Of a stretch of 64,000 nucleotides of DNA, positions 1 through 64,000 are shown piece by piece. The stretch's first letter is position 1, and every line of letters starts with the position of its first letter. Source of the DNA: an uncultured Spirochaetales bacterium (lineage in GTDB: Bacteria > Spirochaetota > Spirochaetia > Sphaerochaetales > Sphaerochaetaceae); contig CALXKL010000009.1 of NCBI GenBank assembly GCA_944388965.1, forward strand, positions 1 to 64,000, written 5' to 3'. The notes under the pieces are model-generated. The model did not search any database, had not been told where the DNA came from, and saw only the letters and a program-made list of their open reading frames with translations. The position numbers were made by a program, and so were the translations under genes.

Positions 1-82
1 ATCATCAGGCAAAGAGGCTTCCACACCGAACTCTGCTCCGATGACGGCAGAACGACATCTATGCTATATCGTCATCCAGCTT

Positions 83-271
83 TTAGCAACGCTGTTCAGA
101 TAGGAGTTTTTGTTTAATTACAAGGAGTTGTGTTGCATCTATCATATAACGTTGTCCTGACTTCCTACTGTAAAAAAACGTTTCAAGCTGATGCTTTATG
201 ACTAAAAAGGCATCGTCCAAAGCTTGCCAAGCTTTTTTCGATGCCAGCAAATTGGTTTTATGAATCAGCAT
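83..271 (-). CDS. Hypothetical 62-residue protein (doubtful)
   Basis: A 62-codon frame begins with ATG directly after the TGA of the lipoprotein gene (TGAATG junction), so it could be translated only by re-initiation; no Shine-Dalgarno sequence precedes it. The product is basic with no recognisable domain or signal peptide. It lies in the AT-rich island end, where chance frames and gene remnants are common. It may be a remnant or not a gene at all. Confidence 0.22.
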   Translation of the reverse strand: MLIHKTNLLASKKAWQALDDAFLVIKHQLETFFYSRKSGQRYMIDATQLLVIKQKLLSEQRC

Positions 272-988
272 TCAAAAAAGCGGAGCAAACGAGCACTCCC
301 CTTCAATACCATTTCTTACGTACTTTAGTTCTATGGTATCCTCTGACGTAAGCGAGTTGAAGATATTATCTAGCGAAGCACTATCATAAATCATTACTCC
401 ATTGGCTTCGGTGATTATATCTCCAGGTGCCAAATTTGCATAAAACGCTGGCGAATCCTGATAAACGATTGAAACATAAGCTCCAGTATTCTGCCCAAGA
501 GATATGCGATCTGAGGTCTCAAGATCTCTTGTGGATAAACCAACCCTAGAGCAATAGAGAATATCGTCAAGAGACATTGGCACAAACAATACAACAAGAT
601 AGTCATACCGATCTATTGAATAGGAACTTATGGAATAGCTGCTTGAAATTATTCCATGCCTGGTATCTGTGTATTGAGAAGTATAGAGTCCAATTCTAGC
701 TCCTTTCTCTTTACACAATGAAGCAATTTCAGAAGGCAACGAAGAATCATTCGGGCCATTATAGGATGCAGATCCCAGAATCCAGTAATAGTTTGATCTC
801 AGAAAGTAGATATCTGAAGCTATATCGCTGGAATAATAGACAGAAGGCTCTTCTCCTTCTGGTAAATAGCTTTCTGGGTCAATATATTCAGCAGGAAGCA
901 TTTCTTCATAAAAATCTCCAACTGTCGAACAACCTGTTGCTAGCAGTACTAACGATATAATCAAACACAGAGCATATCTGAATCTCAT
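272..988 (-). CDS. Lipoprotein with C-terminal PDZ domain
   Basis: 238 residues. The N-terminus is a signal peptide ending in the lipobox LLATGC (Cys20), so the product should be lipidated and anchored in a membrane facing the periplasm or surface. Residues about 165-235 (GAYVSIVYQDSPAFYANLAPGD and following) have the form of a PDZ domain: a buried start strand, the A-x-x-A-G-L-x-x-G-D-type loop, then an ITEANG turn. No protease catalytic domain is present, so a substrate- or partner-binding role is likely. The middle part is Tyr/Ser-rich and unrecognised. A GGGAGGG Shine-Dalgarno sits just before ATG988. The gene is AT-richer than the rest of the window and lies inside the tRNA-Asp island, so it is probably cargo of the integrated element. 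Confidence 0.75.
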   Translation of the reverse strand: MRFRYALCLIISLVLLATGCSTVGDFYEEMLPAEYIDPESYLPEGEEPSVYYSSDIASDIYFLRSNYYWILGSASYNGPNDSSLPSEIASLCKEKGARIGLYTSQYTDTRHGIISSSYSISSYSIDRYDYLVVLFVPMSLDDILYCSRVGLSTRDLETSDRISLGQNTGAYVSIVYQDSPAFYANLAPGDIITEANGVMIYDSASLDNIFNSLTSEDTIELKYVRNGIEGECSFAPLF

Positions 989-1185
989 ATATTTCCCTCC
1001 CCATACAAAATCACAGTTTTTGGGACTTTTTTCATCGTGTGGTTTACAATAATCTTATTCTATTTTTTGCAATTGAAATAGTTGAAGATTTGCTGTGTGA
1101 GAGTGATTGCATGATTTCATTAGCTCGCAAGGCACAAAAAACATAGAAACTATGATGCAAAAGGCCAAAGCATAATAAACTCATT

Positions 1186-2313
1186 TCAGCCGCTCATCTT
1201 CACTATCCTCCTACTCTTTTCGTCCTGAATTTCCTTGATCTGCTGGGCAAGATCTTTTTCTGCATCAAGGTCTGTATATCTGAGAAACATCTCGGCTGAC
1301 TTGTGGCCAGTAAGCGCCATGATCTTCTCTGGATGCATGTTCGACTTGACGCAATCTGTTGTGAATTTATGTCTCCAGGAATGGAATGTGATTCCACGTC
1401 TCTTCCTTTCTGCCTCAGAGATGCCGATTTTCTCCATCGCCTTGTAGAAAGCAGCCCTTGCTCTTCCTTCGTTCATCGGCTTCTTGCCGTCAAAAGAGAA
1501 GATGAAATCATTTTCGTCATTTGGATGACTTTGCCAGGCAACATAGAGATAGCGGTAGATCTCATCGGTGATGGGAACGACTCTTTCTTCTGAGGTCTTT
1601 GTCGTCGTCATGCCATAGGATTCGTTGTAGCTTCTCTTGACGACGATCTTGTTCGGATACACCTCGTTGATTGTCAGGGCAAGCAGCTCTCCAGCCCGCA
1701 ATCCTGTAAGCCCCGCTACAAAGCTGTAGACGTAGTAGACGATCCTGTCATTCCAGAGATTCTTGATTCTCTCAATGTCAAATAGCCTTGCACACTCCTC
1801 ATCGGTGAGAAGTTCCTGTTTCTTCTTGTCAACTGTTCTTGAGATTGTCATTTCAACCGGATTCCTTTCAATGAGACCTTTTGAGACTGCTTCCTTCATC
1901 ATGATGATGAAAACGGATCTGATGTTGTTGATTGTCTTGGGGGCAAGGCCATGCTTGTCCTTCAATACCTGCCAGAATGTGTTGATCATGTCTACGCTGA
2001 TATCATGGAGCTTGTATTTGCCGAAATACGGGATGAGATATCTGCGTGTCCACATTTCGCTGCTTGTCACATAGCTCTGCTTGATTCCCGGATGTGATTC
2101 AGTGCCAGCGGCTCTTCTTGCGAGGACATATGGACAAGTATCCCAATGCCACCAGGGGGAGGCGAATTCCTCGAAAGTGATTGAGCTTTTAGGCGTTTCA
2201 CGGATAGTTGTCTGAATCAGAGAATGGGAACTGTCGATTGCAACAACAAGGTCGGATTCGAAGACTTTCCGGAGCATCGTTTCATCTTCGAGTAGCTCCT
2301 CGACATACCTCAT
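1186..2313 (-). CDS. int: Tyrosine recombinase (phage/ICE-type integrase)
   Basis: 375 residues. Catalyses site-specific strand exchange for integration or excision of a mobile element. The catalytic set is complete: Arg206 in GLTGLRAGELL, His311 and Arg314 in HSWRH, His337 in LTGHKS, and nucleophile Tyr346 in FLRYTD. Residues about 75-145 look like the SAM-like core-binding domain; the first 70 residues may be an arm-binding region. The gene lies just beyond the 3' end of tRNA-Asp and is read away from it, the usual arrangement for elements that insert at a tRNA 3' end. The element should therefore extend to the left of position 1. No excisionase is visible in this window. The catalytic residues suggest an active enzyme. 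Confidence 0.93.
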   Translation of the reverse strand: MRYVEELLEDETMLRKVFESDLVVAIDSSHSLIQTTIRETPKSSITFEEFASPWWHWDTCPYVLARRAAGTESHPGIKQSYVTSSEMWTRRYLIPYFGKYKLHDISVDMINTFWQVLKDKHGLAPKTINNIRSVFIIMMKEAVSKGLIERNPVEMTISRTVDKKKQELLTDEECARLFDIERIKNLWNDRIVYYVYSFVAGLTGLRAGELLALTINEVYPNKIVVKRSYNESYGMTTTKTSEERVVPITDEIYRYLYVAWQSHPNDENDFIFSFDGKKPMNEGRARAAFYKAMEKIGISEAERKRRGITFHSWRHKFTTDCVKSNMHPEKIMALTGHKSAEMFLRYTDLDAEKDLAQQIKEIQDEKSRRIVKMSG

Positions 2314-2594
2314 TGCCTTCTCCCGAGAATTGCAACCAGTTGTCTTAGATCTACGAGTACCATCAGGTAGATAAATCCGGAAATATCAGACAGGCTTTCC
2401 TTTTCTGTTCTTCAGGGTGAATAAAGTGTACTTCCTCCTGTACTTCATACTTCGTCCTATGCTAGTTGTAATGTGGAAATTGTGTCGTAAGTAGTACTTA
2501 GTTTTGGAAAATACGTTGCAAAAGACGGAAGTCCGACTCTCAATTGGTCTAAATCTGGTTCAAATCTGGTTTAAATTTCCCAAATCAAGACCCT
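2314..2594. other. Integrase-tRNA intergenic region with direct repeat
   Basis: An AT-rich, gene-free stretch between the integrase start and tRNA-Asp. At 2551-2560 and 2562-2571 the 10-mer AAATCTGGTT occurs twice with an 11-bp period, so both copies face the same side of the helix. By position this could be arm-type sites for the integrase or a binding site in its promoter, but this is only inference. Nothing else recognisable was seen in this stretch. Confidence 0.4.
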
Positions 2595-2595
2595 T

Positions 2596-2632
2596 GAATA
2601 ACAAAATAAGTCCTTGCAGTACAAGGACTTAT
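2596..2632 (-). terminator. Rho-independent terminator of tRNA-Asp
   Basis: An 11-bp perfect stem (2606-2616 with 2622-2632) and a 5-nt loop. On the minus strand it is followed by TTTTG and further T-rich sequence. It sits immediately 3' of the tRNA and separates tRNA transcription from the integrase gene. Confidence 0.8.
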
Positions 2633-2639
2633 CCAAATT

Positions 2640-2713
2640 CGTGAGAGACGGGGCTCGAACCCGCGATCTCCGGCGTGACAGGCCAGCGCGATAACCAGCT
2701 TCGCTACTCCCAC
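2640..2713 (-). tRNA. tRNA-Asp (anticodon GTC)
   Basis: Reads 5' to 3' on the minus strand as a full cloverleaf. The acceptor GTGGGAG pairs with CTCTCAC with one G-U pair. The D arm contains GCGAAGCTGGTTATCGC. The anticodon arm CTGGC-CTGTCAC-GCCGG gives anticodon GTC, and the T arm is GCGGG-TTCGAGC-CCCGT. The discriminator base is G, as expected for tRNA-Asp. The 3' CCA is not encoded. Its 3' end is the probable attachment site of the integrated element to the left. Confidence 0.95.
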
Positions 2714-2818
2714 ATGCGAGGTTAAAGTTATCAGGTATGCCCCTTTGTGTCAACACTGGAACGGCAAAAAACCATGAAAAAGAGCATGTTTTCTAGTAAC
2801 TCCTCGCCTCATAATGAC

Positions 2819-4621
2819 TTATTGAAGCTCGAACATGCCCGTATAGAGCTTGTAGTAGCGTCCACGCTGGGCGACCAGGTCGTCATGGTCGCCTCTTTCC
2901 ATGATCTTTCCTCCTTCCAGGACCATGATGGCATCGGCGTTTCTGACCGTGGACAGGCGATGGGCTATCACGAAGACAGTACGGCCTTCCATCAGATGGT
3001 CCATTCCCTTTTCGATCAGGTCCTCGGTTCGGGTATCGATGTTGCTGGTCGCCTCGTCGAGTATGAGGACAGGAGGATCGGCGACCGCCGCCCTCGCGAT
3101 GGCCAGCAGCTGCCTCTGGCCGCTCGAAAGGTTAGCGCCGTCCGAGACGACCATCGTGTCATAGCCGTCCGGAAGACGGCGGATGAACGAATCCGCATTC
3201 GCGATCCTGGCCGCCCGTGCCACATCCTCGTCGGTTGCATCCAGTCGGCCGTACCTGATGTTCTCGCGGATGGTTCCTGTAAAGAGGTGGGTGTCCTGCA
3301 GCACCATGCCCAGAGAGCTTCTGAGGTCCCTCTTCCTTATCCGCCTGACATCGATTCCGTCGAATGTGATCCGCCCTTCGTCGACATCGTAGAAGCGATT
3401 GATCAGGTTCGTCATCGTCGTCTTGCCGGCTCCGGTGGAGCCGACGAAGGCGATCTTCTGACCTGGCTTCGCGTACAGCGACACGTTCTTCAGGACGGGG
3501 TGTCCAGGCTCGTATGAGAACGTCACGTCCTCGAACCTCACATCGCCCTTGAGCGGTATGGACTCGTCACCGTCCTGCCATGCCCAGCCCTCAGCTGTGC
3601 GCTTCAAGGTGACCGTGCCCTCGTCGACCTCCTGTGGCATGTCCACGAGTTCGAATATCCTCTCGGCACCTGCCAGGGAGGAGAGCAGAAAGTTGCTCTG
3701 CTGGGTGAACTGGTTGATCGGCGCCGCCGCCTGACGGACGAACACCAGGTAGCTTGCCAGTGCCCCAAGGCTCGTCAGATCCGAAAGAACCATGAAGCCG
3801 CCGCACAGGGAGACGATGGTGTAGGTGAGGAATGAGATGCTGACGACGGCGGGTATCATCGTGGAGGCGTATGCCTGGGCTGCGCTGCCCATCGCCTGCA
3901 GATGCGCGTTTCGCTCGTCGAATCCCTCAAGGTTGCGCTTCTCATGATTGAAGACCTTGATGACCTTCTGCCCTGCGACCATCTCCTGGACATAGCCGTC
4001 CAGCGCTCCGATGCTGGTCTGCTGCTTCCTGTAGTACTGCTTGCTGCGTCTTGCAGAGTGGCGGACATACATGAACATCGCGATGTATGACAGCGCGACT
4101 ATCAATGAGAGTCTCCAGTTGAGCACCAGAAGCATCGTCATCGTGCCGGCGATCTGAATGCCGTTCTTGATCACCGCCGCAAAGCTGTTATTCAGCGCGT
4201 CCGAGATCGTGTCGACATCGTTCGTGTAGTAGCTCATCACATCGCCGTGCTGGTGTGTGTCGAAGTACTTGAGGGGCAGGGACTGCATGTGGTCGAACAG
4301 GTCGATTCGTATATCGTAGACGACCTTCTGGCTGGCGTAGGCCATGATCTGGCTGTAGCCGAGGGCCGCAAGCACTCCGATGACGTAGATCACTGCGGTG
4401 AAGAGGACGCCTTCCACAAGAGCCTGCCTGCCGCCGCCATCGACAAGAGAGTCGATGACCGGACTGATCATGTATGTGCCTGCAAGATTGCATACGACGC
4501 TTATGACGACGAGGAGGGCCACCGCAATCAGGGAGAAGCCGTGGCGTCCCATGTAGGAGAAGAGCCGCTTGAGCGTATACATCAGGTTCCTGGGCTTCCT
4601 GGCACTTACTATTCTGGGCAT
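2819..4621 (-). CDS. Heterodimeric ABC exporter subunit, catalytic-site half
   Basis: 600 residues: six-helix type IV transmembrane domain (about 1-330) fused to a nucleotide-binding domain. Seen in the NBD: Walker A GSTGAGKTT, a signature that reads LSSGQ instead of LSGGQ, Walker B with intact catalytic Glu (VLILDEATS), and switch His in IAHRLST. Its start codon overlaps the stop of the upstream partner (TGATG), so the two are translationally coupled. The pair has the BmrCD/TM287-288 design: this subunit supplies the normal Walker B, the partner carries the degenerate one. Export of a lipid, peptide or drug is likely; the substrate is unknown. A paralogous pair lies at 43704-47337. Confidence 0.92.
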   Translation of the reverse strand: MPRIVSARKPRNLMYTLKRLFSYMGRHGFSLIAVALLVVISVVCNLAGTYMISPVIDSLVDGGGRQALVEGVLFTAVIYVIGVLAALGYSQIMAYASQKVVYDIRIDLFDHMQSLPLKYFDTHQHGDVMSYYTNDVDTISDALNNSFAAVIKNGIQIAGTMTMLLVLNWRLSLIVALSYIAMFMYVRHSARRSKQYYRKQQTSIGALDGYVQEMVAGQKVIKVFNHEKRNLEGFDERNAHLQAMGSAAQAYASTMIPAVVSISFLTYTIVSLCGGFMVLSDLTSLGALASYLVFVRQAAAPINQFTQQSNFLLSSLAGAERIFELVDMPQEVDEGTVTLKRTAEGWAWQDGDESIPLKGDVRFEDVTFSYEPGHPVLKNVSLYAKPGQKIAFVGSTGAGKTTMTNLINRFYDVDEGRITFDGIDVRRIRKRDLRSSLGMVLQDTHLFTGTIRENIRYGRLDATDEDVARAARIANADSFIRRLPDGYDTMVVSDGANLSSGQRQLLAIARAAVADPPVLILDEATSNIDTRTEDLIEKGMDHLMEGRTVFVIAHRLSTVRNADAIMVLEGGKIMERGDHDDLVAQRGRYYKLYTGMFELQ

Positions 4622-6351
4622 CAGAGGACTCCTCCCTTGGTCTGCGACCTGTATATCTCCTGGTAGATGGGACTTGTGGCGATCAGCTCGTCATGGGTGC
4701 CCGTCGCGACAAGGTGTCCATCGTCGAGGATCGCGATCAGGTCGGCGCCCATCACCGTCGATATCCTCTGAGCGATGAAAATCTTCGTCACGCCATCCAG
4801 CCTGTCCAGCGCATTTCTGATAGACGCCTCGGTGGCTGTGTCGACGGCGCTTGTGGAGTCGTCGAGGATCAGGACCTTCGGCTTCTTGAGCAGGGCGCGT
4901 GCGATGCACAGCCTCTGCTTCTGGCCTCCCGAGACGTTGACGCCTCCCTGTCCCAGGTCGGTGTCCAGCCCGGCAGGGAAACGGTGCAGGAACTCGGCCG
5001 CTCCCGCCATCCCGCATGCCTTCCACAGTGTCTCGTCGTCAGCCTCCTCATCACCCCAGCGCAGGTTGTCCCTCACCGTGCCGCTGAAGAGCAGATTCTT
5101 CTGAAGCACCATGGCGACGGCATCGCGCAACGTCTGCAGAGAGTAGTCCCTCACATCGACGCCTCCAACAGTGATGCGGCCTTCGCTGACGTCGTACAGC
5201 CTGTCTATCAGCTGGACAAGAGTCGACTTGCCGCTTCCCGTGCCGCCAAGGATTCCCAGCGTCGAACCCGGTCTTATGTCCAGGCTGATGTCGGTGAGCG
5301 TGTTTTCCTTCGCCTTCTCGGAATACCTGAACGATACGTGGTCGAAGACGATTCCTCCGTCCTTTACGGTGCGTACCGGATTCTCCCGCTCCTCCAGGGA
5401 CGGGACCTCGTCCAGAACCTGGCAGATCCTGTCTGCGCTTGCCACCGATCGCGTGAGCAGAAGGAACACGTTGGAGAGCATCATCATGGAGTTGAGCACC
5501 TGCATGACGTAGCTCAGGAATCCCGTGAGCTGGCCCACCAGGAGCGTTCCATCCAGCACCATCATGCCGCCGAAGAACATGAGGCACAGCACGCATATGT
5601 ACATCGCCATCTGGAACATCGGCAGATTGAGCACAGCACGGCTGTTCGTCCTGGTAGCGGTGTGGTAGAGGGTCTTGTCGACCTTCTCGAACTTCGACTC
5701 CTCGTATTCGTCCCTGACGAATGCCTTCACCGTCCTGACCGCTCTGAGGTTCTCCTCAACGACGCCGTTGAGGTCGTCGACAGTCTTCTGCAGTCTTGAA
5801 TACATTGGGGCGACCGAGCGGACGATGAGGAAGAGGACGATGCCGAGCAGCGGGGTGATGACGAGGAACACGAGTGCCAGCTCCGGGTTCATGGTGAACG
5901 AGAAGAACACGCCCAGGGCGCACATGACAGGTGCCCTGACCAGCGGCCTGAGTCCGTTGTTGATCGCGTTCTGCATGACCGTCACGTCGCTTGTCAATCG
6001 GGTGACGAGCGACGAGGTCTCGTATCTGTCTATGTTCGAGAAGGCATATGACTGGATTCCCGCGTACTCGGCCCGTCTGATGTTGGCGCCCCAGCCGTAG
6101 GCGGCCCTGGCGGCGAAGCGGGCATAGGTGAGCCCTGTGGCAAGGGCCAGGATGGCGCAGAGGGCCATCTGGCCTCCCTTGAGGAACATGTATTCCACAT
6201 CGGCGTATGCCACGCCGTTGTCGATGAGGTCGGCCATCATCGTCGGGATTATCAGTTCGAAGCAGGTCTCGACGAAGACGAGCAGGGCGGCTATGACAAG
6301 GTCTCTGCGGTAGTCTCCGAAGAGGTGGAAGAGCTGTGCGATGCGCTTCAT
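4621..6351 (-). CDS. Heterodimeric ABC exporter subunit, degenerate-site half
   Basis: 576 residues with an N-terminal transmembrane domain and C-terminal NBD. Walker A is GGTGSGKST and the signature VSGGQ is canonical. Walker B reads LILDDSTSAVD, with Asp in place of the catalytic Glu, and the switch region reads IAQRIST, with Gln in place of His. These changes are typical of the non-hydrolysing site of heterodimeric ABC exporters. The start overlaps the marR stop by ATGA, and the stop overlaps the next ABC gene, so marR and the two ABC genes form one coupled operon. The start at 6351 is chosen because of this overlap. Confidence 0.92.
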   Translation of the reverse strand: MKRIAQLFHLFGDYRRDLVIAALLVFVETCFELIIPTMMADLIDNGVAYADVEYMFLKGGQMALCAILALATGLTYARFAARAAYGWGANIRRAEYAGIQSYAFSNIDRYETSSLVTRLTSDVTVMQNAINNGLRPLVRAPVMCALGVFFSFTMNPELALVFLVITPLLGIVLFLIVRSVAPMYSRLQKTVDDLNGVVEENLRAVRTVKAFVRDEYEESKFEKVDKTLYHTATRTNSRAVLNLPMFQMAMYICVLCLMFFGGMMVLDGTLLVGQLTGFLSYVMQVLNSMMMLSNVFLLLTRSVASADRICQVLDEVPSLEERENPVRTVKDGGIVFDHVSFRYSEKAKENTLTDISLDIRPGSTLGILGGTGSGKSTLVQLIDRLYDVSEGRITVGGVDVRDYSLQTLRDAVAMVLQKNLLFSGTVRDNLRWGDEEADDETLWKACGMAGAAEFLHRFPAGLDTDLGQGGVNVSGGQKQRLCIARALLKKPKVLILDDSTSAVDTATEASIRNALDRLDGVTKIFIAQRISTVMGADLIAILDDGHLVATGTHDELIATSPIYQEIYRSQTKGGVL

Positions 6352-6788
6352 CCCCTGTGCCTCCTGAGATTCTCTATGAGGCGGGAGAGAAGGGCTTCCA
6401 GCATCTCCTTCTCATTCTGGTCGAAGCCGTCCAGCATCATGTCGTTCATCTGGGCGCACTCGTCCTTCCAGCGTCCGGCTGCCAGGCGACCCTTGTCTGT
6501 GAGCTCGAGGCGGTTTGCCCTCCTGCACTGGCTGTCCTCCTGTCGTGTCAGGAAGCCGTTGAGCCGCAACGTCTCCGTCATCCGGGATATCGAGGCGGGG
6601 TCCGTGTCGAAGTATGATGCTATGTCGCTCTGGCTTGAAGGGCCATGCTCGAGAAGATAGCCCAGTATGCGGGGCTGCCCCCTTCCCAGTCCAAGCTCCT
6701 CGCGCTGGGGCTGGAGTATGTTGTTCTGCCCATGATAGGCCCTGAAAAGAAGCTGATGCAGGGAAAGTCCGGACAAGGTGACCTCCAT
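6348..6788 (-). CDS. MarR-family transcriptional regulator
   Basis: 146 residues. The winged helix-turn-helix is seen at about residues 50-100 (SQSDIASYFDTDPASISRMT as recognition region). It is first in the operon with the two exporter genes and probably represses its own promoter through the two palindromes at 6792-6820. The start is uncertain. ATG6788 has no Shine-Dalgarno before it, but the first codons contain GGAGGT four bases before a TTG at 6776; initiation there would give a protein four residues shorter. MarR regulators of exporters commonly release DNA on binding the exported compound; that is inference here. Confidence 0.88.
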   Translation of the reverse strand: MEVTLSGLSLHQLLFRAYHGQNNILQPQREELGLGRGQPRILGYLLEHGPSSQSDIASYFDTDPASISRMTETLRLNGFLTRQEDSQCRRANRLELTDKGRLAAGRWKDECAQMNDMMLDGFDQNEKEMLEALLSRLIENLRRHRG

Positions 6789-6791
6789 GTC

Positions 6792-6820
6792 GTTGATTTA
6801 TCAACTGTTGATATATCAAC
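6792..6820. promoter_or_regulatory. Tandem palindromic operators of the marR-ABC operon
   Basis: Two 14-bp palindromes, GTTGATTTATCAAC (6792-6805) and GTTGATATATCAAC (6807-6820), are spaced 15 bp centre to centre directly in front of marR. Six-bp arms GTTGAT/ATCAAC are identical in both copies. Size and AT-rich centre fit MarR dimer sites. Two adjacent sites suggest cooperative autorepression. Confidence 0.75.
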
Positions 6821-6859
6821 AATCACTGAAAGTGTAAAGCTGTGCCCCTGGAAGAAGAC

Positions 6860-6883
6860 GGGGTGCGTCGGATGACACACCCC
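6860..6883 (-). terminator. Weak terminator-like hairpin after smsB
   Basis: Stem GGGGTG(C)GTC with GAC(A)CACCCC, one mismatch and a 4-nt loop. It lies 30 bp past the smsB stop and upstream of the marR operon on the same strand. No T-run follows, so termination strength is doubtful. Confidence 0.35.
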
Positions 6884-6913
6884 GGATGAATCGAATCGGA
6901 TGTATTATGCCCT

Positions 6914-7837
6914 TCAGCGCAGGAAGCCTTCGATGATCTTCTGCTCGGCCTCCTCCTCGCTCAGCCCGAAGGTCCTGAGCTTCATGATCTGCTCCCCGGC
7001 TATCTTGCCGATTGCGGCTTCGTGGATCAGCGACGCGTCCTGATGTGCCGCATAAAGGGCGGGGCAGGCGTTCACACGGCCATGCTCCGTGATGATCGAA
7101 TCGCATTCGCTGTGTCCCGTGCATGGGGCGTTTCCCGTGATCGTGCTGTGGTACTCCTGATATGACTCTCCACGTGCGACGGAGCGCGACACCAGGTCGA
7201 CTGCGCTGTCTTCACCATCAAGTGTGACGTCGAACTTCGTGACAGCCTTCTCATTCCCATCGGTCAGCAGATGCTCCCTGATCACGAGGCGGGCTCCTCT
7301 TGCAAGGTGGCCTCTGGTCTCGCGTGTGGTGCTGTCCACACCGCCGATCTGGCTGGTGTCCATCTCGAGGAAGCTGTCTTCATCCAGGAAGACCTCGGTG
7401 ACCGGGTCGATTACACGTCTCGTATCCTTCTTCCCGCCTGTGCCGACATGCTTCTCCTCGTAGCGCACCTTGCTGCCCCGCGCAAGGAAGAAGCGGTGGA
7501 TGCCGCTGTGTCTTGCCTCCTCTCCGTTCTTCACATGGATGCCGCAGCCTGCGATGATCGTGACATCGGCGCCTTCGGCTATATGGAAGTCGTTGTATAC
7601 AAGATCGTCGATATGGGCCGCAGTGATGCATGCGGGAATGGCGACCTTCTCGCCCCTGGCCGCTGCAGCGACGTAGATGTCCAGCCCGGATCCATCCTCC
7701 TTCGCCCGGATCTCGATGTTCTTCGTGCTGAGCCGTTCCACGCTCCTGCCGTTCTCGCGGATCGAGTGGGCACAGCCTTCGCTCTTGAGCACGTCCCAGT
7801 CGGAGATCAGGGACAGAAGCGCATTGGTCTCGTTCAT
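6914..7837 (-). CDS. SufB/SufD-like Fe-S scaffold subunit (SmsB type)
   Basis: 307 residues, shorter than SufB (about 480). The C-terminal beta-helix core typical of SufB/SufD is seen, with the family motif LIHEAAIGKI near residue 270 and a helical C-terminal tail. There is no long N-terminal extension. It partners with the ATPase SmsC encoded just upstream (overlap of 4 nt). In full SUF systems SufB2C2D assembles Fe-S clusters in the cytoplasm; here one SufB-like gene and one SufC-like gene stand alone, without sufD, sufS or sufU nearby. This matches the two-gene SUF-like minimal system (SmsCB). Conserved Cys residues occur in APCTGHSECD and VNACPAL. The assignment to SmsB rather than SufD is by gene content. 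Confidence 0.82.
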   Translation of the reverse strand: MNETNALLSLISDWDVLKSEGCAHSIRENGRSVERLSTKNIEIRAKEDGSGLDIYVAAAARGEKVAIPACITAAHIDDLVYNDFHIAEGADVTIIAGCGIHVKNGEEARHSGIHRFFLARGSKVRYEEKHVGTGGKKDTRRVIDPVTEVFLDEDSFLEMDTSQIGGVDSTTRETRGHLARGARLVIREHLLTDGNEKAVTKFDVTLDGEDSAVDLVSRSVARGESYQEYHSTITGNAPCTGHSECDSIITEHGRVNACPALYAAHQDASLIHEAAIGKIAGEQIMKLRTFGLSEEEAEQKIIEGFLR

Positions 7838-8562
7838 AATCTCACCCCCGTGACTGCATCACGCCCCATGGGACAGGGCGAGAACGTTGCAAGCGATGGC
7901 AGAACCTCGTCGCGGCTGCCGTCCTTCACGACGGATCCGTTCTCCACCACGATGATCCGGTCGGCGACCTGGAGTATCCTCTCCTGGTGACTGATGATGA
8001 GCTGGCTTGCCTTCCTCTCCCTCTTCATCTCCTCGAAGGCCTCGATGAGACCGTTGAACGACCACAGGTCGATGCCGGCCTCCGGCTCGTCGAAGATTAC
8101 GAGCTTCGAGCTGCGGGCGAGGACGGATGCGATCTCGATGCGCTTGATCTCTCCTCCCGACAGCGAGGCGTTGACCTCCCTGTCCTTGTAGTCCCTGGCA
8201 CAGAGGCCCACCTTTGAAAGCAGGTTGCACACCTGCGCCTCGTCTATCGGTCTGCCGCTTCCAAGTTCCAGAAGGTCCCTGACGGTGATGCCCTTGAAGC
8301 GGACCGGCTGCTGGAAGGCATAGCTTATTCCAAGCCTGGCCCTCTGCGTGACATCAAGAGCGGTGATGTCGACTCCGTCGAGCAGGATCGTGCCCCTGTC
8401 CGGGCTGATGAGTCCTGCGATGATTCTTGCAAGTGTCGTCTTTCCACCGCCGTTCGGGCCGGTGACCACTGCAAGCCCTGTATCCTCTATCCTGAGCGAC
8501 AGGTCCTTCAGGATAGGCACTCCTTCCGGAGTGGACCAGCATATGTTCTCAAGCTCCAGCAT
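7834..8562 (-). CDS. SufC-like ATPase of minimal Fe-S assembly system (SmsC type)
   Basis: 242-residue soluble ABC ATPase. Walker A GPNGGGKTT, Q-loop in AFQQP, signature LSGGE (inside NASLSGGEIKR), Walker B VIFDEPEAGID, and switch His in IISHQ. The DEPEAGID and FQQP motifs resemble SufC rather than transport ATPases. It powers conformational change of the SufB-like scaffold. First gene of a two-gene operon with smsB; a GGAGG Shine-Dalgarno precedes ATG8562. Confidence 0.85.
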   Translation of the reverse strand: MLELENICWSTPEGVPILKDLSLRIEDTGLAVVTGPNGGGKTTLARIIAGLISPDRGTILLDGVDITALDVTQRARLGISYAFQQPVRFKGITVRDLLELGSGRPIDEAQVCNLLSKVGLCARDYKDREVNASLSGGEIKRIEIASVLARSSKLVIFDEPEAGIDLWSFNGLIEAFEEMKRERKASQLIISHQERILQVADRIIVVENGSVVKDGSRDEVLPSLATFSPCPMGRDAVTGVRL

Positions 8563-8646
8563 GAAAGCCTCCGGACGAAGAATAATGTCTGTTCGCCCAA
8601 AAGGAAAGCGGGTAGGGCCGATCTGTCACAAACGGTTGTCCCCAAA

Positions 8647-8682
8647 GGGAAAAGGAATGGGCCCCGGTTGCCCGGAGCCCAT
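8647..8682 (-). terminator. Terminator of the PTS operon
   Basis: Stem ATGGGC(C)CCGG / CCGG(A)GCCCAT with one mismatch and a 4-nt loop at 8657-8682. On the minus strand it is followed by a pyrimidine-rich tract containing TTTT. It lies 24 bp past the EIICB stop. Confidence 0.65.
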
Positions 8683-8706
8683 ATGGTCAAAGTGTCCTGA
8701 AGCCTG

Positions 8707-10161
8707 TTATTTGCAAAGCTTCTTGAACTCGTCTGCGACGAACTGCACCTTCGGTCCGATGATGACCTGGACGGAGTTCTTCGCAGGGCGGAGCACACCC
8801 TTGACGCCTGCGCTCTTGATCTTCTTCTCGTCGACCTTGAGGCGGTCCTTGACCTCGAGGCGGAGGCGTGTGATGCAGTTGTCGATGGTGGAGACGTTAT
8901 CGACACCGCCGACACCCTCGAGGATGATCGTGGCGATCTGGGTGTAGTCGTTGCTGGCCAGCTCGATCGTGAGCTCCTCTTCCTGGTCGTCCTCTCTACC
9001 GGGCGTCTTCAGGTCGAACTTCTTGATGACGAAGTAGAAGACGACGAAGTAGATTGCTGCGACGACGAGTCCGATGGGGATGATGAGCCACGGATTGACC
9101 GCGTTAGGCGCATTGAACGACAGGAACCAGTCTACGAAACCGGCAGAGAAGTTGAATCCTGCCCTGACCGGGAGCATTGCACAGACTGCGACGGAGACTG
9201 CGGTGAGCAGAGCATGTACGAGGTACAGACCCGGTGCGAGGAACATGAAGGAGAACTCGAAGGGCTCCGTGACGCCGGTGAAGAAGCTGGAGAGGGCTGC
9301 TGCGAGCAGGATACCTGCAGTGGCCTTCTTGTTCTTGTCCTTTGCCGTGAAGTACATTGCGAGAGCTCCGGCAGGAAGACCGAACATCATGACAGGGAAG
9401 AAGCCTGTCTGGTAGATGCCGGTGACCTGGAAGTTGCCGTTCCACAGGACGTCCGCCGGCGTGCCCCAGAATCTTGCGATGTCGTTGATTCCGGCGACGT
9501 CGAACCAGAAGACGCTGTTGAGGGCGTGGTGCAGTCCGACAGGGATCAGCAGCCTGTTGAAGAACGCGTAGATTCCGGCTCCGACAGGTCCGAGGCTGAT
9601 CATGGCCTCGCCGAAGGTGACCAGTGCGCCGTAGATGAACGGCCACAGGAACATCATCGGGATACAGATGATCAGTGTGATGAACGCAGTCACGATGGCG
9701 ACAGAGCGGCGACCGGAGAAGAAGCCGAGGAACTCGGGCAGCTCGGTCTTGCAGAATCTGTTGTAGCACATCGCGCCGATGATACCGGAGGCGATACCGA
9801 TGAACTGGTTGTTGACCTTGGCGAAGGCCGCGACATCAAGCCAGCTGATTCCGCCGACGACGGTCGGAGCGACCTTGCCGAGGAGCGTCTGGAAGATGAA
9901 CCAGGCAACGATACCTGCCAGTCCGGACGTGCCTTCCTGATCCTTCGACATTCCGACCGCGACGCCGATGGCGAACAGGACGGACATGTTGTCGATGATC
10001 GAGCTGCCGGCGGAGTAGAGGATGTTGGAGACGATATTGCTACCAGCACCCCATCCGCTGGGGTCGATCCAGTATCCGATACCGACCAGGATACCGGCTA
10101 CAGGAAGACATGCCACAGGGAGCATGAGAGACTTGCCGAGTCTCTGCAGGAATTTCATCAT
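8707..10161 (-). CDS. PTS EIICB, glucose/N-acetylglucosamine family
   Basis: 484 residues in the order EIIC-EIIB. The membrane EIIC part (about 1-390) shows the family motifs GLHHALNSVFWFD and GVTEPFEFSFMFLAP. The EIIB part carries the phosphorylated Cys429 in DNCITRLRLEV. The linker FDLKTPGRED is very close to that of E. coli NagE, so N-acetylglucosamine is a good guess, but glucose cannot be excluded. There is no fused EIIA; the separate EIIA (12118-12609) is in the same operon. A GGAGG site precedes ATG10161. The 63-bp gap after ptsH could hold a minor internal promoter. Confidence 0.92.
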   Translation of the reverse strand: MMKFLQRLGKSLMLPVACLPVAGILVGIGYWIDPSGWGAGSNIVSNILYSAGSSIIDNMSVLFAIGVAVGMSKDQEGTSGLAGIVAWFIFQTLLGKVAPTVVGGISWLDVAAFAKVNNQFIGIASGIIGAMCYNRFCKTELPEFLGFFSGRRSVAIVTAFITLIICIPMMFLWPFIYGALVTFGEAMISLGPVGAGIYAFFNRLLIPVGLHHALNSVFWFDVAGINDIARFWGTPADVLWNGNFQVTGIYQTGFFPVMMFGLPAGALAMYFTAKDKNKKATAGILLAAALSSFFTGVTEPFEFSFMFLAPGLYLVHALLTAVSVAVCAMLPVRAGFNFSAGFVDWFLSFNAPNAVNPWLIIPIGLVVAAIYFVVFYFVIKKFDLKTPGREDDQEEELTIELASNDYTQIATIILEGVGGVDNVSTIDNCITRLRLEVKDRLKVDEKKIKSAGVKGVLRPAKNSVQVIIGPKVQFVADEFKKLCK

Positions 10162-10224
10162 GGAAATACCTCCAAATAGTTTATTGTCAGACGCGATGCG
10201 CCTGTTGTACCAATGTAGTAGAGC

Positions 10225-10488
10225 CTAGAAGTTGTCCTTGAAGAACTGCTCGATCTCCGGTGCTACGGCATCTTCGTCCTCGCCGTCGATCGTCACGGTG
10301 ACCGTGTCGCCCTGCTTGACCGCCATCTTCATGACGGCCATGAGCCTCTTGGCGTCGGCGCTCTTGTCCTTAGCCTTGACCGCGATGGTCACGCTGCTCT
10401 TCACGCTGGAGAGTCTCTTGACGAGGATTCCCGCCGGGCGTGCATGGATTCCCAGTTCATCCTTGACCGTGTACTCGAATGTCTTCAT
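10225..10488 (-). CDS. ptsH: HPr phosphocarrier lacking the regulatory serine
   Basis: 87 residues. His15 in GIHARPAG is intact, so it can accept phosphate from EI and pass it to EIIA. The helix that normally carries Ser46 (K-S-I-M-G-V-M in Bacillus HPr) reads AKRLMAVM here: Arg48, after a two-residue insertion, occupies the Ser position. This HPr should therefore not be a substrate of HPr kinase. It sits between ptsI (3-nt gap) and EIICB. A second HPr with an intact Ser46 is encoded beside hprK at 33819-34100. Confidence 0.95.
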   Translation of the reverse strand: MKTFEYTVKDELGIHARPAGILVKRLSSVKSSVTIAVKAKDKSADAKRLMAVMKMAVKQGDTVTVTIDGEDEDAVAPEIEQFFKDNF

Positions 10489-10491
10489 CTC

Positions 10492-12105
10492 TCAAACCTC
10501 GCTTTCTATTACGTTCTTCCTCAATTCGAGGATCCTGGACGGGGCGACGGACAGTTCGTCGTATCCCATCTTCAGGAATTCGTCAGTCAGTGACAGGTCT
10601 CCGGCAAGCTCGCCGCATATGCCGGCCCAGATACCCGCCTTGTGCGCGTTCTCGGCGATCATCGCCAGGAAACGCATGAGCGCGGGGTGGTGCGCATCGT
10701 AGAAGCCGTCCAGCTTCTCGTTCTGCCGGTCTATCGCCAGGGTGTACTGCGTCAGGTCGTTGGTTCCGACGCTGAAGAAGTCGACGTGCTGCGCCAGGAT
10801 GTCGCTGGTGAGCGCGGCGGCAGGCGTCTCTATCATTATGCCGAGCTCGACAGGGGATGTCCTGACTCCTTCGGCCTCGAGTTCGCCGACGACCTCGGTG
10901 CAGAAGGTCTTGATGTCCTCGACCTCCTTGAGGGAGATGATCATCGGGAACATGATCGCCACGCGGCCGTATGCGCTTGCGCGGTAGATCGCCCTGAGCT
11001 GTGTGCGGAAGATGTCCTTCTGCGTGAGGCAGATCCTGATGCCCCTGTATCCGAGGGCGGGGTTCTCCTCCGGCTCGAGGCGGAAGTAGTCGACCTTCTT
11101 GTCTGCGCCGATGTCCAGAGTCCTTATGACGACCTTTCTGCCTTCCATGGCCTCGACGACCTTCCTGTACGCCTCGAACAGCTCGTCCTCGGTGGGGAAG
11201 TCGTCGCGCCCGAGATACAGGAACTCGCTTCTGAGCAGCCCTATGCCCTCGGCATCGCCGTCGATGACGTACCTGATGTCGTCAGGACTTCCGATGTTGG
11301 CGAACAGCGAGACCTTCTGTCCTTTCCTGGTCACGCTCTCTCTGCCACGATAGCTCTCCAGGCTCGCCTTGTATTCGCCTGCGCTCCTCTTCTTGTCCTG
11401 CATTGCCTTCATCGTCGCGTCGTCCGGGTCGATGTAGTAGTTTCCGGCAAAGCCGTCGACTATGATGATGCGTCCGTTGAGAGAGGGGTCGATGTCGATG
11501 TCCGTGAGCACGAGGGAGGGGATGTTCATCACACGCGCCAGAATGGCGGTATGGGAATTGGACGATCCCTGTCTGGTGACGAATGCGAGTATCTTGTCCT
11601 TGTCCAGGGCGACCGTCTCGCTGGGCGTGAGGTCCTCGGCGACGATGATGCCCGGCTCGTCCATCCTGAATCCCTGGTCCGCTCCCGTGAGGATCCTTAC
11701 GAGGCGGTCGGATATGTCGCGGATATCAGTGGCACGGGCCTTCATGTACTCGTCGTCCAGAGCGGCGAATGCGCTTGCCTGGGCATCCCCGATCTCGTGC
11801 ACGCTGAAGGCGGCATCGCTTCCCTGCCTTATCATGTCCTGGATGCCTTCGATATAGTCCAGATCGTCCAGGAAGAGGGACTGGACCTCGATGATGCCCG
11901 CCTGCTCCTCGCCGATCTCGTTGAGCGTCTTGTCATAGAGTGCCTCGAGCTCCTTCCTGGCGCTCTCCCTGGCCCCTTCGAAGCGCTCCAGCTCCTTCAC
12001 GATGTCCGTGCACTTGCGGTTGACGACGTCCCGAGCCTTCGTGTGGACGTAGATTCTGCCGATTGCCACACCCTGGTATACGGGGCGTCCGTTTCCCTTG
12101 ATCAT
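10492..12105 (-). CDS. ptsI: PTS enzyme I (PEP-protein phosphotransferase)
   Basis: 537 residues. Autophosphorylates from PEP and phosphorylates HPr. The N-terminal HPr-binding and phosphohistidine domain contains active His185 in GSSNSHTAILAR. The C-terminal PEP-binding barrel has ALGYRGIR, IMIETPAA and the GICGELAGD loop with the conserved Cys. The length is normal (about 540-575). It follows crr by 12 nt and precedes ptsH by 3 nt. It probably serves both HPr proteins of this genome, since both keep His15. Confidence 0.96.
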   Translation of the reverse strand: MIKGNGRPVYQGVAIGRIYVHTKARDVVNRKCTDIVKELERFEGARESARKELEALYDKTLNEIGEEQAGIIEVQSLFLDDLDYIEGIQDMIRQGSDAAFSVHEIGDAQASAFAALDDEYMKARATDIRDISDRLVRILTGADQGFRMDEPGIIVAEDLTPSETVALDKDKILAFVTRQGSSNSHTAILARVMNIPSLVLTDIDIDPSLNGRIIIVDGFAGNYYIDPDDATMKAMQDKKRSAGEYKASLESYRGRESVTRKGQKVSLFANIGSPDDIRYVIDGDAEGIGLLRSEFLYLGRDDFPTEDELFEAYRKVVEAMEGRKVVIRTLDIGADKKVDYFRLEPEENPALGYRGIRICLTQKDIFRTQLRAIYRASAYGRVAIMFPMIISLKEVEDIKTFCTEVVGELEAEGVRTSPVELGIMIETPAAALTSDILAQHVDFFSVGTNDLTQYTLAIDRQNEKLDGFYDAHHPALMRFLAMIAENAHKAGIWAGICGELAGDLSLTDEFLKMGYDELSVAPSRILELRKNVIESEV

Positions 12106-12117
12106 TTCGTACTCCTC

Positions 12118-12609
12118 TTATTTCGCGATGCTCAGAATCTTGTCTCCCACCTTCACCTCTCCCAGCACGGGAGTCACGGAGGAGTAGGAGTCGCTGTTGC
12201 ATATGACCATAGGGACGATGGTGTTGAAGCCTTCCTCTGCGATGGCCTCGCGCTCGAAGCGTATCAGCGCATCGCCTTTCTTCACCTTGTCTCCGCTCTC
12301 CTTGAGCGTGGTGAAGTGCCTGCCCTTGAGGGATACGGTCTCGAGACCGATGTGGATGAGTATCTCGATTCCGGAGTCTGAGACGAGATTCACCGCATGC
12401 CCGGTGTCGAACATGAGATCCACCGTTCCGTCGCAAGGACTGCAGACGGTATCGCCAGACGGGATGATCGCGACACCCTTGCCGAGGATCTCCTCGCCGA
12501 ATGTCGGGTCAGGAACCTCCGCCAGAGCGACCGCCTTGCCGTCGACAGGTGCACTCAATGTGAATGCAGGATCGTCTCCTGCCTTGAAAAGCCTGTTGAA
12601 AAACCCCAT
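12118..12609 (-). CDS. crr: PTS EIIA, glucose type
   Basis: 163 residues. Takes phosphate from HPr and passes it to EIIB. The two family histidines are present: His71 (TGHAV) and phosphorylated His86 (ILIHIGLETV). The N-terminus MGFFNRLFK is amphipathic, as in membrane-tethered EIIA-Glc. First gene of the operon crr-ptsI-ptsH-EIICB. A likely -10 (TATGAT on the minus strand, 12654-12659) lies about 45 bp upstream; no convincing -35 was found. Confidence 0.94.
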   Translation of the reverse strand: MGFFNRLFKAGDDPAFTLSAPVDGKAVALAEVPDPTFGEEILGKGVAIIPSGDTVCSPCDGTVDLMFDTGHAVNLVSDSGIEILIHIGLETVSLKGRHFTTLKESGDKVKKGDALIRFEREAIAEEGFNTIVPMVICNSDSYSSVTPVLGEVKVGDKILSIAK

Positions 12610-12683
12610 TTCTTCTGTTCCCCTTTTTTCCGATTCCAGTTGTGCTTTTGTCCATCATAACACACAAGAACTTCATATAGGAA

Positions 12684-12721
12684 GTAAAAAAGAAGTCCCA
12701 CACAGGATGTTCTGTGTGGGA
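12684..12721 (-). terminator. Terminator of the amino-acid ABC operon
   Basis: A 10-bp perfect stem TCCCACACAG/CTGTGTGGGA (12696-12705 with 12712-12721). It is followed on the minus strand by CTTCTTTTTTAC. It begins 5 bp after the ATPase stop. Confidence 0.88.
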
Positions 12722-12726
12722 TTCCG

Positions 12727-13473
12727 TCACAGGATATGGTTCAGGAAGCTTCTTGTACGCTCCGACTTCGGATTGCCGAATATCTCCTCGGGCGTTCCAG
12801 TCTCGATTATCTCGCCGCTGTCCATGAAGACTATCTTGTCGGCGGCGGCTCTTGCGAAGCCCATCTCATGGGTCACCAGAAGCATCGTCATGCCTTCCTT
12901 GGCGAGCATCATCATGACGTCCAGGACTTCCTTGATCATCTCTGGGTCCAGGGCGCTTGTCGGCTCGTCGAAGAGCATCGCCTTCGGCTTCATCGCCAGT
13001 GCACGGGCGATCGCCACGCGCTGCTGCTGTCCTCCTGACAGCTGGGCGGGGCGGCTGTCGGCCTTGTCGGCCAGTCCGACGCGGGTGAGAAGCTGCATTC
13101 CCAGCTCCTCGGCCTCCTTCCTGCCCATGCCACGCACCTTGCGCGGTGCCAGGGTGACGTTGTCCAGGACGCTGAGGTGGGGGAAGAGGTTGAAGGATTG
13201 GAACACCATGCCCACATCCTCGCGGATCCTCCTCAGGTCGGTCTTCGGGTCGGTGACCTCGACTCCGTCTATCCTTATCGAGCCGGATGTGGGCTCCTCC
13301 AGCTTGTTGACGCTTCTCAGCAGCGTTGACTTGCCGCTTCCGCTGGGACCGATGATCACGACGACCTGTCCGTCGTCGACAGTAAGACTTGCATGTTTGA
13401 CCGCATGCACGGTCTTCGTGCCCTGGACCGTGGTGAAGTCCTTGCAAAGGTCGGTTATCTCTATCTTAGCCAT
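12727..13473 (-). CDS. Polar amino-acid ABC transporter ATPase (GlnQ type)
   Basis: 248 residues. Energises uptake by the permease encoded upstream. Walker [11 protein letters not shown]-loop in [10 protein letters not shown], signature LSGGQQQR, Walker [14 protein letters not shown], switch His in [14 protein letters not shown] and SALDPE are hallmarks of the GlnQ/HisP polar amino-acid subfamily. Its start overlaps the permease stop by 8 nt. Last gene before a strong terminator. The exact amino acid cannot be read from the ATPase. Confidence 0.93.
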
Positions 13474-14329
13474 TCTTGTGAAGCCTCTCCTCGAGCATTC
13501 CCACCAGTCTGGAGAGCACCAGGGTGAAGATCAGGTAGATCAGTGCGACGACGAGCATCGTCTCCAGGGACAGGAACGTCCTCGAGATATATTCGCGTCC
13601 CTTCCTCAGGATGTCTGCAAGCGCGAGCTGCGAGACGAGCGAGGAGTCCTTGAGCATCGAGATGAACTCGTTTCCGATTGCAGGCAGGACGACCTTCACC
13701 GTCTGGGGGAGGATGACGTGGATGAACGTCTGCGTTCTGGTCATTCCAAGCGCCGTGGCCGCCTCGCTCTGTCCTTTCGGGATGGCCTGGATGCCGGCGC
13801 GCACGATCTCGCCCATGTATGCGCCGAAGCAGATGGACAGGGCTATGATCGCAGCCATCATGCCTTCCATGTGGAGGAAGCGTCCCAGTGCGTAGTAGAT
13901 GAAGATCAACTGGACAAGAAGCGGGATGCCTCTGATGAGCTCGACGTAGACGCCCGAGATCATGTTGATCCATCTGTGGCTGGAGACGGAGCCCAGTCCC
14001 GTGAAGGTTCCGATCACCACGGCTCCGATGATCGCGCAGATCGTGACCTCGAAGGTGACCGGAGCTCCCTGGATGCACACGATGAAGATCTGTCTGTACG
14101 GTTCCGGCTTGAAGATGATCAGAGCCAGAAGGAGCACGACGGCTCCGATGAACGTCAGCCTCCAGGAGGAGAGCACATGCTTCTCCCCCTTCTTCGGGAT
14201 CAGCGGACCATCGGTCATGGTGATGGTCTTCGGAGTCTGGGCTGCAAGCGCAGCCGAATCGACCGAGACGACTTTGCGCCTGATCGATTCGACCTTGAGT
14301 TCCTCTTCTATTCTGTTGTCGTCTTTCAT
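13466..14329 (-). CDS. Polar amino-acid ABC transporter permease
   Basis: 287 residues. A cytoplasmic N-terminal extension of about 55 residues is followed by one extra helix and then a HisM/GlnP-type membrane domain. The EAA loop reads [20 protein letters not shown]. The [17 protein letters not shown] segment is characteristic of this family. The N-terminal extension is longer than in the average family member. Only one permease gene is present, so it probably works as a homodimer. It lies between the binding protein (7-nt gap) and the ATPase. Confidence 0.92.
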
Positions 14330-14336
14330 GTTCTCT

Positions 14337-15086
14337 CTACATCAGGTTCCACTTGGCGTACAGCTCGTCGAGCTTTCCGTTCTCCTGGAGCGTGGCGATC
14401 GACGAATTGATGATGTCAAGCAGTTCGCTGTTTCCCTTCTCGACGGCGATGGCGATGTCCTCGATCGTCTCGCTGGCAGTGCCTGTGACGACGAGCATGC
14501 CGCGGTAGTTCTCGTTGGCCAGGACGTAGTCCGAGGCGATGACGCTGTCGCATACGACCGCATCGCTGTTGCCGTTGATCATGTCTTCGATCGCAAGCGC
14601 GATGTCCTCATAGGCCTTGATGGTGATCTCCGGGTATTCCTCCATGGCGAAGTGTCCCGTGGTACCCATCTGGACGCCGACCGTCTTGCCGAAGAGGGAC
14701 TCGACGCTGGTCAGGTCGCTGTTCTCCTTCTTGGTGAGGATCGACTGCGTCACCTGGTATATCGTGGTGGAGAAGTCGATGGTCAGCTTGCGCTCCTCGG
14801 TGACGGTGACGCCGCTTGCGATCGCGTCGTACTGCCCATTGGCAAGGCCTGCGAAAATGGTGTCCCATGAGGTGTTGACGTAGTCCATCGGGACGCCGGA
14901 GACCTCGCTCATCGCGTTTATCAGGTCAATCTCGAAGCCGACTATCTCGCCGTTCTCGTCGACATACTCGAGAGGTGGCCAGTTTGCATTGGTTGCAAAG
15001 GTGTATCCATCACTCTCGGCGGCACCGGATGCGAAGACGGCGAAGCAGGCCGCCAGGACTATTAACAGAGCTGAAATCTTCTTCAT
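14337..15086 (-). CDS. Amino-acid ABC transporter binding protein 1
   Basis: 249 residues from the chosen start. Cleavable signal peptide MKKISALLIVLAACFAVFAS followed by GAAES. The mature protein is a family 3 solute-binding protein: NWPPLEYVDENGEIVGFEID, WDTIFAGLANGQYDAIASG, KTVGVQMGTTG. ATG15086 is preferred because an AGGAGG lies about 10 nt upstream and the signal peptide begins there; an upstream in-frame ATG at 15119 would add residues before the signal. First gene of the binding protein-permease-ATPase operon. It is clearly paralogous to the next upstream gene. Confidence 0.93.
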   Translation of the reverse strand: MKKISALLIVLAACFAVFASGAAESDGYTFATNANWPPLEYVDENGEIVGFEIDLINAMSEVSGVPMDYVNTSWDTIFAGLANGQYDAIASGVTVTEERKLTIDFSTTIYQVTQSILTKKENSDLTSVESLFGKTVGVQMGTTGHFAMEEYPEITIKAYEDIALAIEDMINGNSDAVVCDSVIASDYVLANENYRGMLVVTGTASETIEDIAIAVEKGNSELLDIINSSIATLQENGKLDELYAKWNLM

Positions 15087-15165
15087 TATGACTGCCCTCC
15101 TTTTCGAATATGGTGCCATTATGGAAATTTATGCAGTCCAAGTCAATAGATATTGCATAAAAAAT

Positions 15166-15199
15166 GAATAAAAATACCGGGAGAGCGATTCTCCCGGTA
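15166..15199 (-). terminator. Terminator of the second binding-protein gene
   Basis: A 10-bp perfect stem TACCGGGAGA/TCTCCCGGTA with a 5-nt loop (15175-15199). It is followed on the minus strand by TTTTTATTC. It separates binding-protein gene 2 from the transporter operon, making gene 2 its own transcription unit. Confidence 0.9.
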
Positions 15200-15210
15200 C
15201 TCTCAATGCC

Positions 15211-15957
15211 TTACAGCAGATTCCACTTTGCCTTGAGCGCGTCGAAGGAGCCGTCCTTCATCATCGCCTCCAGGCCCTGGTTGATCATGTCCAGAAGCTC
15301 ACTGTTGCCCTTCTTGACGGCGATTGCGATCTGCTCGTCGGTGAAAGGCTCTCCGGCCACACGGAGCATGCCCTTGTAGTTCTCGTTCGCAAGCACGAAG
15401 TCGGATGCGATGATCGAGTCGCATACGCATGCATCGATGTTGCCGTTGAGCATGTCCTGGATGGCGAGTCCGATGTCGTCATACTGTCTTCTGTCCACAT
15501 CGTAGTCGTCGAGCGCGAAGTCTCCGGTGGTACCGATCTGGACACCGACCTTCTTGCCGGTAAGGTCATTCACGCTCTGGACAGGGGAGTCGGTCATCAC
15601 GACCACGACCTGGCCCTGGTCGGCGATGGGCATGGAGAAGTCCATAGTCGCCTTGCGCTCCTCGGTGATGGTGACGCCGCTTGCAACACCGTCGTACTGG
15701 CCGTTGGCGAGACCTGCGAAGATCGTGTCCCATGCGATGTTCTCCACGACCATCTCGATGCCAACATGCTCTCCGATCAGCGGCATGAGCTCGACCTCGA
15801 AGCCTGTGAGGTTCCCGTTCTCGTCGATGAACTCGAAGGGAGGCCATGTGGCATCGGCTGCGAATACGTAGACGCCATCGTCCTCGCTGGCGCCACCTGC
15901 GAATACGCCTGTCATCGCGATGAGCGAGACAAGCAGAATGATTGCGATTCTCTTCAT
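15211..15957 (-). CDS. Amino-acid ABC transporter binding protein 2 (orphan paralogue)
   Basis: 248 residues from ATG15957. Signal peptide MKRIAIILLVSLIAMTGVFA followed by GGASEDD. The mature family 3 solute-binding fold is strongly similar to the neighbour: ATWPPFEFIDENGNLTGFEV, WDTIFAGLANGQYDGVASG, KKVGVQIGTTG. A GGGGG-type ribosome site lies just upstream of ATG15957; the in-frame ATG at 16005 would precede the signal peptide and is rejected. It has no permease of its own and is ended by a terminator. It may feed the permease of the downstream operon with a second ligand, or serve another transporter. Confidence 0.92.
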   Translation of the reverse strand: MKRIAIILLVSLIAMTGVFAGGASEDDGVYVFAADATWPPFEFIDENGNLTGFEVELMPLIGEHVGIEMVVENIAWDTIFAGLANGQYDGVASGVTITEERKATMDFSMPIADQGQVVVVMTDSPVQSVNDLTGKKVGVQIGTTGDFALDDYDVDRRQYDDIGLAIQDMLNGNIDACVCDSIIASDFVLANENYKGMLRVAGEPFTDEQIAIAVKKGNSELLDMINQGLEAMMKDGSFDALKAKWNLL

Positions 15958-16063
15958 AATTGACAAACCCCCGGTAATAGTGGTTACCGAGGGTCGTGTT
16001 ATCATTTTGGATACTGATATGTCAAGCGGAAAATGAATCTTTATGCAGATTCTTCCTCACATT

Positions 16064-17422
16064 TCATGCATATTCTTGCATTGTCACTGTGAGATTCCGT
16101 ATCTTCTTCCTCTTGTATACATACAGGAAGAAGACAATGGCGAACGTCAGGCCGAAGACCTCCGCGACGGTGAAGCTGAGCCATACGCCGGTCACTCCGA
16201 TGAGGGCTCCGAGGATATAGGCACAGGGGCACAGGACGACCAGCTGTCTTATGATGGACACCAGCATGGAGAATACCCCGTATCCCGTCGCCTGGAACGC
16301 GGCGGACAGCACGATGGAGAACGCCGCAGGCACGAAGCAGATGCTGAGTATCCTGAGCGCCGGCACTCCAATGGCCTCCATCTGCTCGGATGCGCTGAAG
16401 AACGAAAGCAGAAGGGAGGGGAACAGCTGGAACACCAGGGTCCCGATCGCCATGATGAGCACGGCGATCACGATGCCGTACTTCATCGCAGTGGACATCC
16501 TCTTCCTGTCGCGGGCTCCGTAGTTGAAGGCCAGGATGGGGATGAGACCGTTGTTCAGGCCGAAGACCGGCATGAACACGAAGGACTGCAGCTTGTAGTA
16601 GACTCCGAACACCGTCACCGCCATGTTGGAGAAGCTGATCAGGATGCCGTTGAGTGCGGAGACCAGGACTGTGCTGACGCTGTTCATGACGATGGTGGGT
16701 GCGCCGACGACGTATATGTCCTTGAGAATCCTCCTGTCCGGTCTGATTCTGCGCATGCGGATGTGGATGAACTGGTTCTTCCTTACATAATATATCGCGA
16801 GGAACATCGAGACCCACTGGCCGATCACCGTGGCGATGGCCGCACCTGCGACGCCCATGTCGAAGACGAATATGAACACCGGGTCCAGGATGATGTTGGT
16901 TATTGCCCCCGCTCCCTGGATGATCATCGGGTGGAACGAGTCTCCAGTGGCCTGTATGATGCGCTCTCCCATGATGTCGACGAAGCATCCGAGTGAGAAG
17001 CACATGCAGATCATCGCGTACTGCGTCGACAGTCCGAGCAGCTCGGCATCTTCCGTGAACATGCCCAGGAACGGCTTTGCAAGGAACAGTCCGGCAAGCG
17101 CGAACACGATGAACGTTGCGAATGCCAGGAACATCCCGGTGCTTGCCGCCTTGTTGGCATCCTCCATGTTCTTCTCGCCAAGGCGGCGGGCAAGGATGGA
17201 GTTGACACCGACTCCGGTACCTACAGCGAATGCTATGATCAGGTTCTGGAGAGGGAAGGCGAGAGACACGGCGGTCAGGGCCACCTCCGAGTACATCGCC
17301 ACGAATATGGAATCGACTACGTTGTAGAGGGCCTGTACGAGCATGCTCAGCATCATCGGAAGCGACATGCGCATGATGAGACGGGGAATCCGCTCTGTGC
17401 CCATAATGTTATCTTTCTGCAT
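16064..17422 (-). CDS. MATE-family multidrug/cation efflux protein
   Basis: 452 residues, twelve hydrophobic segments in two homologous halves, typical MATE length. Family-like features: LYNVVDSIFVAMY in helix 1-2, GAGAITNIILDPVFIFVFDMGV mid-protein, and FGLNNGLIPILAFNYGA at the start of the second half. It likely exports drugs or metabolites against sodium or protons. Monocistronic. A near-perfect promoter ends only about 8 bp before ATG17422 and no Shine-Dalgarno is present, so the mRNA may be leaderless; the alternative start Met7 also has only a weak ribosome site. Confidence 0.93.
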   Translation of the reverse strand: MQKDNIMGTERIPRLIMRMSLPMMLSMLVQALYNVVDSIFVAMYSEVALTAVSLAFPLQNLIIAFAVGTGVGVNSILARRLGEKNMEDANKAASTGMFLAFATFIVFALAGLFLAKPFLGMFTEDAELLGLSTQYAMICMCFSLGCFVDIMGERIIQATGDSFHPMIIQGAGAITNIILDPVFIFVFDMGVAGAAIATVIGQWVSMFLAIYYVRKNQFIHIRMRRIRPDRRILKDIYVVGAPTIVMNSVSTVLVSALNGILISFSNMAVTVFGVYYKLQSFVFMPVFGLNNGLIPILAFNYGARDRKRMSTAMKYGIVIAVLIMAIGTLVFQLFPSLLLSFFSASEQMEAIGVPALRILSICFVPAAFSIVLSAAFQATGYGVFSMLVSIIRQLVVLCPCAYILGALIGVTGVWLSFTVAEVFGLTFAIVFFLYVYKRKKIRNLTVTMQEYA

Positions 17423-17430
17423 GACTGTCT

Positions 17431-17459
17431 TGTTTAACGTGGAAATTTTTTTGTGTCAA
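17431..17459 (-). promoter_or_regulatory. Promoter of the MATE gene
   Basis: On the minus strand: perfect -35 TTGACA (17459-17454), 17-bp spacer, -10 TAAACA (17436-17431). Only 8 bp separate the -10 from ATG17422, so transcription should begin at or within about 2 nt of the start codon. Confidence 0.7.
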
Positions 17460-17556
17460 TAAAGCGCACAGCCTGTCTCCATGACTGTGGCAAGTCTTGC
17501 TAAATCCTTCTCTTGCCTATATTATTGGCCCGGGTATCCCCATACAGGAGATGATC

Positions 17557-18852
17557 ATGACAGTATGCAAATTCGGCGGATCGTCCCTTGCGGATGAGAA
17601 GCAGATCAGGAAGGTCAAGGCCATTCTGGATGTAGATGAAAGGCGTTCGATAGCCGTCGTCAGCGCCCCTGGAAAGCGCGACAGGAACGACGAGAAGATC
17701 ACCGACATGCTCTACGAGTGCAATGCGCTTGCACAGCAGAACAGGAGCTGCCGTCCCGTTTTCGACAGGATCGCACATCGTTATATCGAGATCGCCAAGG
17801 CCCTCAAGCTGGATGTCGATAGACTCTCCATGGCTCTGGACGACATCCGGCACAACATCGATGCAGGACGCGGTGGAGACTACACGGCCAGCAGGGGCGA
17901 ATACCTTTCCGGTCAGCTCATGGCCTCATATCTCGGATGGGAGTTCGTCGACCCGGCCGACTACATCGTCATCAACGGTGACGGCACAGTCAATCCGCTG
18001 ACATATGAAAGGCTTTCCGCCCGTTTTGCCGAGGGCGGCCATTATGTCATGCCGGGGTTCTACGGCGCGACGGAGCAGGGGGTGGTGAAGACCTTCTCCA
18101 GAGGTGGAAGCGACATCTCCGGTGCAATCGCCGCCCGTGCCGCGGATGCGGACCTGTATGAGAACTGGACAGATGTCAGCGGAATGTATGCAGCCGACCC
18201 CAGGATAGTGGAGGATGCCAGGGTCATAGAGGATCTCACATACACCCAGGTCCGCGAGCTGAGCGACGTAGGTGCATCGGTCTTCCACGAGGAGGCGATA
18301 GCACCGGTCTTCGAGAAGGGCATAGCGATAAACATCCGCAACACGAACGATCCCCAGGCCCCAGGAACGATGATCCGTCCGGACAGTGCCACCAGCGGTC
18401 TTGTCGGGATTTCCGGCAAGGGCGGCTACAGCAAGCTCAAGCTGCGCAAGCTCATGATGTTCAAGCGGCCGGGGATGAGGCATGCGCTTCTGACAATGCT
18501 CCATCTGTACGGAGTGCGTCCCAGCTATTCCCTTTTCGGAATCGACTCCATAGTATGGTTCTTCGAGAGCAGCCAGGCTTCCGACAGTGTCCTTGGTGCA
18601 ATGACGGAGAGGCTGAAGAAGGACTTTGCCCTTGACGATGTGACAGTTGAGCGGGGCCATGCGATTCTCGGACTGGTAGGCGGTCACATGGACCAGAGCA
18701 CCGCCTTCATCGATGCCTGTTCGGCTCTGCGCGATGCCGGTATCAGGATCAACTGCGTCAACTACGGTTCGTCGAACACCACGACCCTGATCGGAGTGGG
18801 GGAGACGGACTGCAACAGGGCGGTCCAGGTAATATACAAGGCGTTGTTCTGA
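17557..18852 (+). CDS. lysC: Aspartate kinase, monofunctional
   Basis: 431 residues. Phosphorylates aspartate in the first step of Lys/Thr/Met synthesis. The kinase domain opens with VCKFGGSSLAD and contains FSRGGSDISGA and TDVSGMYAADPR. A C-terminal regulatory region with ACT-type repeats ends in NYGSSNTTTLIGV. Start ATG17557 has AGGAG six bases upstream; the ATG two codons earlier lies too close to it. Possible promoter: TATATT at 17518-17523 with a TTGC-type -35 near 17497. Monocistronic and followed by a terminator. No lysine riboswitch was recognised in the short leader. Confidence 0.93.
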   Translation: MTVCKFGGSSLADEKQIRKVKAILDVDERRSIAVVSAPGKRDRNDEKITDMLYECNALAQQNRSCRPVFDRIAHRYIEIAKALKLDVDRLSMALDDIRHNIDAGRGGDYTASRGEYLSGQLMASYLGWEFVDPADYIVINGDGTVNPLTYERLSARFAEGGHYVMPGFYGATEQGVVKTFSRGGSDISGAIAARAADADLYENWTDVSGMYAADPRIVEDARVIEDLTYTQVRELSDVGASVFHEEAIAPVFEKGIAINIRNTNDPQAPGTMIRPDSATSGLVGISGKGGYSKLKLRKLMMFKRPGMRHALLTMLHLYGVRPSYSLFGIDSIVWFFESSQASDSVLGAMTERLKKDFALDDVTVERGHAILGLVGGHMDQSTAFIDACSALRDAGIRINCVNYGSSNTTTLIGVGETDCNRAVQVIYKALF

Positions 18853-18885
18853 GAAAACCGTAAAGGAAACGCAAAAATGAATGAG

Positions 18886-18918
18886 AAGGGTCGGTGAATG
18901 CCGATCCTTCAGTCTTGT
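18886..18918 (+). terminator. Terminator of aspartate kinase gene
   Basis: A 9-bp stem AAGGGTCGG/CCGATCCTT (one G-U) with 6-nt loop at 18886-18909, followed by CAGTCTTGTT. The T-tract is weak. Confidence 0.6.
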
Positions 18919-18931
18919 TGACAAGATGAGA

Positions 18932-18955
18932 ATGGAGCCGGTCTCCCGACTCCAT
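18932..18955 (-). terminator. Terminator of the sugar ABC ATPase gene
   Basis: A 10-bp stem with a 4-nt loop, ATGGAGTCGG/CCGGCTCCAT on the minus strand, lying 30 bp past the msmK-type gene stop. It is followed by TCTCATCTTGT, a weak T-tract. Confidence 0.6.
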
Positions 18956-18985
18956 TCCATCTGGTTGTGAGCTTTCGGATGATGC

Positions 18986-20080
18986 TCAGCGAATGGCCAG
19001 CTCGGTGTCGATGTCGAAGAACTTGGCCTTGTCCATGTTCGGAATCAGGCTGATCTTCTCGTCGATGTTCGGGATGACCGTTCCGTCGATCTTTCCGATG
19101 ACCTTCGCCGTGCTGGTGGCGATGTAGACGTGGGTCTCTGCACCAAGGGGCTCGACGACGGACACGTGTCCATCGATCGTCTTTCCGGGCTGCGGGGTGT
19201 GGGTGAACTCCACATCCTCAGGTCTGATGCCGTAGGTGACCTGCTTGCCGACATAGGGCTTGAGGACCTTGGCCTGCGACTCGGTGACGTACAGGGTGAA
19301 CGTACCCTCGTCCACATAGACTCCCTTCTCGTCCTCCTTGACGGTGACGGTGACGAAGTTCATGGGTGGGCTTCCGATGAATCCGGCGACGAACTTGTTG
19401 TCCGGGTTGTTATACAGCTCGAGCGGTCCGCCGATCTGCTGGATGACACCGAGCTTCATTACGACGATCTTGTCGGCCATCGTGAGGGCCTCGACCTGGT
19501 CATGGGTGACGTAGATCATCGTCGCCTTCAGCCTGTGGTGAAGGCCGCTGATCTCGGCTCTCATCTGGACACGGAGCTTCGCGTCGAGGTTGGAAAGCGG
19601 CTCGTCGAAGAGGAAGACCTTCGGCTGGCGGACGATTGCACGTCCGACCGCGACACGCTGGCGCTGTCCACCGGAGAGGGCCTTCGGCTTTCTCTCGAGC
19701 AGCTGCTCGATGTCGAGGATCTTGGCGGCCTCCCTGACGCGCTTGTCGATCTCGGCCTTGTCGAACTTCCTGATCTTCAGTCCGAACGCCATGTTGTCAT
19801 AGACGGTCATGTGAGGATAAAGAGCATAGTTCTGGAAGACCATTGCGATGTCCCTGTCCTTCGGGGGAACGTCGTTGACGACCTTTCCGTCGATGGTGAG
19901 GGTTCCGGAAGAGATGTCTTCAAGACCGGCGATCATTCTCAGCGTCGTGGACTTTCCACAGCCGGAAGGACCGACGAGGACGACGAACTCCTGGTCTTCG
20001 ATGTCGATGTTGACATTGTCGACCGCCTTGACTCCGCCATCGTAAATCTTGCAGATGTTCTCAAGCTTTACTGTTGCCAT
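18986..20080 (-). CDS. Carbohydrate ABC importer ATPase (MsmK/UgpC/MalK type)
   Basis: 364 residues. Walker [11 protein letters not shown]-loop VFQNYALYPHMTV, signature LSGGQRQR, Walker B FLFDEPLSNLDAKLR, switch His in VTHDQ. After about residue 235 a TOBE/OB-fold regulatory domain follows (YGIRPEDVEF). It is encoded alone with its own terminator, which fits a shared ATPase serving several sugar importers. The importer at 58940-62050 has no ATPase gene of its own and is a likely client. It is divergent from a TetR gene, which may regulate it. Confidence 0.93.
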   Translation of the reverse strand: MATVKLENICKIYDGGVKAVDNVNIDIEDQEFVVLVGPSGCGKSTTLRMIAGLEDISSGTLTIDGKVVNDVPPKDRDIAMVFQNYALYPHMTVYDNMAFGLKIRKFDKAEIDKRVREAAKILDIEQLLERKPKALSGGQRQRVAVGRAIVRQPKVFLFDEPLSNLDAKLRVQMRAEISGLHHRLKATMIYVTHDQVEALTMADKIVVMKLGVIQQIGGPLELYNNPDNKFVAGFIGSPPMNFVTVTVKEDEKGVYVDEGTFTLYVTESQAKVLKPYVGKQVTYGIRPEDVEFTHTPQPGKTIDGHVSVVEPLGAETHVYIATSTAKVIGKIDGTVIPNIDEKISLIPNMDKAKFFDIDTELAIR

Positions 20081-20208
20081 TGTCCTGGTTTTCTCCTTTT
20101 TGAAATTCTATGGCACCAGTATGTGTCATGAAGGAGGGGAAATAAAGGAAAATCTTTCTGGAAGTGAGCTGTTTTTCGTTGAAAAATGTCGGAAAAAGGC
20201 ATTATGCT

Positions 20209-20237
20209 GACTAAAAAGACGAATCTGGTCAAAAAGA
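20209..20237. repeat. Direct repeat upstream of tetR
   Basis: GACTAAAAAGA (20209-20219) and GGTCAAAAAGA (20227-20237) lie in tandem, 18 bp apart, between the MsmK-type gene and tetR. They sit directly in front of the tetR ribosome site. A regulator site is possible, but the dyad symmetry usual for TetR operators is poor. Confidence 0.3.
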
Positions 20238-20244
20238 GGTATGA

Positions 20245-20832
20245 ATGCCGAAGAAGTACAGCGATACACAGAAGGAGAACATCAGACGCGACCTGCGTTC
20301 GATGGCCGAGCGAAGTCTGTTCCACAAGGGGGTGAAGGACACAAGCGTCGATGAACTGGTCAAGGCCGTCGGGATCCCGAAGGGTACGTTCTACCTCTTC
20401 TACGGGTCCAAGGAGGAGCTGTACCAGGATGTGATGGTTTCCTTCCGCATCCAGATGCAGGACGAGATGCTTGCGATGCTTCAGGAACTGGACGAGAACC
20501 ATATCGTGACAAGCCTCACGACGGTCTTCAGCCATCTGGTCGAGAACATCTATGCAAGGGGGATCTTCAAGCTGCTGGACAGGAGGACGGCCAGGCTCGT
20601 CTCGCGCTCAAGCGAGGTGGACGTCATGGAAAGGGAGCAGAAGGCCCTGCTTTCGTTCTTCCGGGAGCTCTTCGGCTATTTCGCAATCGAGGACGAGGAC
20701 GACATCGCCCGCTTCCATGAAGCCTTCCAGGCGATCGTCTATTCCATGGACAAGGCCCAGGACATGGAAAGGCCCCTGGATGCATACCGGCTGCTTCTCA
20801 GGGGCCTCATGCTTCAGCTGGTGGGCGAGTGA
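20245..20832 (+). CDS. TetR-family transcriptional regulator
   Basis: 195 residues. The N-terminal HTH contains GVKDTSVDELVKAVGIPKG followed by TFYLFYGSKEELY, the classic TetR motif. The C-terminal ligand domain is unspecific. Divergently transcribed from the sugar-ABC ATPase gene (164 bp between starts) and convergent with the corC-like gene (3 bp apart). AGAGGT lies 4 nt before ATG20245. It may control the divergent ATPase gene; the ligand is unknown. Confidence 0.88.
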   Translation: MPKKYSDTQKENIRRDLRSMAERSLFHKGVKDTSVDELVKAVGIPKGTFYLFYGSKEELYQDVMVSFRIQMQDEMLAMLQELDENHIVTSLTTVFSHLVENIYARGIFKLLDRRTARLVSRSSEVDVMEREQKALLSFFRELFGYFAIEDEDDIARFHEAFQAIVYSMDKAQDMERPLDAYRLLLRGLMLQLVGE

Positions 20833-20835
20833 GGA

Positions 20836-22200
20836 CTAGTCCTCCTTCTGCTGCTCGTCCTTCCTTCCGTCTTCGCCGGAGCCTTCAGGCTCGACGATCT
20901 TCTCGACCACGGCCTCGACGATCCTCTTGTCCTCGACCTTCGTCACAGTGATGCGCAGACTGTTGATCTCGATTGTGAACGTCTGCCCGTCCTCGGGGAT
21001 CTCGTGCAGACAGGAGAACACCATGCCCCCGACCGTGTCGTAGTCGCCTTCGTCGGGGATGTCCACGTCGAGCTCCTCTTCGAGGTCCTCGATCGACAGC
21101 GTGCCCGAGACGCGCCAGCGGTTGTCGCCCAGCTTCTCGATTTCGGGGGCCTCCGCCTCGTCGAACTCGTCGTAGATGTTGCCCACGATCTCCTCCAGAA
21201 GGTCCTCGAGAGTTATGATTCCGCGCGTCTCGCCGTATTCGTCGATCACGATCGCGATGTGGACCTTCTTCTTCTGCATGTCGCTGAACAGCTGGTCGGC
21301 CTTGATCGATTCGGGCACGAAGTAGGCGGAGCGCAGCATCTGGCGAACGGTTTTCTTGTGCGGCTCGTTGATGTTCAGCAGGAAGTCGCGTGCGTTGAGG
21401 ATTCCGATGACGTTGTTTATGTCGTCCTCGTATACGGGGTAGCGCGAGTTGCCGCTGTCCTTGATCGTCTCCAGAATGGTCTTCTCATCCTCGTCGACGC
21501 TGAAGTACTTCACGTCTCCGATGCGCGTCATGATCTCGCTGACGCGTATGTCGTTGAACTCGAAGATGTTCTGGATCATCTCCTTCTCGTCCTCTTCGAT
21601 CGTGCCGGAGTCTCCACCGGACTCGACCATCATCCTGATCTCGGCCTCGGAGACGGCATCGTCCTCGCTGCTGGTCTTCAGATGCAGAAGTCTGAGGATG
21701 AGGTTTGTAGCGCTGCTGGTCAGCCAGATGACTGGCTTGAGTATCGTGGAGATCGCCACGAGCAGCTTGAGGAATATCTTCGCCATCTCGTAGCTCTTCT
21801 GCTGTGCCACACGCTTTGGCACCAGCTCTCCGAAGATGATGGTGACGATGGTGAGTATGATCGTGATCACCACGACCGAGATGCTGTTGAGGGTCGAATA
21901 GGGGATCGAGTCCAGTCCTAAGGAGATCAGCCAGTCGGTGAGCGGTTCGGAGAGGCTGTCGGCCGCGAATGCGGAGCCGAGGAATCCGGACAGCGAGATC
22001 GCAACCTGGATCGCCGAGAGGAACCCTGCGGGGTTCTCCAGCATCTTGAGCAGCCGTCTTGCCGCCTTGTCTCCTTCCTCGTCGAGCATCTTCAGCTTGG
22101 TCGAGTTGAGGGACACCATGGCCATCTCGAGGCCTGCGAAGACCGCGTTGATCGCTATGAACACGGCCTGTATCAACAATTGTCTGGGTACTGAAATCAT
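20836..22200 (-). CDS. CorC/HlyC-type membrane protein (DUF21-CBS-CorC)
   Basis: 454 residues. Domains in order: DUF21/CNNM transmembrane domain (about 1-190), paired CBS domains (about 210-330, with IMTRIGDVKYF and VIDEYGETRGIITLEDLLEEIVG), and a C-terminal CorC_HlyC domain (about 345-430). The C-terminal tail is acidic and polar. Members act in magnesium/cobalt efflux or homeostasis; the hemolysin label is historical. Monocistronic as far as can be seen. Confidence 0.9.
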   Translation of the reverse strand: MISVPRQLLIQAVFIAINAVFAGLEMAMVSLNSTKLKMLDEEGDKAARRLLKMLENPAGFLSAIQVAISLSGFLGSAFAADSLSEPLTDWLISLGLDSIPYSTLNSISVVVITIILTIVTIIFGELVPKRVAQQKSYEMAKIFLKLLVAISTILKPVIWLTSSATNLILRLLHLKTSSEDDAVSEAEIRMMVESGGDSGTIEEDEKEMIQNIFEFNDIRVSEIMTRIGDVKYFSVDEDEKTILETIKDSGNSRYPVYEDDINNVIGILNARDFLLNINEPHKKTVRQMLRSAYFVPESIKADQLFSDMQKKKVHIAIVIDEYGETRGIITLEDLLEEIVGNIYDEFDEAEAPEIEKLGDNRWRVSGTLSIEDLEEELDVDIPDEGDYDTVGGMVFSCLHEIPEDGQTFTIEINSLRITVTKVEDKRIVEAVVEKIVEPEGSGEDGRKDEQQKED

Positions 22201-22489
22201 CTTATCTCTTATGCTCCTTGTCTTTGTTGTGTCTTGCGAGTCGTGTGTTCCGCCATTGCGGAAGGCGCTCTCACAGGAGCATGTCGAGATGTACGTCCTG
22301 GATCAGATGATGGCGACTACTGTACGGGTCGTCTTGGGATTCACACTTCGGCACATTGCCAGGGCCTTCGTCCACTGTAGTAAGAAAACTCCTTGTCGTA
22401 TTGGAATATGCCATATGATATTGTCCTGCGCCTTCCGTCGTCAAGAGAACGGACCACGGTGCATGGGGGATGTTTTTTCTCGCTTTGTC
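22201..22489. other. Intergenic region between corC-like and RAD55-like genes
   Basis: About 290 bp between divergent genes. It must hold the promoter of the corC-like gene. No convincing gene, RNA fold or repeat was recognised. Confidence 0.4.
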
Positions 22490-22517
22490 TTGCACCCGAA
22501 CCGCGGCATGGTATAAT
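22490..22517 (+). promoter_or_regulatory. Promoter of the RAD55/KaiC-like ATPase gene
   Basis: -35 TTGCAC (22490-22495), 16-bp spacer, consensus -10 TATAAT (22512-22517). Transcription should start near 22524, upstream of the GGAGG at 22534. This supports ATG22547 as the start and excludes the in-frame start at 22517. Confidence 0.75.
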
Positions 22518-22546
22518 TGAGCCAACAAAATGCGGAGGTACAGCAT

Positions 22547-23254
22547 ATGGATATCCAAGAACTGAACAAGATCAGCCCGCTGCGCGTATTCGACGATGCC
22601 ATCAACGGAGGCCTTGGAAAGGGCAACCTTGGTGTCATTGTCTCCCGTCACGGTGTTGGAAAGACAGCCTGTCTGGTCCACCTTGCCACCGACAAGCTCA
22701 TGAGGGGCGAGCACGTGATCCACGTCTCCTTCTCCGGCAACGTCGAGCATGTGATGAACTGGTACAAGGAGGTCTTCAAGGAGATCGCCGAGCTCCAGAG
22801 CCTCGACGACGCCCATAACGTCTATTCAAGCATTCTCACAAACAGGGTCGTGATGAACTTCTCCCAGTCCCAGATCTCGGTGGAGAAGGTCCTCTCGTCG
22901 CTCAAGAGCCTGATCGAGCAGGGCGCATTCGCCGCCGACGCGATACTCTTCGACGGCTACAAGCTGACGCTCGCCGACGAGGACGACATCGTCAAGATCA
23001 GGGAATTCGCCAAGGAGATGGACCTCGAGGTGTGGTTCAGCGTCTCGCCCGTGAACCCGGAAGTCGTGTACGACCAGTACGGCGTGCCTTCGTCCCTCGA
23101 GAAATACTATTCATATATCGACGTGCTTGTCGGCCTGAGGTATCAGGAGGCCATCGACAAGGTCGTCATGACGGTCGTGCGCGCCCACGGCAAGGAAGTG
23201 CCCAAGCCCATGCAGGTGAAGCTCGATCCGAAGACGATGCTCATCAGCCACTGA
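22547..23254 (+). CDS. RecA-fold ATPase of the RAD55/KaiC-like group, function unknown
   Basis: 235 residues from ATG22547, which has GGAGG 8 nt upstream. A P-loop RHGVGKTA (about residues 34-41) opens the domain, a hydrophobic strand AILFDGYKL supplies a Walker B-like Asp, and the C-terminus lacks a second domain. Overall this is a single-domain RecA/KaiC-like NTPase; no DNA-binding or flagellar (FlaH) context is present. It has its own promoter and terminator. The role is unknown. Confidence 0.7.
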   Translation: MDIQELNKISPLRVFDDAINGGLGKGNLGVIVSRHGVGKTACLVHLATDKLMRGEHVIHVSFSGNVEHVMNWYKEVFKEIAELQSLDDAHNVYSSILTNRVVMNFSQSQISVEKVLSSLKSLIEQGAFAADAILFDGYKLTLADEDDIVKIREFAKEMDLEVWFSVSPVNPEVVYDQYGVPSSLEKYYSYIDVLVGLRYQEAIDKVVMTVVRAHGKEVPKPMQVKLDPKTMLISH

Positions 23255-23275
23255 GCGCGGCGTCTTCACCAAGGA

Positions 23276-23315
23276 GAAATGCACTGGATTGCGGTCCAGT
23301 GCATTTCTTTCCTCT
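23276..23315 (+). terminator. Terminator after the RAD55-like gene
   Basis: A 13-bp perfect stem GAAATGCACTGGA/TCCAGTGCATTTC with 6-nt loop, followed on the plus strand by TTTCCTCTCTT. It sits between convergent genes and may also stop readthrough from ispF. Confidence 0.85.
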
Positions 23316-23331
23316 CTTGCAGTTCTTCTGG

Positions 23332-23796
23332 TCAGTCTTCGACCAGGACCGTCACAGCGGCCACGACCGCATCCCCGCTCCCCAGCTCCCCGAAGCACTT
23401 CTCCGCGGTCTTCGCCTTGACCGATATCATGTCCACATCCAGAGACAGAAGCCGTGACAGGCTCTCCCTGATGATGTCGATGTGCTCCCTCAGCCTGGGC
23501 TTCTCCAGAAATACCGTGCAGTCGATGTTGGAGAAGACGGGCCTGCACTCGTCGAGCACCATGGACAGCAGTGTGCTGCTGTCGGCGTCCTTCCATCGCT
23601 CGTCCGAAGGAGGGAAGTGCGAGCCGATGTCCCCTTTGGCATAGGCCCCCAGGATCGCATCGATCAGGGCGTGGATGAGGACATCTCCATCCGAATGGGC
23701 CATCTCCCCCTTGTCGGACGGTATCCGGATGCCGCCGAGCATCAGCGGCCGTCCGGGCACGAGCACATGTATGTCGTATCCGCTTCCGATCCTCAC
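23332..23796 (-). CDS. ispF: 2-C-methyl-D-erythritol 2,4-cyclodiphosphate synthase
   Basis: 154 residues, normal length. Fifth enzyme of the MEP isoprenoid pathway, forming the cyclodiphosphate. Metal ligands are visible in GYDIH (Asp8, His10) and the substrate loop is AHSDGDVLIHALIDA. The conserved C-terminal segment ISVKAKTAEKCFGELG is present. Its start overlaps the ispD stop by ATGA. Confidence 0.96.
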   Translation of the reverse strand: MRIGSGYDIHVLVPGRPLMLGGIRIPSDKGEMAHSDGDVLIHALIDAILGAYAKGDIGSHFPPSDERWKDADSSTLLSMVLDECRPVFSNIDCTVFLEKPRLREHIDIIRESLSRLLSLDVDMISVKAKTAEKCFGELGSGDAVVAAVTVLVED

Positions 23797-24596
23797 TGTC
23801 CACCTCCCTGGTGCACGAACGAGCGGAACATCTCGTCGTGTGCCCTGTCCTCGCGTCCCCTGTCGCGGGCTCTGACGTATTCCATAACCTGGGCCCTGGC
23901 ATCCGGGATGTCCGATTCGTAGGTTATCTTCCGGTTTGCCTCGTCACCTTCGATGACGAAGCACTCGTATCCGGCCGAAACGAAGATCTCTCCATCGTCG
24001 GTGGCGTCGTCTCCCTGCGCCTTCCTGTGCGCATCAAGCAGCTTGGAAAAGTCGAACACCTGCGGGGTCTGGACCCTGACCAGACCCTCGCGCCGTGGAA
24101 GCTCGACGATCCGGCCCGCCGCGTCGATGCGGCGGACGGAGTCCGTCACCGCAAGGGCGGGCATGGCCCCCGAGCGGGTGGTGTACGCCATGGCGAGTGT
24201 CCTGACGATCAGATCCGGCGTTACGAACGGTCTTGCCCCGTCATGCACCGCGACGTATTCGAAGGGGAGATCCAGCGCTGCAAGACGTTCCAGTGCAAGA
24301 TGCACGGACACCTGCCTGGTGGCTCCTCCCCTTATGAAGAGCATCGGGACCGATCCCACATCGACGAGGTCCTCCATGGCCACGAGCGTCTCGTCCTCGG
24401 CCCCTTCGCGGCATGTGACGACGACGGCGCTCAGGCCGGGCAGTTCGAAGAACGGCTCGGCGGCACGATACAGCACGGTGTGACCGTCTATCTTCAGGAA
24501 CTCCTTCTTGACCCCTTCGCCTTCGGCAAAGGCGGACGAGAAGCGCAGCGACGAGCCTGCGGCCGTCAGTACGAGTGCAAATGGTGGCATGTGCAT
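23793..24596 (-). CDS. ispD: 2-C-methyl-D-erythritol 4-phosphate cytidylyltransferase
   Basis: 267 residues, a little longer than the usual 230. Transfers CMP to MEP in the third step of the MEP pathway. Nucleotide-binding start ALVLTAAGSSLRF, then VKKEFLKIDGHTVL, the VHDGARPFV motif, and RVQTPQVF. The insertion SSAFAEGEG before the conserved Lys accounts for part of the extra length. It follows carD by 4 nt. Confidence 0.95.
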   Translation of the reverse strand: MHMPPFALVLTAAGSSLRFSSAFAEGEGVKKEFLKIDGHTVLYRAAEPFFELPGLSAVVVTCREGAEDETLVAMEDLVDVGSVPMLFIRGGATRQVSVHLALERLAALDLPFEYVAVHDGARPFVTPDLIVRTLAMAYTTRSGAMPALAVTDSVRRIDAAGRIVELPRREGLVRVQTPQVFDFSKLLDAHRKAQGDDATDDGEIFVSAGYECFVIEGDEANRKITYESDIPDARAQVMEYVRARDRGREDRAHDEMFRSFVHQGGGQ

Positions 24597-24600
24597 GGTT

Positions 24601-25104
24601 CTACTTTTCCAGTTTCGAGAGTATGAGGTTCGAGATCTCGTCCTTGTCCTTCTTGAGCGCGTAGCACGATTCGTCGATCAGCAGTTCGAGCGCGTTCTCG
24701 TACAGTTTGCGTTCCTGGACGGGGAGCTCCTTGACCTTGGAGCGATGATACAGGCTCTGGACGACCTTTGCAATCGCTCCGATGGTCCCTGTCCTGATCA
24801 GATCCTGGTTCCTCTGATAGCGCAGCTTCCAGTCTGCAGGAAGGCTCTCGGCCCTTCCGGACATCGAGTTTATGGCCTTCATGGCCTCGTCCTTGGACAC
24901 GATGGATCGCACTCCCATCTCCCTGGCACGGTCCACGGGAATCAGCAGCGTCATGTCGGCCTGTTCCAGGTAGATCGCGTAGTAGCGGATGCTCTGGCCG
25001 TCCTTCATGCGCTCCCTTATGGCCTGGACTATGCCCAGCCCCTGCTGTGGGTAGACCACCGGCTGGCCTATGCTGAAAGCTGTCCTGGAGCTCTTCGTAT
25101 CCAT
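24601..25104 (-). CDS. CarD/CdnL-family RNA polymerase-binding regulator
   Basis: 167 residues. The N-terminal RID domain (about 8-70: FSIGQPVVYPQQGLGIVQAI, then ADMTLLIPVD) binds the RNA polymerase beta subunit in this family. The all-helical C-terminal domain (about 80-165) contacts promoter DNA next to the -10. Known members stabilise open complexes at rRNA and growth genes. First gene of carD-ispD-ispF. It has its own promoter ending 6 bp before ATG25104 and no Shine-Dalgarno, so a leaderless transcript is likely. Confidence 0.92.
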   Translation of the reverse strand: MDTKSSRTAFSIGQPVVYPQQGLGIVQAIRERMKDGQSIRYYAIYLEQADMTLLIPVDRAREMGVRSIVSKDEAMKAINSMSGRAESLPADWKLRYQRNQDLIRTGTIGAIAKVVQSLYHRSKVKELPVQERKLYENALELLIDESCYALKKDKDEISNLILSKLEK

Positions 25105-25110
25105 ATCTAG

Positions 25111-25139
25111 ATTCTACACCGGCAGGGGAAGGAAGACAA
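25111..25139 (-). promoter_or_regulatory. Promoter of carD-ispD-ispF
   Basis: Minus strand: -35 TTGTCT (25139-25134), 17-bp spacer, -10 TAGAAT (25116-25111). Six bases separate it from ATG25104, predicting a transcript that starts at the initiation codon. Confidence 0.65.
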
Positions 25140-25218
25140 CAAATCTTTTCCCTGTGTGAACTTGGAAAGTGGTCGTCTGCAGGTGCTTCGACGGGTGGAA
25201 ATTCGCCCTTTGCTCGAT

Positions 25219-25224
25219 TATACT
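25219..25224 (+). promoter_or_regulatory. Probable -10 box of malQ
   Basis: TATACT 7 bp before ATG25232, with TGGAAA (25196-25201) as a weak -35 at 17-bp spacing. No Shine-Dalgarno follows, so malQ is another leaderless candidate. Confidence 0.45.
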
Positions 25225-25231
25225 TCCTCTC

Positions 25232-26734
25232 ATGAGCGAAAAAGAGAGATTGGCCGGAGTGCTGTTGCACCCTACGAGCCTGCCCGGGAAATGGGTCGTG
25301 GGCGACCTGGGAGAGGCCGCATCGCGTTTCGTGGACAAACTGCATGATGCCGGTGTGCATCTCTGGCAGGTCCTTCCGCTCGGGCCCACCGGATTCGGAG
25401 ACAGCCCGTATGCCGCACGTTCGACATTTGCGGGCAACGAGCTTCTGATCAGCCTGGACATGCTGTATGAGGACGGCTATCTGGAACTTGTCGACATCCT
25501 GTCACGTCCTCCGGCGTGCGAGAGGGTGGACTATGGTCTGGCGCGCACTGTCAAGATGCCGCTTCTGAGGAAGGCCGCCATGGCGTTCCTCGAGGAACCT
25601 GCCGCGGACTACGAGGAGTTCTGCCGCGAGAAGGCATGGTGGCTGGACGACTACGCCCTCTATCAGGTGCTGTGCGACCAGTACAACGACTCCAGGTGGT
25701 TCAGCGTCTGGGACGAGGCTCTCAGAAGACGTGACCCGCAGGCCCTGGAGAAGGAGAGGCAGCGCTATGCCGAAGAGATCGAGCTGTACAAGGTCTACCA
25801 GTACTTCTTCTTCACGCAGTGGACCGCCCTCAGGAAATACGCCAACGGCTGCGGTGTGAGGATCATAGGGGACATCCCCATTTTCGTCGCACCGGATTCG
25901 GTCGACGCATGGACGAACACCAGGCTTCTCAAGATAGACGAAGAGGGACATCAGGAGGCATCCTCCGGGGTCCCGCCGGATGCGTTCTCCGCGACCGGCC
26001 AGCTGTGGGGCAACCCCCTTTACAGATGGAGCGAGCACGAGAGGACCGGATTCGCCTGGTGGGTCTCGCGCATCAGGGAGACGCTGAAGATGTGCGACAT
26101 AGTCCGCATCGACCACTTCCGCGGCTTCGCGGCCTGCTGGGAGGTCCCTGCAGGCGAGGACACGGCCATGAACGGCAAGTGGGTGCCAAGTCCCGGGCAG
26201 AAGCTGCTGGACGCGCTCAGGCGCGAGCTGGGCGACGAGCTGCCGATCATAGCGGAGGACCTGGGCGTCATCACGCCCGACGTGGAGGCTCTCAGGGACC
26301 GCAACGGACTGCCGGGCATGAAGATACTCCAGTTCGCCTTCTCCGCCGCCGAAGATGGCGAGATCGATGCCTCGAACGCCTATCTTCCGCACAACGTCGA
26401 CGAGAACAGCGTTATCTACACCGGTACGCATGACAACGACACCACGCTTGGCTGGTACATGTCGCAGGACGATGGCATGAAGGACATCGTGCGCCGCTAC
26501 TTCGAATGCGGGGACGAGGACATCGTCTACCGTTTCATCCGTGCCGCCCTCGGCTCCCGTTCGCGCTACGCGATCATCCCGTTCCAGGATGTCCTTGGAC
26601 TGGGCACCGATGCCAGGATGAACGTCCCCTCCACCTGCGGAACGTCGAACTGGTCGTGGAAGATGACGCAGTCGATGCTCGACGACGACAACTTCGGAAG
26701 ACTGAAGTACTACATAAGGATGTACGCACGTTGA
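25232..26734 (+). CDS. malQ: 4-alpha-glucanotransferase (amylomaltase)
   Basis: 500 residues, GH77 family. Disproportionates maltodextrins to glucose and longer chains. Seen: LLHPTSLPGKWVVGDLG, HLWQVLPLGPTGFGDSPYA, DIPIFVAPDSVDAW, IRIDHFRGF with the nucleophile Asp, IAEDLGVITPDVEALR, and GTHDNDTTLGW. Start ATG25232 is the first codon matching the family N-terminus. It begins a compact run of plus-strand genes ending at 29612. A second MalQ is at 56308-57873, within a maltodextrin-type transport operon; this copy may have the housekeeping role. Confidence 0.95.
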   Translation: MSEKERLAGVLLHPTSLPGKWVVGDLGEAASRFVDKLHDAGVHLWQVLPLGPTGFGDSPYAARSTFAGNELLISLDMLYEDGYLELVDILSRPPACERVDYGLARTVKMPLLRKAAMAFLEEPAADYEEFCREKAWWLDDYALYQVLCDQYNDSRWFSVWDEALRRRDPQALEKERQRYAEEIELYKVYQYFFFTQWTALRKYANGCGVRIIGDIPIFVAPDSVDAWTNTRLLKIDEEGHQEASSGVPPDAFSATGQLWGNPLYRWSEHERTGFAWWVSRIRETLKMCDIVRIDHFRGFAACWEVPAGEDTAMNGKWVPSPGQKLLDALRRELGDELPIIAEDLGVITPDVEALRDRNGLPGMKILQFAFSAAEDGEIDASNAYLPHNVDENSVIYTGTHDNDTTLGWYMSQDDGMKDIVRRYFECGDEDIVYRFIRAALGSRSRYAIIPFQDVLGLGTDARMNVPSTCGTSNWSWKMTQSMLDDDNFGRLKYYIRMYAR

Positions 26735-27447
26735 ACATCATCCTGTTCGACAAGGGAGTACGGCGCTTCGAGCCATCCGACCAGAGGTATGTCCACATCC
26801 GCGATGTGCTCTCGCTCGGTGTCGGGGACACGTTCACGGCGGGCGAGTACAATGCCTGCCGGGGCCTTGCCACGATAACGCGCTTCGATGCCGATGGACT
26901 CGACTTCTCGTTCCAGGAGGGCCCGTATGACGGACGGCTTCATCCGCTCACGCTCCTGCTGGCATCCGTGCGCCCCATCTGCATGAAGAGGATACTTCGC
27001 GAGGTGGTCTCGCTCGGAGTCGGACGCATAGTCGTGACCGGCAGTGCGCTCGGCGAGAAGAGCTATCTGTCCAGCGGATTGTACAGGAGCGACGAGCATC
27101 TGGAGATCATGAGAAGCGGGGCGATGCAGAGCGGACACACCGGCTTGAGCACGATAGAGTTCGTCCCTTCGCTCGAGAAGGCGGCCTCGATGTGCGCCCA
27201 GGGGGCACATGCGGTTCTTCTGGACATCGACGCCGATGCCCGTCCGCTGTCCTCCATGGACCTCTCCGGTGACGCCGTGACGCTCGCCATCGGAGGCGAA
27301 CGTGGATGGAGCGACGACGAAAGGGGGCTTTTCAGGAGGCTGGGCTATGTGACCGCCTCCATGGGAGATAGAATACTTAGAAGCGAGACGGCTGCGGTCG
27401 CCGGCGTCGCCCTGGCGCTTTCACGCATGCCGTCCACAGGAGTCTGA
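26731..27447 (+). CDS. rsmE: 16S rRNA m3U1498 methyltransferase
   Basis: 238 residues from TTG26731, which overlaps the malQ stop (TTGA). SPOUT-class knotted methyltransferase. The C-terminal AdoMet region is clear: TLAIGGERGWSDDE and LGYVTASMGDRILRSETA. The N-terminal PUA-like domain covers about residues 1-70 (RYVHIRDVLSLGVGD). The TTG start is inferred from the overlap and family N-terminus; AAGGA lies 10 nt upstream. No ATG is available before the conserved region. Confidence 0.9.
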   Translation: MNIILFDKGVRRFEPSDQRYVHIRDVLSLGVGDTFTAGEYNACRGLATITRFDADGLDFSFQEGPYDGRLHPLTLLLASVRPICMKRILREVVSLGVGRIVVTGSALGEKSYLSSGLYRSDEHLEIMRSGAMQSGHTGLSTIEFVPSLEKAASMCAQGAHAVLLDIDADARPLSSMDLSGDAVTLAIGGERGWSDDERGLFRRLGYVTASMGDRILRSETAAVAGVALALSRMPSTGV

Positions 27448-27449
27448 TC

Positions 27450-28274
27450 ATGGCACATTGTGTTGTCGAAGAGGCCGAGAGGATACTCGACCAGAGCTTT
27501 CCCGTACTGGACAAGGGTTTCGTGCGCCTTGTCGACTATCTTGGTTCCGACCAGCGCATCGTGCAGAGCGCACGCGTCAGCTATGGCGAGGGGACCAAGA
27601 CCTACCGTCAGGACAAGGGCCTGATAAACTACCTGATGAGGAACGACCACACGTCCCCGTTCGAACAGGTCGTCTTCACCTTCCACGTCAAGGCACCCAT
27701 CTTCGTCGCCAGACAGTGGGTGCGCCACAGGACGGCCAGGATGAACGAGATATCAGGTCGCTACTCGGTGATGAAGGACGAGGTCTACCTTCCCGATGAG
27801 GGCTCTATTGCGCTTCAGAGCGAGGACAACAAGCAGGGAAGGCAGGAGGAACCGGTCGACGCCGCCACGGCGGAGAAGGTCCGCACCATGCTCTCGGACA
27901 ACGCCAGGAGCACCTTCGACACCTACCACGAGCTTCTCGACATGGGAATCGCCAGGGAGCTGTCCAGAATCAATCTGCCGCTGTCCATCTACACGGAGTT
28001 CTACTGGGAGATAGACCTGCACAACCTCTTACATTTCCTCCAGCTGCGTCTGGACCATCATGCCCAGGCCGAGATACGCGCCTATGCCGAGGTCATGTTC
28101 GACATCGTCAGGAAGGTCTGCCCGATCGCGGCCGAGGCCTTCGAGAACCACCGCCTGCATGGCAGGAGCTTCTCCCGCGACGAGGTCGAGGCCATAAGGG
28201 CCATGGCCCATGGTGGAGAGAACCCGCTTGAAGGCCGCGCCCTCGAGATCTTCATGGAGAAGCTGGACAAGTGA
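27450..28274 (+). CDS. thyX: Flavin-dependent thymidylate synthase
   Basis: 274 residues. Makes dTMP from dUMP using FAD, NADPH and methylenetetrahydrofolate. The ThyX signature RHR-X7-S is intact (Arg92-His93-Arg94, Ser102: RHRTARMNEISGRY). C-terminal NLLHFLQLRLDHHAQAEIR matches the family dUMP/FAD site. It begins 2 nt after rsmE and its stop overlaps the next gene (GTGA). No ThyA is in the window. Confidence 0.96.
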   Translation: MAHCVVEEAERILDQSFPVLDKGFVRLVDYLGSDQRIVQSARVSYGEGTKTYRQDKGLINYLMRNDHTSPFEQVVFTFHVKAPIFVARQWVRHRTARMNEISGRYSVMKDEVYLPDEGSIALQSEDNKQGRQEEPVDAATAEKVRTMLSDNARSTFDTYHELLDMGIARELSRINLPLSIYTEFYWEIDLHNLLHFLQLRLDHHAQAEIRAYAEVMFDIVRKVCPIAAEAFENHRLHGRSFSRDEVEAIRAMAHGGENPLEGRALEIFMEKLDK

Positions 28275-28639
28275 CGACCCATGCCGAGCTGGATTTCTTC
28301 TCCGGGCACATGGATGCCCTTCCTCTGTATGAGGGATTCAGGGACAGGATGCTCCAGATCGAGCCTGATACCCATCTCAAGGTGCAGAAGACCCAGATCG
28401 GCTTCTACAACAGGCATCTGTATGCCTGCGTATCGTTCATGCTGAACAGGCGCACCGACGGCTTCACGCTGACGCTGGGCCTTCCGTACAGGCTTGATTC
28501 GTCCATGGTCGCCGCTGCGAGCGAGCCGTATCCGGGCAGATGGACGCATCACATCCGAATCGATCGGGGCGACCGGCTGGACGACGAGCTGTTCAGTCTG
28601 CTTGCCGAGGCGGCCGACTGGGCCGATGCTAAGAGATGA
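28271..28639 (+). CDS. DUF5655-like protein
   Basis: 122 residues from GTG28271, which overlaps the thyX stop. The order of motifs (KVQKTQIGFYNRHLYACVSF, then TLTLGLPYRL, then RWTHHIRI) resembles DUF5655, a small family of unknown function. No signal peptide or membrane segment. The stop overlaps the glycosylase start, so it is translated together with thyX and the DNA glycosylase, which suggests but does not prove a nucleotide- or DNA-related role. Family assignment is from memory of the motif. Confidence 0.65.
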   Translation: MTTHAELDFFSGHMDALPLYEGFRDRMLQIEPDTHLKVQKTQIGFYNRHLYACVSFMLNRRTDGFTLTLGLPYRLDSSMVAAASEPYPGRWTHHIRIDRGDRLDDELFSLLAEAADWADAKR

Positions 28640-29253
28640 TGGATGCACGCTCTCTTCTGGATCTGTTCAAAGATGCATATGGCGAGGGGCGCTGGTGGTC
28701 AAGCGACCCGTTCTGCGTGATGTTCCAGAGCGTGCTTGTACAGAACACTTCCTGGTCGTCAGTCGAGAGCGTCCCCGTGCCATGTGCGCATGATGTCCTG
28801 AGCATGAGCCAGGAGGATCTCGAGAGAATCGTACGTCCTTGCGGCTTCTTCCATGCCAAGGCGCGTACGGTCAGGGCACTGGCCGAATGGTATGCCTCAT
28901 ACGGCTTCGACTGCGAAGCCGTCAAGGCGATGCCTGTCCGGCTTCTCAGAAAGCAGCTGCTGTCTATAAGGGGGATAGGGCCGGAGAGTGCGGACGACAT
29001 ACTTGTGTACGCGTTCCACAAGCCGCTGATGATAGTGGACGCCTATACGCGCCGTCTGCTGGAGCGCATGGGTTACGTCTTCACATGCGACGATGGGATC
29101 CGTAGCTGGGCATGCGCCTCGCTGGGCGATGACGCCGAGGCGTATGGCCATCTGCACTGGTATGTGCTGGACCACAGCATCTCGTCCTGCAGGAAGAAGC
29201 CGGCATGCGTAGCCTGTCCGGTTTCGCATTCGTGTCTCAGGAAGGGCTTATGA
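28636..29253 (+). CDS. Endonuclease III-like DNA glycosylase, MagIII-like
   Basis: 205 residues. HhH-GPD fold: hairpin LLSIRGIGPESADDILVYAF (about 109-127) and catalytic Asp135 in MIVDAYTRRLL. A [4Fe-4S] cluster is indicated by Cys185, 191, 194 and 200. At the position of the EndoIII beta-elimination Lys (GVGRKTA) this protein has Glu117 (GIGPESA), so it should be a monofunctional glycosylase without lyase activity, as in the MagIII 3-methyladenine group. ATGA overlaps with both neighbours. Confidence 0.85.
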   Translation: MMDARSLLDLFKDAYGEGRWWSSDPFCVMFQSVLVQNTSWSSVESVPVPCAHDVLSMSQEDLERIVRPCGFFHAKARTVRALAEWYASYGFDCEAVKAMPVRLLRKQLLSIRGIGPESADDILVYAFHKPLMIVDAYTRRLLERMGYVFTCDDGIRSWACASLGDDAEAYGHLHWYVLDHSISSCRKKPACVACPVSHSCLRKGL

Positions 29254-29612
29254 GCGACAAGGTGCTTCCCATGAAACTTTCCAGAGTGTATCCGCTTCTG
29301 GTGGCCAAGGCGGAGCGCAAGGGCCGCACCAAGGCCGAGGTCGACACCATCATCCGCTTCATGCTCGGCTATGACTGTGCACAAATCGAGACGATGGTCG
29401 CCGAAGATGTCGACTACGGCACGTTCTTCGAGCGCGCTGTCAGGAAGGACGACGCCTATCTGTCCGTCACCGGGAGCATCTGCGGCGTGAGGCTGGATTC
29501 CATCGGGGACGGAACGATGAGGCGCATGCGTGTCCTGGACAAGCTGGTCGACGATCTGGCAAAGGGCAGGAGTCTGGAGAGGATTCTCTCCCCGTTCGGC
29601 TATTCCGTGTAG
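29250..29612 (+). CDS. DUF2200-family protein
   Basis: 120 residues from ATG29250, overlapping the glycosylase stop. The N-terminus KLSRVYPLLVAKAERKGRTK followed by AEVDTIIRFMLGY is the hallmark of DUF2200, a small cytosolic family of unknown function. Last gene of the malQ run; its 3' end overlaps the convergent esterase gene by 13 nt and no terminator separates them. Confidence 0.82.
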   Translation: MSDKVLPMKLSRVYPLLVAKAERKGRTKAEVDTIIRFMLGYDCAQIETMVAEDVDYGTFFERAVRKDDAYLSVTGSICGVRLDSIGDGTMRRMRVLDKLVDDLAKGRSLERILSPFGYSV

Positions 29613-30361
29613 TCCCAGATGTCGAAAAGCCATCTGAGGGCGTTGTCGAACCAGCCTGCGAACACCGGGTTCCGGATTCCCACCTCGTCGGTTCCGACGC
29701 TTGTGCCGTGGCGTGCGCAGGGGTAGATGTGGAGTTCGAATGGTACACCGTTTTCTGCAAGGGCCGAGGCGAACAGAAGACTGTTGTCCACCGGCACCGT
29801 GGCATCGTCCGCGCTGTGGAAGATGAACGTGGGCACACATGAGGAGTCCACCCGCTTTTCCAGGCTGTACAGCCGCCTCTCCTCTTCGCTTTGGCACAGC
29901 ATGTCGAACGAACCTGTGTGGGCCTTGTCGCCGCTGGTTATCACGGGATAGCCCAGTATCATGGCGCTGATGTTGCGCCCCCTTCTCAGCGTGGCGTAGC
30001 TGGCCGCCAGATGTCCTCCTGCGGAGAAGCCGATGATGGCGATCCTGCCGGGGTCTATCCCGTATTCCTGCGCATGTTCCACCAGGTGGTCGACAAGCGC
30101 TTCCAGCGTGTCGACGGGCTTTTCCCTGGATATGTCATCTCCTACGGGGTAGTGCAGAATGAAAGTGTTCACTCCGTGCGCAAGAAAGCGCAGGGCCACG
30201 GGATCCGACTCCCTTGCCGACACATGGTTGTAGCCTCCTCCGGGGATGACGATGAGCGCGCCATGACGTGGATGCAGTCCGCCGTATGGCGTGAGGTCGT
30301 CGACGAGGTATGCCGTGACGCGGCTTTCCAGACGCCCCACGGTGAATTCCGCTTTTCTCAT
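29600..30361 (-). CDS. Alpha/beta-hydrolase, esterase/acetylxylan esterase-like
   Basis: 253 residues. Oxyanion motif PGGGYNHVS, nucleophile Ser113 in GFSAGGH, acid Asp185 or Asp186 in HSADDATVP, and base His218 in CARHGT. No signal peptide, so cytoplasmic. The GGGY/GFSAGGH pair is typical of the carbohydrate-esterase branch that removes acetyl groups from imported oligosaccharides; the substrate is inferred only. Monocistronic, between convergent (DUF2200) and divergent (uvrC) neighbours. Confidence 0.88.
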   Translation of the reverse strand: MRKAEFTVGRLESRVTAYLVDDLTPYGGLHPRHGALIVIPGGGYNHVSARESDPVALRFLAHGVNTFILHYPVGDDISREKPVDTLEALVDHLVEHAQEYGIDPGRIAIIGFSAGGHLAASYATLRRGRNISAMILGYPVITSGDKAHTGSFDMLCQSEEERRLYSLEKRVDSSCVPTFIFHSADDATVPVDNSLLFASALAENGVPFELHIYPCARHGTSVGTDEVGIRNPVFAGWFDNALRWLFDIWDYTE

Positions 30362-30387
30362 GAGGACATCCTAACCCGAGGCACGTG

Positions 30388-30416
30388 TTCACGCAAAGCG
30401 CCTTTTGCATTATATT
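30388..30416 (+). promoter_or_regulatory. Promoter of uvrC
   Basis: -35 TTCACG (30388-30393), 17-bp spacer, -10 TATATT (30411-30416). ATG30430 follows after 13 nt and has no real Shine-Dalgarno, so the leader should be about 7 nt. Confidence 0.55.
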
Positions 30417-30429
30417 TTCCGATACGAAG

Positions 30430-32205
30430 ATGAGTGCAAAGGACCAGGCGCATGCCCTGCCGGAGAAGAGCGGCGTCTACATGATGAAGGACAGTGACGA
30501 CAAGGTGATCTACGTCGGCAAGGCGAAGAATCTGCGCCGGCGCGTGTCCAGCTACTTCCTCCCCAACCGGGATGCCAAGACGAGCGCGCTTGTCGGCAGG
30601 ATAGACCACATCGACTACATGATCACGGGAAACGAGTACGAGGCGCTCGTGCTCGAGAACAACCTGATCAAGAAGTACAATCCGCACTACAACATCCTGC
30701 TCAAGGACGGAAAGAGCTATCCCATGATCAAGATCACGTGCGAGCGCTTTCCACGCGTGTACAAGACGCGGCGCATCCTGGACGACGGATCGTCCTACTA
30801 CGGTCCATTCTCCGCCACAGGCGCCTTGGAGACCTATCTGGACCTGATCCGCTCGAACTATCCGCTTCGCCTGTGCTCCGGGCCGATCGAGCGTCACAGG
30901 TCCCCATGTCTCTACTACCATATCCACAAGTGTCCCGGGCCGTGCATCGGCATGATCGACGAGAAGACCTACCAGGGCTATGTGGACGAGATACGCGACT
31001 TCCTTTGCGGCAACGACGTGAGCCTCGTTGCGAGGCTGGAGAAGGAGATGAGGCAGGATGCCCGGGAGCTGAGGTTCGAGGAGGCCGCGAAGAAGCGTGA
31101 CCAGATCAGCGCTCTGGAGAGCATCGGCAAGGCGCAGAGCGTCGAGAGCGCGCTTGCTGACGACAGCCGCGACTACGCCGCCGTGGCCCTGCGGGGCAGC
31201 CTGTGCACCGTCGCCATCATCCAGCTGCGCGATGGACGCGTGATCGGCAAGGCCCTCTACCGCGCCGAGACGTTCTCGGACGAGACCGAGGTCCTGCTCA
31301 GCTTCCTCGTGCAGTACTACAGCGACGGCGACAACCTTCCACGCGAGCTTTACGTGAACCAGGAGATCGACTCCTCCCTGATAGCCGACTACTTCAGCAG
31401 GGAGCTGGGCGTTCCTCTCTACATAGGCTTCCCCAAGGATGGAAAGCACTACCGCATCCTGCGCATGGCGGAGGTCAATGCTGCGGAGGATGTGGACAAG
31501 AGGCTGGGAAGGATAGACAACGCCGATGCCCTCTCCCGTCTTGCCGAGCTGATAGGACTCGACCACAGCCCGGTATACATCGAGGGTTTCGACATCGCGC
31601 AGCTGGCGGGCAAGTACACCACGGCCAGCCTGATCGTATTCAGGAACGGCAACCCGAGCGTCAAGGAGTACAGGCGTTTCAACATGAAGACTCTGGATGG
31701 AAGGATAGACGACTTCCAGTCGATGAGGGAGGCGGTCAGCCGCCGCTATTCCAGACTTTTCAACGAGGAGCGGCCGATGCCGGATCTCGTGATGGTCGAC
31801 GGCGGAAAGGGGCAGGTGCATGTCGCGGTGGACGAGCTCGAGGCCCTCGGTCTGGACTTCATACCCGTCGTGGGTCTTGCCGAGAGGAACGAGGAGATCG
31901 TGTTCCCGGACGACCGGCCGAACCTCGTCCTGGACAAGGCAGACCCGGCGCTTCGCATACTCATTGCGCTTCGCGACGAGTGCCACCGCTTCGCCACGAG
32001 CGCCAATCAGCGCATGAGAAGCCGCGATGCCGGATTCGCCCTTCTCCAGTCCATAGAAGGGGTGGGTATCAAGCGTGCCGAGAGGATAATGAAAGAGTGC
32101 GGGTCGATAGAGGGCGTGCTGGCCAACGGTGCCCAGGAGCTCGCCAACAGGTGCTCAGTGCCCCTCACCGTGGCCCAGAGAATCATCAAACAGCTCACGC
32201 TCTAG
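30430..32205 (+). CDS. uvrC: Excinuclease ABC subunit C
   Basis: 591 residues. Makes both incisions in nucleotide excision repair with UvrAB. N-terminal GIY-YIG nuclease (SGVYMMKDSDDKVIYVGKAK), central UVR helix (RFEEAAKKRDQI), RNase H-like 5' nuclease domain (EGFDIAQLAGKYT and MVDGGKGQVH) and a C-terminal helix-hairpin-helix (EGVGIKRAERIMKECGS). Start Met30430 is preferred over the in-frame codon 15 triplets earlier, which precedes the promoter -10. Its 3' end overlaps the convergent holA by 51 nt. Confidence 0.96.
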   Translation: MSAKDQAHALPEKSGVYMMKDSDDKVIYVGKAKNLRRRVSSYFLPNRDAKTSALVGRIDHIDYMITGNEYEALVLENNLIKKYNPHYNILLKDGKSYPMIKITCERFPRVYKTRRILDDGSSYYGPFSATGALETYLDLIRSNYPLRLCSGPIERHRSPCLYYHIHKCPGPCIGMIDEKTYQGYVDEIRDFLCGNDVSLVARLEKEMRQDARELRFEEAAKKRDQISALESIGKAQSVESALADDSRDYAAVALRGSLCTVAIIQLRDGRVIGKALYRAETFSDETEVLLSFLVQYYSDGDNLPRELYVNQEIDSSLIADYFSRELGVPLYIGFPKDGKHYRILRMAEVNAAEDVDKRLGRIDNADALSRLAELIGLDHSPVYIEGFDIAQLAGKYTTASLIVFRNGNPSVKEYRRFNMKTLDGRIDDFQSMREAVSRRYSRLFNEERPMPDLVMVDGGKGQVHVAVDELEALGLDFIPVVGLAERNEEIVFPDDRPNLVLDKADPALRILIALRDECHRFATSANQRMRSRDAGFALLQSIEGVGIKRAERIMKECGSIEGVLANGAQELANRCSVPLTVAQRIIKQLTL

Positions 32206-33240
32206 CCTAAGCGACGTGCAGCGGCCCTTGCCGACGATGATCGTGTAGACCATCAGCTCCAGCGTCAGCGCCACCTCGTCAGTGCCGGCGTTCCTGACCG
32301 ATATGTCCATTCCGTCCAGATACGGAATGATCCGTCTGCAGTCATCCAGCGAATAGTTGCTCTTCGCGATGCGGAACGTCTGCTTGTCGCGCACGCTCCT
32401 GATCCCCTTGACCTCGGTTCCACTCGTCGAGAGGGCGCATGCGTTCTCCAGCGCCTTTTCCTCGCCGACGTCCCTTGACAGGGTCAGGAAGCTCTCCAGC
32501 AGACGGAACTGCCTGAGAAGTATTCCGACGATGGACATGTAGCCTCTGCTGTCGGTGACCAGTATCCTGTGCAGCGAGGATAGGGCGCGTTCCAGGTCCC
32601 CCTTTGCAATCTGGGCAAAGAGGGTGAAGCCGTCCTCGCTGCGCGTATGGCTGACGTACGAGGCGATGTCGTCCAGACGGATCCTGCGGCCCCCTTCGCC
32701 GTGTGTGGTGTCGAAGAAGATCGCCAGAAGCGAGCACGTGTCCTTCATCGCCTGAGTGTTGTTGTCGATCATGTCGAGGATGTAGCGTATCGCATCCTGG
32801 TCGATCTGGTAGCCTGCCTTGCGGAAGAACGTCCGTATCCAGTCCTGCTTGCGGTTCTCGAAAAGCTCCCAGAACGTGATCACGTCCTCCTTGCGCACCG
32901 CCTTGGAGATGGTGGAGGGCAGGGAGTAGGCCGACTCGGACGAGATGACGACCAGACGTGAGGCGGGATCGTCGCTGCATGAGGCATAGCGGGCTATGAC
33001 CTTGTTGACCGGGCTGTTCTTCTGAAGCTGTTCGTAGTGCTTCAGTACGACGAGCGTGAACGATGAGAAGAGGGAAGGCGAGAAAAGCGCGTCCTCGAGT
33101 GTCGATGCGTCGACGTCGAAGGCGAACAGCCTGACGGTCTCCATGTCGGGATGCTCCTTCCTGAGCCGCATGGTCTCCTCTTCGAGCCAGGTCTGCTTCT
33201 CACCCTCTTCGCTGCCCATCAGGAAACTAACGTGAGCCAT
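32155..33240 (-). CDS. holA: DNA polymerase III delta subunit
   Basis: 361 residues. Clamp-loader delta subunit that opens the beta clamp. Recognised by the overall HolA pattern: an N-terminal degenerate AAA+ domain (FLMGSEEGEKQTWLEE), then the central helical region (DNNTQAMKDTCSLLAIFFD) and the C-terminal collar-type domain (GYMSIVGILLRQFRLLESFL). Its start overlaps the lexA-like stop by 14 nt, making it the last gene of hprK-HPr-lexA-like-holA. The C-terminal 17 codons are encoded opposite the end of uvrC. Confidence 0.88.
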   Translation of the reverse strand: MAHVSFLMGSEEGEKQTWLEEETMRLRKEHPDMETVRLFAFDVDASTLEDALFSPSLFSSFTLVVLKHYEQLQKNSPVNKVIARYASCSDDPASRLVVISSESAYSLPSTISKAVRKEDVITFWELFENRKQDWIRTFFRKAGYQIDQDAIRYILDMIDNNTQAMKDTCSLLAIFFDTTHGEGGRRIRLDDIASYVSHTRSEDGFTLFAQIAKGDLERALSSLHRILVTDSRGYMSIVGILLRQFRLLESFLTLSRDVGEEKALENACALSTSGTEVKGIRSVRDKQTFRIAKSNYSLDDCRRIIPYLDGMDISVRNAGTDEVALTLELMVYTIIVGKGRCTSLRLERELFDDSLGHGEGH

Positions 33241-33838
33241 AGAACCTCAGCATGGCATGAGCCACTGCATGAATGCGCACCTGGGCGCAGTATATGTTCC
33301 CTACATCGTCGCATCCCGCCTGCAGCTCGCTGCGGCCGTAGATGCGCATGTACTTCCTCAGCACGAGCTCGTCCCCTTCGCTCGGACTGGCGAGAACGAT
33401 GTCTCCGCTTCTGGCCTCGTCGGTCCTCCGGAACACGACATAGTCTCCACGGCGTATGCCTTCGTTGATCATGCCGTTGCCTTCGATGCGCAAGGCGAAG
33501 AAGATCTGGCCATGACGGAGCCTCAGGGCCGATATGTTCAGCTCCTCCCTTGTCCTCCGTCTTCCTTCAAGGTATTCGTTCTCCCCGAACAGGGGCACGG
33601 TGACGATGCCAGGCCTCTGCTCCTCCCACTTGCGCAGCGCTATGCTGCGCGCCGAGTGCCCCTTCGTGGACAGCATGCCCTTCTTCTGCAGTGCCTGCAC
33701 ATGGTACCAGGCCGCGGGGTCCGTGAAGCCGAAGTGGGTGGCGATCTCGTTGAGGGAGGGGCTTGTATTGTTCCTGGCGTTGTAGTCGGTGATGAAGTCG
33801 AGCACCTCCCGTTGTCTGTCAGTCAGTCCCTTTGACAT
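33227..33838 (-). CDS. LexA-like repressor with inactivated self-cleavage domain
   Basis: 203 residues. N-terminal LexA winged helix (LTDRQREVLDFITDYNARNN, then SLNEIATHFGFTDPAAWYHV) and a C-terminal S24-type domain that aligns throughout with E. coli LexA. The cleavage site Ala84-Gly85 aligns with Tyr89-Leu90. Catalytic Ser119 (SGMSM) aligns with Gly122 (EGNGM). Catalytic Lys156 (VTVKRL) aligns with Arg161 (LVLRKY). All three are lost, so RecA-stimulated autoproteolysis should be impossible. The fold-defining IRRGDYVVFRR and RSGDIVLA are kept, so it may be a constitutive or ligand-controlled dimeric repressor. It overlaps HPr upstream by 20 nt and holA downstream. Whether a normal LexA exists elsewhere is unknown. 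Confidence 0.85.
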   Translation of the reverse strand: MSKGLTDRQREVLDFITDYNARNNTSPSLNEIATHFGFTDPAAWYHVQALQKKGMLSTKGHSARSIALRKWEEQRPGIVTVPLFGENEYLEGRRRTREELNISALRLRHGQIFFALRIEGNGMINEGIRRGDYVVFRRTDEARSGDIVLASPSEGDELVLRKYMRIYGRSELQAGCDDVGNIYCAQVRIHAVAHAMLRFYGSR

Positions 33839-34100
33839 CCGCTATGAACCTCTCCTTGAACAGCTTCTGCATGGCATCCATCAGCTCGTTCTCGTCTTCT
33901 CCGTCGCACACGCATGTGAGACGGGTCCTGTACGTCGCGCCGAGCGTTATGATGCCCATGACGGACTTCGCATTCACCTTCATCGTGTCCTTGATGAAGA
34001 ATATGTCGGAACGGTAGGCCGACGCAACCTTCACTATCTGGGTGGCGGGGCGGGCATGGATGCCGGCCCTGTTCTCCACGACGAGCTCCCTTTCTATCAT
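33819..34100 (-). CDS. HPr-like phosphocarrier with intact Ser46
   Basis: 93 residues from ATG34100, which overlaps the hprK stop (ATGA). His15 (AGIHARPAT) and Ser46 (NAKSVMGII) sit at exactly the classical positions. It can therefore be phosphorylated both by EI on His and by HPr kinase on Ser. Its partner kinase is encoded just upstream. It is the regulatory counterpart of the PTS-operon HPr at 10225-10488, which lacks the serine. The C-terminal extension after residue 85 (RFIADVKGTD) overlaps the lexA-like start. Confidence 0.94.
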   Translation of the reverse strand: MIERELVVENRAGIHARPATQIVKVASAYRSDIFFIKDTMKVNAKSVMGIITLGATYRTRLTCVCDGEDENELMDAMQKLFKERFIADVKGTD

Positions 34101-35089
34101 CTTGCAGGTCCCTCGTCTATCTCCGTGTTGTAGTACATCTCGCGCGTGGCCTCGCTCTCCAGCCAGCTCATGACGCCGCGGTCGAAGTCCCGGGCGCTGT
34201 AGAAGCCCTGCTTCTTGAGCCTCTCGTTCATAGCCGCGGTCTCGATGAGTATCGGGATATTGCGGCCCGGCTTGACCGGAATCTCGACGCGCGGGATCTT
34301 CACTCCCAGCAGTTCGCTGTGGAGGCTGTCTCCTATGTGGTCGTAGTCCTTTCCGTCGATCCACTTCTCAAGATGCACCGACAGCTGGACCTGCTTCTTC
34401 TCCCTGATGGCCCCGACACCGTACATGTTCGCGACGTTTATTATTCCCAGACCACGCAGTTCCATGTGGTGGGCGAACATCGGGTTCTCCCCGCTTCCCA
34501 CGAGATAGGCGTCGGAGATGCTCTTCAGCTTCACCGTGTCGTCGCTGATGAGCCTGTGTCCGCGGCCGATCAGCTCAAGGGCGGTCTCGCTCTTGCCGAC
34601 GCCGGCATCCCCCGTTATCAGGACGCCGATGCCGAAGACCTCTACAAGGACGCCGTGTATCGTCTCGGTTCTGGCGAACACCTCGTCGAGGATGCTGTAC
34701 GCACGTCTGGAGAAGTCCGACGAGCTGAGGTCTGTGACCAGAATGGCCACTGCATGCCTTTCGGCCATCTCCACGATGCTCTGCGAGGGCCTTGCGCCGC
34801 CTGAGAACACGCAGCATGGAATCGAGGTCGCCAGTATCCGGTCGACGTTGTCGAGCTCGCCCTTGTCCTCGAGAAGCCGCAGATAGGACTGCTCCCCGGC
34901 TCCGAACAGCTGTATGCTGGCGTTGTTGAAGTCCACGAAGTAGCCGGAGAGGGGAAGCCCGGGCCTCGAGATCATGGCGCTCGACAGCTTCCTCGACAGG
35001 CCGCTCCTGCCTGCGATGCATTTCAGCCTCAGATGGTTGTGCTCCTTGAGGTCCAGGTCCAGAAGATCTAGTACTGTGAAGTCCTGCAT
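34097..35089 (-). CDS. hprK: HPr kinase/phosphorylase
   Basis: 330 residues. Phosphorylates HPr on Ser46 with ATP or PPi and reverses the reaction, reporting glycolytic state. Walker A GDAGVGKS (160-167), catalytic His145 in IHGVLVEVFG, Asp183-Asp184 in RLISDDTVKL, and the C-terminal HPrK signature LLGVKIPRVEIPVKPGRNIP. First gene of a four-gene overlapping operon. A TATTCT -10 (35106-35101) lies 11 nt before ATG35089 and there is no Shine-Dalgarno, so the leader is very short; no good -35 is seen. Confidence 0.95.
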   Translation of the reverse strand: MQDFTVLDLLDLDLKEHNHLRLKCIAGRSGLSRKLSSAMISRPGLPLSGYFVDFNNASIQLFGAGEQSYLRLLEDKGELDNVDRILATSIPCCVFSGGARPSQSIVEMAERHAVAILVTDLSSSDFSRRAYSILDEVFARTETIHGVLVEVFGIGVLITGDAGVGKSETALELIGRGHRLISDDTVKLKSISDAYLVGSGENPMFAHHMELRGLGIINVANMYGVGAIREKKQVQLSVHLEKWIDGKDYDHIGDSLHSELLGVKIPRVEIPVKPGRNIPILIETAAMNERLKKQGFYSARDFDRGVMSWLESEATREMYYNTEIDEGPAR

Positions 35090-35156
35090 GAGTCCAGTCT
35101 AGAATAAAAAGCCGAAATTTGCATCACTCCATTACATTATGCGCGCGAAGGGGATA

Positions 35157-35186
35157 TTGACGCGCATGCCGTCAAGTCGATATTCT
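35157..35186 (+). promoter_or_regulatory. rpsD promoter with inverted repeat
   Basis: -35 TTGACG (35157-35162), 18-bp spacer, -10 TATTCT (35181-35186). The -35 is one arm of an inverted repeat TTGACG-N7-CGTCAA (35157-35175), a possible operator. Confidence 0.5.
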
Positions 35187-35237
35187 GACCAGGCTGGTCT
35201 GATGACCGGCGCATATTCTTTTGGAGGGTTAGATCTT

Positions 35238-35831
35238 ATGGCAAGGAACATGGCGCCTAGATTTAAGCAGTGCAGAAGACTTGGTGTGAATGTATGTGGA
35301 CACCCCAAGGCGATGAAGAGGGCAGGATCCCCCGCCTTCGCAAAGAGGAGAAAGCCTACTGAGTACAGTAAGCAGCTCACCGAGAAGCAGAAGCTCAAGG
35401 CATACTACGGTGTGCTCGAGAAGCAGCTTCACCACTATTACGAGAAGGCTCTCAAGAGCACGATGATGACCGGCGACGCCCTCGTCATCCAGCTCGAGAC
35501 GAGACTCGACAACTGCGTGTACCGCATCGGATTCGGCAACTCGATCCGCCTTGCACGCCAGCTCGTCTCCCATGGCCACATTCTCGTGAACGGAAAGAAG
35601 GTCGACATCCCTTCCTACGAAGTGAAGGTCGGCGACGTCATCTCCCTCAAGGAGAAGTCCAGGAAGAACGAGTTCTTCAAGGACTGCTTCCTCGGACACC
35701 CCGCGTTCAATCTCCCCTATTTCGAGAAGAACGACGAGGAGTTCAGCGGAAAGCTCACCAGGCTTCCCGAGAGGCATGAGATTCCAATCGAGGTCAACGA
35801 CCAGTACGTGGTCGAGTACTACAGCAAGTAA
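35238..35831 (+). CDS. rpsD: 30S ribosomal protein S4
   Basis: 197 residues. Primary 16S rRNA-binding assembly protein. Starts [16 protein letters not shown]; the S4 domain (about 90-150) reads [20 protein letters not shown], with [20 protein letters not shown] following. Start ATG35238 has GGAGG nearby and matches the family N-terminus. Only two cysteines occur near the N-terminus, so this is the form without the zinc ribbon. It stands alone, outside the usual S13-S11-S4-rpoA cluster, with its own promoter and terminator. Confidence 0.96.
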
Positions 35832-35881
35832 CCGCTGACGTCTTCGAGTCCTGGAGGCCGGACACATACACGGCATCCTGT

Positions 35882-35961
35882 GATCTCCTCCGGCATTCCC
35901 ATCAAGGAGGAGGATAGAAATACCTTTGATGCGCTTGCGGCTCCCTCGAAGGAAGCGCATC
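35882..35961 (+). other. Structured region downstream of rpsD
   Basis: Two stem-loops precede the terminator: ATCTCCTCC (35883-35891) with GGAGGAGGAT (one bulged G, 35906-35915), and GATGCGCTT (35928-35936) with AAGCGCATC (35953-35961). With the terminator they form three consecutive hairpins in about 150 nt without a recognisable gene. It may be a structured 3' UTR or a small RNA processed from it; this is inference. Confidence 0.4.
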
Positions 35962-35991
35962 GGACGAGAAGACATGTCAGGACAGTTGCAG

Positions 35992-36028
35992 GACCGGTTC
36001 AGGAAATGTTCCCGAACCGGTCTTTTTC
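35992..36028 (+). terminator. Terminator of rpsD
   Basis: Strong hairpin GACCGGTTC-A-GGAA / TTCC-C-GAACCGGTC with a 3-nt loop, directly followed by TTTTTCTG. Confidence 0.93.
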
Positions 36029-36036
36029 TGTCTCCG

Positions 36037-36068
36037 TTGACCTGAGGCCATTGTTCTGCCAGTATTCC
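36037..36068 (+). promoter_or_regulatory. Possible promoter of the YbaK/ProX-like gene
   Basis: -35 TTGACC (36037-36042); -10 either CAGTAT at 17-bp spacing (36060-36065) or TATTCC at 20-bp spacing (36063-36068). ATG36073 is only 4-7 nt away, with no Shine-Dalgarno. Confidence 0.35.
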
Positions 36069-36072
36069 CTCC

Positions 36073-36606
36073 ATGGACAGGAACGACATCCTCTCCCTTC
36101 TGAAAGACAGGGGCATATACTACGAGATCACGCTTCACGAGGCCGTGTTCGACATGGCCGGCTCTGCACTGCTCGACCTTCCTCATCCCCGGTGTGTGGC
36201 GAAGAACCTCTTTGTGCATGATGAGGGCAGGAGGAACTGGTATCTCTTGTGCATCAAGGGAGACAAGAGGGTCGACCTCAAGGCGTTCAGGAGACAGGAG
36301 GGCATAAGGGCCCTGTCCTTCGCATCCGCAATGGAACTGGACGATCATCTACACCTTCCTGCCGGCTCCGTCACTCCGCTTGGCCTGCTCAACGACGAGA
36401 CCCGGAGCGTCGTCCTGTATCTCGACGAGGACTTCCGTGAAGGCGAGGGGATCGTCGGTGTTCACCCGAATGACAACACGGCCACTGTGTGGCTCCATTG
36501 GCGCGACCTGACGGACCTGCTCGCTTCACAGGGGTGCACAATCCATGTGTGCCATATGCCGGGAGAAGGGGTGGAAACGGCTCCTGAAACAGGCGATTTG
36601 ACTTGA
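36073..36606 (+). CDS. YbaK/ProX-family prolyl-tRNA editing-like protein
   Basis: 177 residues. Free-standing aminoacyl-tRNA deacylase of the ProXp/PrdX type, which hydrolyses misacylated tRNA. Visible family motifs: CVAKNLFVHDEGRRNWYLL with the conserved Lys, LCIKGDKRVDLKAF, GSVTPLGLLND, and GVHPNDNTATVWL (GxHP). The exact misacylated substrate (Ala-tRNA-Pro most often in PrdX) is inferred. Monocistronic; the next operon begins after the Pho-box region. Confidence 0.85.
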   Translation: MDRNDILSLLKDRGIYYEITLHEAVFDMAGSALLDLPHPRCVAKNLFVHDEGRRNWYLLCIKGDKRVDLKAFRRQEGIRALSFASAMELDDHLHLPAGSVTPLGLLNDETRSVVLYLDEDFREGEGIVGVHPNDNTATVWLHWRDLTDLLASQGCTIHVCHMPGEGVETAPETGDLT

Positions 36607-36610
36607 AAAT

Positions 36611-36710
36611 CATTTCACAATCCAGCTAATTCCTTATATTGCAAGCGCTTTTTCATTTTACATCCATTTTACACAAGTGGCTGTGAGCATTTCACATACC
36701 GCCAATAGAG
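36611..36710 (+). promoter_or_regulatory. Pho-box-like repeat array and promoter of the pst operon
   Basis: Four copies of CATTTYACA: 36611-36619 (CATTTCACA), 36654-36662 and 36665-36673 (CATTTTACA twice, 11-bp period), and 36688-36696 (CATTTCACA). Spacings of 43, 11 and 23 bp are near multiples of one helical turn. This matches the logic of PhoB/PhoP direct-repeat boxes. A weak -10 (TAGAGT, 36705-36710) follows the last copy, as in promoters where PhoB replaces the -35 contact. Confidence 0.7.
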
Positions 36711-36757
36711 TATGGGCAAAACCAAGGAAAGAGATTTCCACTCAGGAGAAAGAGAAA

Positions 36758-37567
36758 ATGAAAAAGATTCTTGCTATTGCTCTTGTCGCTCTCCTCGCAG
36801 CCGGCTTCGCCTTTGCCGGCGGTTCCAGCGAAGAGACCCAGATCGTGTCCACTGATGGATCCACATCCATGGAGTCCGTCATCGGATCTCTTGCCGAAGC
36901 GTTCATGAACGAGAACCCCGAAATCTCCGTCACATACAACCCCACAGGTTCCGGCAGCGGCATCACGGCCGTCAGCGAGGGCAGGTGCGACATCGGTCTT
37001 GCCTCCCGTGCACTGAAGGCCGAGGAGATCGAGAGTGGACTTGCCGAGACCATCCTCGCCCTGGACGGAATCGCCATCATCGTCAACAACGCAAACCCTG
37101 TCAGCGATCTCACCGTCGAGCAGATTGCGGATATCTACACCGGAAAGATTTCCAACTGGGCCGAGGTCGGTGGCAACGACGGACCGATCGTCCTGATTGG
37201 ACGTGAGGCTGGAAGCGGCACGAGGGACGGCTTCGAGTCCATCACCGGAACCGAGGACCTGTGCCAGTACCGCCAGGAGCTGACGAGCACGGGTGATGTC
37301 ATCACCACCGTCTCCACCAACCCCAACGCGATCGGCTACGCCTCCCTGTCCGCGGTCAGCGACAACGTCAAGACCGTCCTGGTCAACGGCGTCGCACCCA
37401 GCGAGGAGACCGTCCTCAGCGGCGACTACCTGATCCAGAGGCCCTTCGTCATGGCCACCAGAAGCGGCGAGGCTCTCAGCGATGCGGCACAGAAGTTCTT
37501 CGACTACGCCCTCTCCAGCGAGGCGGCTCCGATCATCACCGGTGCAGGTGCGGTGCCTCTCAACTAG
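36758..37567 (+). CDS. pstS: Phosphate ABC transporter binding protein
   Basis: 269 residues. Binds phosphate outside the cytoplasmic membrane. Signal peptide MKKILAIALVALLAAGFAFA followed by GGSSEE; no lipobox Cys. The phosphate-binding loops are seen: STDGSTSMESV, NPTGSGSGITAV, and GREAGSGTRDGFE. Start ATG36758 follows AGGAG with the signal peptide beginning there; an in-frame start at 36677 would add a hydrophilic leader and lies upstream of the likely transcription start. First gene of pstSCAB-phoU-phoB-phoR. Confidence 0.95.
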   Translation: MKKILAIALVALLAAGFAFAGGSSEETQIVSTDGSTSMESVIGSLAEAFMNENPEISVTYNPTGSGSGITAVSEGRCDIGLASRALKAEEIESGLAETILALDGIAIIVNNANPVSDLTVEQIADIYTGKISNWAEVGGNDGPIVLIGREAGSGTRDGFESITGTEDLCQYRQELTSTGDVITTVSTNPNAIGYASLSAVSDNVKTVLVNGVAPSEETVLSGDYLIQRPFVMATRSGEALSDAAQKFFDYALSSEAAPIITGAGAVPLN

Positions 37568-37584
37568 GGAAAACGGACGATCAT

Positions 37585-37643
37585 GGGGCGTCGCACGGCG
37601 CCCCTGGTTTTCGTGTATATGCCTGCAGGAGACCCCTGCAGGC
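37585..37643 (+). terminator. Attenuator hairpins between pstS and pstC
   Basis: Hairpin 1: GGGGCG/CGCCCC (37585-37604) followed by TGGTTTTCG. Hairpin 2: GCCTGCAGG-AGACC-CCTGCAGGC (37621-37643), a 9-bp perfect stem. They lie in the only sizeable gap of the operon and should leave more pstS than pstCAB message by partial termination or 3' protection. Confidence 0.6.
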
Positions 37644-37658
37644 CACCTCTGAGGTTCT

Positions 37659-38525
37659 ATGAACGTCAAGAAAGTCAAAGAAGATACAATCCACTTCATA
37701 TTCCTCATACTGGGACTCATCGCCGTCGGTTCGGTTCTTGTCATCACGATCTACCTCGTGATCTCCGGACTGCCGGCAATCCGCGAGATAGGTCTGGTCG
37801 ACTTCCTGTTCGGAACGCGCTGGGCCTCCACGTCCGCCCAGCCGGAATACGGAATACTTCCATTCATTCTGACCAGCATATACGGTACGGCCGGTGCGAT
37901 CGTCATCGGAGTGCCCATCGGGTTCTTCGCCGCCGTCTATCTTGCCAAGATGGCCCCCAGGAAGGTCTGTCAGGTCATGGAGCTGTGCATCGGCGTCCTG
38001 GCCGGCATCCCGTCCGTGGTCTATGGCCTTGTCGGCATGCTCATCCTCATCCCGGCGATCATGGCCATCTTCGACGTACCTGACGGGGCCAGTCTGCTGG
38101 CCGCCATCGTCGTCCTGGCCGTCATGATCCTCCCCTCGGTCATCAACGTGTCGCTCACATCGCTCCAGGCCGTACCCAGGGAGTATGAGGAGGCTTCGCT
38201 GGCGCTCGGTGCCACATGGACGGAGACCTGCTTCAAGGTCACGGTCCCCGCGGCCAGAAGCGGAATATTCACGGCGATCGTGCTTGGAATCGGAAGGGCC
38301 ATCGGGGAGGCCATGGCTGTCATGATGGTCGCCGGAAACGTGGCGAACATGCCCAGCCTGTTCCAGAGCGTGAGGTTCCTCACCACTGCGGTTGCAAGCG
38401 AGATGAGCTACTCCTCCGGCCTTCAGCGTCAGGCGCTCTTCTCGATCGCCCTGGTGCTGTTCTTCTTCATCATGCTCATCAACGCCACGCTGCTGGTGAT
38501 AAAGAAGAGGAGCCAGAGTTTATGA
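37659..38525 (+). CDS. pstC: Phosphate ABC transporter permease PstC
   Basis: 288 residues, six transmembrane segments. BPD_transp_1 domain with the EAA loop EYEEASLALGATWTETCFKVTVPAA. The N-terminal region GLVDFLFGTRWASTSAQPEYG, then GILPFILTSIYGT, is characteristic of PstC. Forms the channel with PstA. The stop overlaps the pstA start (ATGA). Confidence 0.94.
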   Translation: MNVKKVKEDTIHFIFLILGLIAVGSVLVITIYLVISGLPAIREIGLVDFLFGTRWASTSAQPEYGILPFILTSIYGTAGAIVIGVPIGFFAAVYLAKMAPRKVCQVMELCIGVLAGIPSVVYGLVGMLILIPAIMAIFDVPDGASLLAAIVVLAVMILPSVINVSLTSLQAVPREYEEASLALGATWTETCFKVTVPAARSGIFTAIVLGIGRAIGEAMAVMMVAGNVANMPSLFQSVRFLTTAVASEMSYSSGLQRQALFSIALVLFFFIMLINATLLVIKKRSQSL

Positions 38526-39382
38526 TCCAGCCATTGTCACAGAGCAGAAAGGCATGGGGTGTCCTCATGAAGACCCTGTGCTTCATATCGATAGCGATCG
38601 TCACGGTGCTGACGGGCTTCATGCTTGTCTACGTCTTCTACAAGGGACTACCAGAGATAACCTGGCAGCTGCTGAGCACCAGCCCGAGCTATCTCAAGCA
38701 CACCATAGGAATCCTGCCTGACATCATGAACACCATCTACGTGGTCATCGCGACGCTGGTGATGGTGCTCCCAATCGGTGTCGGTGCGGCGATCTATCTG
38801 AACGAGTACGCCAAGAACAGGCGCATCGTCGAGCTGATCGAGTTCGCCGCGGAGACGCTCTCGGGAATCCCCTCGATCATCTACGGCCTTGTCGGCATGC
38901 TGGTCTTCTGCCAGTTCCTCGGACTGCAGACCAGCCTTCTGGCCGGATCCATGACACTCGTGGTCATGAATCTGCCGACGATTCTCAGGACGACGCAGGA
39001 GGCGCTCAAGACGGTTCCCCAGGGATACCGCGAAGGGGCGTTCGCCCTCGGTGCCGGCAAATGGCGCGTCATAAGGACGGTCGTCCTGCCAAGCTGCATC
39101 AACGGCATAGTCACGGGATGCATCCTGGCGGTCGGACGTATTCTCGGAGAGAGCGCCGCGCTCCTGTTCACCACGGGATTCGCTCACAATCTCAACGGCT
39201 TCTTCGAAGGTCTCAGGAGCTCCGGAGCCACGCTCACCGTCGCCCTGTACGTCTATGCGAAGGAGCAGGGCGAATTCGAGGTCGCCTACGCGATAGCGGC
39301 GATCCTCATGGTGCTCACCATACTCATCAACATCGCGACGACCGTCATGGGTCGCATAATGGAAAGGAGAAACGGACAGTGA
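38522..39382 (+). CDS. pstA: Phosphate ABC transporter permease PstA
   Basis: 286 residues from ATG38522, chosen for the ATGA overlap with pstC. Six transmembrane segments. EAA loop [23 protein letters not shown] and the [11 protein letters not shown]-like region ([16 protein letters not shown]) match PstA. Partner of PstC; energised by PstB. Confidence 0.93.
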
Positions 39383-40131
39383 AGATCCTGGAAACCAGAA
39401 ATCTTGACCTCTGGTATGGCCAGAGCCAGGCATTGAAGGACATAAACCTCGACATCGAGGAGAAGAGCATCACCGCCCTGATCGGACCTTCGGGTTGTGG
39501 CAAGTCCACATACCTGAGGACGCTGAACAGGATGAACGACCTGATCGACGGCGTACGCATCGAGGGCCAGGTCCTATACCAGGGACAGGACATCTTCTCG
39601 CCGAAGGTGGATGTCAACGGACTGAGAAGGGATATCGGCATGGTGTTCCAGAAGCCGAACCCCTTCCTCATGAGCATCTACGACAACATCGCCTACGGTC
39701 CCCGGACCAACGGCGTCAGGTCCAGGGCGAAGCTTGACGAGATCGTCGAGAGGAGCCTGAGGAGCGCGGCGCTGTGGGACGAGGTCAAGGACAGGCTGAA
39801 GAAGAACGCCATCGGTCTTTCCGGCGGCCAGCAGCAGAGGCTGTGCATCGCACGTGCCCTTGCCGTCGAGCCGAAGGTCCTGCTGATGGACGAGCCGACA
39901 AGCGCCCTGGATCCGATCAGCACCAGCAGGATCGAGGATTTGGCAATCGAGCTGAAAAAGGACTACACTATCGTCATTGTGACGCACAACATGCAGCAGG
40001 CGCTCAGAATCAGCGACACGACGGCGTTCTTCCTGCTTGGCGAGCTGATAGAGGTGGGCGATACCGAGCAGCTTTTCAGCAAGCCGAGGCTGAAGAAGAC
40101 CGAGGAATACATCACAGGAAGGTTTGGTTGA
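39379..40131 (+). CDS. pstB: Phosphate ABC transporter ATPase PstB
   Basis: 250 residues from GTG39379, overlapping the pstA stop (GTGA), with AAGGAG upstream. Walker [20 protein letters not shown] and [19 protein letters not shown] are PstB hallmarks. Signature LSGGQQQR, Walker [13 protein letters not shown], switch His in VTHNM. Drives phosphate import and, with PhoU, signals phosphate status to PhoR. Confidence 0.96.
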
Positions 40132-40132
40132 T

Positions 40133-40789
40133 ATGATGAGAATCAGATTTAACGAGCAGCTTGAGGATCTCAACCGCGAGCTGATCATGATGGGAGGCCT
40201 GTGCGAGAGCGCAATCGACACCTGCGTCGACGCTCTTCTGAAAGGGGATGTCTCGCTTGCCAAGGAGGTCTCCGGCAGGGAGAAGGAGATCGATGAGAAG
40301 GAGTCCGAGATCACGGCACTGTGCATGAAGATGCTTCTCCACCAGCAGCCGGTGGCCAGCGACCTCAGGCAGATAAGCGCCGCGCTCAAGATGGTCACGG
40401 ACCTGGAGAGGATCGGCGACCAGGCGGACGACATCGGCGAGATGATCTGCTACACGGCGACGCACCGCATCGAGGAGTACGAGCTGATCAGGAGGATGGG
40501 AGAGGCGACCAAGAAGATGGTCCGCGAGGCGATCGATGCATTCGTGGGCCAGAATGCAGATCTCGCCGCCGCCGTCATCAGGTACGACGACAAGGTCGAC
40601 GAGCTGTTCGTCAGCATAAAGAGGTCCGTCATCGAGGCCATCGACAAGAAGACCATCGAGGGCGAGTACGCCAGCGACATCCTGATGATCGCCAAGTACT
40701 TCGAGCGCATCGGAGACCATGCAGTGAACGTCGCCGAATGGGTCGAGTACTCCATAACAGGACATCACAGGAAGGAAGAGGAGCTCTGA
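40133..40789 (+). CDS. phoU: Phosphate transport system regulator PhoU
   Basis: 218 residues. Two PhoU repeats of three helices each. Repeat motifs are visible around DLERIGDQADDIGE and FERIGDHAVNVAEWV, the paired E-R-I-x-D-x-x-x-x-I acidic metal-binding signatures. ATG40133 has AGGAAGG 10 nt upstream, better than the TTG four codons before. Links Pst transport to the PhoR kinase. Confidence 0.95.
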   Translation: MMRIRFNEQLEDLNRELIMMGGLCESAIDTCVDALLKGDVSLAKEVSGREKEIDEKESEITALCMKMLLHQQPVASDLRQISAALKMVTDLERIGDQADDIGEMICYTATHRIEEYELIRRMGEATKKMVREAIDAFVGQNADLAAAVIRYDDKVDELFVSIKRSVIEAIDKKTIEGEYASDILMIAKYFERIGDHAVNVAEWVEYSITGHHRKEEEL

Positions 40790-41455
40790 ATGATTTTCGC
40801 AGTTGAAGATGACGACAGCATCAGGGAGATAGAAATCTACACTCTCACCAGCGTCGGCTTCAAGGCCATGGGTTTCAGCGACGGCGCCTCCATGTTCCAG
40901 GCGCTCAGGGAGACCATGCCCGATCTGATTATCCTCGACGTCATGCTGCCTGGAGAGGACGGCGTGAGCATACTCAGACGCCTCAAGGGCATGCGTGAAT
41001 ACAGGGACATCCCGGTCATAATGGCCACTGCGAAGGGCAGCGAATACGACAAGGTCGAGAGCCTGGATGCCGGTGCGGACGACTATCTGGTCAAGCCGTT
41101 CGGCATGATGGAGATGGTCAGCAGGGTCAAGGCCGTCCTGCGCAGGGCTGGAAGGAAGGAGAACCCGGTGCTCACCCTCGGGGCCATAACACTGAACAAG
41201 GCCGAGCATGTGGTGATGGTTGCAGGGGAGAAGGTCGCGCTCACGCTCAAGGAGTTCGATCTTCTGGACCTGCTGATGGAGAATCCCGGCATCGTGTTCA
41301 CACGCGAGATGCTGCTTGACAGGATCTGGATGCAGAGCGCCGGTACGGAGACCCGTACCGTGGACGCCCACATCAAGACTCTCAGACAGAAGCTCGGCGG
41401 CGAGGGGTCGCACATAGAGACCGTCAGAGGCGTAGGCTACCGCATAGAGGAGTAG
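40790..41455 (+). CDS. phoB: Phosphate response regulator (PhoB/OmpR family)
   Basis: 221 residues. Receiver domain with acidic pocket EDDD (6-9), phosphoacceptor Asp50 in LIILDVMLPGEDG, Thr/Ser switch in IMATAKG and Lys in DDYLVKPFG. C-terminal winged helix includes LTLKEFDLLDLLMENPGIVF and TVDAHIKTLRQKLG. Start directly abuts the phoU stop (TGAATG). It probably activates its own operon via the repeats at 36611-36696. Confidence 0.94.
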   Translation: MIFAVEDDDSIREIEIYTLTSVGFKAMGFSDGASMFQALRETMPDLIILDVMLPGEDGVSILRRLKGMREYRDIPVIMATAKGSEYDKVESLDAGADDYLVKPFGMMEMVSRVKAVLRRAGRKENPVLTLGAITLNKAEHVVMVAGEKVALTLKEFDLLDLLMENPGIVFTREMLLDRIWMQSAGTETRTVDAHIKTLRQKLGGEGSHIETVRGVGYRIEE

Positions 41456-41459
41456 GGAC

Positions 41460-43124
41460 ATGAACAAGACCATTTTCCGCAGTGTCCTGCTTGCCTGCTG
41501 CATCGTCATGATGTTCAGCCTTGCAGTCACGCTGCTCTTCCTCAATTCCTATTTCATCGACATCGAGTTCGACAACCTCAGAGCCCAGGCGGAGTTCACC
41601 GCGCAGGCCGTTGACAAGGTCGGACTGGAATATTTCGAATCCTTCTCCAGCGACATATACAGGATCACATGGATCGAGGCCGATGGGAATGTGATATTCG
41701 ACAGCGACGCCGACGAGGCGGCCATGGAGAACCATCTGGACCGTGACGAGATACGCGAGGCCCTTGCCTACGGCCATGGTCAGGACAGGAGACTGTCCGA
41801 CACGCTTTCGCGCGAGACGCTGTACTCCGCGGTGAGGATCTCGGACGGTTCGGTTGTCAGGCTCTCCGTGACGCAGGCCTCGGTCCTGCGGATCACGCTG
41901 GGTGTCATCCCGTACATGCTCGCCGTGCTCGTTCTTGCGCTCGTGCTGTGCATGTTCATCTCCAGGAGGATCTCCAGGAGAATCATCGACCCGTTGAACA
42001 GACTCGACCTGGATCGGCCGCTGGAGAACGAGACCTATGAGGAGCTCAGTCCTCTGCTGGTCAGGATAGACAACCAGAACCGCCAGATCGAGAAGCAGAT
42101 CGACACGATCCGCACGCGGCAGAAGGAGTTCGACTCCATAACGGACAACATGCGTGAGGGGATGATCATCCTGAACAAGGCGGATCTGGTGGTCAGCATG
42201 AACACTTCGGCCATGAAGCTGTTCGGAGGCTCTCCGTCCGTGATCGGGAAGAACATCCTCGTGCTGGACCGTTCCGTGGAGCTCATGGGGGCTCTTGAGG
42301 AGGTGAAGAAGAAGGGCAGGAGCGAGTACTTCTTCGAGCGCAACGGCTTCGTGAACCGCCTGATCGCCAACCTCATCCAGGATGACAACGGCAGGACGCT
42401 GGGAACATGCATCCTGATCGTGGACGAGACCGAGAAGGTCCTGTCGGAAGGAATGAGGAAGGAGTTCAGCGCAAACGTGAGCCATGAGCTCAAGACGCCG
42501 CTGCATTCCATCCTTGCATCATCCGAACTGCTGATGAACAACCTGGTCAAGGAAAGCGACAAGATGGGCTTCATCGGGCGCATCCACAGCGAGGCGGAGC
42601 ATCTCGTGACCCTCATCGAGGACATAATAAGACTCTCCCAGCTTGACGAGACCAAGGAGTTCCCGAAGGAGGATGTCTCGATGAAGGAGGTAGTCACAAG
42701 TGTCACGGAAGCGCTTGGCGGCTATGCCCGGGACAGGGGTGTCGCGATCGAGTGCGATGTGCAGGACGTATCCTTCACCGGCGTACAGCGCCTGGTATAC
42801 GAGATAGTGTTCAACCTCGTCGACAACGCCATCCGCTACAACAGGGAAGGTGGCCATGTCTGGATAGCCGCATCCGCAGTGGACGACGGGGTCAGGCTGG
42901 TCGTCAGGGATGACGGGATAGGAATCCCGAAGGAGCATCAGGCGCGCATATTCGAGCGTTTCTACAGAGTGGACACCTCACATTCGCGATCCACCGGAGG
43001 CACGGGCCTCGGGCTGTCGATAGTCAAGCATGCCGCAATGGTCATGCACTCGACAGTCGAGCTGGAATCGAGCGAAGGGAAGGGAAGCGTGTTCACACTC
43101 ACCTTCCCGAAACAGGGTGGTTGA
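41460..43124 (+). CDS. phoR: Phosphate sensor histidine kinase (PhoR type)
   Basis: 554 residues. Two transmembrane segments (about 5-30 and 145-165) enclose an extracytoplasmic domain of about 115 residues. Then come a HAMP-like or linker segment, a PAS-like domain (about 225-325), HisKA with phosphoacceptor His342 (FSANVSHELKTPLHSI), and HATPase_c with NAIRYN, DDGIGIPKEHQARIFERFYR and GTGLGLSIVKH. The extracytoplasmic domain is larger than in E. coli PhoR and closer to the Firmicute type. It is the seventh gene of the operon. Confidence 0.93.
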   Translation: MNKTIFRSVLLACCIVMMFSLAVTLLFLNSYFIDIEFDNLRAQAEFTAQAVDKVGLEYFESFSSDIYRITWIEADGNVIFDSDADEAAMENHLDRDEIREALAYGHGQDRRLSDTLSRETLYSAVRISDGSVVRLSVTQASVLRITLGVIPYMLAVLVLALVLCMFISRRISRRIIDPLNRLDLDRPLENETYEELSPLLVRIDNQNRQIEKQIDTIRTRQKEFDSITDNMREGMIILNKADLVVSMNTSAMKLFGGSPSVIGKNILVLDRSVELMGALEEVKKKGRSEYFFERNGFVNRLIANLIQDDNGRTLGTCILIVDETEKVLSEGMRKEFSANVSHELKTPLHSILASSELLMNNLVKESDKMGFIGRIHSEAEHLVTLIEDIIRLSQLDETKEFPKEDVSMKEVVTSVTEALGGYARDRGVAIECDVQDVSFTGVQRLVYEIVFNLVDNAIRYNREGGHVWIAASAVDDGVRLVVRDDGIGIPKEHQARIFERFYRVDTSHSRSTGGTGLGLSIVKHAAMVMHSTVELESSEGKGSVFTLTFPKQGG

Positions 43125-43132
43125 ACGGTTGC

Positions 43133-43163
43133 CGGGGGTGGCGGGGTTGTCCTGCCACCCCCG
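43133..43163 (+). terminator. Terminator-like hairpin after phoR
   Basis: A 10-bp GC-rich stem CGGGGGTGGC/GCCACCCCCG with an 11-nt loop. No T-run follows, so it may act as a weak terminator or 3'-end protector. Confidence 0.55.
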
Positions 43164-43210
43164 CTTCACACCTTCACCGAAAACACACATTTTCCATGTC
43201 GGACCTCTTG

Positions 43211-43249
43211 TTGACGAATGGCACGAGAGTGGTTAAGTTACCTTAGGTT
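43211..43249 (+). promoter_or_regulatory. Promoter and putative operator of the second marR-ABC operon
   Basis: -35 TTGACG (43211-43216), 17-bp spacer, -10 TAAGTT (43234-43239). The -10 overlaps the 16-mer TAAGTTACCTTAGGTT (43234-43249), which is 14/16 identical to a motif in front of the ABC genes at 52997-54754. The position over the -10 and start site suggests repression. Confidence 0.6.
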
Positions 43250-43270
43250 GTCTTTTTCTTAGGAGATGAT

Positions 43271-43723
43271 ATGTCTTACAACATGGAAAGTGTCCTGGAA
43301 GGCGCCATATCCCTCGGCATCGACTACGCAAGGGCGATAGACCGGATCATCGCATCCGACTGCGACTACTCGCCTGCCTTGGTGAAGGTCGTACGCCTCA
43401 TCGCCAGACGCGGAGGCTCTGCGCTCCAGAAGGACCTGTCCGACACCTTTGCGATAACAATGGCCGCCATGAGCCAGAGTGTGGATGCCCTGGTGAAGGC
43501 CGGACTTGTCACCAGAGAGGACTGGGCCGGCGACAAGAGGCAGCGCATGCTGACCCTCACGCCTGAGGGTGCCGCCCTTGCGAAGAGGGTTGACAGGGAT
43601 ATTTCGCGCTATTTCAGGAGGATCGGTTCCTATCTGAGCCGCTCCGAGATCGACCAGCTCGGGTCTATACTGTCCAAGCTGGATAAACTTCGGGAGATAA
43701 ACGGTGATCCGACAAATTGCTAA
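43271..43723 (+). CDS. MarR-family transcriptional regulator
   Basis: 150 residues. Winged helix with QKDLSDTFAITMAAMSQSVD as recognition region (about 55-75) and wing KRQRMLTLTPEG. AGGAG lies just before ATG43271. Its 3' end overlaps the first ABC gene by 20 nt. Same gene order as the marR-ABC-ABC operon at 2819-6788, though the two MarR proteins differ clearly. It probably controls the exporter, alone or with the repressor recognising the shared promoter motif. Confidence 0.88.
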   Translation: MSYNMESVLEGAISLGIDYARAIDRIIASDCDYSPALVKVVRLIARRGGSALQKDLSDTFAITMAAMSQSVDALVKAGLVTREDWAGDKRQRMLTLTPEGAALAKRVDRDISRYFRRIGSYLSRSEIDQLGSILSKLDKLREINGDPTNC

Positions 43724-45443
43724 GAGCATCAGGGAGTACAGGCGCCCGGCGATCCTCACCCCGTTTCTGATGGTGGGGGAGGTTGCGATGGAGGTCCTGA
43801 TCCCCATGCTGATGGCCCTCATCATCGACGAGGGCGTCTACAAGGGCGACATGGACTACATCGTGAAGATGAGCATCCTCATCGTCCTGTCCGCCTTCCT
43901 GTCGCTGATGTTCGGCGTGCTTGGTGCCTTCACTGCGGCCCGTGCCTCGTCAGGCTTCGCGAAGAACCTCAGGCACGACATCTTCTATCATCTGCAGGAC
44001 TTCTCGTTCAGGAACATCGACTCGTTCTCGACATCGTCACTGATCACGAGGATGACGACGGATGTCCAGAACGTCCAGATGGCCTTCCAGATGATGACAC
44101 GCATCTGCTTCAGGGCTCCTGTGATGTTCGTCTTCGCGATCGTGATGGTGGCAAACACCGGCGGAAGCCTTGTGGCGATCTTCGCCGTGGCGATCCCCGT
44201 CATCGGCGTGCTTGTCTACATGCTCATGCGCAGGGTGCACCCGATCTTCAACCGCGTGTTCCACAACTACGACAACCTGAACAAGGTCGTCGAGGAGAAC
44301 CTGACCGGAATCAGGACCGTCAAGGCATACGTCAGGGAGGACCACCAGATCGCCAAGTTCGACGAGGCCAGCGGGAGCATCCGCAACGACTTCGTCAAGG
44401 CCCAGCGCCTGATGGCCCTGATGAACCCGATGGTGCAGAGCGTGGCATACGCCTGCATGCTTGCCATCTGCTGGTTCGGCGCACATCTGGTCATGGGCGG
44501 CGAGATGGGTACCGGCCAGCTGATGAGCACCTTCACCTACACGATGCAGATCCTCTCATCGCTGATCATGGTGGCCATGATCATAACGATGATGTCCATA
44601 AGCCGTGCATCCGCCGAGCGTATATCCGAGGTCCTTTCCACCAAGGCCGACATGGAGCTCGACGGACCCGGCCTCAGGGAAGTGCCCGACGGCGCGATAG
44701 AGTTCGACCATGTCGACTTCTCCTATGGAGGCAAGGGCCAGACGCTCTGTCTGAAGGACATCGACCTGAAGATAGAGGCGGGACAGATGATCGGCATCCT
44801 GGGAACCACAGGAAGCGGCAAGAGCTCACTGGTGTCCCTGATCGCAAGACTGTATGACGTGACAGAAGGAAGCGTGAAGGTCGGCGGTCATGACGTGAGG
44901 GAGTACAACCTGAGAGCGCTCAGGAACCGCGTCGCGGTCGTGCTGCAGAAGAACACGCTCTTCTCCGGGACGGTGAGGAGCAATCTGAAGTGGGGCGACA
45001 AGGACGCCACGGACGAGGAGATGATCCGGGCCCTGAAGATCGCCAACGCAGACTTCATCTACAACTCTCCCGATGGCCTTGACCGTGTCGTGGAGCAGGG
45101 TGGAAACAACTTCTCCGGCGGTCAGAAGCAGCGCCTGTGCATCGCAAGAGCCCTGCTTAAGGATCCGAAGGTCATCATATTCGACGACTCGACCAGCGCC
45201 GTCGACACCGCGACGGACTCGCAGATCCGCCAGGCGTTGAGAAACGACGTGAAGGGTGCGACCAAGATAATAATCTCGCAGAGGGTCAATTCCGTCATAG
45301 ATGCCGACAGGATCATCATAATGGCCAACGGAAGCGTCCAGGACATCGGTACGCATGAGGAGCTCCTCGGACGCAACGAGGTCTACCAGTCGCTTGTACG
45401 CGTACAGCTTGGAGGAGGTTCAGATGCCAGGTCCGATGAATAG
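43704..45443 (+). CDS. Heterodimeric ABC exporter subunit, degenerate-site half
   Basis: 579 residues from GTG43704, with GGGAGA six bases upstream. Six-helix exporter domain then NBD: Walker A GTTGSGKSS, signature FSGGQ, Walker B IIFDDSTSAVD with Asp for the catalytic Glu, and Gln for the switch His (IISQRVN). These changes mark the non-hydrolytic site of a BmrCD/TM287-288-type heterodimer. Its end overlaps the partner start by 20 nt. Closest relative in the window is the 576-residue protein at 4621-6351. Confidence 0.92.
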   Translation: MIRQIAKSIREYRRPAILTPFLMVGEVAMEVLIPMLMALIIDEGVYKGDMDYIVKMSILIVLSAFLSLMFGVLGAFTAARASSGFAKNLRHDIFYHLQDFSFRNIDSFSTSSLITRMTTDVQNVQMAFQMMTRICFRAPVMFVFAIVMVANTGGSLVAIFAVAIPVIGVLVYMLMRRVHPIFNRVFHNYDNLNKVVEENLTGIRTVKAYVREDHQIAKFDEASGSIRNDFVKAQRLMALMNPMVQSVAYACMLAICWFGAHLVMGGEMGTGQLMSTFTYTMQILSSLIMVAMIITMMSISRASAERISEVLSTKADMELDGPGLREVPDGAIEFDHVDFSYGGKGQTLCLKDIDLKIEAGQMIGILGTTGSGKSSLVSLIARLYDVTEGSVKVGGHDVREYNLRALRNRVAVVLQKNTLFSGTVRSNLKWGDKDATDEEMIRALKIANADFIYNSPDGLDRVVEQGGNNFSGGQKQRLCIARALLKDPKVIIFDDSTSAVDTATDSQIRQALRNDVKGATKIIISQRVNSVIDADRIIIMANGSVQDIGTHEELLGRNEVYQSLVRVQLGGGSDARSDE

Positions 45444-47337
45444 GGGAATGCGTGGCGGAGCCACGGTCAAGCATGGCAGGAAGACGTTCCTCCGCCTCTT
45501 CAGGGAGGTGTTCAGAGGCAATGGGCTCAAGCTTGCCGTCGTCGTCATGTGCATCATCATATCGTCCATGGTCACGGTCTTCGTGTCCAACATGATCGAG
45601 ACGCTCATAGACCAGTACATAACGCCCCTGCTGACGGGACAGATGATGGACTTCTCGGCCCTTGCCATGGCCATGGTGCGCTGGGCCGTGGTAATGCTCC
45701 TTGGCGTCGTCAGCGTCTATGTATACGCCAGGATCATGGTGACGATCGCCCAGGATGCCCTGATGCGCATCAGGAACAGCATGTTCGAGAAGCTGGAGCA
45801 TCTGCCGATTTCGTATTACGACCAGACGCAGCATGGTGCCACGATGTCGCTGTTCACGAACGATGCGGATACGTTGCAGCAGATGATCAGCCAGTCGCTT
45901 GTCGGCGTGCTGTCTTCTTTGCTGACGGTTGTCATGGTGTTCGTGGCGATGCTGCGCAACAGCTGGAAGCTGACCATCGTCGTCGTGCTCGCCACGGCCG
46001 TGATGTTCTACATCACCGGAGTCGTTGCGAAGAAGAGCGGACGCAACTTCGTCGCCCAGCAGACCAACCTGGCCCGCGTCAACGGATTCATCGAGGAGAT
46101 GATCAACGGCAGCAAGGTCGTCAAGGTCTTCTGCCACGAGGACGAGAGCGAGAAGGACTTCGACGCGATCAACGAGGACCTGTGCACCACTATGACGAAG
46201 GCAGGCGGATACTCCAACGTCATGGGACCGATCACGATGAACATCGGCAACCTGCAGTACGTAGTGCTGGTCTTCGTCGGAAGCGCCATCTGTCTGCTCG
46301 GCGGAGGCTTCGCGGCAGGATACACTGTCGGAATGCTGGCCGCTTTCCTGCAGCTTTCCAGAAGCTTCGCCAACCCGATCAGCCAGATAAGCCAGCAGGC
46401 CAACTTCGTCCTGATGGCTCTCGCCGGTGCCGAGCGCATCTTCGAGTTCCTCGACCGCGAGAACGAGGTCGACAACGGGTACGTCACTCTGGTCAACTGC
46501 ACCACGGCGGAGGATGGAACCGTCACCGAGAGCGAGAAGAGGACCGGAGAATGGGCCTGGAGACATCCCCACACGGATGGCTCTCCCGTGACATACACTC
46601 CGGTCAGGGGTGACATCGAGATGCACGAGGTCGACTTCGGCTACGTGCAGGACAAGATAGTCCTTCATGACATCACCCTATACGCCAAGCCTGGACAGAA
46701 GATCGCCTTCGTCGGTTCGACCGGTGCGGGCAAGACCACAATCACCAACCTGCTCAACCGCTTCTACGACATACAGGACGGCAAGATCCGCTTCGACGGC
46801 ATCAACATCAACAAGATCAGAAAGTCGGACCTCAGACGATCTCTGGGAATGATCCTCCAGGATACCCACCTGTTCAGCGGTACGATCATGGAGAACATCC
46901 GCTTCGGAAAACTCGACGCCACTGACGAGGAGGTCATCGCTGCAGCGAAGCTCGCCAACGCCCACGACTTCATCATGATGATGCCTGACGGTTACGACAC
47001 TATGATCGAGAACGACGGAGAAGGACTGTCGCAGGGACAGCGGCAGCTGCTGTCCATCGCCCGCGCTGCGGTCTGCGACCCTCCTGTGCTTGTCATGGAC
47101 GAGGCGACCAGCAGCATCGACACCCATACGGAGGCCCTGGTTCAGTCCGGCATGGACCGTCTGATGGAGGGCAGGACCGTTTTCGTCATAGCACACCGCC
47201 TGTCTACGGTGCGCAACAGCAACTGCATCATGGTCCTGGACCACGGCAGGATAATCGAGCGCGGAACCCACGACGAGCTGCTTGCACACAAGGGTACGTA
47301 CTACAAGCTATACACCGGAGCCTTCGAGCTCGAGTAG
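45424..47337 (+). CDS. Heterodimeric ABC exporter subunit, catalytic-site half
   Basis: 637 residues from ATG45424, with GGAGGAGG just upstream. Exporter domain and NBD with Walker A GSTGAGKTT, signature LSQGQ, Walker B LVMDEATSSID with intact Glu, switch His in IAHRLST. A linker insertion of about 40 residues before the NBD (around NCTTAEDGTVTESEKRTGEW) is also present, shorter, in the paralogue at 2819-4621. Export substrate unknown. Its 3' end overlaps the convergent GNAT_C-type gene by 30 nt. Confidence 0.92.
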   Translation: MPGPMNRGMRGGATVKHGRKTFLRLFREVFRGNGLKLAVVVMCIIISSMVTVFVSNMIETLIDQYITPLLTGQMMDFSALAMAMVRWAVVMLLGVVSVYVYARIMVTIAQDALMRIRNSMFEKLEHLPISYYDQTQHGATMSLFTNDADTLQQMISQSLVGVLSSLLTVVMVFVAMLRNSWKLTIVVVLATAVMFYITGVVAKKSGRNFVAQQTNLARVNGFIEEMINGSKVVKVFCHEDESEKDFDAINEDLCTTMTKAGGYSNVMGPITMNIGNLQYVVLVFVGSAICLLGGGFAAGYTVGMLAAFLQLSRSFANPISQISQQANFVLMALAGAERIFEFLDRENEVDNGYVTLVNCTTAEDGTVTESEKRTGEWAWRHPHTDGSPVTYTPVRGDIEMHEVDFGYVQDKIVLHDITLYAKPGQKIAFVGSTGAGKTTITNLLNRFYDIQDGKIRFDGININKIRKSDLRRSLGMILQDTHLFSGTIMENIRFGKLDATDEEVIAAAKLANAHDFIMMMPDGYDTMIENDGEGLSQGQRQLLSIARAAVCDPPVLVMDEATSSIDTHTEALVQSGMDRLMEGRTVFVIAHRLSTVRNSNCIMVLDHGRIIERGTHDELLAHKGTYYKLYTGAFELE

Positions 47338-48144
47338 GGTGAAAGTGCCATAGCCTCTTTCGATGAAGCCACCTGAAGCCAGGTGGCTTCTCCATATCCT
47401 CTGCAGCCTTGTCCTTGCGGGAAGGGCGGAGATGTCGGATATGTCCATGGTGTCGAAGATTCGCCAGGCGTCGGCGTTGTCGTGGTCCTCGCTCATGGAC
47501 AGAAGCCTGTAGTCCTTCGCAAAGCGTACGATCCCGCTCTCCTTTCCCAGCTGCCTGTTGACGGGGTTGAGCAGCCAGCTGTCGGTGACGAAACGCTCCA
47601 GATGGTAGAAGTCCGCCGCCTTCTGATAGCTGGCCCTGCATTCCGACTCGACCAGTCGTCCCTTTGACGGGATGTGTATGTTGATGACAGGGCTTCCATC
47701 CACTCTGAATGGTACGACCTCGGCTTCAAGCCGTCCGAAGGCGAAGCATCTCATTTCATGAAAGCGCGTGATCCACAATGCAACGAAGGTTCCGTATGTG
47801 CCATACACCCTGAAGCATTCCTCGCACTTGACTCTCAGGTCGTCGAACGAGTTGTGGAAGATGTCGTCCGACAGTCCATGGGACCTGTACCTGCGCTCGG
47901 CTTCGTCAAGAAGATGCACGAGGAGGACCAGATGGGCGGTGTATGGGCTGATGCCGAGCTTCCCGGAGGCGATGCCCAGATCGTCCAGGACGCTCTTCCA
48001 GTCGATCTGTCCACCCGAACGGTACACTTCGTGTGTGGAGTCCATGATTGAACGGGACTGCTCCCTGTGCATCAGGAAGCGATGTGCGTCCCTGAGGCAC
48101 TCGACGGCCTCGTCTGCGTATGGCCACTGGCTCAGGTCATACAT
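47308..48144 (-). CDS. GNAT_C-type acyltransferase-like protein
   Basis: 278 residues, soluble, no signal peptide. The segment VINIHIPSKGRLVESECRAS, then YQKAADFYH and VTDSWLLNPVNRQLGKES, resembles the GNAT_C half of the NAT_N/GNAT_C acyltransferase-like family, in which substrates are mostly unknown. The N-terminal half is helical and would correspond to NAT_N. Start overlaps the Lnb-like gene stop by 8 nt, so the two are co-translated. Family placement is from motif memory. Confidence 0.6.
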   Translation of the reverse strand: MYDLSQWPYADEAVECLRDAHRFLMHREQSRSIMDSTHEVYRSGGQIDWKSVLDDLGIASGKLGISPYTAHLVLLVHLLDEAERRYRSHGLSDDIFHNSFDDLRVKCEECFRVYGTYGTFVALWITRFHEMRCFAFGRLEAEVVPFRVDGSPVINIHIPSKGRLVESECRASYQKAADFYHLERFVTDSWLLNPVNRQLGKESGIVRFAKDYRLLSMSEDHDNADAWRIFDTMDISDISALPARTRLQRIWRSHLASGGFIERGYGTFTLLELEGSGV

Positions 48145-49384
48145 GCCGGTCCCTCTCCTTGAACACGCTCATGGCGACATAGGTGGGAAGAATCATGGCG
48201 TAGACATACAGGTTCTCCTGGATGAACAGCGTCGGGAACAGCCCCTTGAGCGTGAGGGATGCCAGAGCCAGTGTCAGAAGTATGCGGAAGACAGCCCGTG
48301 TCGCCCCGAGTCCGGTCTTCGGACGGAAGACGATGACGATGCTCTGGATGAGAGGTATCACGACCAGGGGATTGAGCATGATGATGTTCTCGTTGCACCA
48401 GGTCACGTCATGGTCGGTTAAGAGCATCATGAAGAGGAGCACGGAGGATATCGCAGTGAAATACAGGTAGACGAACATCGAGAGCAGACCATATGCCCTT
48501 CTGTTCGTATGAGCCAGCGAATACAGCAGGACGGCGATGATGATGCCGACCAGCAGACTGGTGCCGACAAGATGCATATGGCCCACCTGCCTCTCTCCTC
48601 CCTGATAGATCGTCGTCGGCTCTTCGTCGAAGTATGTAGCGACCGCGTCGATGAGGACGTCCGGCAGGAAGCATGCATCGTACAGCGTTATGTCTTCGTC
48701 AATGGAGGGGCCCTGAAGATAGTTCAGCGTGAAGGCCACCGGCCAGCTGCGCTTCATGTACAGCGTACTGAAGTCTCTGAAGGACATTCCCGTGTCGATG
48801 GACGATGCCCAGGCCGAGAATGCCCCGCCTGTCTCTGCGTCGATGATGTCCCGAATCCGCGTGGCGCAGTTGTCCAGATAATAGTGGTACAGGTATGTAC
48901 GGTTCTCCGGCCGGGTGTTCAGATTCACGAAGTCGATAGTGGCCGCCTTCGCGGCGTTGTCCAGCGGTATGTCCAGAACCTTGACCGTCCTGTCTTCTCC
49001 GATGCCCTTGAGAATCGCCGTGTCCGCCCATGAGGATGTAACTCTATAGTAGAGCCGCCCGAAGAGGAAGTCCGTGTAGAACGAGGGGCCGAACGAGAAG
49101 ACCCCCCAGTCGTACATCACGTCTCCCTGCGGTGTCTGCACCATGAGCCCTGCATGGCCGAACCACACATAGACCTCCTTGCCGGGGTCCTGTACGACCA
49201 GGCTTATCGTGACATCGTCGAGATAGGTGTCGTCGAGCCCTTCGCCGTGCGAGAAGTCGAAGTGCGAGAGCGATGCGACGCCGTCGAAGCCCCCGTCGAG
49301 CCGTGTCCTCTCCACGGAGGCCGAGAAGATACATGAAGCTGCATAGAATAGCAGCAGGAGGATGCATGCGTTCCGACGTCCCAT
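48137..49384 (-). CDS. Lnb-like membrane protein (DUF4105/Lnb_N domain plus five helices)
   Basis: 415 residues. N-terminal signal sequence (LLLLFYAASC, possibly a relaxed lipobox), then a periplasmic Lnb_N (DUF4105) domain at about 60-270 and about five transmembrane segments from about residue 290. The catalytic-type residues are visible: His77 in WFGHAGLMV and Cys173 in YYLDNCATRIRDI. Lnb proteins transfer an acyl chain within lipoproteins to give lyso-form lipoproteins. Start ATG49384 follows AGGA and the signal begins there. Coupled to a predicted acyltransferase-like protein downstream. Confidence 0.8.
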   Translation of the reverse strand: MGRRNACILLLLFYAASCIFSASVERTRLDGGFDGVASLSHFDFSHGEGLDDTYLDDVTISLVVQDPGKEVYVWFGHAGLMVQTPQGDVMYDWGVFSFGPSFYTDFLFGRLYYRVTSSWADTAILKGIGEDRTVKVLDIPLDNAAKAATIDFVNLNTRPENRTYLYHYYLDNCATRIRDIIDAETGGAFSAWASSIDTGMSFRDFSTLYMKRSWPVAFTLNYLQGPSIDEDITLYDACFLPDVLIDAVATYFDEEPTTIYQGGERQVGHMHLVGTSLLVGIIIAVLLYSLAHTNRRAYGLLSMFVYLYFTAISSVLLFMMLLTDHDVTWCNENIIMLNPLVVIPLIQSIVIVFRPKTGLGATRAVFRILLTLALASLTLKGLFPTLFIQENLYVYAMILPTYVAMSVFKERDRHV

Positions 49385-49700
49385 GTCCTGTAGGATAGCA
49401 CAAAGAAGTCTTTGCTTGGAGGGGATGTGTCGCCTGCGGGGTACTAGACACGGGTAGGGCAAAGACGATAGAGTACATCTTGCGTCTCTCCCTCGGGGAG
49501 ATGTGTCCTCATGCTCTTTGACCTGGACCGCAAGGTCGGGTCTGCGTGGGATTCCATCAGGGTCGATGGAATGCAGGAGATCCGGAAAGAAGCCTTTCCC
49601 CGCTGTCCGGACGACCGGCCTTCCACCTGGTTGGAAACGGTGAGCCCATGCGCCGGCAGAGCATTGGAGACAAATGAAACGAAAGACAAGGAAAAATGGT
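49385..49700. other. Divergent region with probable structured rplM leader
   Basis: About 315 bp between the Lnb-like gene and rplM. Several stem-loops can be drawn on the plus strand: CATCT...AGATG enclosing CTCCC/GGGAG near 49478-49503, ATTCCATC/GATGGAAT (49551-49572), and GGAAAG/CTTTCC near 49584-49600. A -10-like TATCCT (49397-49392) on the minus strand lies 7 nt before the Lnb-like start. No small gene is convincing. A ribosomal-protein autoregulatory leader is possible but not recognised. Confidence 0.35.
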
Positions 49701-50129
49701 ATGAAGACTATTTTTGTAAAGCCGAAGACAGTCGAGAAGAAGTGGTATCTGATCGACGCGGAAGGTAAGAATCTCGGTCGTGTCGCAGTCGCGGCTGCCA
49801 GGATTCTCAGAGGCAAGAACAAGCCTGAGTATGTTCCTCACCAGGACATGGGTGACTATGTGATCATCATCAATGCAGCCAAGGCTACGGTGACCGGCAA
49901 CAAGATGCTTGACAAGAAGTACTATCGTCACTCGATGTATCCAGGTGGACTCACGGTCGAGACCTACGGACAGCTGATCGAGAGGAAGCCCACTTTCCCG
50001 ATGGAGCACGCCGTCAAGGGCATGCTGCCTCATGGAAAGCTCGGAAGGGCTCTGTTCACGAATCTCAAGGTCTATGCAGGAGCGGAGCATCCGCACGCTG
50101 CCCAGAAGCCGATCGCTGTTGAACTTTAA
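49701..50129 (+). CDS. rplM: 50S ribosomal protein L13
   Basis: 142 residues, the standard length. Starts [20 protein letters not shown]; contains [17 protein letters not shown] and the conserved [23 protein letters not shown]49701 has AAGGAA upstream; the in-frame ATG nine codons earlier does not fit the family N-terminus. In operon with rpsI, 11 nt downstream. Confidence 0.97.
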
Positions 50130-50140
50130 GGAGAATCAAG

Positions 50141-50563
50141 ATGGCCAAGAAAGCAGTTGAGAAGAAGGAAATAGTGAATCTCGGACATGGAACCGGTCGT
50201 CGCAAGACCTCCGTCGCCCGTGTCTACCTCAGAGAGGGCAATGGAAAGATCACGGTCAACGGCAAGCCTGTCGACGAGTACTTCGTCGATGCGATCTCCG
50301 TCTACACCGTCAAGCAGCCGCTGGTGCTGACCGAGACGAGTGACAAGTACGACGTGCTGATCAACGTCGTCGGCGGCGGTATCAAGGGCCAGGCAGGTGC
50401 ATGCCGCCATGGCATCGCCCGTGCACTGTGCGATGAGAACGACGAGGCATACAGGAAGATCCTCCACGATGCAGGCTTCATGACCCGCGACCCGAGAATG
50501 GTCGAGAGAAAGAAGTATGGACGCCGTGGTGCAAGACGCCGCTTCCAGTTCTCCAAGAGATAA
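50141..50563 (+). CDS. rpsI: 30S ribosomal protein S9
   Basis: 140 residues. [19 protein letters not shown] near the start, [18 protein letters not shown] in the middle, and the C-terminal basic tail ending [13 protein letters not shown], whose last residues reach the ribosomal P site. A Shine-Dalgarno AAGGAG precedes ATG50141. Conventional rplM-rpsI pair. Confidence 0.97.
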
Positions 50564-50590
50564 TCGCATCACGATTCATCTACATATGGA

Positions 50591-50630
50591 AAGGGCCATC
50601 AGCCGATGCTGGTGGTCCTTGTTATTTTCG
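50591..50630 (+). terminator. Terminator of rplM-rpsI
   Basis: A 13-bp stem AAGGGCCATCAGC/GCTGGTGGTCCTT (two G-U pairs) with a 4-nt loop, followed by GTTATTTTCG. Confidence 0.9.
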
Positions 50631-50642
50631 TGTCGATGGCTT

Positions 50643-51122
50643 TCACTTCTGTCCGGACGTCTCGAGCCAATGCGACAGAAGGGTGTGTACCGCATCTCCC
50701 CCGTCGCCTCTTATCGCGAGGGAACCCAGGTATTCGGCACCCTGAGGCAGACATCTCCTTATATCATCATCCGCCTTCGCGATTCCGCTTCCTCCATGCG
50801 TCAGCACAAGAGCGACCTTTCTGCCTGAAAGAGACGGCATCGAGGCGAATGTCCTGACAGGTGGAACAAAGGTGCCGAACCAGTTGGGGCTGAGAATGAA
50901 CACTTTCTGGACACCCTCCAGATCCGGCAGCTCCTTCAGTTCTCTGACGATGCCCTTCTTCTCCTCGTCCATTGCACAGACCACCAGCTGCCGGTAATCG
51001 GCGGGGTAGGCCTGGCTGGTCTCGATTCTGAAGAGCGAACCTCCTGTCACATCGGCAAGGGCCTTTGCCACTTTCTCCGTGTTTCCCGAGCGTGAATAGT
51101 AGGCGATGAGAATCCTGTCCAT
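50643..51122 (-). CDS. Flavodoxin-like protein
   Basis: 159 residues from ATG51122, preceded by GAGGAGG. FMN phosphate-binding loop YYSRSGNTEKVA follows the first strand, and later loops SPNWFGTFVPPVRTF and THGGSG correspond to the FMN ring contacts. Flavodoxins of this size carry low-potential electrons and often replace ferredoxin in iron shortage. The siderophore-transporter-like genes just upstream on the same strand make an iron-limitation role attractive but unproven. About 147 bp separate it from the ABC gene, so it may have its own promoter. Confidence 0.88.
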   Translation of the reverse strand: MDRILIAYYSRSGNTEKVAKALADVTGGSLFRIETSQAYPADYRQLVVCAMDEEKKGIVRELKELPDLEGVQKVFILSPNWFGTFVPPVRTFASMPSLSGRKVALVLTHGGSGIAKADDDIRRCLPQGAEYLGSLAIRGDGGDAVHTLLSHWLETSGQK

Positions 51123-51269
51123 GATTTTGTCCTCCTCAGCGGATAATCTGAATGATGTACCGGATTTAGGCAATATGGAAATGATATCATGACAGAGAAG
51201 AAGATGTTTGCTTACGAGATGATCCGGGAGTGATCCGCATGGCGGAACGCTCCCGGTATGATCTTCTGG

Positions 51270-52997
51270 TCAGATCCTCCACTCGCTGCTTTCCTTCTGT
51301 AAGGCAACCATGTGCGAGAAGATTCCGTTGTTCTTCAGCAATTCTTCAGGACTGCCTTCTTCAGCAACATGACCACCTGAGAGTACAACGATCCTGTCCG
51401 CATTCTCGACTGTTCTCATCCTGTGAGCGATTACAAGAACAGTCTTGTTCCTGATCAGCTTCGAGAGCGCCTTCTGGATCTCCGTCTCGTTTTCGGCATC
51501 AAGTGAGGCGGTTGCCTCATCAAGGAGGATTATCGGAGAGTCCTTGAGGAACGCACGTGCAATTGATATGCGTTGTCTCTCTCCGCCTGAAAGTTCGCAT
51601 CCATTCTCTCCGATCATCGTATTCCACCCGTCAGGAAGTTTCTCAACAAACGGAAGACACTGTGCCATTCTTCCGGCCTCCATCACTTCCTCATCTGTCG
51701 CATCTCGCCGTCCTATCCTGATGTTCTCCATGATGGTGTTGTCAAAGAGCGTCACATCCTGGAATACGATTGAATAGAGTGACAACAACGACTCCGGATC
51801 CGTCTTTGTGACATCCATTCCTCCGACTGTTATTCTCCCTGAATCAGGATCCCAGAAGCGGGCAGCAAGCCTTGAGACGGTCGTCTTTCCACCGCCCGAT
51901 GGCCCGACAAGTGCCGTCACCTCTCCCTGCTTTGCGGTGAATGTCACATTCGACAGGACCTCCTCCCCGTTTCCATAACCAAACCGCACATCTTCAAAGG
52001 CAATATCATAGCCACTGTTCGTAAGCTCAGGCCTACCTTCCTGAAGGGAATGGAAGAGTATCTCATCCATCCTCTCTACATTCGTCCTGAGGGAGATAAC
52101 TGCCGCAAGGTTCTGCAGTGAGCTCTGAAGAGGATCATAAAGACGGGAGGCGATGAGAAGATACATGAAGAGTGTCAGCACATCGATCTCACCTGAAGCA
52201 AGAAGTATGGATCCAGCCAATGCAACGGTCCCAATACCTATTTTCAATATGAAGGAAGCGGATACGACGAATACAGCCGTACCGACTTCCGAGATGATTG
52301 CTCTCTTCTCCACCTTGTCTATCTTCCTGAACAGCCCCTTGAGATACTGCTGCTCGGCATTGCAGCTCTTGAGATCCCTCATCGTCTCTATGCATTCCTG
52401 TATGCCGTCAGCTACTTCCATCTTCGCATCCATCGAGCGTCTTGAGAGTCTGTACTGCACGTTTCTCGAAAGGACGACAATCAGGATGGCAACGGGAATA
52501 GGCCAAAGAGCTGCAAGTCCCATCCTCCAGTCGAAGAACATGATCGAGAGTGCTGCAATCGTTGTCGAGATGACCGCTCCAATAAGCTCAGGAACCCAGT
52601 GGGAGAGTCCTGTTTCAAGCGTTGCGGCATCCGCCATGATAGTGCTTGTTATATCCGCAAGATCCTTCTTGCCGAAGTAGGAGAGAGGAATCTTCCTCAG
52701 CTTCTCGGCAAGGCTCACTCTTCTCACGCCGCTTTCAACGTAGGTTGAGAAATAGGTTGCCTTGTAGACCCATCGGTATGAAATCATGATGAGGGCAACG
52801 GAGATGATGCATAAGGCAGCATAGATTAGCCCTCGTCCTGCAAGGGTGTTCATCATCATATCGGATGCGAGAAGATAGAGAATACCGACAGGTACGAAGA
52901 GCGTGAGATTATGCACGGCGCAGGCAATGAAGCCCTTTACCAGATCCCTTGCACCCTTCTCGGAGAGGGCGAATGTCCTTTCAAGTCCCTTTATCAT
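51270..52997 (-). CDS. YbtPQ/IrtAB-like ABC transporter subunit
   Basis: 575 residues from ATG52997, overlapping the upstream stop (TGATG), with AGGAGG 7 nt before. Exporter-fold transmembrane domain, then NBD: Walker A GPSGGGKTT, signature LSGGERQR, Walker B ILLDEATASLD, switch His in IAHRMRTV; both catalytic residues intact. The pair resembles the type IV-fold siderophore importers. The third codon positions are AT-richer than in neighbouring operons. Import of an iron-siderophore is inferred; a drug exporter is the alternative. Confidence 0.85.
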   Translation of the reverse strand: MIKGLERTFALSEKGARDLVKGFIACAVHNLTLFVPVGILYLLASDMMMNTLAGRGLIYAALCIISVALIMISYRWVYKATYFSTYVESGVRRVSLAEKLRKIPLSYFGKKDLADITSTIMADAATLETGLSHWVPELIGAVISTTIAALSIMFFDWRMGLAALWPIPVAILIVVLSRNVQYRLSRRSMDAKMEVADGIQECIETMRDLKSCNAEQQYLKGLFRKIDKVEKRAIISEVGTAVFVVSASFILKIGIGTVALAGSILLASGEIDVLTLFMYLLIASRLYDPLQSSLQNLAAVISLRTNVERMDEILFHSLQEGRPELTNSGYDIAFEDVRFGYGNGEEVLSNVTFTAKQGEVTALVGPSGGGKTTVSRLAARFWDPDSGRITVGGMDVTKTDPESLLSLYSIVFQDVTLFDNTIMENIRIGRRDATDEEVMEAGRMAQCLPFVEKLPDGWNTMIGENGCELSGGERQRISIARAFLKDSPIILLDEATASLDAENETEIQKALSKLIRNKTVLVIAHRMRTVENADRIVVLSGGHVAEEGSPEELLKNNGIFSHMVALQKESSEWRI

Positions 52998-54754
52998 CAC
53001 ATAGCCTCCTTTCCGACCTTCCACTCCACGGAGCTCTGATAGTCCTTCCACATCTGGCTGAAGAGCCCATTCTTCTCCAGAAGTTCATTGAATGTACCGC
53101 TTTCCTTTATCTCGCCGTCGGACAGCACATATATCCTGTCAGCATTCGTGATAGATGAGAGACGATGGGCAATCATGATGACGGTGCGGCCATCAAGCAT
53201 TGATGAGAACGCCTTCTGTACCTTTACCTCGTTATCCGGATCTGCGAATGCCGTCGCCTCATCAAGTATGATCACGGGAGAGTTCTTCAGGATTGTACGA
53301 GCAATCGCTATGCGCTGCGTCTCTCCACCTGAGAGATATATGCCTCCGCTTCCAAGCACTGTGTTTATGCCTTCGGGCAGTTTCTCGATGATATCCATGC
53401 ACTCCGCCTTCTTGAGAGCTTCAAGTACTTCGTCATCGTTTGCATCCGGTTTTGCCAGCTTCACATTGTCCTTTATCGTTCCCTTTATGAGGTGGCTGTC
53501 CTGGAAGACGAAGGACACATACTGCATAAGGCGCTCCTTAGGGATATCCCTGATATCGAGTCCACCGATTCGGATTGTTCCTTCCTGAGGATCGAAGAAA
53601 CGGGCAATGAGGGATGCAAGCGTCGTCTTTCCTCCTCCTGAGGGGCCTACGAAGGCGACAAGGTAGCCTGATGGGATATCAAGCGAGACATCATGGATGG
53701 CATCCTTCTTGCCGTCATAGCTGAATGTCACATGCTCCAGTTTCACAGAGCTGTCAGAGGGGACAAGACTGTTATGTGCATCGCTCTGCGGCTTCTCGTT
53801 CATTATGGTGTCCACTCTCATGATCGCATCATGGACGATCATCGCCTCCTCGCTCTTGAACATGATTCTGGTCAGCGTTATCGAGATGACAGGGGTGATG
53901 ATCACATAGAAAAGCACGTTCAGGATGATCTGCGGAGTGATTCCACCGGAAGCGAGCATGAATGCTCCCGCTGTTATGAAGGCGAACGAGCTGTTTATCG
54001 CTCCGGTGTATATGATCATCGGCCTCATAAGTTCCTTCGTGTATTCAATCACCCACTTCTCATATCGGTCGATCGAATCCTTGAAGAGACGGAATGAGTA
54101 TATTGTCTGTCCGAATGTCTTCACGACAGGGATTCCCCTGACATATTCGACAGCCTGATTCGACATGTCCGCAAGCGCATCCTGATACTGCTTCATCCTC
54201 TCCTGCATCCTCTCTCCAGTCATCCTCATCATGATCAGGAAACCAAGCACGACTGGAAGAAGGGAAAGCAGCCCGAGTTTCCAGTCGAACCATAGAAGCA
54301 TTGCGATGAGTCCTATCGGAGTAGCAATCGCGGCAGCCCTGTCCGGCAGCTGATGCGCAAGATATGTCTCGGTTGCCGAGCTTGAGTCGTTGATGATCTT
54401 CCTCATCTTTCCGCTCCCGAAGCGGTCTTCCACACCCAAAGGCAGGCTGATTACATGGGAAAGCATCTCCTTCCTCATGTTTGCCGCAACCCGGAACGCA
54501 GCGATGTGTGAACACATCAGGGCGGCGATGTAGACAAGCATCGAGATGATCGCCAGTGCCACGGCATAAGCGCCATAGCGGGCTATCATCCCATATTCCG
54601 ATGCAAGTACATCCCGGATTATCAGCCAGATGCAGATGAATGGAAGCAGAGCCAATATCGCCGAGATCGCTGACAGCACCCACGAGAGGTACGTCAGAGC
54701 CTTATATCCGCCCGCATATTGCAGCAGGCGCTCAAGGTCTTTGTTCTTTGCCAT
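52997..54754 (-). CDS. YbtPQ/IrtAB-like ABC transporter subunit
   Basis: 585 residues. The transmembrane part contains SHIAAFRVAANMRKEMLSHV followed by ISLPLG, the H-x-x-AF...LPLG pattern of the YbtPQ/IrtAB group. The NBD has Walker A GPSGGGKTT, LSGGETQR and the unusual D-loop DEATAFADPDNE, another hallmark of that group. First transporter gene after tetR; the promoter between them carries a metal-box-like dyad (54770-54785). GGAGG precedes ATG54754. Confidence 0.87.
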   Translation of the reverse strand: MAKNKDLERLLQYAGGYKALTYLSWVLSAISAILALLPFICIWLIIRDVLASEYGMIARYGAYAVALAIISMLVYIAALMCSHIAAFRVAANMRKEMLSHVISLPLGVEDRFGSGKMRKIINDSSSATETYLAHQLPDRAAAIATPIGLIAMLLWFDWKLGLLSLLPVVLGFLIMMRMTGERMQERMKQYQDALADMSNQAVEYVRGIPVVKTFGQTIYSFRLFKDSIDRYEKWVIEYTKELMRPMIIYTGAINSSFAFITAGAFMLASGGITPQIILNVLFYVIITPVISITLTRIMFKSEEAMIVHDAIMRVDTIMNEKPQSDAHNSLVPSDSSVKLEHVTFSYDGKKDAIHDVSLDIPSGYLVAFVGPSGGGKTTLASLIARFFDPQEGTIRIGGLDIRDIPKERLMQYVSFVFQDSHLIKGTIKDNVKLAKPDANDDEVLEALKKAECMDIIEKLPEGINTVLGSGGIYLSGGETQRIAIARTILKNSPVIILDEATAFADPDNEVKVQKAFSSMLDGRTVIMIAHRLSSITNADRIYVLSDGEIKESGTFNELLEKNGLFSQMWKDYQSSVEWKVGKEAM

Positions 54755-54769
54755 AAAACCTCCAAATAA

Positions 54770-54792
54770 GTTAGCTTAGGCTAACCATTATG
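54770..54792 (-). promoter_or_regulatory. Metal-box-like operator in front of the ABC pair
   Basis: Perfect dyad GTTAGC-TTAG-GCTAAC (54770-54785). The segment TTAGCTTAGGCTAACC (54771-54786) matches 15 of the first 16 positions of the DtxR/IdeR consensus TTAGGTTAGGCTAACC. It lies just downstream of a TAATGG -10 near 54790 on the minus strand, about 16 bp before ATG54754, a position suited to repression. The motif recurs at 43234-43249. Confidence 0.65.
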
Positions 54793-54809
54793 TCCAAAAA
54801 AAAGAGACA

Positions 54810-55421
54810 TCAAAGCCTCATGCCGAAAAGCCGCTCCCAACCCGCCTTGTAAAAGGCCTGAAGGTTCTGGATGTAGATTCTGGCATCCTCACGGGGAACT
54901 GAGTGCCTCACAACCTCGAAGAAGGATGTGAAGTAGCCTGATGTGACCATATGCTCAAGAAGCGGATCGATTTCAGGAATCTCCATGCCATTTTCCCTCA
55001 TGAGTGATATGAATTCCTCCGTGGACTCTTCCTCGACCTTCATCATCTCATCGACCATGTTCGAATAGCGTGTTCCTTCGGAGCACATCAGGATCAGGCG
55101 GAACTCGTCCAGATGGTCATAGATATACTCAAGGCACCACTCGACACATCTGGCTGTGATGTCTCCCATCCCGGAGACCTGGGTATCATAGGGTAGGGCG
55201 GCGAATTCCTCATGAGCGCCCTTATAGGCATCCATCACGGTCTCATATGCATCCTTGACAAGTGAGTCGAAGATGTCTTCCTTTGAGGCGAAATAGCCAT
55301 ATAGGGCTCCTGTCGTAACACCTGCGAGGGTTGCAATACGTCTCATCGACGTCCCCTGAAACCCTCTTTCAAGGAATTCCTTCTTGGCTGTTTCTAGTAT
55401 TCTCTTTTCGGTCTCACTCAT
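54810..55421 (-). CDS. TetR-family transcriptional regulator
   Basis: 203 residues. HTH with FQGTSMRRIATLAGVTTGAL and YGYFASKEDIF. First gene of the tetR-ABC-ABC group, with a 55-bp gap before the transporter genes. A nested set of palindromes lies 4 bp in front of its start codon, indicating autorepression. C-terminal ligand domain unspecific. Confidence 0.9.
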   Translation of the reverse strand: MSETEKRILETAKKEFLERGFQGTSMRRIATLAGVTTGALYGYFASKEDIFDSLVKDAYETVMDAYKGAHEEFAALPYDTQVSGMGDITARCVEWCLEYIYDHLDEFRLILMCSEGTRYSNMVDEMMKVEEESTEEFISLMRENGMEIPEIDPLLEHMVTSGYFTSFFEVVRHSVPREDARIYIQNLQAFYKAGWERLFGMRL

Positions 55422-55424
55422 GGA

Positions 55425-55450
55425 TAACAGTGTTATATAACAATGTTATA
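55425..55450. promoter_or_regulatory. Overlapping palindromic operator of tetR
   Basis: Nested inverted repeats: TAACA-G-TGTTA (55425-55435), TGTTATATAACA (55431-55442) and TATAACA-A-TGTTATA (55436-55450). The 15-bp last element has the size and odd centre typical of TetR operators. Confidence 0.75.
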
Positions 55451-55631
55451 ATTCAAGTCAATATCCACTTTGCAATTGTGGCGATCGGCAACGATTATGA
55501 GAGTAATGGTTGTGAACATCCACTTGAAACGTCGCCGGGGCGGGGAGTGCATGTAAAAGGATTATTCCACACGACGCTCATGGCATGTCATGTGCGGGAA
55601 TATGCAGGGTCTTTTTCTCTTTTGGATACTG

Positions 55632-55661
55632 TTGCACTGTGGTCCGTATTTGTGGTAGAAG
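55632..55661 (+). promoter_or_regulatory. Promoter of the YkgJ-like gene
   Basis: -35 TTGCAC (55632-55637), 18-bp spacer, -10 TAGAAG (55656-55661). ATG55669 follows after 7 nt with no Shine-Dalgarno, a leaderless arrangement. Confidence 0.5.
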
Positions 55662-55668
55662 ACCTTGC

Positions 55669-56301
55669 ATGGACGGAATCGAAGGAACTTTAAAGACATT
55701 TTCCGGCACGTCGGTTTACGACGAGCTGAAGACCATTCTCTCATATTACACCTCGATAGAGCATGATTTCGACGACTTCACAAGGGCCTTCTCAATACAC
55801 TGTCCTGATGTGTGCGGACGATGCTGTCAGGTCTTCATACCAGATGTGACCTACCTCGAGGCTCTGGCTGTCGCTTTTCATATTGTGATGGTGCAGGGGC
55901 GTGACGTCTCTTATCTGGAGACGTGGAGGGACGGGCACAGGTCCTGTCCATTGTATGATGAGGAGACCCACCGATGTTCCGCATACGCCGTGCGACCGAT
56001 CGTATGCAGGGTGTTCGGCTCTGCCGCCACAGCCACGAGGGAAGGACTCTCGTTCGGAGGATGCCGTCTCCCTGTCGCTCCGAATGACCGGATTGCCAGG
56101 ATAGGACATGATGAACTTGTCTCATCAGGGGTCAGGATTCCAGTGATGGGCGATTATGGAGAGGCTGTCGACAGCATGCAGAGGTCTTCGAAACGAAGAC
56201 TTCTTGACGAGGCGATTCTCGACTGTGCAGCCAAGCTGATTTTCATGAAGAGGATGGTGCAGGAAAGCGACGACGATCCCTCGTCGCCGCTTGCAAGCTG
56301 A
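55669..56301 (+). CDS. YkgJ-family cysteine-cluster protein
   Basis: 210 residues. Cysteine cluster HCPDVCGRCCQVFIPDVTYL near residue 45, followed by CPLYDEETHRCSAYAVRPIVC and Phe-Gly (CRVFG) about 60 residues later, the layout of the YkgJ (zinc/iron-chelating) family. C-terminal half is helical. Exact function unknown. Start ATG55669 is chosen because the upstream in-frame region overlaps the promoter. Convergent with malQ2, 6 bp apart. Confidence 0.82.
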   Translation: MDGIEGTLKTFSGTSVYDELKTILSYYTSIEHDFDDFTRAFSIHCPDVCGRCCQVFIPDVTYLEALAVAFHIVMVQGRDVSYLETWRDGHRSCPLYDEETHRCSAYAVRPIVCRVFGSAATATREGLSFGGCRLPVAPNDRIARIGHDELVSSGVRIPVMGDYGEAVDSMQRSSKRRLLDEAILDCAAKLIFMKRMVQESDDDPSSPLAS

Positions 56302-56307
56302 AGCCGC

Positions 56308-57873
56308 TCAGGACTCCTGTCCGGATGTTCTGGATGACCGCTTCTCCCCGATTCTGGCAAGACGCTCCTGGAACGTCATTCCATCTCTACCTGATATCTC
56401 GACCAGATGCCTGAACCTGGCGATATGCCAGTCGGTGAAATCGTCCATCGATACCGACCAGGACCAGTTCAGGTCGTTGCAGGTGCTTGGCGTGTTCATC
56501 CTCGCCTTGTTGCCTAGTCCGAGGATGTCCTGCAGCTGGACTATGGCATAGCGTGCGTGGGAGAGCATCAGGGCGTTGAGGAAGGCCCATACTATCTCCT
56601 TGTCGTCCGAGCTCAGATAGCGTCTTACGATGTCCTTCATGCCGTCATCCTGGTTCTCGTACCAGCCCCTCAGCGTCTCGTTGTCATGAGTGCCGGGGTA
56701 GGCCACGAAATCCTCGTCCCAGTTATGCGGCAGGAAGGTGTCCCAGCTGTTGAACGAGCCGTCGGGAAGGCGAGTGAATCCGAACTGGAATATCTTCATG
56801 CCTGGAAGGTGGTTCTCCTTGCGAAGATTGTTGACACTGTCTGTCATGAAGCCCAGGTCCTCGGCTATGATCGGCAGTTCGCCGAACTCATTCCTGAGGG
56901 CCTTGAAGAACGCCTTGCCGGGAGCCTTGACCCATTTGCCGTCCACAGCAGTGGGGCAGGATGCCTTGACCTCCCAGTATGCATCGAAGCCGCGGAAGTG
57001 GTCGATGCGGATTATGTCGCACAGTTCCAGCTGCTTGCGGATGCGTTCGATCCACCAGCTGAATCCCGTCTCCTCATGCTTCTTCCAGTCGTACACCGGA
57101 TTGCCCCATCTCTGGCCAGTGGCGGAGAAGTTGTCTGGCGGAACGCCGGAGATGGCGCTGTATCCACCCTTTGCATCTGTCTTGAACAGCTGTATGTTCG
57201 ACCAGGTGTCGGCGCTGTCCGCTCCGACGAAGATGGGGATGTCGCCTATGATCCTTATGCCCCTGCCGTTCGCATAGCTTTTGAGCTTGAGCCACTGCTT
57301 CAGGAAGAAATACTGCAGCACCCGGTATGTCTCGGCCTGCTTTGAATACTTCTTCAGCGTCTGCGGTGAGTACCTGTCCTCCCATAGCATCCAGCGTGCA
57401 TCCTGGTACTTTTCGTCGTATAGCGTCATGAACACCGCATAGCCGTCGAGCCAGGACGCATTTGCCTGTTTGAAGGCCGAGTAGTCGCTGCGATGCCTTC
57501 TGGAACGCAGGAAGTCTCCCGCGGCCTTCTTCAGCAGTGGAAGCTTGTAGGCCCGGACCCTGTCGAAATCGACGCGCGAGGACGGCCAGTCCGGAGGAAA
57601 TGCGATGTCGTCCCTGTTCAGGTAGCCTTCATCGACCAGGTCCTCAAGATCGATCAGAAGCTCGTTGCCTGCGAAAGTGGACCTTGCGGCGTACGGGCTG
57701 TTGCCATATCCGGTGGGACCGAGCGGAAGGACCTGCCAGAGCGTGGCACCGGTGCGGGCCAGCTTGTCGACGAACTCGTACGCATTGCGCCCCATGTCGC
57801 CTATGCCGTATTTCGTGCGGATGCTTGTCAGGTGGAAGAGGATTCCACTGTAGCGCGCTCCTGTTATCTCCAT
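56308..57873 (-). CDS. malQ: 4-alpha-glucanotransferase (second MalQ)
   Basis: 521 residues, GH77. Same motif set as the copy at 25232: LWQVLPLGPTGYGNSPYA, DIPIFVGADSADTW, IRIDHFRGF, IAEDLGFMTDSVNNLRKENH (20 residues), GTHDNETLRGW. It is the last gene of binding protein-permease-permease-lacI-malQ and starts 4 nt after lacI, tying it to maltodextrin uptake. Divergence from the first copy is considerable, so it is not a recent duplication. Confidence 0.95.
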   Translation of the reverse strand: MEITGARYSGILFHLTSIRTKYGIGDMGRNAYEFVDKLARTGATLWQVLPLGPTGYGNSPYAARSTFAGNELLIDLEDLVDEGYLNRDDIAFPPDWPSSRVDFDRVRAYKLPLLKKAAGDFLRSRRHRSDYSAFKQANASWLDGYAVFMTLYDEKYQDARWMLWEDRYSPQTLKKYSKQAETYRVLQYFFLKQWLKLKSYANGRGIRIIGDIPIFVGADSADTWSNIQLFKTDAKGGYSAISGVPPDNFSATGQRWGNPVYDWKKHEETGFSWWIERIRKQLELCDIIRIDHFRGFDAYWEVKASCPTAVDGKWVKAPGKAFFKALRNEFGELPIIAEDLGFMTDSVNNLRKENHLPGMKIFQFGFTRLPDGSFNSWDTFLPHNWDEDFVAYPGTHDNETLRGWYENQDDGMKDIVRRYLSSDDKEIVWAFLNALMLSHARYAIVQLQDILGLGNKARMNTPSTCNDLNWSWSVSMDDFTDWHIARFRHLVEISGRDGMTFQERLARIGEKRSSRTSGQES

Positions 57874-57877
57874 CTAA

Positions 57878-58912
57878 TCACTCCTTCGGTCCTGCCAGCG
57901 TCTCGCCCTCTATGAACGAGAACGGCACCAGCGGGACCTTCGATACCTTGCGTCCTGCAAGAAGTTCGAACATCGTCCTGGCCGCAAGCCGACCCTTCTC
58001 GTATCCGGGTTGGCTTATGGTCGTCAGACGACGTGGAAACCTGTAGCCGGTTATATCGTCGAAGCCCACTATGGAGATGTCCTCCGGGACGCGGACGCCC
58101 ATCTCCGTGAATGCCTCCATGATTCCATACGCCTGGATGTCGCTCATCGTGACAACGCACGTGGAACCGTCCGATATTATCTCCTGTGCCTTCCTCCATC
58201 CATCGTCGAAGGTCGTCTCGTGCGTCTGCATGAAGCATACGTGTCCTTCATCAAGGCCATGGGCCGAGAGCGCCTTCCTGTAGCCGCGTATGCGACATGC
58301 GACGATTCCGCTGTCGTTTGCATCCGGCTCTAGGGTGGGGGCAGGCAGAGAGACGATGCTTATCCTCCTGTGCCCGGCTTCGAGCACCTTCTCCAGCTGG
58401 AGACAGGCGGCCGCCTCGTCATCGATGTTGATCGACAGGAACGCATCGTCATCTCCTCCGTCGATCATGACCAGCGGCATCGCTATGAGGTCGACAAGCG
58501 AGCTCACTCCATCTCCCAGGTAGCCCATGGTGACAAGGCCGTCCACCGTGGCGTTCTTGACGGCCTCGTAGAGCGAGTCGTTCAGCGGGGGGATGATGCT
58601 GAGCATGTAGCCGTTCTCCTGACAGACCCTGCCGAGTCCTCTGATCACATCGACCAGATATGGGTTCGCAAGACAGGTGTCGATGGCCTGAGGTAGCAGG
58701 AAGCCCAGCGTGAGCTGCTTGCCAAGCGAGAAGTTGCGCGCTCTCGGATCCGGAATATAGTTCAGCTTCCTCGCAGTCTCCAGAATCCTCGAGCACGCCT
58801 CGTCGCTTATCCGGTCGGGATTGTTGAATGCAAACGACACGGCGGTCTTCGAATAGCCCGACTCGCGGGCTATGTCCGCAATGGTTATCCTCTTCCTGAC
58901 ACCTGTCTGCAT
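57878..58912 (-). CDS. LacI-family regulator of the sugar operon
   Basis: 344 residues. N-terminal LacI HTH (ITIADIARESGYSKTAVSFA, then NNPDRIS) and hinge, followed by a periplasmic-binding-protein-like sugar domain. It lies inside the operon (27 nt after the second permease, 4 nt before malQ). Likely target: the CGGTTTTGTAAACCG palindrome at 62137-62151 in the operon promoter. The inducer is probably a maltodextrin, judged from context only. Confidence 0.92.
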   Translation of the reverse strand: MQTGVRKRITIADIARESGYSKTAVSFAFNNPDRISDEACSRILETARKLNYIPDPRARNFSLGKQLTLGFLLPQAIDTCLANPYLVDVIRGLGRVCQENGYMLSIIPPLNDSLYEAVKNATVDGLVTMGYLGDGVSSLVDLIAMPLVMIDGGDDDAFLSINIDDEAAACLQLEKVLEAGHRRISIVSLPAPTLEPDANDSGIVACRIRGYRKALSAHGLDEGHVCFMQTHETTFDDGWRKAQEIISDGSTCVVTMSDIQAYGIMEAFTEMGVRVPEDISIVGFDDITGYRFPRRLTTISQPGYEKGRLAARTMFELLAGRKVSKVPLVPFSFIEGETLAGPKE

Positions 58913-58939
58913 CCAGCCTATCCCTCCTTCAAGTCCTTG

Positions 58940-59782
58940 TCAGCCCTTGACCGCTCCGGCCAGGACACCCTTGATGATGTACTTCTGGCAGAAGAGGTAG
59001 AAGACGATGACGGGAATCATCGCAAGGACCAGCATCGCCATCATGGCTCCCATGTCGACCGATCCATAGCCGCCTCTCAGATACTGGATGGCGACGGGAA
59101 TCGTCCTGTATTCGGTTCCGATGACCAGGTAGGGCATGAGATAGTCGTTCCACACCCACATCGTCTCGAGTATGGCGATCGTGATGGCCGTGCTCTTGAG
59201 CATCGGCATGACGACCCAGAAGAACGTCCTGACCGGGTTGGCCCCGTCGATCATCGCGGCCTCCTCGAGGGCTATCGGGATGCTCTTTATGAAGCCGCTG
59301 AACATGAACGTGCTCATTCCGCATCCGAAGCCGACATACAGGATGATGATTCCCAACGGGTTGTCGATATGGATCATGTTGGCGAACTTGCTCATGGTGA
59401 ACATGACCATCTGGAAGGGGACGATCATTGAGAACACCAGGAGGTAGTAGATGATGGTCGTCACCTTTCCCTTGACCCTGGTGATGTACCAGGCGAGCAT
59501 GCTCGTGAGCAGGAGTATGAAGATTACGGAAGCCACCGTGATCCAAAGCGAATAGCCGAACGCGCTGAAGAAGTTTATCTTGCCCACTCCGCTTACGTAG
59601 TTGCCGAATCCGACGAAGCTCTGCGCATCAGGCAGCTTGAACGCGCCGGATGACGAGATGAAGAGGTTGGCCTTGAAGGAGTTCATGACGACCACGAGGA
59701 TCGGGAAGATTATGAACGCCGCCACGACCAGGAGGATGGCGAAGATGATCCACTTCGTGTATTTCTTTCCTACCATTGCCAT
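58940..59782 (-). CDS. Sugar ABC importer permease 2 (MalG type)
   Basis: 280 residues from ATG59782. Six transmembrane segments; EAA loop EEAAMIDGANPVRTFFWVVMP typical of MalG-type permeases. GGAGGTGG lies upstream. It starts one base after the stop of the first permease. Pairs with the MalF-type permease. Confidence 0.93.
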   Translation of the reverse strand: MAMVGKKYTKWIIFAILLVVAAFIIFPILVVVMNSFKANLFISSSGAFKLPDAQSFVGFGNYVSGVGKINFFSAFGYSLWITVASVIFILLLTSMLAWYITRVKGKVTTIIYYLLVFSMIVPFQMVMFTMSKFANMIHIDNPLGIIILYVGFGCGMSTFMFSGFIKSIPIALEEAAMIDGANPVRTFFWVVMPMLKSTAITIAILETMWVWNDYLMPYLVIGTEYRTIPVAIQYLRGGYGSVDMGAMMAMLVLAMIPVIVFYLFCQKYIIKGVLAGAVKG

Positions 59783-59783
59783 A

Positions 59784-60629
59784 TCAGTTCTCCACCTCCT
59801 TGCTCCGGGTTGCAACGAGCTGCACGAGTGCTATCGCCGCGACGAGGATCGTGAACATGACGGCCTTGGCCTGGCCGACACCCTCGAATCCCACTCGCGA
59901 GTAGAACGTATTGAAGATGTTCAGTGCCAGCATCTCCGTCTGATGGTTCGGGGCACCGTTGGTGAGCGCCAGGTTCTGGTCATACAGCTTGAAGCCGTTG
60001 GTCAGCGTCAGGAACAGACAGATCGTGATGGAAGGCATGACCGACGGGATGATTATCCTGAAAAGGGTGGTCTTTCCATCGGCTCCGTCTATCGATGCCG
60101 CCTCCAGCATGTCGCTTGAGATGTTCTGGATCGCCGCGATGTAGATGACCATCATGTAGCCTACGTTCTGCCAGTTCATGAGGACCACGAGACCCCAGAA
60201 TCCGTATTTGGAATCCGACAGCAGAGTCTGCTCGAAACCCGCGAGCACTCCGTTGAGCACCACCTGCCAGATCCAGCCGAGAACGATTCCGCCGATGAGG
60301 TTGGGCATGAAGAAGATCGTCCTGAACGTGTTGGTTCCAGGCACGTTCTTCGTCAGGATCAACGCAAGGGCGAATGCCAGTATGTTGATCGAGATCACGG
60401 TCACGATGGTGAAACCCAGCGTGAACCAGAACGCCTGTGTGAAGTAGTTGTCGACCGTGAAGGCCCTGACGTAGTTGTTGAGGCCCACGAAGGTCGGATT
60501 TGTTATAGTCTCGAATTCGCAGAAGCTCAGCACGAAGCCCCATACCATCGGGATGAGGAAGGCGAGGGCGAAGCATACGAGTGCCGGCAGCGCGAACAGA
60601 GGGAAGTATTTCCTCAATGTCTTTTCCAT
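59784..60629 (-). CDS. Sugar ABC importer permease 1 (MalF/UgpA type)
   Basis: 281 residues. Six transmembrane segments; EAA loop LEAASIDGADGKTTLFRIIIP. The segment FRTIFFMPNLIGGIVLGWIWQ is typical of the MalF/UgpA branch; the large extra periplasmic loop of enteric MalF is absent. It is separated from the binding-protein gene by a terminator-like hairpin. Confidence 0.93.
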   Translation of the reverse strand: MEKTLRKYFPLFALPALVCFALAFLIPMVWGFVLSFCEFETITNPTFVGLNNYVRAFTVDNYFTQAFWFTLGFTIVTVISINILAFALALILTKNVPGTNTFRTIFFMPNLIGGIVLGWIWQVVLNGVLAGFEQTLLSDSKYGFWGLVVLMNWQNVGYMMVIYIAAIQNISSDMLEAASIDGADGKTTLFRIIIPSVMPSITICLFLTLTNGFKLYDQNLALTNGAPNHQTEMLALNIFNTFYSRVGFEGVGQAKAVMFTILVAAIALVQLVATRSKEVEN

Positions 60630-60645
60630 AATGAAGACCTCTAGT

Positions 60646-60692
60646 GTCTGCTAAAGAAAAAGCCGTCATATCAACGATCTGAAATGACGGCT
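60646..60692 (-). terminator. Attenuating terminator between binding protein and permease genes
   Basis: A 9-bp stem AGCCGTCAT/ATGACGGCT (60661-60669 with 60684-60692) with 14-nt loop, followed on the minus strand by TTTTTCTTT. It lies between gene 1 and gene 2 of the sugar operon and should give excess binding-protein mRNA by partial readthrough. Confidence 0.82.
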
Positions 60693-60712
60693 CTGTACTC
60701 ATGGAGTTCAGA

Positions 60713-62050
60713 TCACCTTCCGGTGAGCTCGGCCTCGCGTGCCCATGCATCGACTGCGGTCTGCGTCACCTGGTCCCAGGTGTAGCGGCCGTTGATGTAC
60801 TCGAGCATGGCCTGTGCGAAGTCGGCCTTCCACTGCTCCGACGGGATTCCGTTGAACACCCATGGAATGGAGGAGACTCCATCCTTGTTCATCCAGATGT
60901 TGACCTGCTTGGCGAGAGGATCGTTGGGGACCTCATCTGCGCTGAAGGATGCGAACGGGGTGATGAACAGGAGCTGGTTGGTGACGATGTCCTTGCCTTC
61001 GTCGCTGCTGAACAGCCAGGTCAGGAAGATGTCTGCACCCTCGAGCGCTTCGGCTGATGCGTTCTTGTTGAAGGCGAGGTAGTTCTCGGTTCCGACGCAG
61101 ATTCCGTTGTTCTTCTCACCGTCGAGACCCATGTACAGAGGCAGGAACTTGATGTCCTCGTCTGCCACCACGTTGCCCTGGGTTCCGAGGATCTGTGCCG
61201 CAGCCCAGTTTCCGTTCTGGACCATGGCGACCTGTCCGAGCGCGAACTCTGCCATGGAGTCTGCATCAGCCTTGGATCCGACCATTCCCTTGGCCGTGAT
61301 GGAGTTGTTCAGATACAGGTCGAAGATGTTCTTGAAATTCTCGCTTGCGCTGAACTCGAAGGTGGCGGCGGACTGTGCCGTTGCAAGATCGCCGTACTCG
61401 GCCCACAGAGCGGGGTTCACGAGGTGTGTTGTCCATCTCCATTCGGAGCCCGGCATGAAGGACGTGGATGCGAACACTCCCTGGATTCCCAGCTCATCGA
61501 GGTGCTTGCTCATGTCCTCGACGACAGCCTTGAGGGTATCGAAGTCGGTGATCTCCTCTGCGCTGCTGATGGAGACGGCCTTGTCGGGGAGGGCGAAGTA
61601 CTTCCTCATGATGGCATCGTTGTAGATGATGCCGTAGCCTTCGACCGCGTACGGTACTGCGACCACGTTTCCGTCAAGGGAGAGTGCCATGCCCTTGTCG
61701 GCCAGAAGCCCGTAGAACTCGGTGTCCTGGAGAGGAGCGACCGTGGATGAGTTCTCCGCGATTCCGACAGGTCCGTTGACCTGGAAGATCGTGGGAGGAT
61801 TGGACTTGGTCAGCTCGCTCCTGAGCGTCGCCTGGTACTGGTTGGATGCAGCCGTGACGACCTTCAGGTCATACTGGGGATACGCAGCCTCGAATGCCGG
61901 TTCCACGACATTCGTATAGACATCAGCGATTTCCGGCTTGAAGTTGAGGAAGTAGACTTCGGTCTTTCCCGAACTCTCGCTTCCGCCCTGAGCGAATACG
62001 CTGGAGACTGCGACCAATGCGATGAGCATGATAGTCAAAGCTTTCTTCAT
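60713..62050 (-). CDS. Sugar ABC importer binding protein (MalE type)
   Basis: 445 residues. Signal peptide MKKALTIMLIALVAVSSVFA followed by QGGSES, no lipobox Cys. Family 1 extracellular solute-binding protein: TIFQVNGPVGI, VVAVPYAVEGYGIIYND, ADSMAEFALGQVAMVQNGNW. AAGGAG precedes ATG62050. Ligand: an oligosaccharide, probably a maltodextrin because of malQ in the operon. No ATPase gene is present; the MsmK-type ATPase at 18986-20080 probably serves it. Confidence 0.92.
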   Translation of the reverse strand: MKKALTIMLIALVAVSSVFAQGGSESSGKTEVYFLNFKPEIADVYTNVVEPAFEAAYPQYDLKVVTAASNQYQATLRSELTKSNPPTIFQVNGPVGIAENSSTVAPLQDTEFYGLLADKGMALSLDGNVVAVPYAVEGYGIIYNDAIMRKYFALPDKAVSISSAEEITDFDTLKAVVEDMSKHLDELGIQGVFASTSFMPGSEWRWTTHLVNPALWAEYGDLATAQSAATFEFSASENFKNIFDLYLNNSITAKGMVGSKADADSMAEFALGQVAMVQNGNWAAAQILGTQGNVVADEDIKFLPLYMGLDGEKNNGICVGTENYLAFNKNASAEALEGADIFLTWLFSSDEGKDIVTNQLLFITPFASFSADEVPNDPLAKQVNIWMNKDGVSSIPWVFNGIPSEQWKADFAQAMLEYINGRYTWDQVTQTAVDAWAREAELTGR

Positions 62051-62122
62051 TCGTTTTCTCCTTTTTGTTTTTCCGTTTCACTGCTTTCGGCATGATGTCC
62101 TGTTTCCATTCCATCCTGCCTG

Positions 62123-62151
62123 AGTATAGGCTAAATCGGTTTTGTAAACCG
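62123..62151 (-). promoter_or_regulatory. Promoter and LacI-type operator of the sugar operon
   Basis: Operator: CGGTTT-TGT-AAACCG (62137-62151), perfect 6-bp arms. -10 TATACT (62128-62123 on the minus strand). The operator covers the expected -35 and part of the spacer, so LacI binding would block RNA polymerase. Confidence 0.72.
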
Positions 62152-62264
62152 GTCAACAAGAAATTTTCACTTTTTTTTCGAGGAACTCAATTGATTTATC
62201 TTGAACAAAATTGATTTTTGAGCAAAGCCGATGCAAGCTTGTCGATAAACAGCCGCTTTTATGG

Positions 62265-62270
62265 TAGAAT
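62265..62270 (+). promoter_or_regulatory. -10 box of the OadB-like gene
   Basis: TAGAAT with TCGATA (62242-62247) as a weak -35 at 17-bp spacing. ATG62281 follows after 10 nt without a Shine-Dalgarno. Confidence 0.5.
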
Positions 62271-62280
62271 ACGCTCCGTT

Positions 62281-63381
62281 ATGGATACAAACGAAATTCT
62301 GAACATCATCATGATCGGCGTAGGTTTCATCCTCATATACCTCGCCATCAGGAAGGAGATGGAGCCCACGCTCCTTCTCCCAATGGGTTTCGGAGCGATT
62401 CTCGTAAACCTGCCCGGTTCGGTCATGCTTCAGGACAATGCGATTCTGCAGTGGCTGTACAATGTGGGTATCGAGAGCGCAGAGGCGTTCCCGCTTCTTC
62501 TCTTCATCGGAATCGGCGCCATGATCGATTTCGGGCCGCTCATCTCCAAGCCGTGGCTGATCTTCATCGGAGCTGCAGGACAGGGTGGAATCTTCATCTC
62601 CATGATTCTTGCCTCCGCACTGGGATTCCCGCTCAACGATGCGGCCTCCATCGGCATCATCGGAGCAGCTGACGGTCCTACCGCCATCCTGGTCTCGCAG
62701 CGCCTGCATTCCAACTACGTCGCAGCGATCCTCATCGTCGCATACTGCTACATGGCTCTCGTGCCAATGATACAGCCCGTGGTCCTCAAGGCCACGACGA
62801 CGAAGAAGGAGAGGGCCATCCAGATGCACTACAAGCCGGGTGCCGTCTCCAAGACCACGAGAATCGTCTTCCCGATCGTCACCACCATCGTGTGCGGCAT
62901 CATGGCTCCGGACTCCGCGGCCCTTGTCGGAATGCTGATGTTCGGCAACCTCCTGAGAGAGTGTGGTGTCCTCGACTCCCTCTCCAGGGCCGCGCAGGAC
63001 ATGCTCAGCCCGCTCATCACGCTGCTGCTCGGTCTGGCCATCAGCCCGATGATGAAGGGAGAGGCTCTCCTCCAGCCCGCGACGCTGATGATCATGGCCT
63101 TCGGTCTCGTGGCCTTCATCTTCGACACGGCCTGCGGCGTAATCTTCCTCAAGGTGATCAACATCTTCCTGCCGAAGGGCAAGAAGGTGAACCCGCTTAT
63201 CGGCGGCGCTGGAATCTCGGCATTCCCGATGTCCAGCCGCGTCGTCCAGAAGGTCGGAATCGAGGCGAACAAGCAGAACCATCTGCTGCCCTTCGCACTT
63301 GGTGCGAACGTCTCCGGACAGATCGCATCCGTTCTTGCCGGCGGACTCCTGCTTTCGGAGCTCCTGCCCATCTTCGGTTGA
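62281..63381 (+). CDS. Sodium-pumping decarboxylase beta subunit (OadB family)
   Basis: 366 residues from ATG62281. Polytopic membrane protein with the OadB core motifs AADGPTAILVSQRL, IGIGAMIDFGPLISKPW, and the C-terminal GAGISAFPMSSRVVQKVG with GANVSGQIASV. In oxaloacetate and related decarboxylases the beta subunit couples carboxybiotin decarboxylation to sodium export. No alpha (carboxyltransferase) or biotin-carrier gene lies beside it here. A small single-helix protein follows at once and may be the gamma-like partner. Confidence 0.9.
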   Translation: MDTNEILNIIMIGVGFILIYLAIRKEMEPTLLLPMGFGAILVNLPGSVMLQDNAILQWLYNVGIESAEAFPLLLFIGIGAMIDFGPLISKPWLIFIGAAGQGGIFISMILASALGFPLNDAASIGIIGAADGPTAILVSQRLHSNYVAAILIVAYCYMALVPMIQPVVLKATTTKKERAIQMHYKPGAVSKTTRIVFPIVTTIVCGIMAPDSAALVGMLMFGNLLRECGVLDSLSRAAQDMLSPLITLLLGLAISPMMKGEALLQPATLMIMAFGLVAFIFDTACGVIFLKVINIFLPKGKKVNPLIGGAGISAFPMSSRVVQKVGIEANKQNHLLPFALGANVSGQIASVLAGGLLLSELLPIFG

Positions 63382-63396
63382 TAAGGAGGTATGAAA

Positions 63397-63525
63397 ATGG
63401 CCAATGCAATTGCAATTGCACTTCAGAGCTGGGGCCTGCTTGCATGCTCCCTCGGCATCCTCTTCGTCGCCCTCCTTGTGCTGAACAAGGTCACAGGCAG
63501 GAAGAAGGACAATAACGACAAATAA
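63397..63525 (+). CDS. 42-residue single-helix membrane protein, OadG-like position
   Basis: Starts MANAIAIALQSWG, then a hydrophobic helix (about residues 9-30) and a short basic-polar tail ending KKDNNDK. AAGGAGGT lies 6 nt before ATG63397, a strong ribosome site; the ATG two codons earlier touches it and is rejected. Gamma subunits of sodium-pumping decarboxylases are small proteins with one N-terminal helix, encoded with the beta subunit. This one is shorter, with no zinc-binding tail. Position suggests a gamma-like partner; sequence alone cannot prove it. Confidence 0.75.
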   Translation: MANAIAIALQSWGLLACSLGILFVALLVLNKVTGRKKDNNDK

Positions 63526-63547
63526 GTGGTGCACCACATGATATGCA

Positions 63548-63580
63548 CAGGGCCCGGTCGACCGGGCCCTGTCTTGTTCT
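63548..63580 (+). terminator. Bidirectional terminator between oadB operon and hflX
   Basis: A 10-bp perfect GC-rich stem CAGGGCCCGG/CCGGGCCCTG with loop TCGA, followed by TCTTGTTCT on the plus strand. It sits between convergent units. Confidence 0.8.
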
Positions 63581-63592
63581 GGCGGGCCGCAA

Positions 63593-64000
63593 TCATCTTC
63601 GCATCGTGAAAACGACGCCCGTGTCGGTATAGTCGGCGCTTATCACTCTGCCGCTCGAATATGCATCCTCGATGGCCTTCGTGTCGTCCAGTGACAAGGT
63701 GATGGTCCTTGTCCCGACGATTCTCCTTGCCTCCATGCGCATCCGTCCGACGAGCCGATCCATGTTCTCTCCAGTCTTCGCCGAGAGCATGATCGCATCT
63801 GGATGCAGCGCCCTGATCGAGGATACCGCCACTTCGTTCGACATCGGCAGGTCGATCTTGTTGAAGACGACCATCATGGGCTTTCCGGATGCACCGAGCT
63901 CATCGAGCACGGCCAGCGTCGTGCGGTAGTTGTCGTCGACGTCGTCGCTGGAGGCATCCAGGACGAGTATGAGTACGTCCGCCAGCGTCGCCTCCTCCAG
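63593..64000 (-). CDS. hflX: GTPase HflX, 3' part (gene continues beyond window)
   Basis: 135 C-terminal residues are in the window; the 5' part lies beyond position 64000. The fragment begins LEEATLADVLILVLDASSDD, continues with the G4 motif VVFNKIDLP and a G5-type SAKTGEN, then a small C-terminal domain. TLEEA-x-AD-x-x-x-x-x-x-DAS and the spacing to NKID are typical of HflX, a ribosome-associated GTPase that splits stalled ribosomes. The GTPase P-loop is outside the window. Confidence 0.85.
   Translation of the reverse strand: MEEATLADVLILVLDASSDDVDDNYRTTLAVLDELGASGKPMMVVFNKIDLPMSNEVAVSSIRALHPDAIMLSAKTGENMDRLVGRMRMEARRIVGTRTITLSLDDTKAIEDAYSSGRVISADYTDTGVVFTMRR

Follow-up and report, generated by a model that had tools for sequence, protein, structure and literature searches.

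The closest described systems include the OadA-OadB-OadG complexes of Salmonella and Klebsiella (6iva, 6iww), in which, according to PMC7274780, the helix of the gamma subunit binds beta and its tail binds alpha. Phe43 is the last gamma residue visible in the Salmonella structure, and gamma without residues 61-84 retains beta binding with severely reduced alpha binding. The same paper describes Glu40 of beta as critical for decarboxylation and not for Na+ binding; for R304A and N311A, it gives a moderate inhibition of decarboxylation and no strong effect on Na+ binding. The methylmalonyl-CoA and glutaconyl-CoA decarboxylases are described there as having a small, gamma-homologous membrane subunit. 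For E. faecalis, the gene order oadHDB-citCDEFX-oadA has been given, with OadH described as a functional counterpart of OadG (PMC6193673, PMC3198936). NCBIfam holds a family of OadG-related small proteins, OadG_rel_small (NF040909), for which a search of the open-licence literature found no describing paper. Veillonella has, in addition, a short epsilon subunit; NCBIfam contains an entry NF047904.

The window analyzed here is a stretch of 64,000 nucleotides from an uncultured Spirochaetales bacterium (GCA_944388965.1, contig CALXKL010000009.1, positions 1 to 64,000, forward strand). Near its end, two genes of the + strand form a unit. The first gene, oadB2 (62281..63381, + strand), encodes a 366-residue OAD_beta protein. 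This protein passes the cut-offs of both PF03977 (E 1.3e-137, 459 bits against 31.6) and TIGR01109 (E 2.4e-114, 382.1 bits against 190.6), which bears out the initial annotation of an OadB-like pump gene. A fold match was obtained to 6iww_A with a Z of 46.0 and 359 residues superposed at an rmsd of 2.4 A, with lower Z values for AspT (16.9), CitS (14.6), NapA (9.1) and NhaP (8.6). The Na+-site residues Asp203, Ser382 and Asn412 of Salmonella correspond to Asp131, Ser313 and Asn343 in OadB2. OadB2 is a clear member of the OAD_beta family of Na+-translocating decarboxylase beta subunits (PF03977, TIGR01109), and coupling of carboxybiotin decarboxylation to Na+ export is predicted for it.

On the opposite strand, the unit is flanked by a gene set for a binding-protein ABC transporter and by the terminal part of a GTPase-like gene, identities that correspond to sub-threshold Pfam matches, with the GTPase-like gene read as hflX by eye. 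A weak sigma-70-like site (62242..62270, + strand, 9/12 matches) is located upstream of oadB2; two such sites were found against 0.7 expected. It is the sole promoter-like site upstream and ends about 10 nt short of the ATG, and no ribosome site was seen ahead of the ATG between 62242 and 62281, so that the oadB2 message would be as if nearly leaderless. The unit is closed by an intrinsic-terminator-like hairpin with an 11-pair stem and a T-rich tail (63547..63572, + strand), which taken alone is weak evidence, because two such sites were found against 1.4 expected.

Directly downstream of oadB2 is a gene of 42 codons (63397..63525, + strand, stop codon 63523-63525), here called mini-gamma. 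A Shine-Dalgarno sequence AAGGAGG (63383..63389, + strand) is present in the DNA 7 nt ahead of the ATG at 63397, which is the likely start, because the ATG at 63391 is only 1 nt from the Shine-Dalgarno sequence and thus too close. The encoded protein displays a single hydrophobic stretch and a basic C-terminal end without His or Cys. The initial annotation had noted a strong ribosome site followed by a 42-codon gene for one hydrophobic helix with a basic tail, and all of these features were recovered.

A Pfam scan of mini-gamma gave no match, and the protein lacks the combination of helix, linker and tail that characterizes PF04277. Against OadG_rel_small it scored 17.4 bits with a 44-residue start and 16.4 bits with the 42-residue start, under the curated cut-off of 25 bits in both cases. 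The same profile was matched at E <=0.01 by 25 of 40 small proteins sampled from related loci. Mini-gamma has in common with this family its length, the single helix, the basic end and the position, as a one-helix small protein directly 3' of an OadB-type gene, and differs in the score of 17.4 bits and in having no adjoining gene for alpha or a biotin carrier. RefSeq protein WP_012515617.1, encoded beside such an OadB, bears the name OadG-related small transporter subunit. The size of the protein had been described as unannotated, which does not hold, since NF040909 and this RefSeq entry already cover such proteins. We conclude that mini-gamma is, as judged from its sequence, a divergent relative of NF040909.

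A profile of 40 small proteins aligned to an OadG profile of 17 sequences with 95.2% (E 2.9e-8) over the OadG helix region. In the controls, none of 25 OadB windows exceeded 9.1%, reversed profiles gave 9.0% and 7.9%, and 60 column shuffles stayed at or below 2.1%. Taken as a profile, the small proteins are thus homologous to the OadG helix region only, the alpha-binding tail being absent. This agrees with the earlier proposal of a small membrane partner in the place of gamma that lacks its tail, and relates mini-gamma to the OadG N-terminal half. A structural model of the window pair read through as one chain had a mean pLDDT of 86.9 and a pTM of 0.86, and displayed the small protein as one helix (373-406) with pLDDT values of 93-94 over 381-400 and of 79 and 72 in the end blocks of the helix. 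The fusion itself forces the two proteins close together, so the model does not show the docking site; the fold-match listing from the 6iww_A search has no chain for a small helix and is uninformative on mini-gamma.

The pair shares with the Salmonella and Klebsiella complexes the beta fold, the Na+ site and a gamma helix predicted to bind beta. It differs in that its gamma has neither linker nor tail, its beta belongs to a separate clade (B2, see below) and the alpha gene is not adjacent. The likeness to the methylmalonyl-CoA and glutaconyl-CoA decarboxylases, as far as these are treated in PMC7274780, lies in a separate biotin carrier and a small gamma-homologous membrane subunit, but the delta subunit of these enzymes carries the tail. 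The window pair is built from known kinds of protein; it is a variant in which gamma is divided and alpha does not adjoin.

Conservation of the small gene was analyzed in relatives of OadB2, of which 80 of 568 confirmed loci from 84,980 species genomes were listed, and in the genomes of 61 relatives. Among the matches listed, this gave 101 distinct OadB2 loci with an OadB identity of at least 57%. A lenient scan, which required an ORF of 28-160 residues with a hydrophobic 19-mer and a start between 20 nt before and 170 nt after the stop of oadB, found a small one-helix ORF at 98 of these 101 loci, as compared to 20/101 reverse complements, 41/505 shuffles and 1/36 OadB1 loci. Stricter criteria, which required an ATG, an SD-like site, at most 100 residues and a stronger helix, were passed by 95 of the 101 listed loci versus 2/101 reverse complements, 0/505 shuffles and 0/36 OadB1 loci. 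The 98 ORFs from the listed loci start with ATG in 97 cases, have an SD-like site in 97 and measure 37-54 residues in 78; in 92 of the 98, at most 19 residues follow the best helix window. The three loci missed were L051, where the small gene sits further downstream, and L060 and L109, which seem to have none. At 13 more distant loci from the order of Peptoniphilus indolicus (L193-L204 and L211), a small gene was present in all 13, the 34-residue one of L196 having been found by reading the sequence by hand. Thus, the small gene is conserved beyond chance and the two genes are kept as a unit; a lack of conservation in relatives, which the initial annotation had named as a refuting result, did not occur. 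Three small proteins (L018, L019 and L101, of 89, 94 and 97 residues) carry a similar-looking N-terminal extension of about 50 residues. No conserved neighbour genes of oadB2 stood out when ORFs around the 80 listed loci were clustered by single linkage; the largest cluster was an ABC exporter family, identified by scanning a representative, at 24 of the 80 loci with mixed strands, and the remaining clusters covered at most 9 of the 80 each. The survey is coarse, because the ORF picking missed 9/80 of the OadB2 genes themselves.

Two kinds of OadB were distinguished, one of the ordinary type (OadB1) and one like that of the window (B2). In quick trees, the two were split by a single branch with an SH-aLRT value of 100, both when 40 + 45 rows were sorted by identity and when 26 + 34 rows, low-identity ones included, were sorted by signature. 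In the B2 clade, 20 positions are near-invariant and set it apart from OadB1. Glu68, Ile82, Ala129, Tyr184, Ser212, Asp282, Phe315 and Gln347 were each found in 99/99 B2 proteins; the acid at position 282, expected in helix T9, occurred in 0/40 of the other type, and Gln347 is near Asn343. The seven signature residues other than Ser212 were checked at the 13 distant loci from the Peptoniphilus order. The 12 full-length OadB proteins carry them with a single exchange (Ile82 to Val), the truncated protein of L211 has those within its covered part, and the signature was seen in 0/7 OadB1 proteins of the same order. A clean identity gap between the two types, 50 to 58% in the first set, was rejected as a general mark, because B2 proteins reach 50% in this order; the clade was therefore defined by signature and tree. 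Across phyla, B2 thus forms a single clade with a signature of its own.

The residues E40, D203, Y229, N373, G377, S382, R389, N412 and S419 (Salmonella numbering) are present in 99/99 B2 proteins. On the cytoplasmic face, T148 is replaced by Ile in 99/99 of the B2 set around the window, and R258 is kept in 4/99, R304 in 7/99 and N311 in 52/99. Arg304 and Asn311 are retained by many deep B2 proteins of the Peptoniphilus order and by those from complete operons. Among the rows read later, Arg304 is lost in L199, L202, L204, L211 and L216, and the B2 proteins of L085 and L087, which lie beside oadA, have lost both R304 and N311.

No match to alpha, a biotin carrier or OadG was obtained in the window or in C9:56000-72000, which agrees with the alpha subunit having been reported as missing here, and the arrangement of an oxaloacetate decarboxylase holoenzyme, with alpha and carrier encoded together with beta and gamma, is not found at the window. 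A second, ordinary set is present in the same genome (G000) on contig C7, with oadG (98 residues), oadA (819 residues) and oadB1. OadA (C7:48644-51103, - strand; L011 8645-11104) has three tandem biotin domains, which account for all three Biotin_lipoyl matches in the genome, and the normal oadG (C7:51116-51412) scores 67.5 bits to PF04277, a family that also has weak matches at other places in this genome. One of the possibilities raised earlier, that alpha is encoded elsewhere in the genome, is thereby confirmed, and the search for oadA and biotin carrier genes that had been proposed finds both in this set. A normal oadG elsewhere had been named as a finding that would speak against the small gene; such a gene exists, but since it belongs to the C7 set, together with another oadA and an oadB1, the small gene is not thereby shown to be spurious. 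In relatives, OadA has one, two or three tandem biotin domains. Tandem domains were considered as a mark of a second beta and rejected, as two domains also occur in G004, G007, G011 and G013, which gave no B2 match.

Genes for alpha or a biotin carrier were located within about 1.5 kb at 2 of the 80 listed B2 loci, both flanks being complete in 72 of them, as compared to 36 of 43 OadB1 loci. The two B2 loci are L085 and L087, where the pair precedes an apparently complete oadA-oadG-carrier-oadB1 set; L072 adds acetyl-CoA carboxylase-like genes when the full locus is counted. At the seven OadB1 loci without nearby alpha or carrier matches (L127, L129, L131, L133, L134, L136 and L138), several show by eye an oadG-oadB pair adjoining a helicase-like gene; separation from alpha is thus not special to B2. 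Fragments aside, B2 is the sole OadB match in eight genomes (G009, G067, G069, G081, G099, G242, G282 and G284). Five of these, G067, G069, G099, G242 and G284, hold genes for alpha and/or a biotin carrier elsewhere with no adjoining beta (L241, L242, L243, L217 and L249, the last opening at a contig start), which fits a supply in trans without proving it. The gamma of G067, with helix and tail, scored 26.8 bits, just short of the PF04277 cut-off, and G009 breaks off within oadA at a contig edge. No decarboxylase-type carrier was recognized in G282, where the candidates were pyruvate carboxylase-sized frames and lipoyl enzymes, or in G081, which gave a single weak match besides an ACC-type carrier. 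A Biotin_lipoyl protein occurs in 49 of 50 genomes picked for B2, a family that counts lipoyl enzymes also. Such a match was absent in one of 81 genomes picked for B2 (G071), which we do not take as proof, because this is a draft genome of unknown completeness. Four loci without beta (L241, L242, L243 and L246) encode a soluble Carboxyl_trans protein, scanned in L241 and L243, together with a biotin carrier and an OadA-like protein; these soluble sets resemble a transcarboxylase.

In a few distant relatives, B2 and the small gene lie inside citrate-fermentation pump operons, which suggests a role for the window pair. In two genomes of the Tissierellia order (L215 in G286, L213 in G283), they are found within a citrate-lyase cluster in the order soluble tail protein, biotin carrier, B2-type oadB, small gene and oadA, the oadB of L213 reading as two frames. 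A Streptococcus equi plasmid record (L238) has a hypothetical protein, biotin carrier, oadB, OadG-related small transporter subunit, citDEFX and oadA. The OadB of L238 carries the B2 signature, and the B2 proteins in operons with oadA, biotin carrier and citrate lyase have the same signature, Asp282 included. The small protein of L215 scored 50.5 bits to NF040909 and weakly matched OAD_gamma positions 3-36 (E 0.0075), and the adjoining soluble protein weakly matched positions 58-73 (E 0.012). The soluble proteins of L238, L215 and L217 align to the OadG tail with 96.2% (E 2.6e-9), a value from three sequences without a control. A model of these three sequences, which a diverged protein could escape, found no soluble tail protein in the window's own genome or in five relatives. 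The gene order oadHDB-citCDEFX-oadA of E. faecalis resembles that of L238, which adds the small gene and a B2 OadB. By analogy, the OadH-OadD-OadB-OadA complex of E. faecalis may be of the same design, with a soluble OadH and OadB, and E. faecalis would be predicted to have the small gene as well. The window's genome differs in that the three-sequence model found no OadH-like gene there.

Taken together, the window pair probably represents the membrane half of a Na+ pump that is driven by carboxybiotin, fed in trans and equipped with a divided gamma. OadB2 would be the carboxybiotin-decarboxylating Na+ transporter, and the 42-residue protein would be the beta-binding gamma helix without the alpha-holding cytoplasmic tail. 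The two may form a beta3gamma3-like complex in this organism, which would take carboxybiotin, without a tight tether, from the OadA encoded on C7 and its three biotin domains; decarboxylation would thus be coupled to Na+ export through a second outlet. We count in favour of this the small gene at 98/101 listed loci, Glu40 and the Na+-site residues in 99/99, the profile match to the OadG helix, the operons with oadA and carrier (L215, L213 and L238), the OadA or carriers without beta in five B2-only genomes, the organism's own OadA, the fused-chain model, the Salmonella gamma helix and tail data, the OadG-tail-like soluble proteins and the E. faecalis OadH. Against it count the proximity of alpha or carrier genes at only 2/80 listed B2 loci as compared to 36/43 OadB1 loci, the seeming lack of a small gene at L060 and L109, the failure of the three-sequence model to find a soluble tail protein in the own genome or five relatives, the losses of R304, N311, R258 and T148, those of R304 and N311 at L085 and L087 included, and the three genomes G282, G081 and G071 without a recognized decarboxylase-type carrier. 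It is conceivable, with clearly less confidence, that the lone B2 pairs form a plug-in or repurposed Na+ transporter, no longer part of the decarboxylase complex, which works either as a biotin-free carrier or as an outlet shared by several soluble biotin enzymes. Equally tentatively, gamma would then have been cut to its membrane helix, and beta would have lost residues of carboxybiotin turnover and gained Asp282, Glu68 and Gln347. On the favoured interpretation, gamma of the decarboxylase Na+ pumps could be divided between a beta-holding helix and an alpha-holding soluble tail. This would give a meaning to the annotated small protein OadG_rel_small, predict a fifth, overlooked subunit in enterococcal-type complexes and set apart a clade of putative pumps, B2, that is common in gut anaerobes and mostly encoded apart from any alpha.

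The initial annotation had also considered that beta works in a different complex with the small protein, for which there is still room, supply in trans being better supported; its observation is confirmed and its interpretation partly supported. Such a complex could contain a biotin-free Na+ transporter that arose from a decarboxylase beta subunit, for example a Na+/H+ exchanger with the CPA fold, in which the ion site was kept, new polar residues were gained and mini-gamma merely stabilizes. We regard this as rather doubtful. The missing alpha-binding tail, the 78/80 listed B2 loci without an alpha or carrier match within 1.5 kb, the genomes without a recognized decarboxylase-type carrier, the lost residues R258, R304, N311 and T148, the new invariant ones including the acid at 282 and Gln347, and the lower-Z fold likeness to AspT, CitS, NapA and NhaP would suit it, whereas Glu40 and the core residues in 99/99 B2 proteins, the same signature in operons with oadA, carrier and citrate lyase, the Biotin_lipoyl proteins in 49/50 genomes (lipoyl enzymes counted too) and the retention of R304 and N311 by many of the lone B2 proteins from the Peptoniphilus order argue against it. 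It is improbable that the pair instead regulates the C7 complex, with OadB2 or mini-gamma mixing with OadB1 and OadG and thereby lowering or redirecting pump activity. A second OadB match over the cut-off, pieces included, is found in 46/50 B2 genomes, and mini-gamma could compete with OadG for the beta surface, but B2 is the sole OadB match in eight genomes and, across phyla, a single clade marked by its signature. Finally, the notion that the small ORF merely follows oadB by chance is refuted in practice by the lenient and strict scans at the listed loci, the profile homology to OadG and the RefSeq name of a small protein beside OadB, even though the ORF is short, the lenient scan was positive in 20/101 reverse complements and the codon differences among eight near relatives are not overwhelmingly silent (for example, 7 silent and 13 not in L099, 18 and 9 in L016).

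The peptide of OadB hairpin-1 (consensus SIGIIGGADGPTAIF) was observed to recur in unrelated proteins, where it stands isolated and spans about 20-25 residues. Fragments of this kind gave 23-24 rows in 17 of 50 genomes, of which 18 loci were read (L220-L237), and 61 Spirochaete genomes contained nine stand-alone matches, one of them weak, in seven genomes. A literature search for the string IIGGADGPT found no paper. By eye, the peptide often lies in parts of its hosts that look extracytoplasmic, past signal or lipoprotein peptides or between two helices; L226-L229 and L233 gave no sign of location. The hosts include an M56 peptidase with two copies, a ribonuclease-domain protein and, in the window's own genome, a patatin-like protein (G000:C14:20727-20798, within the ORF at L012 4455-6791). 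At one B2 locus (L051/L235), the hairpin-1 peptide is present in the small gene itself.
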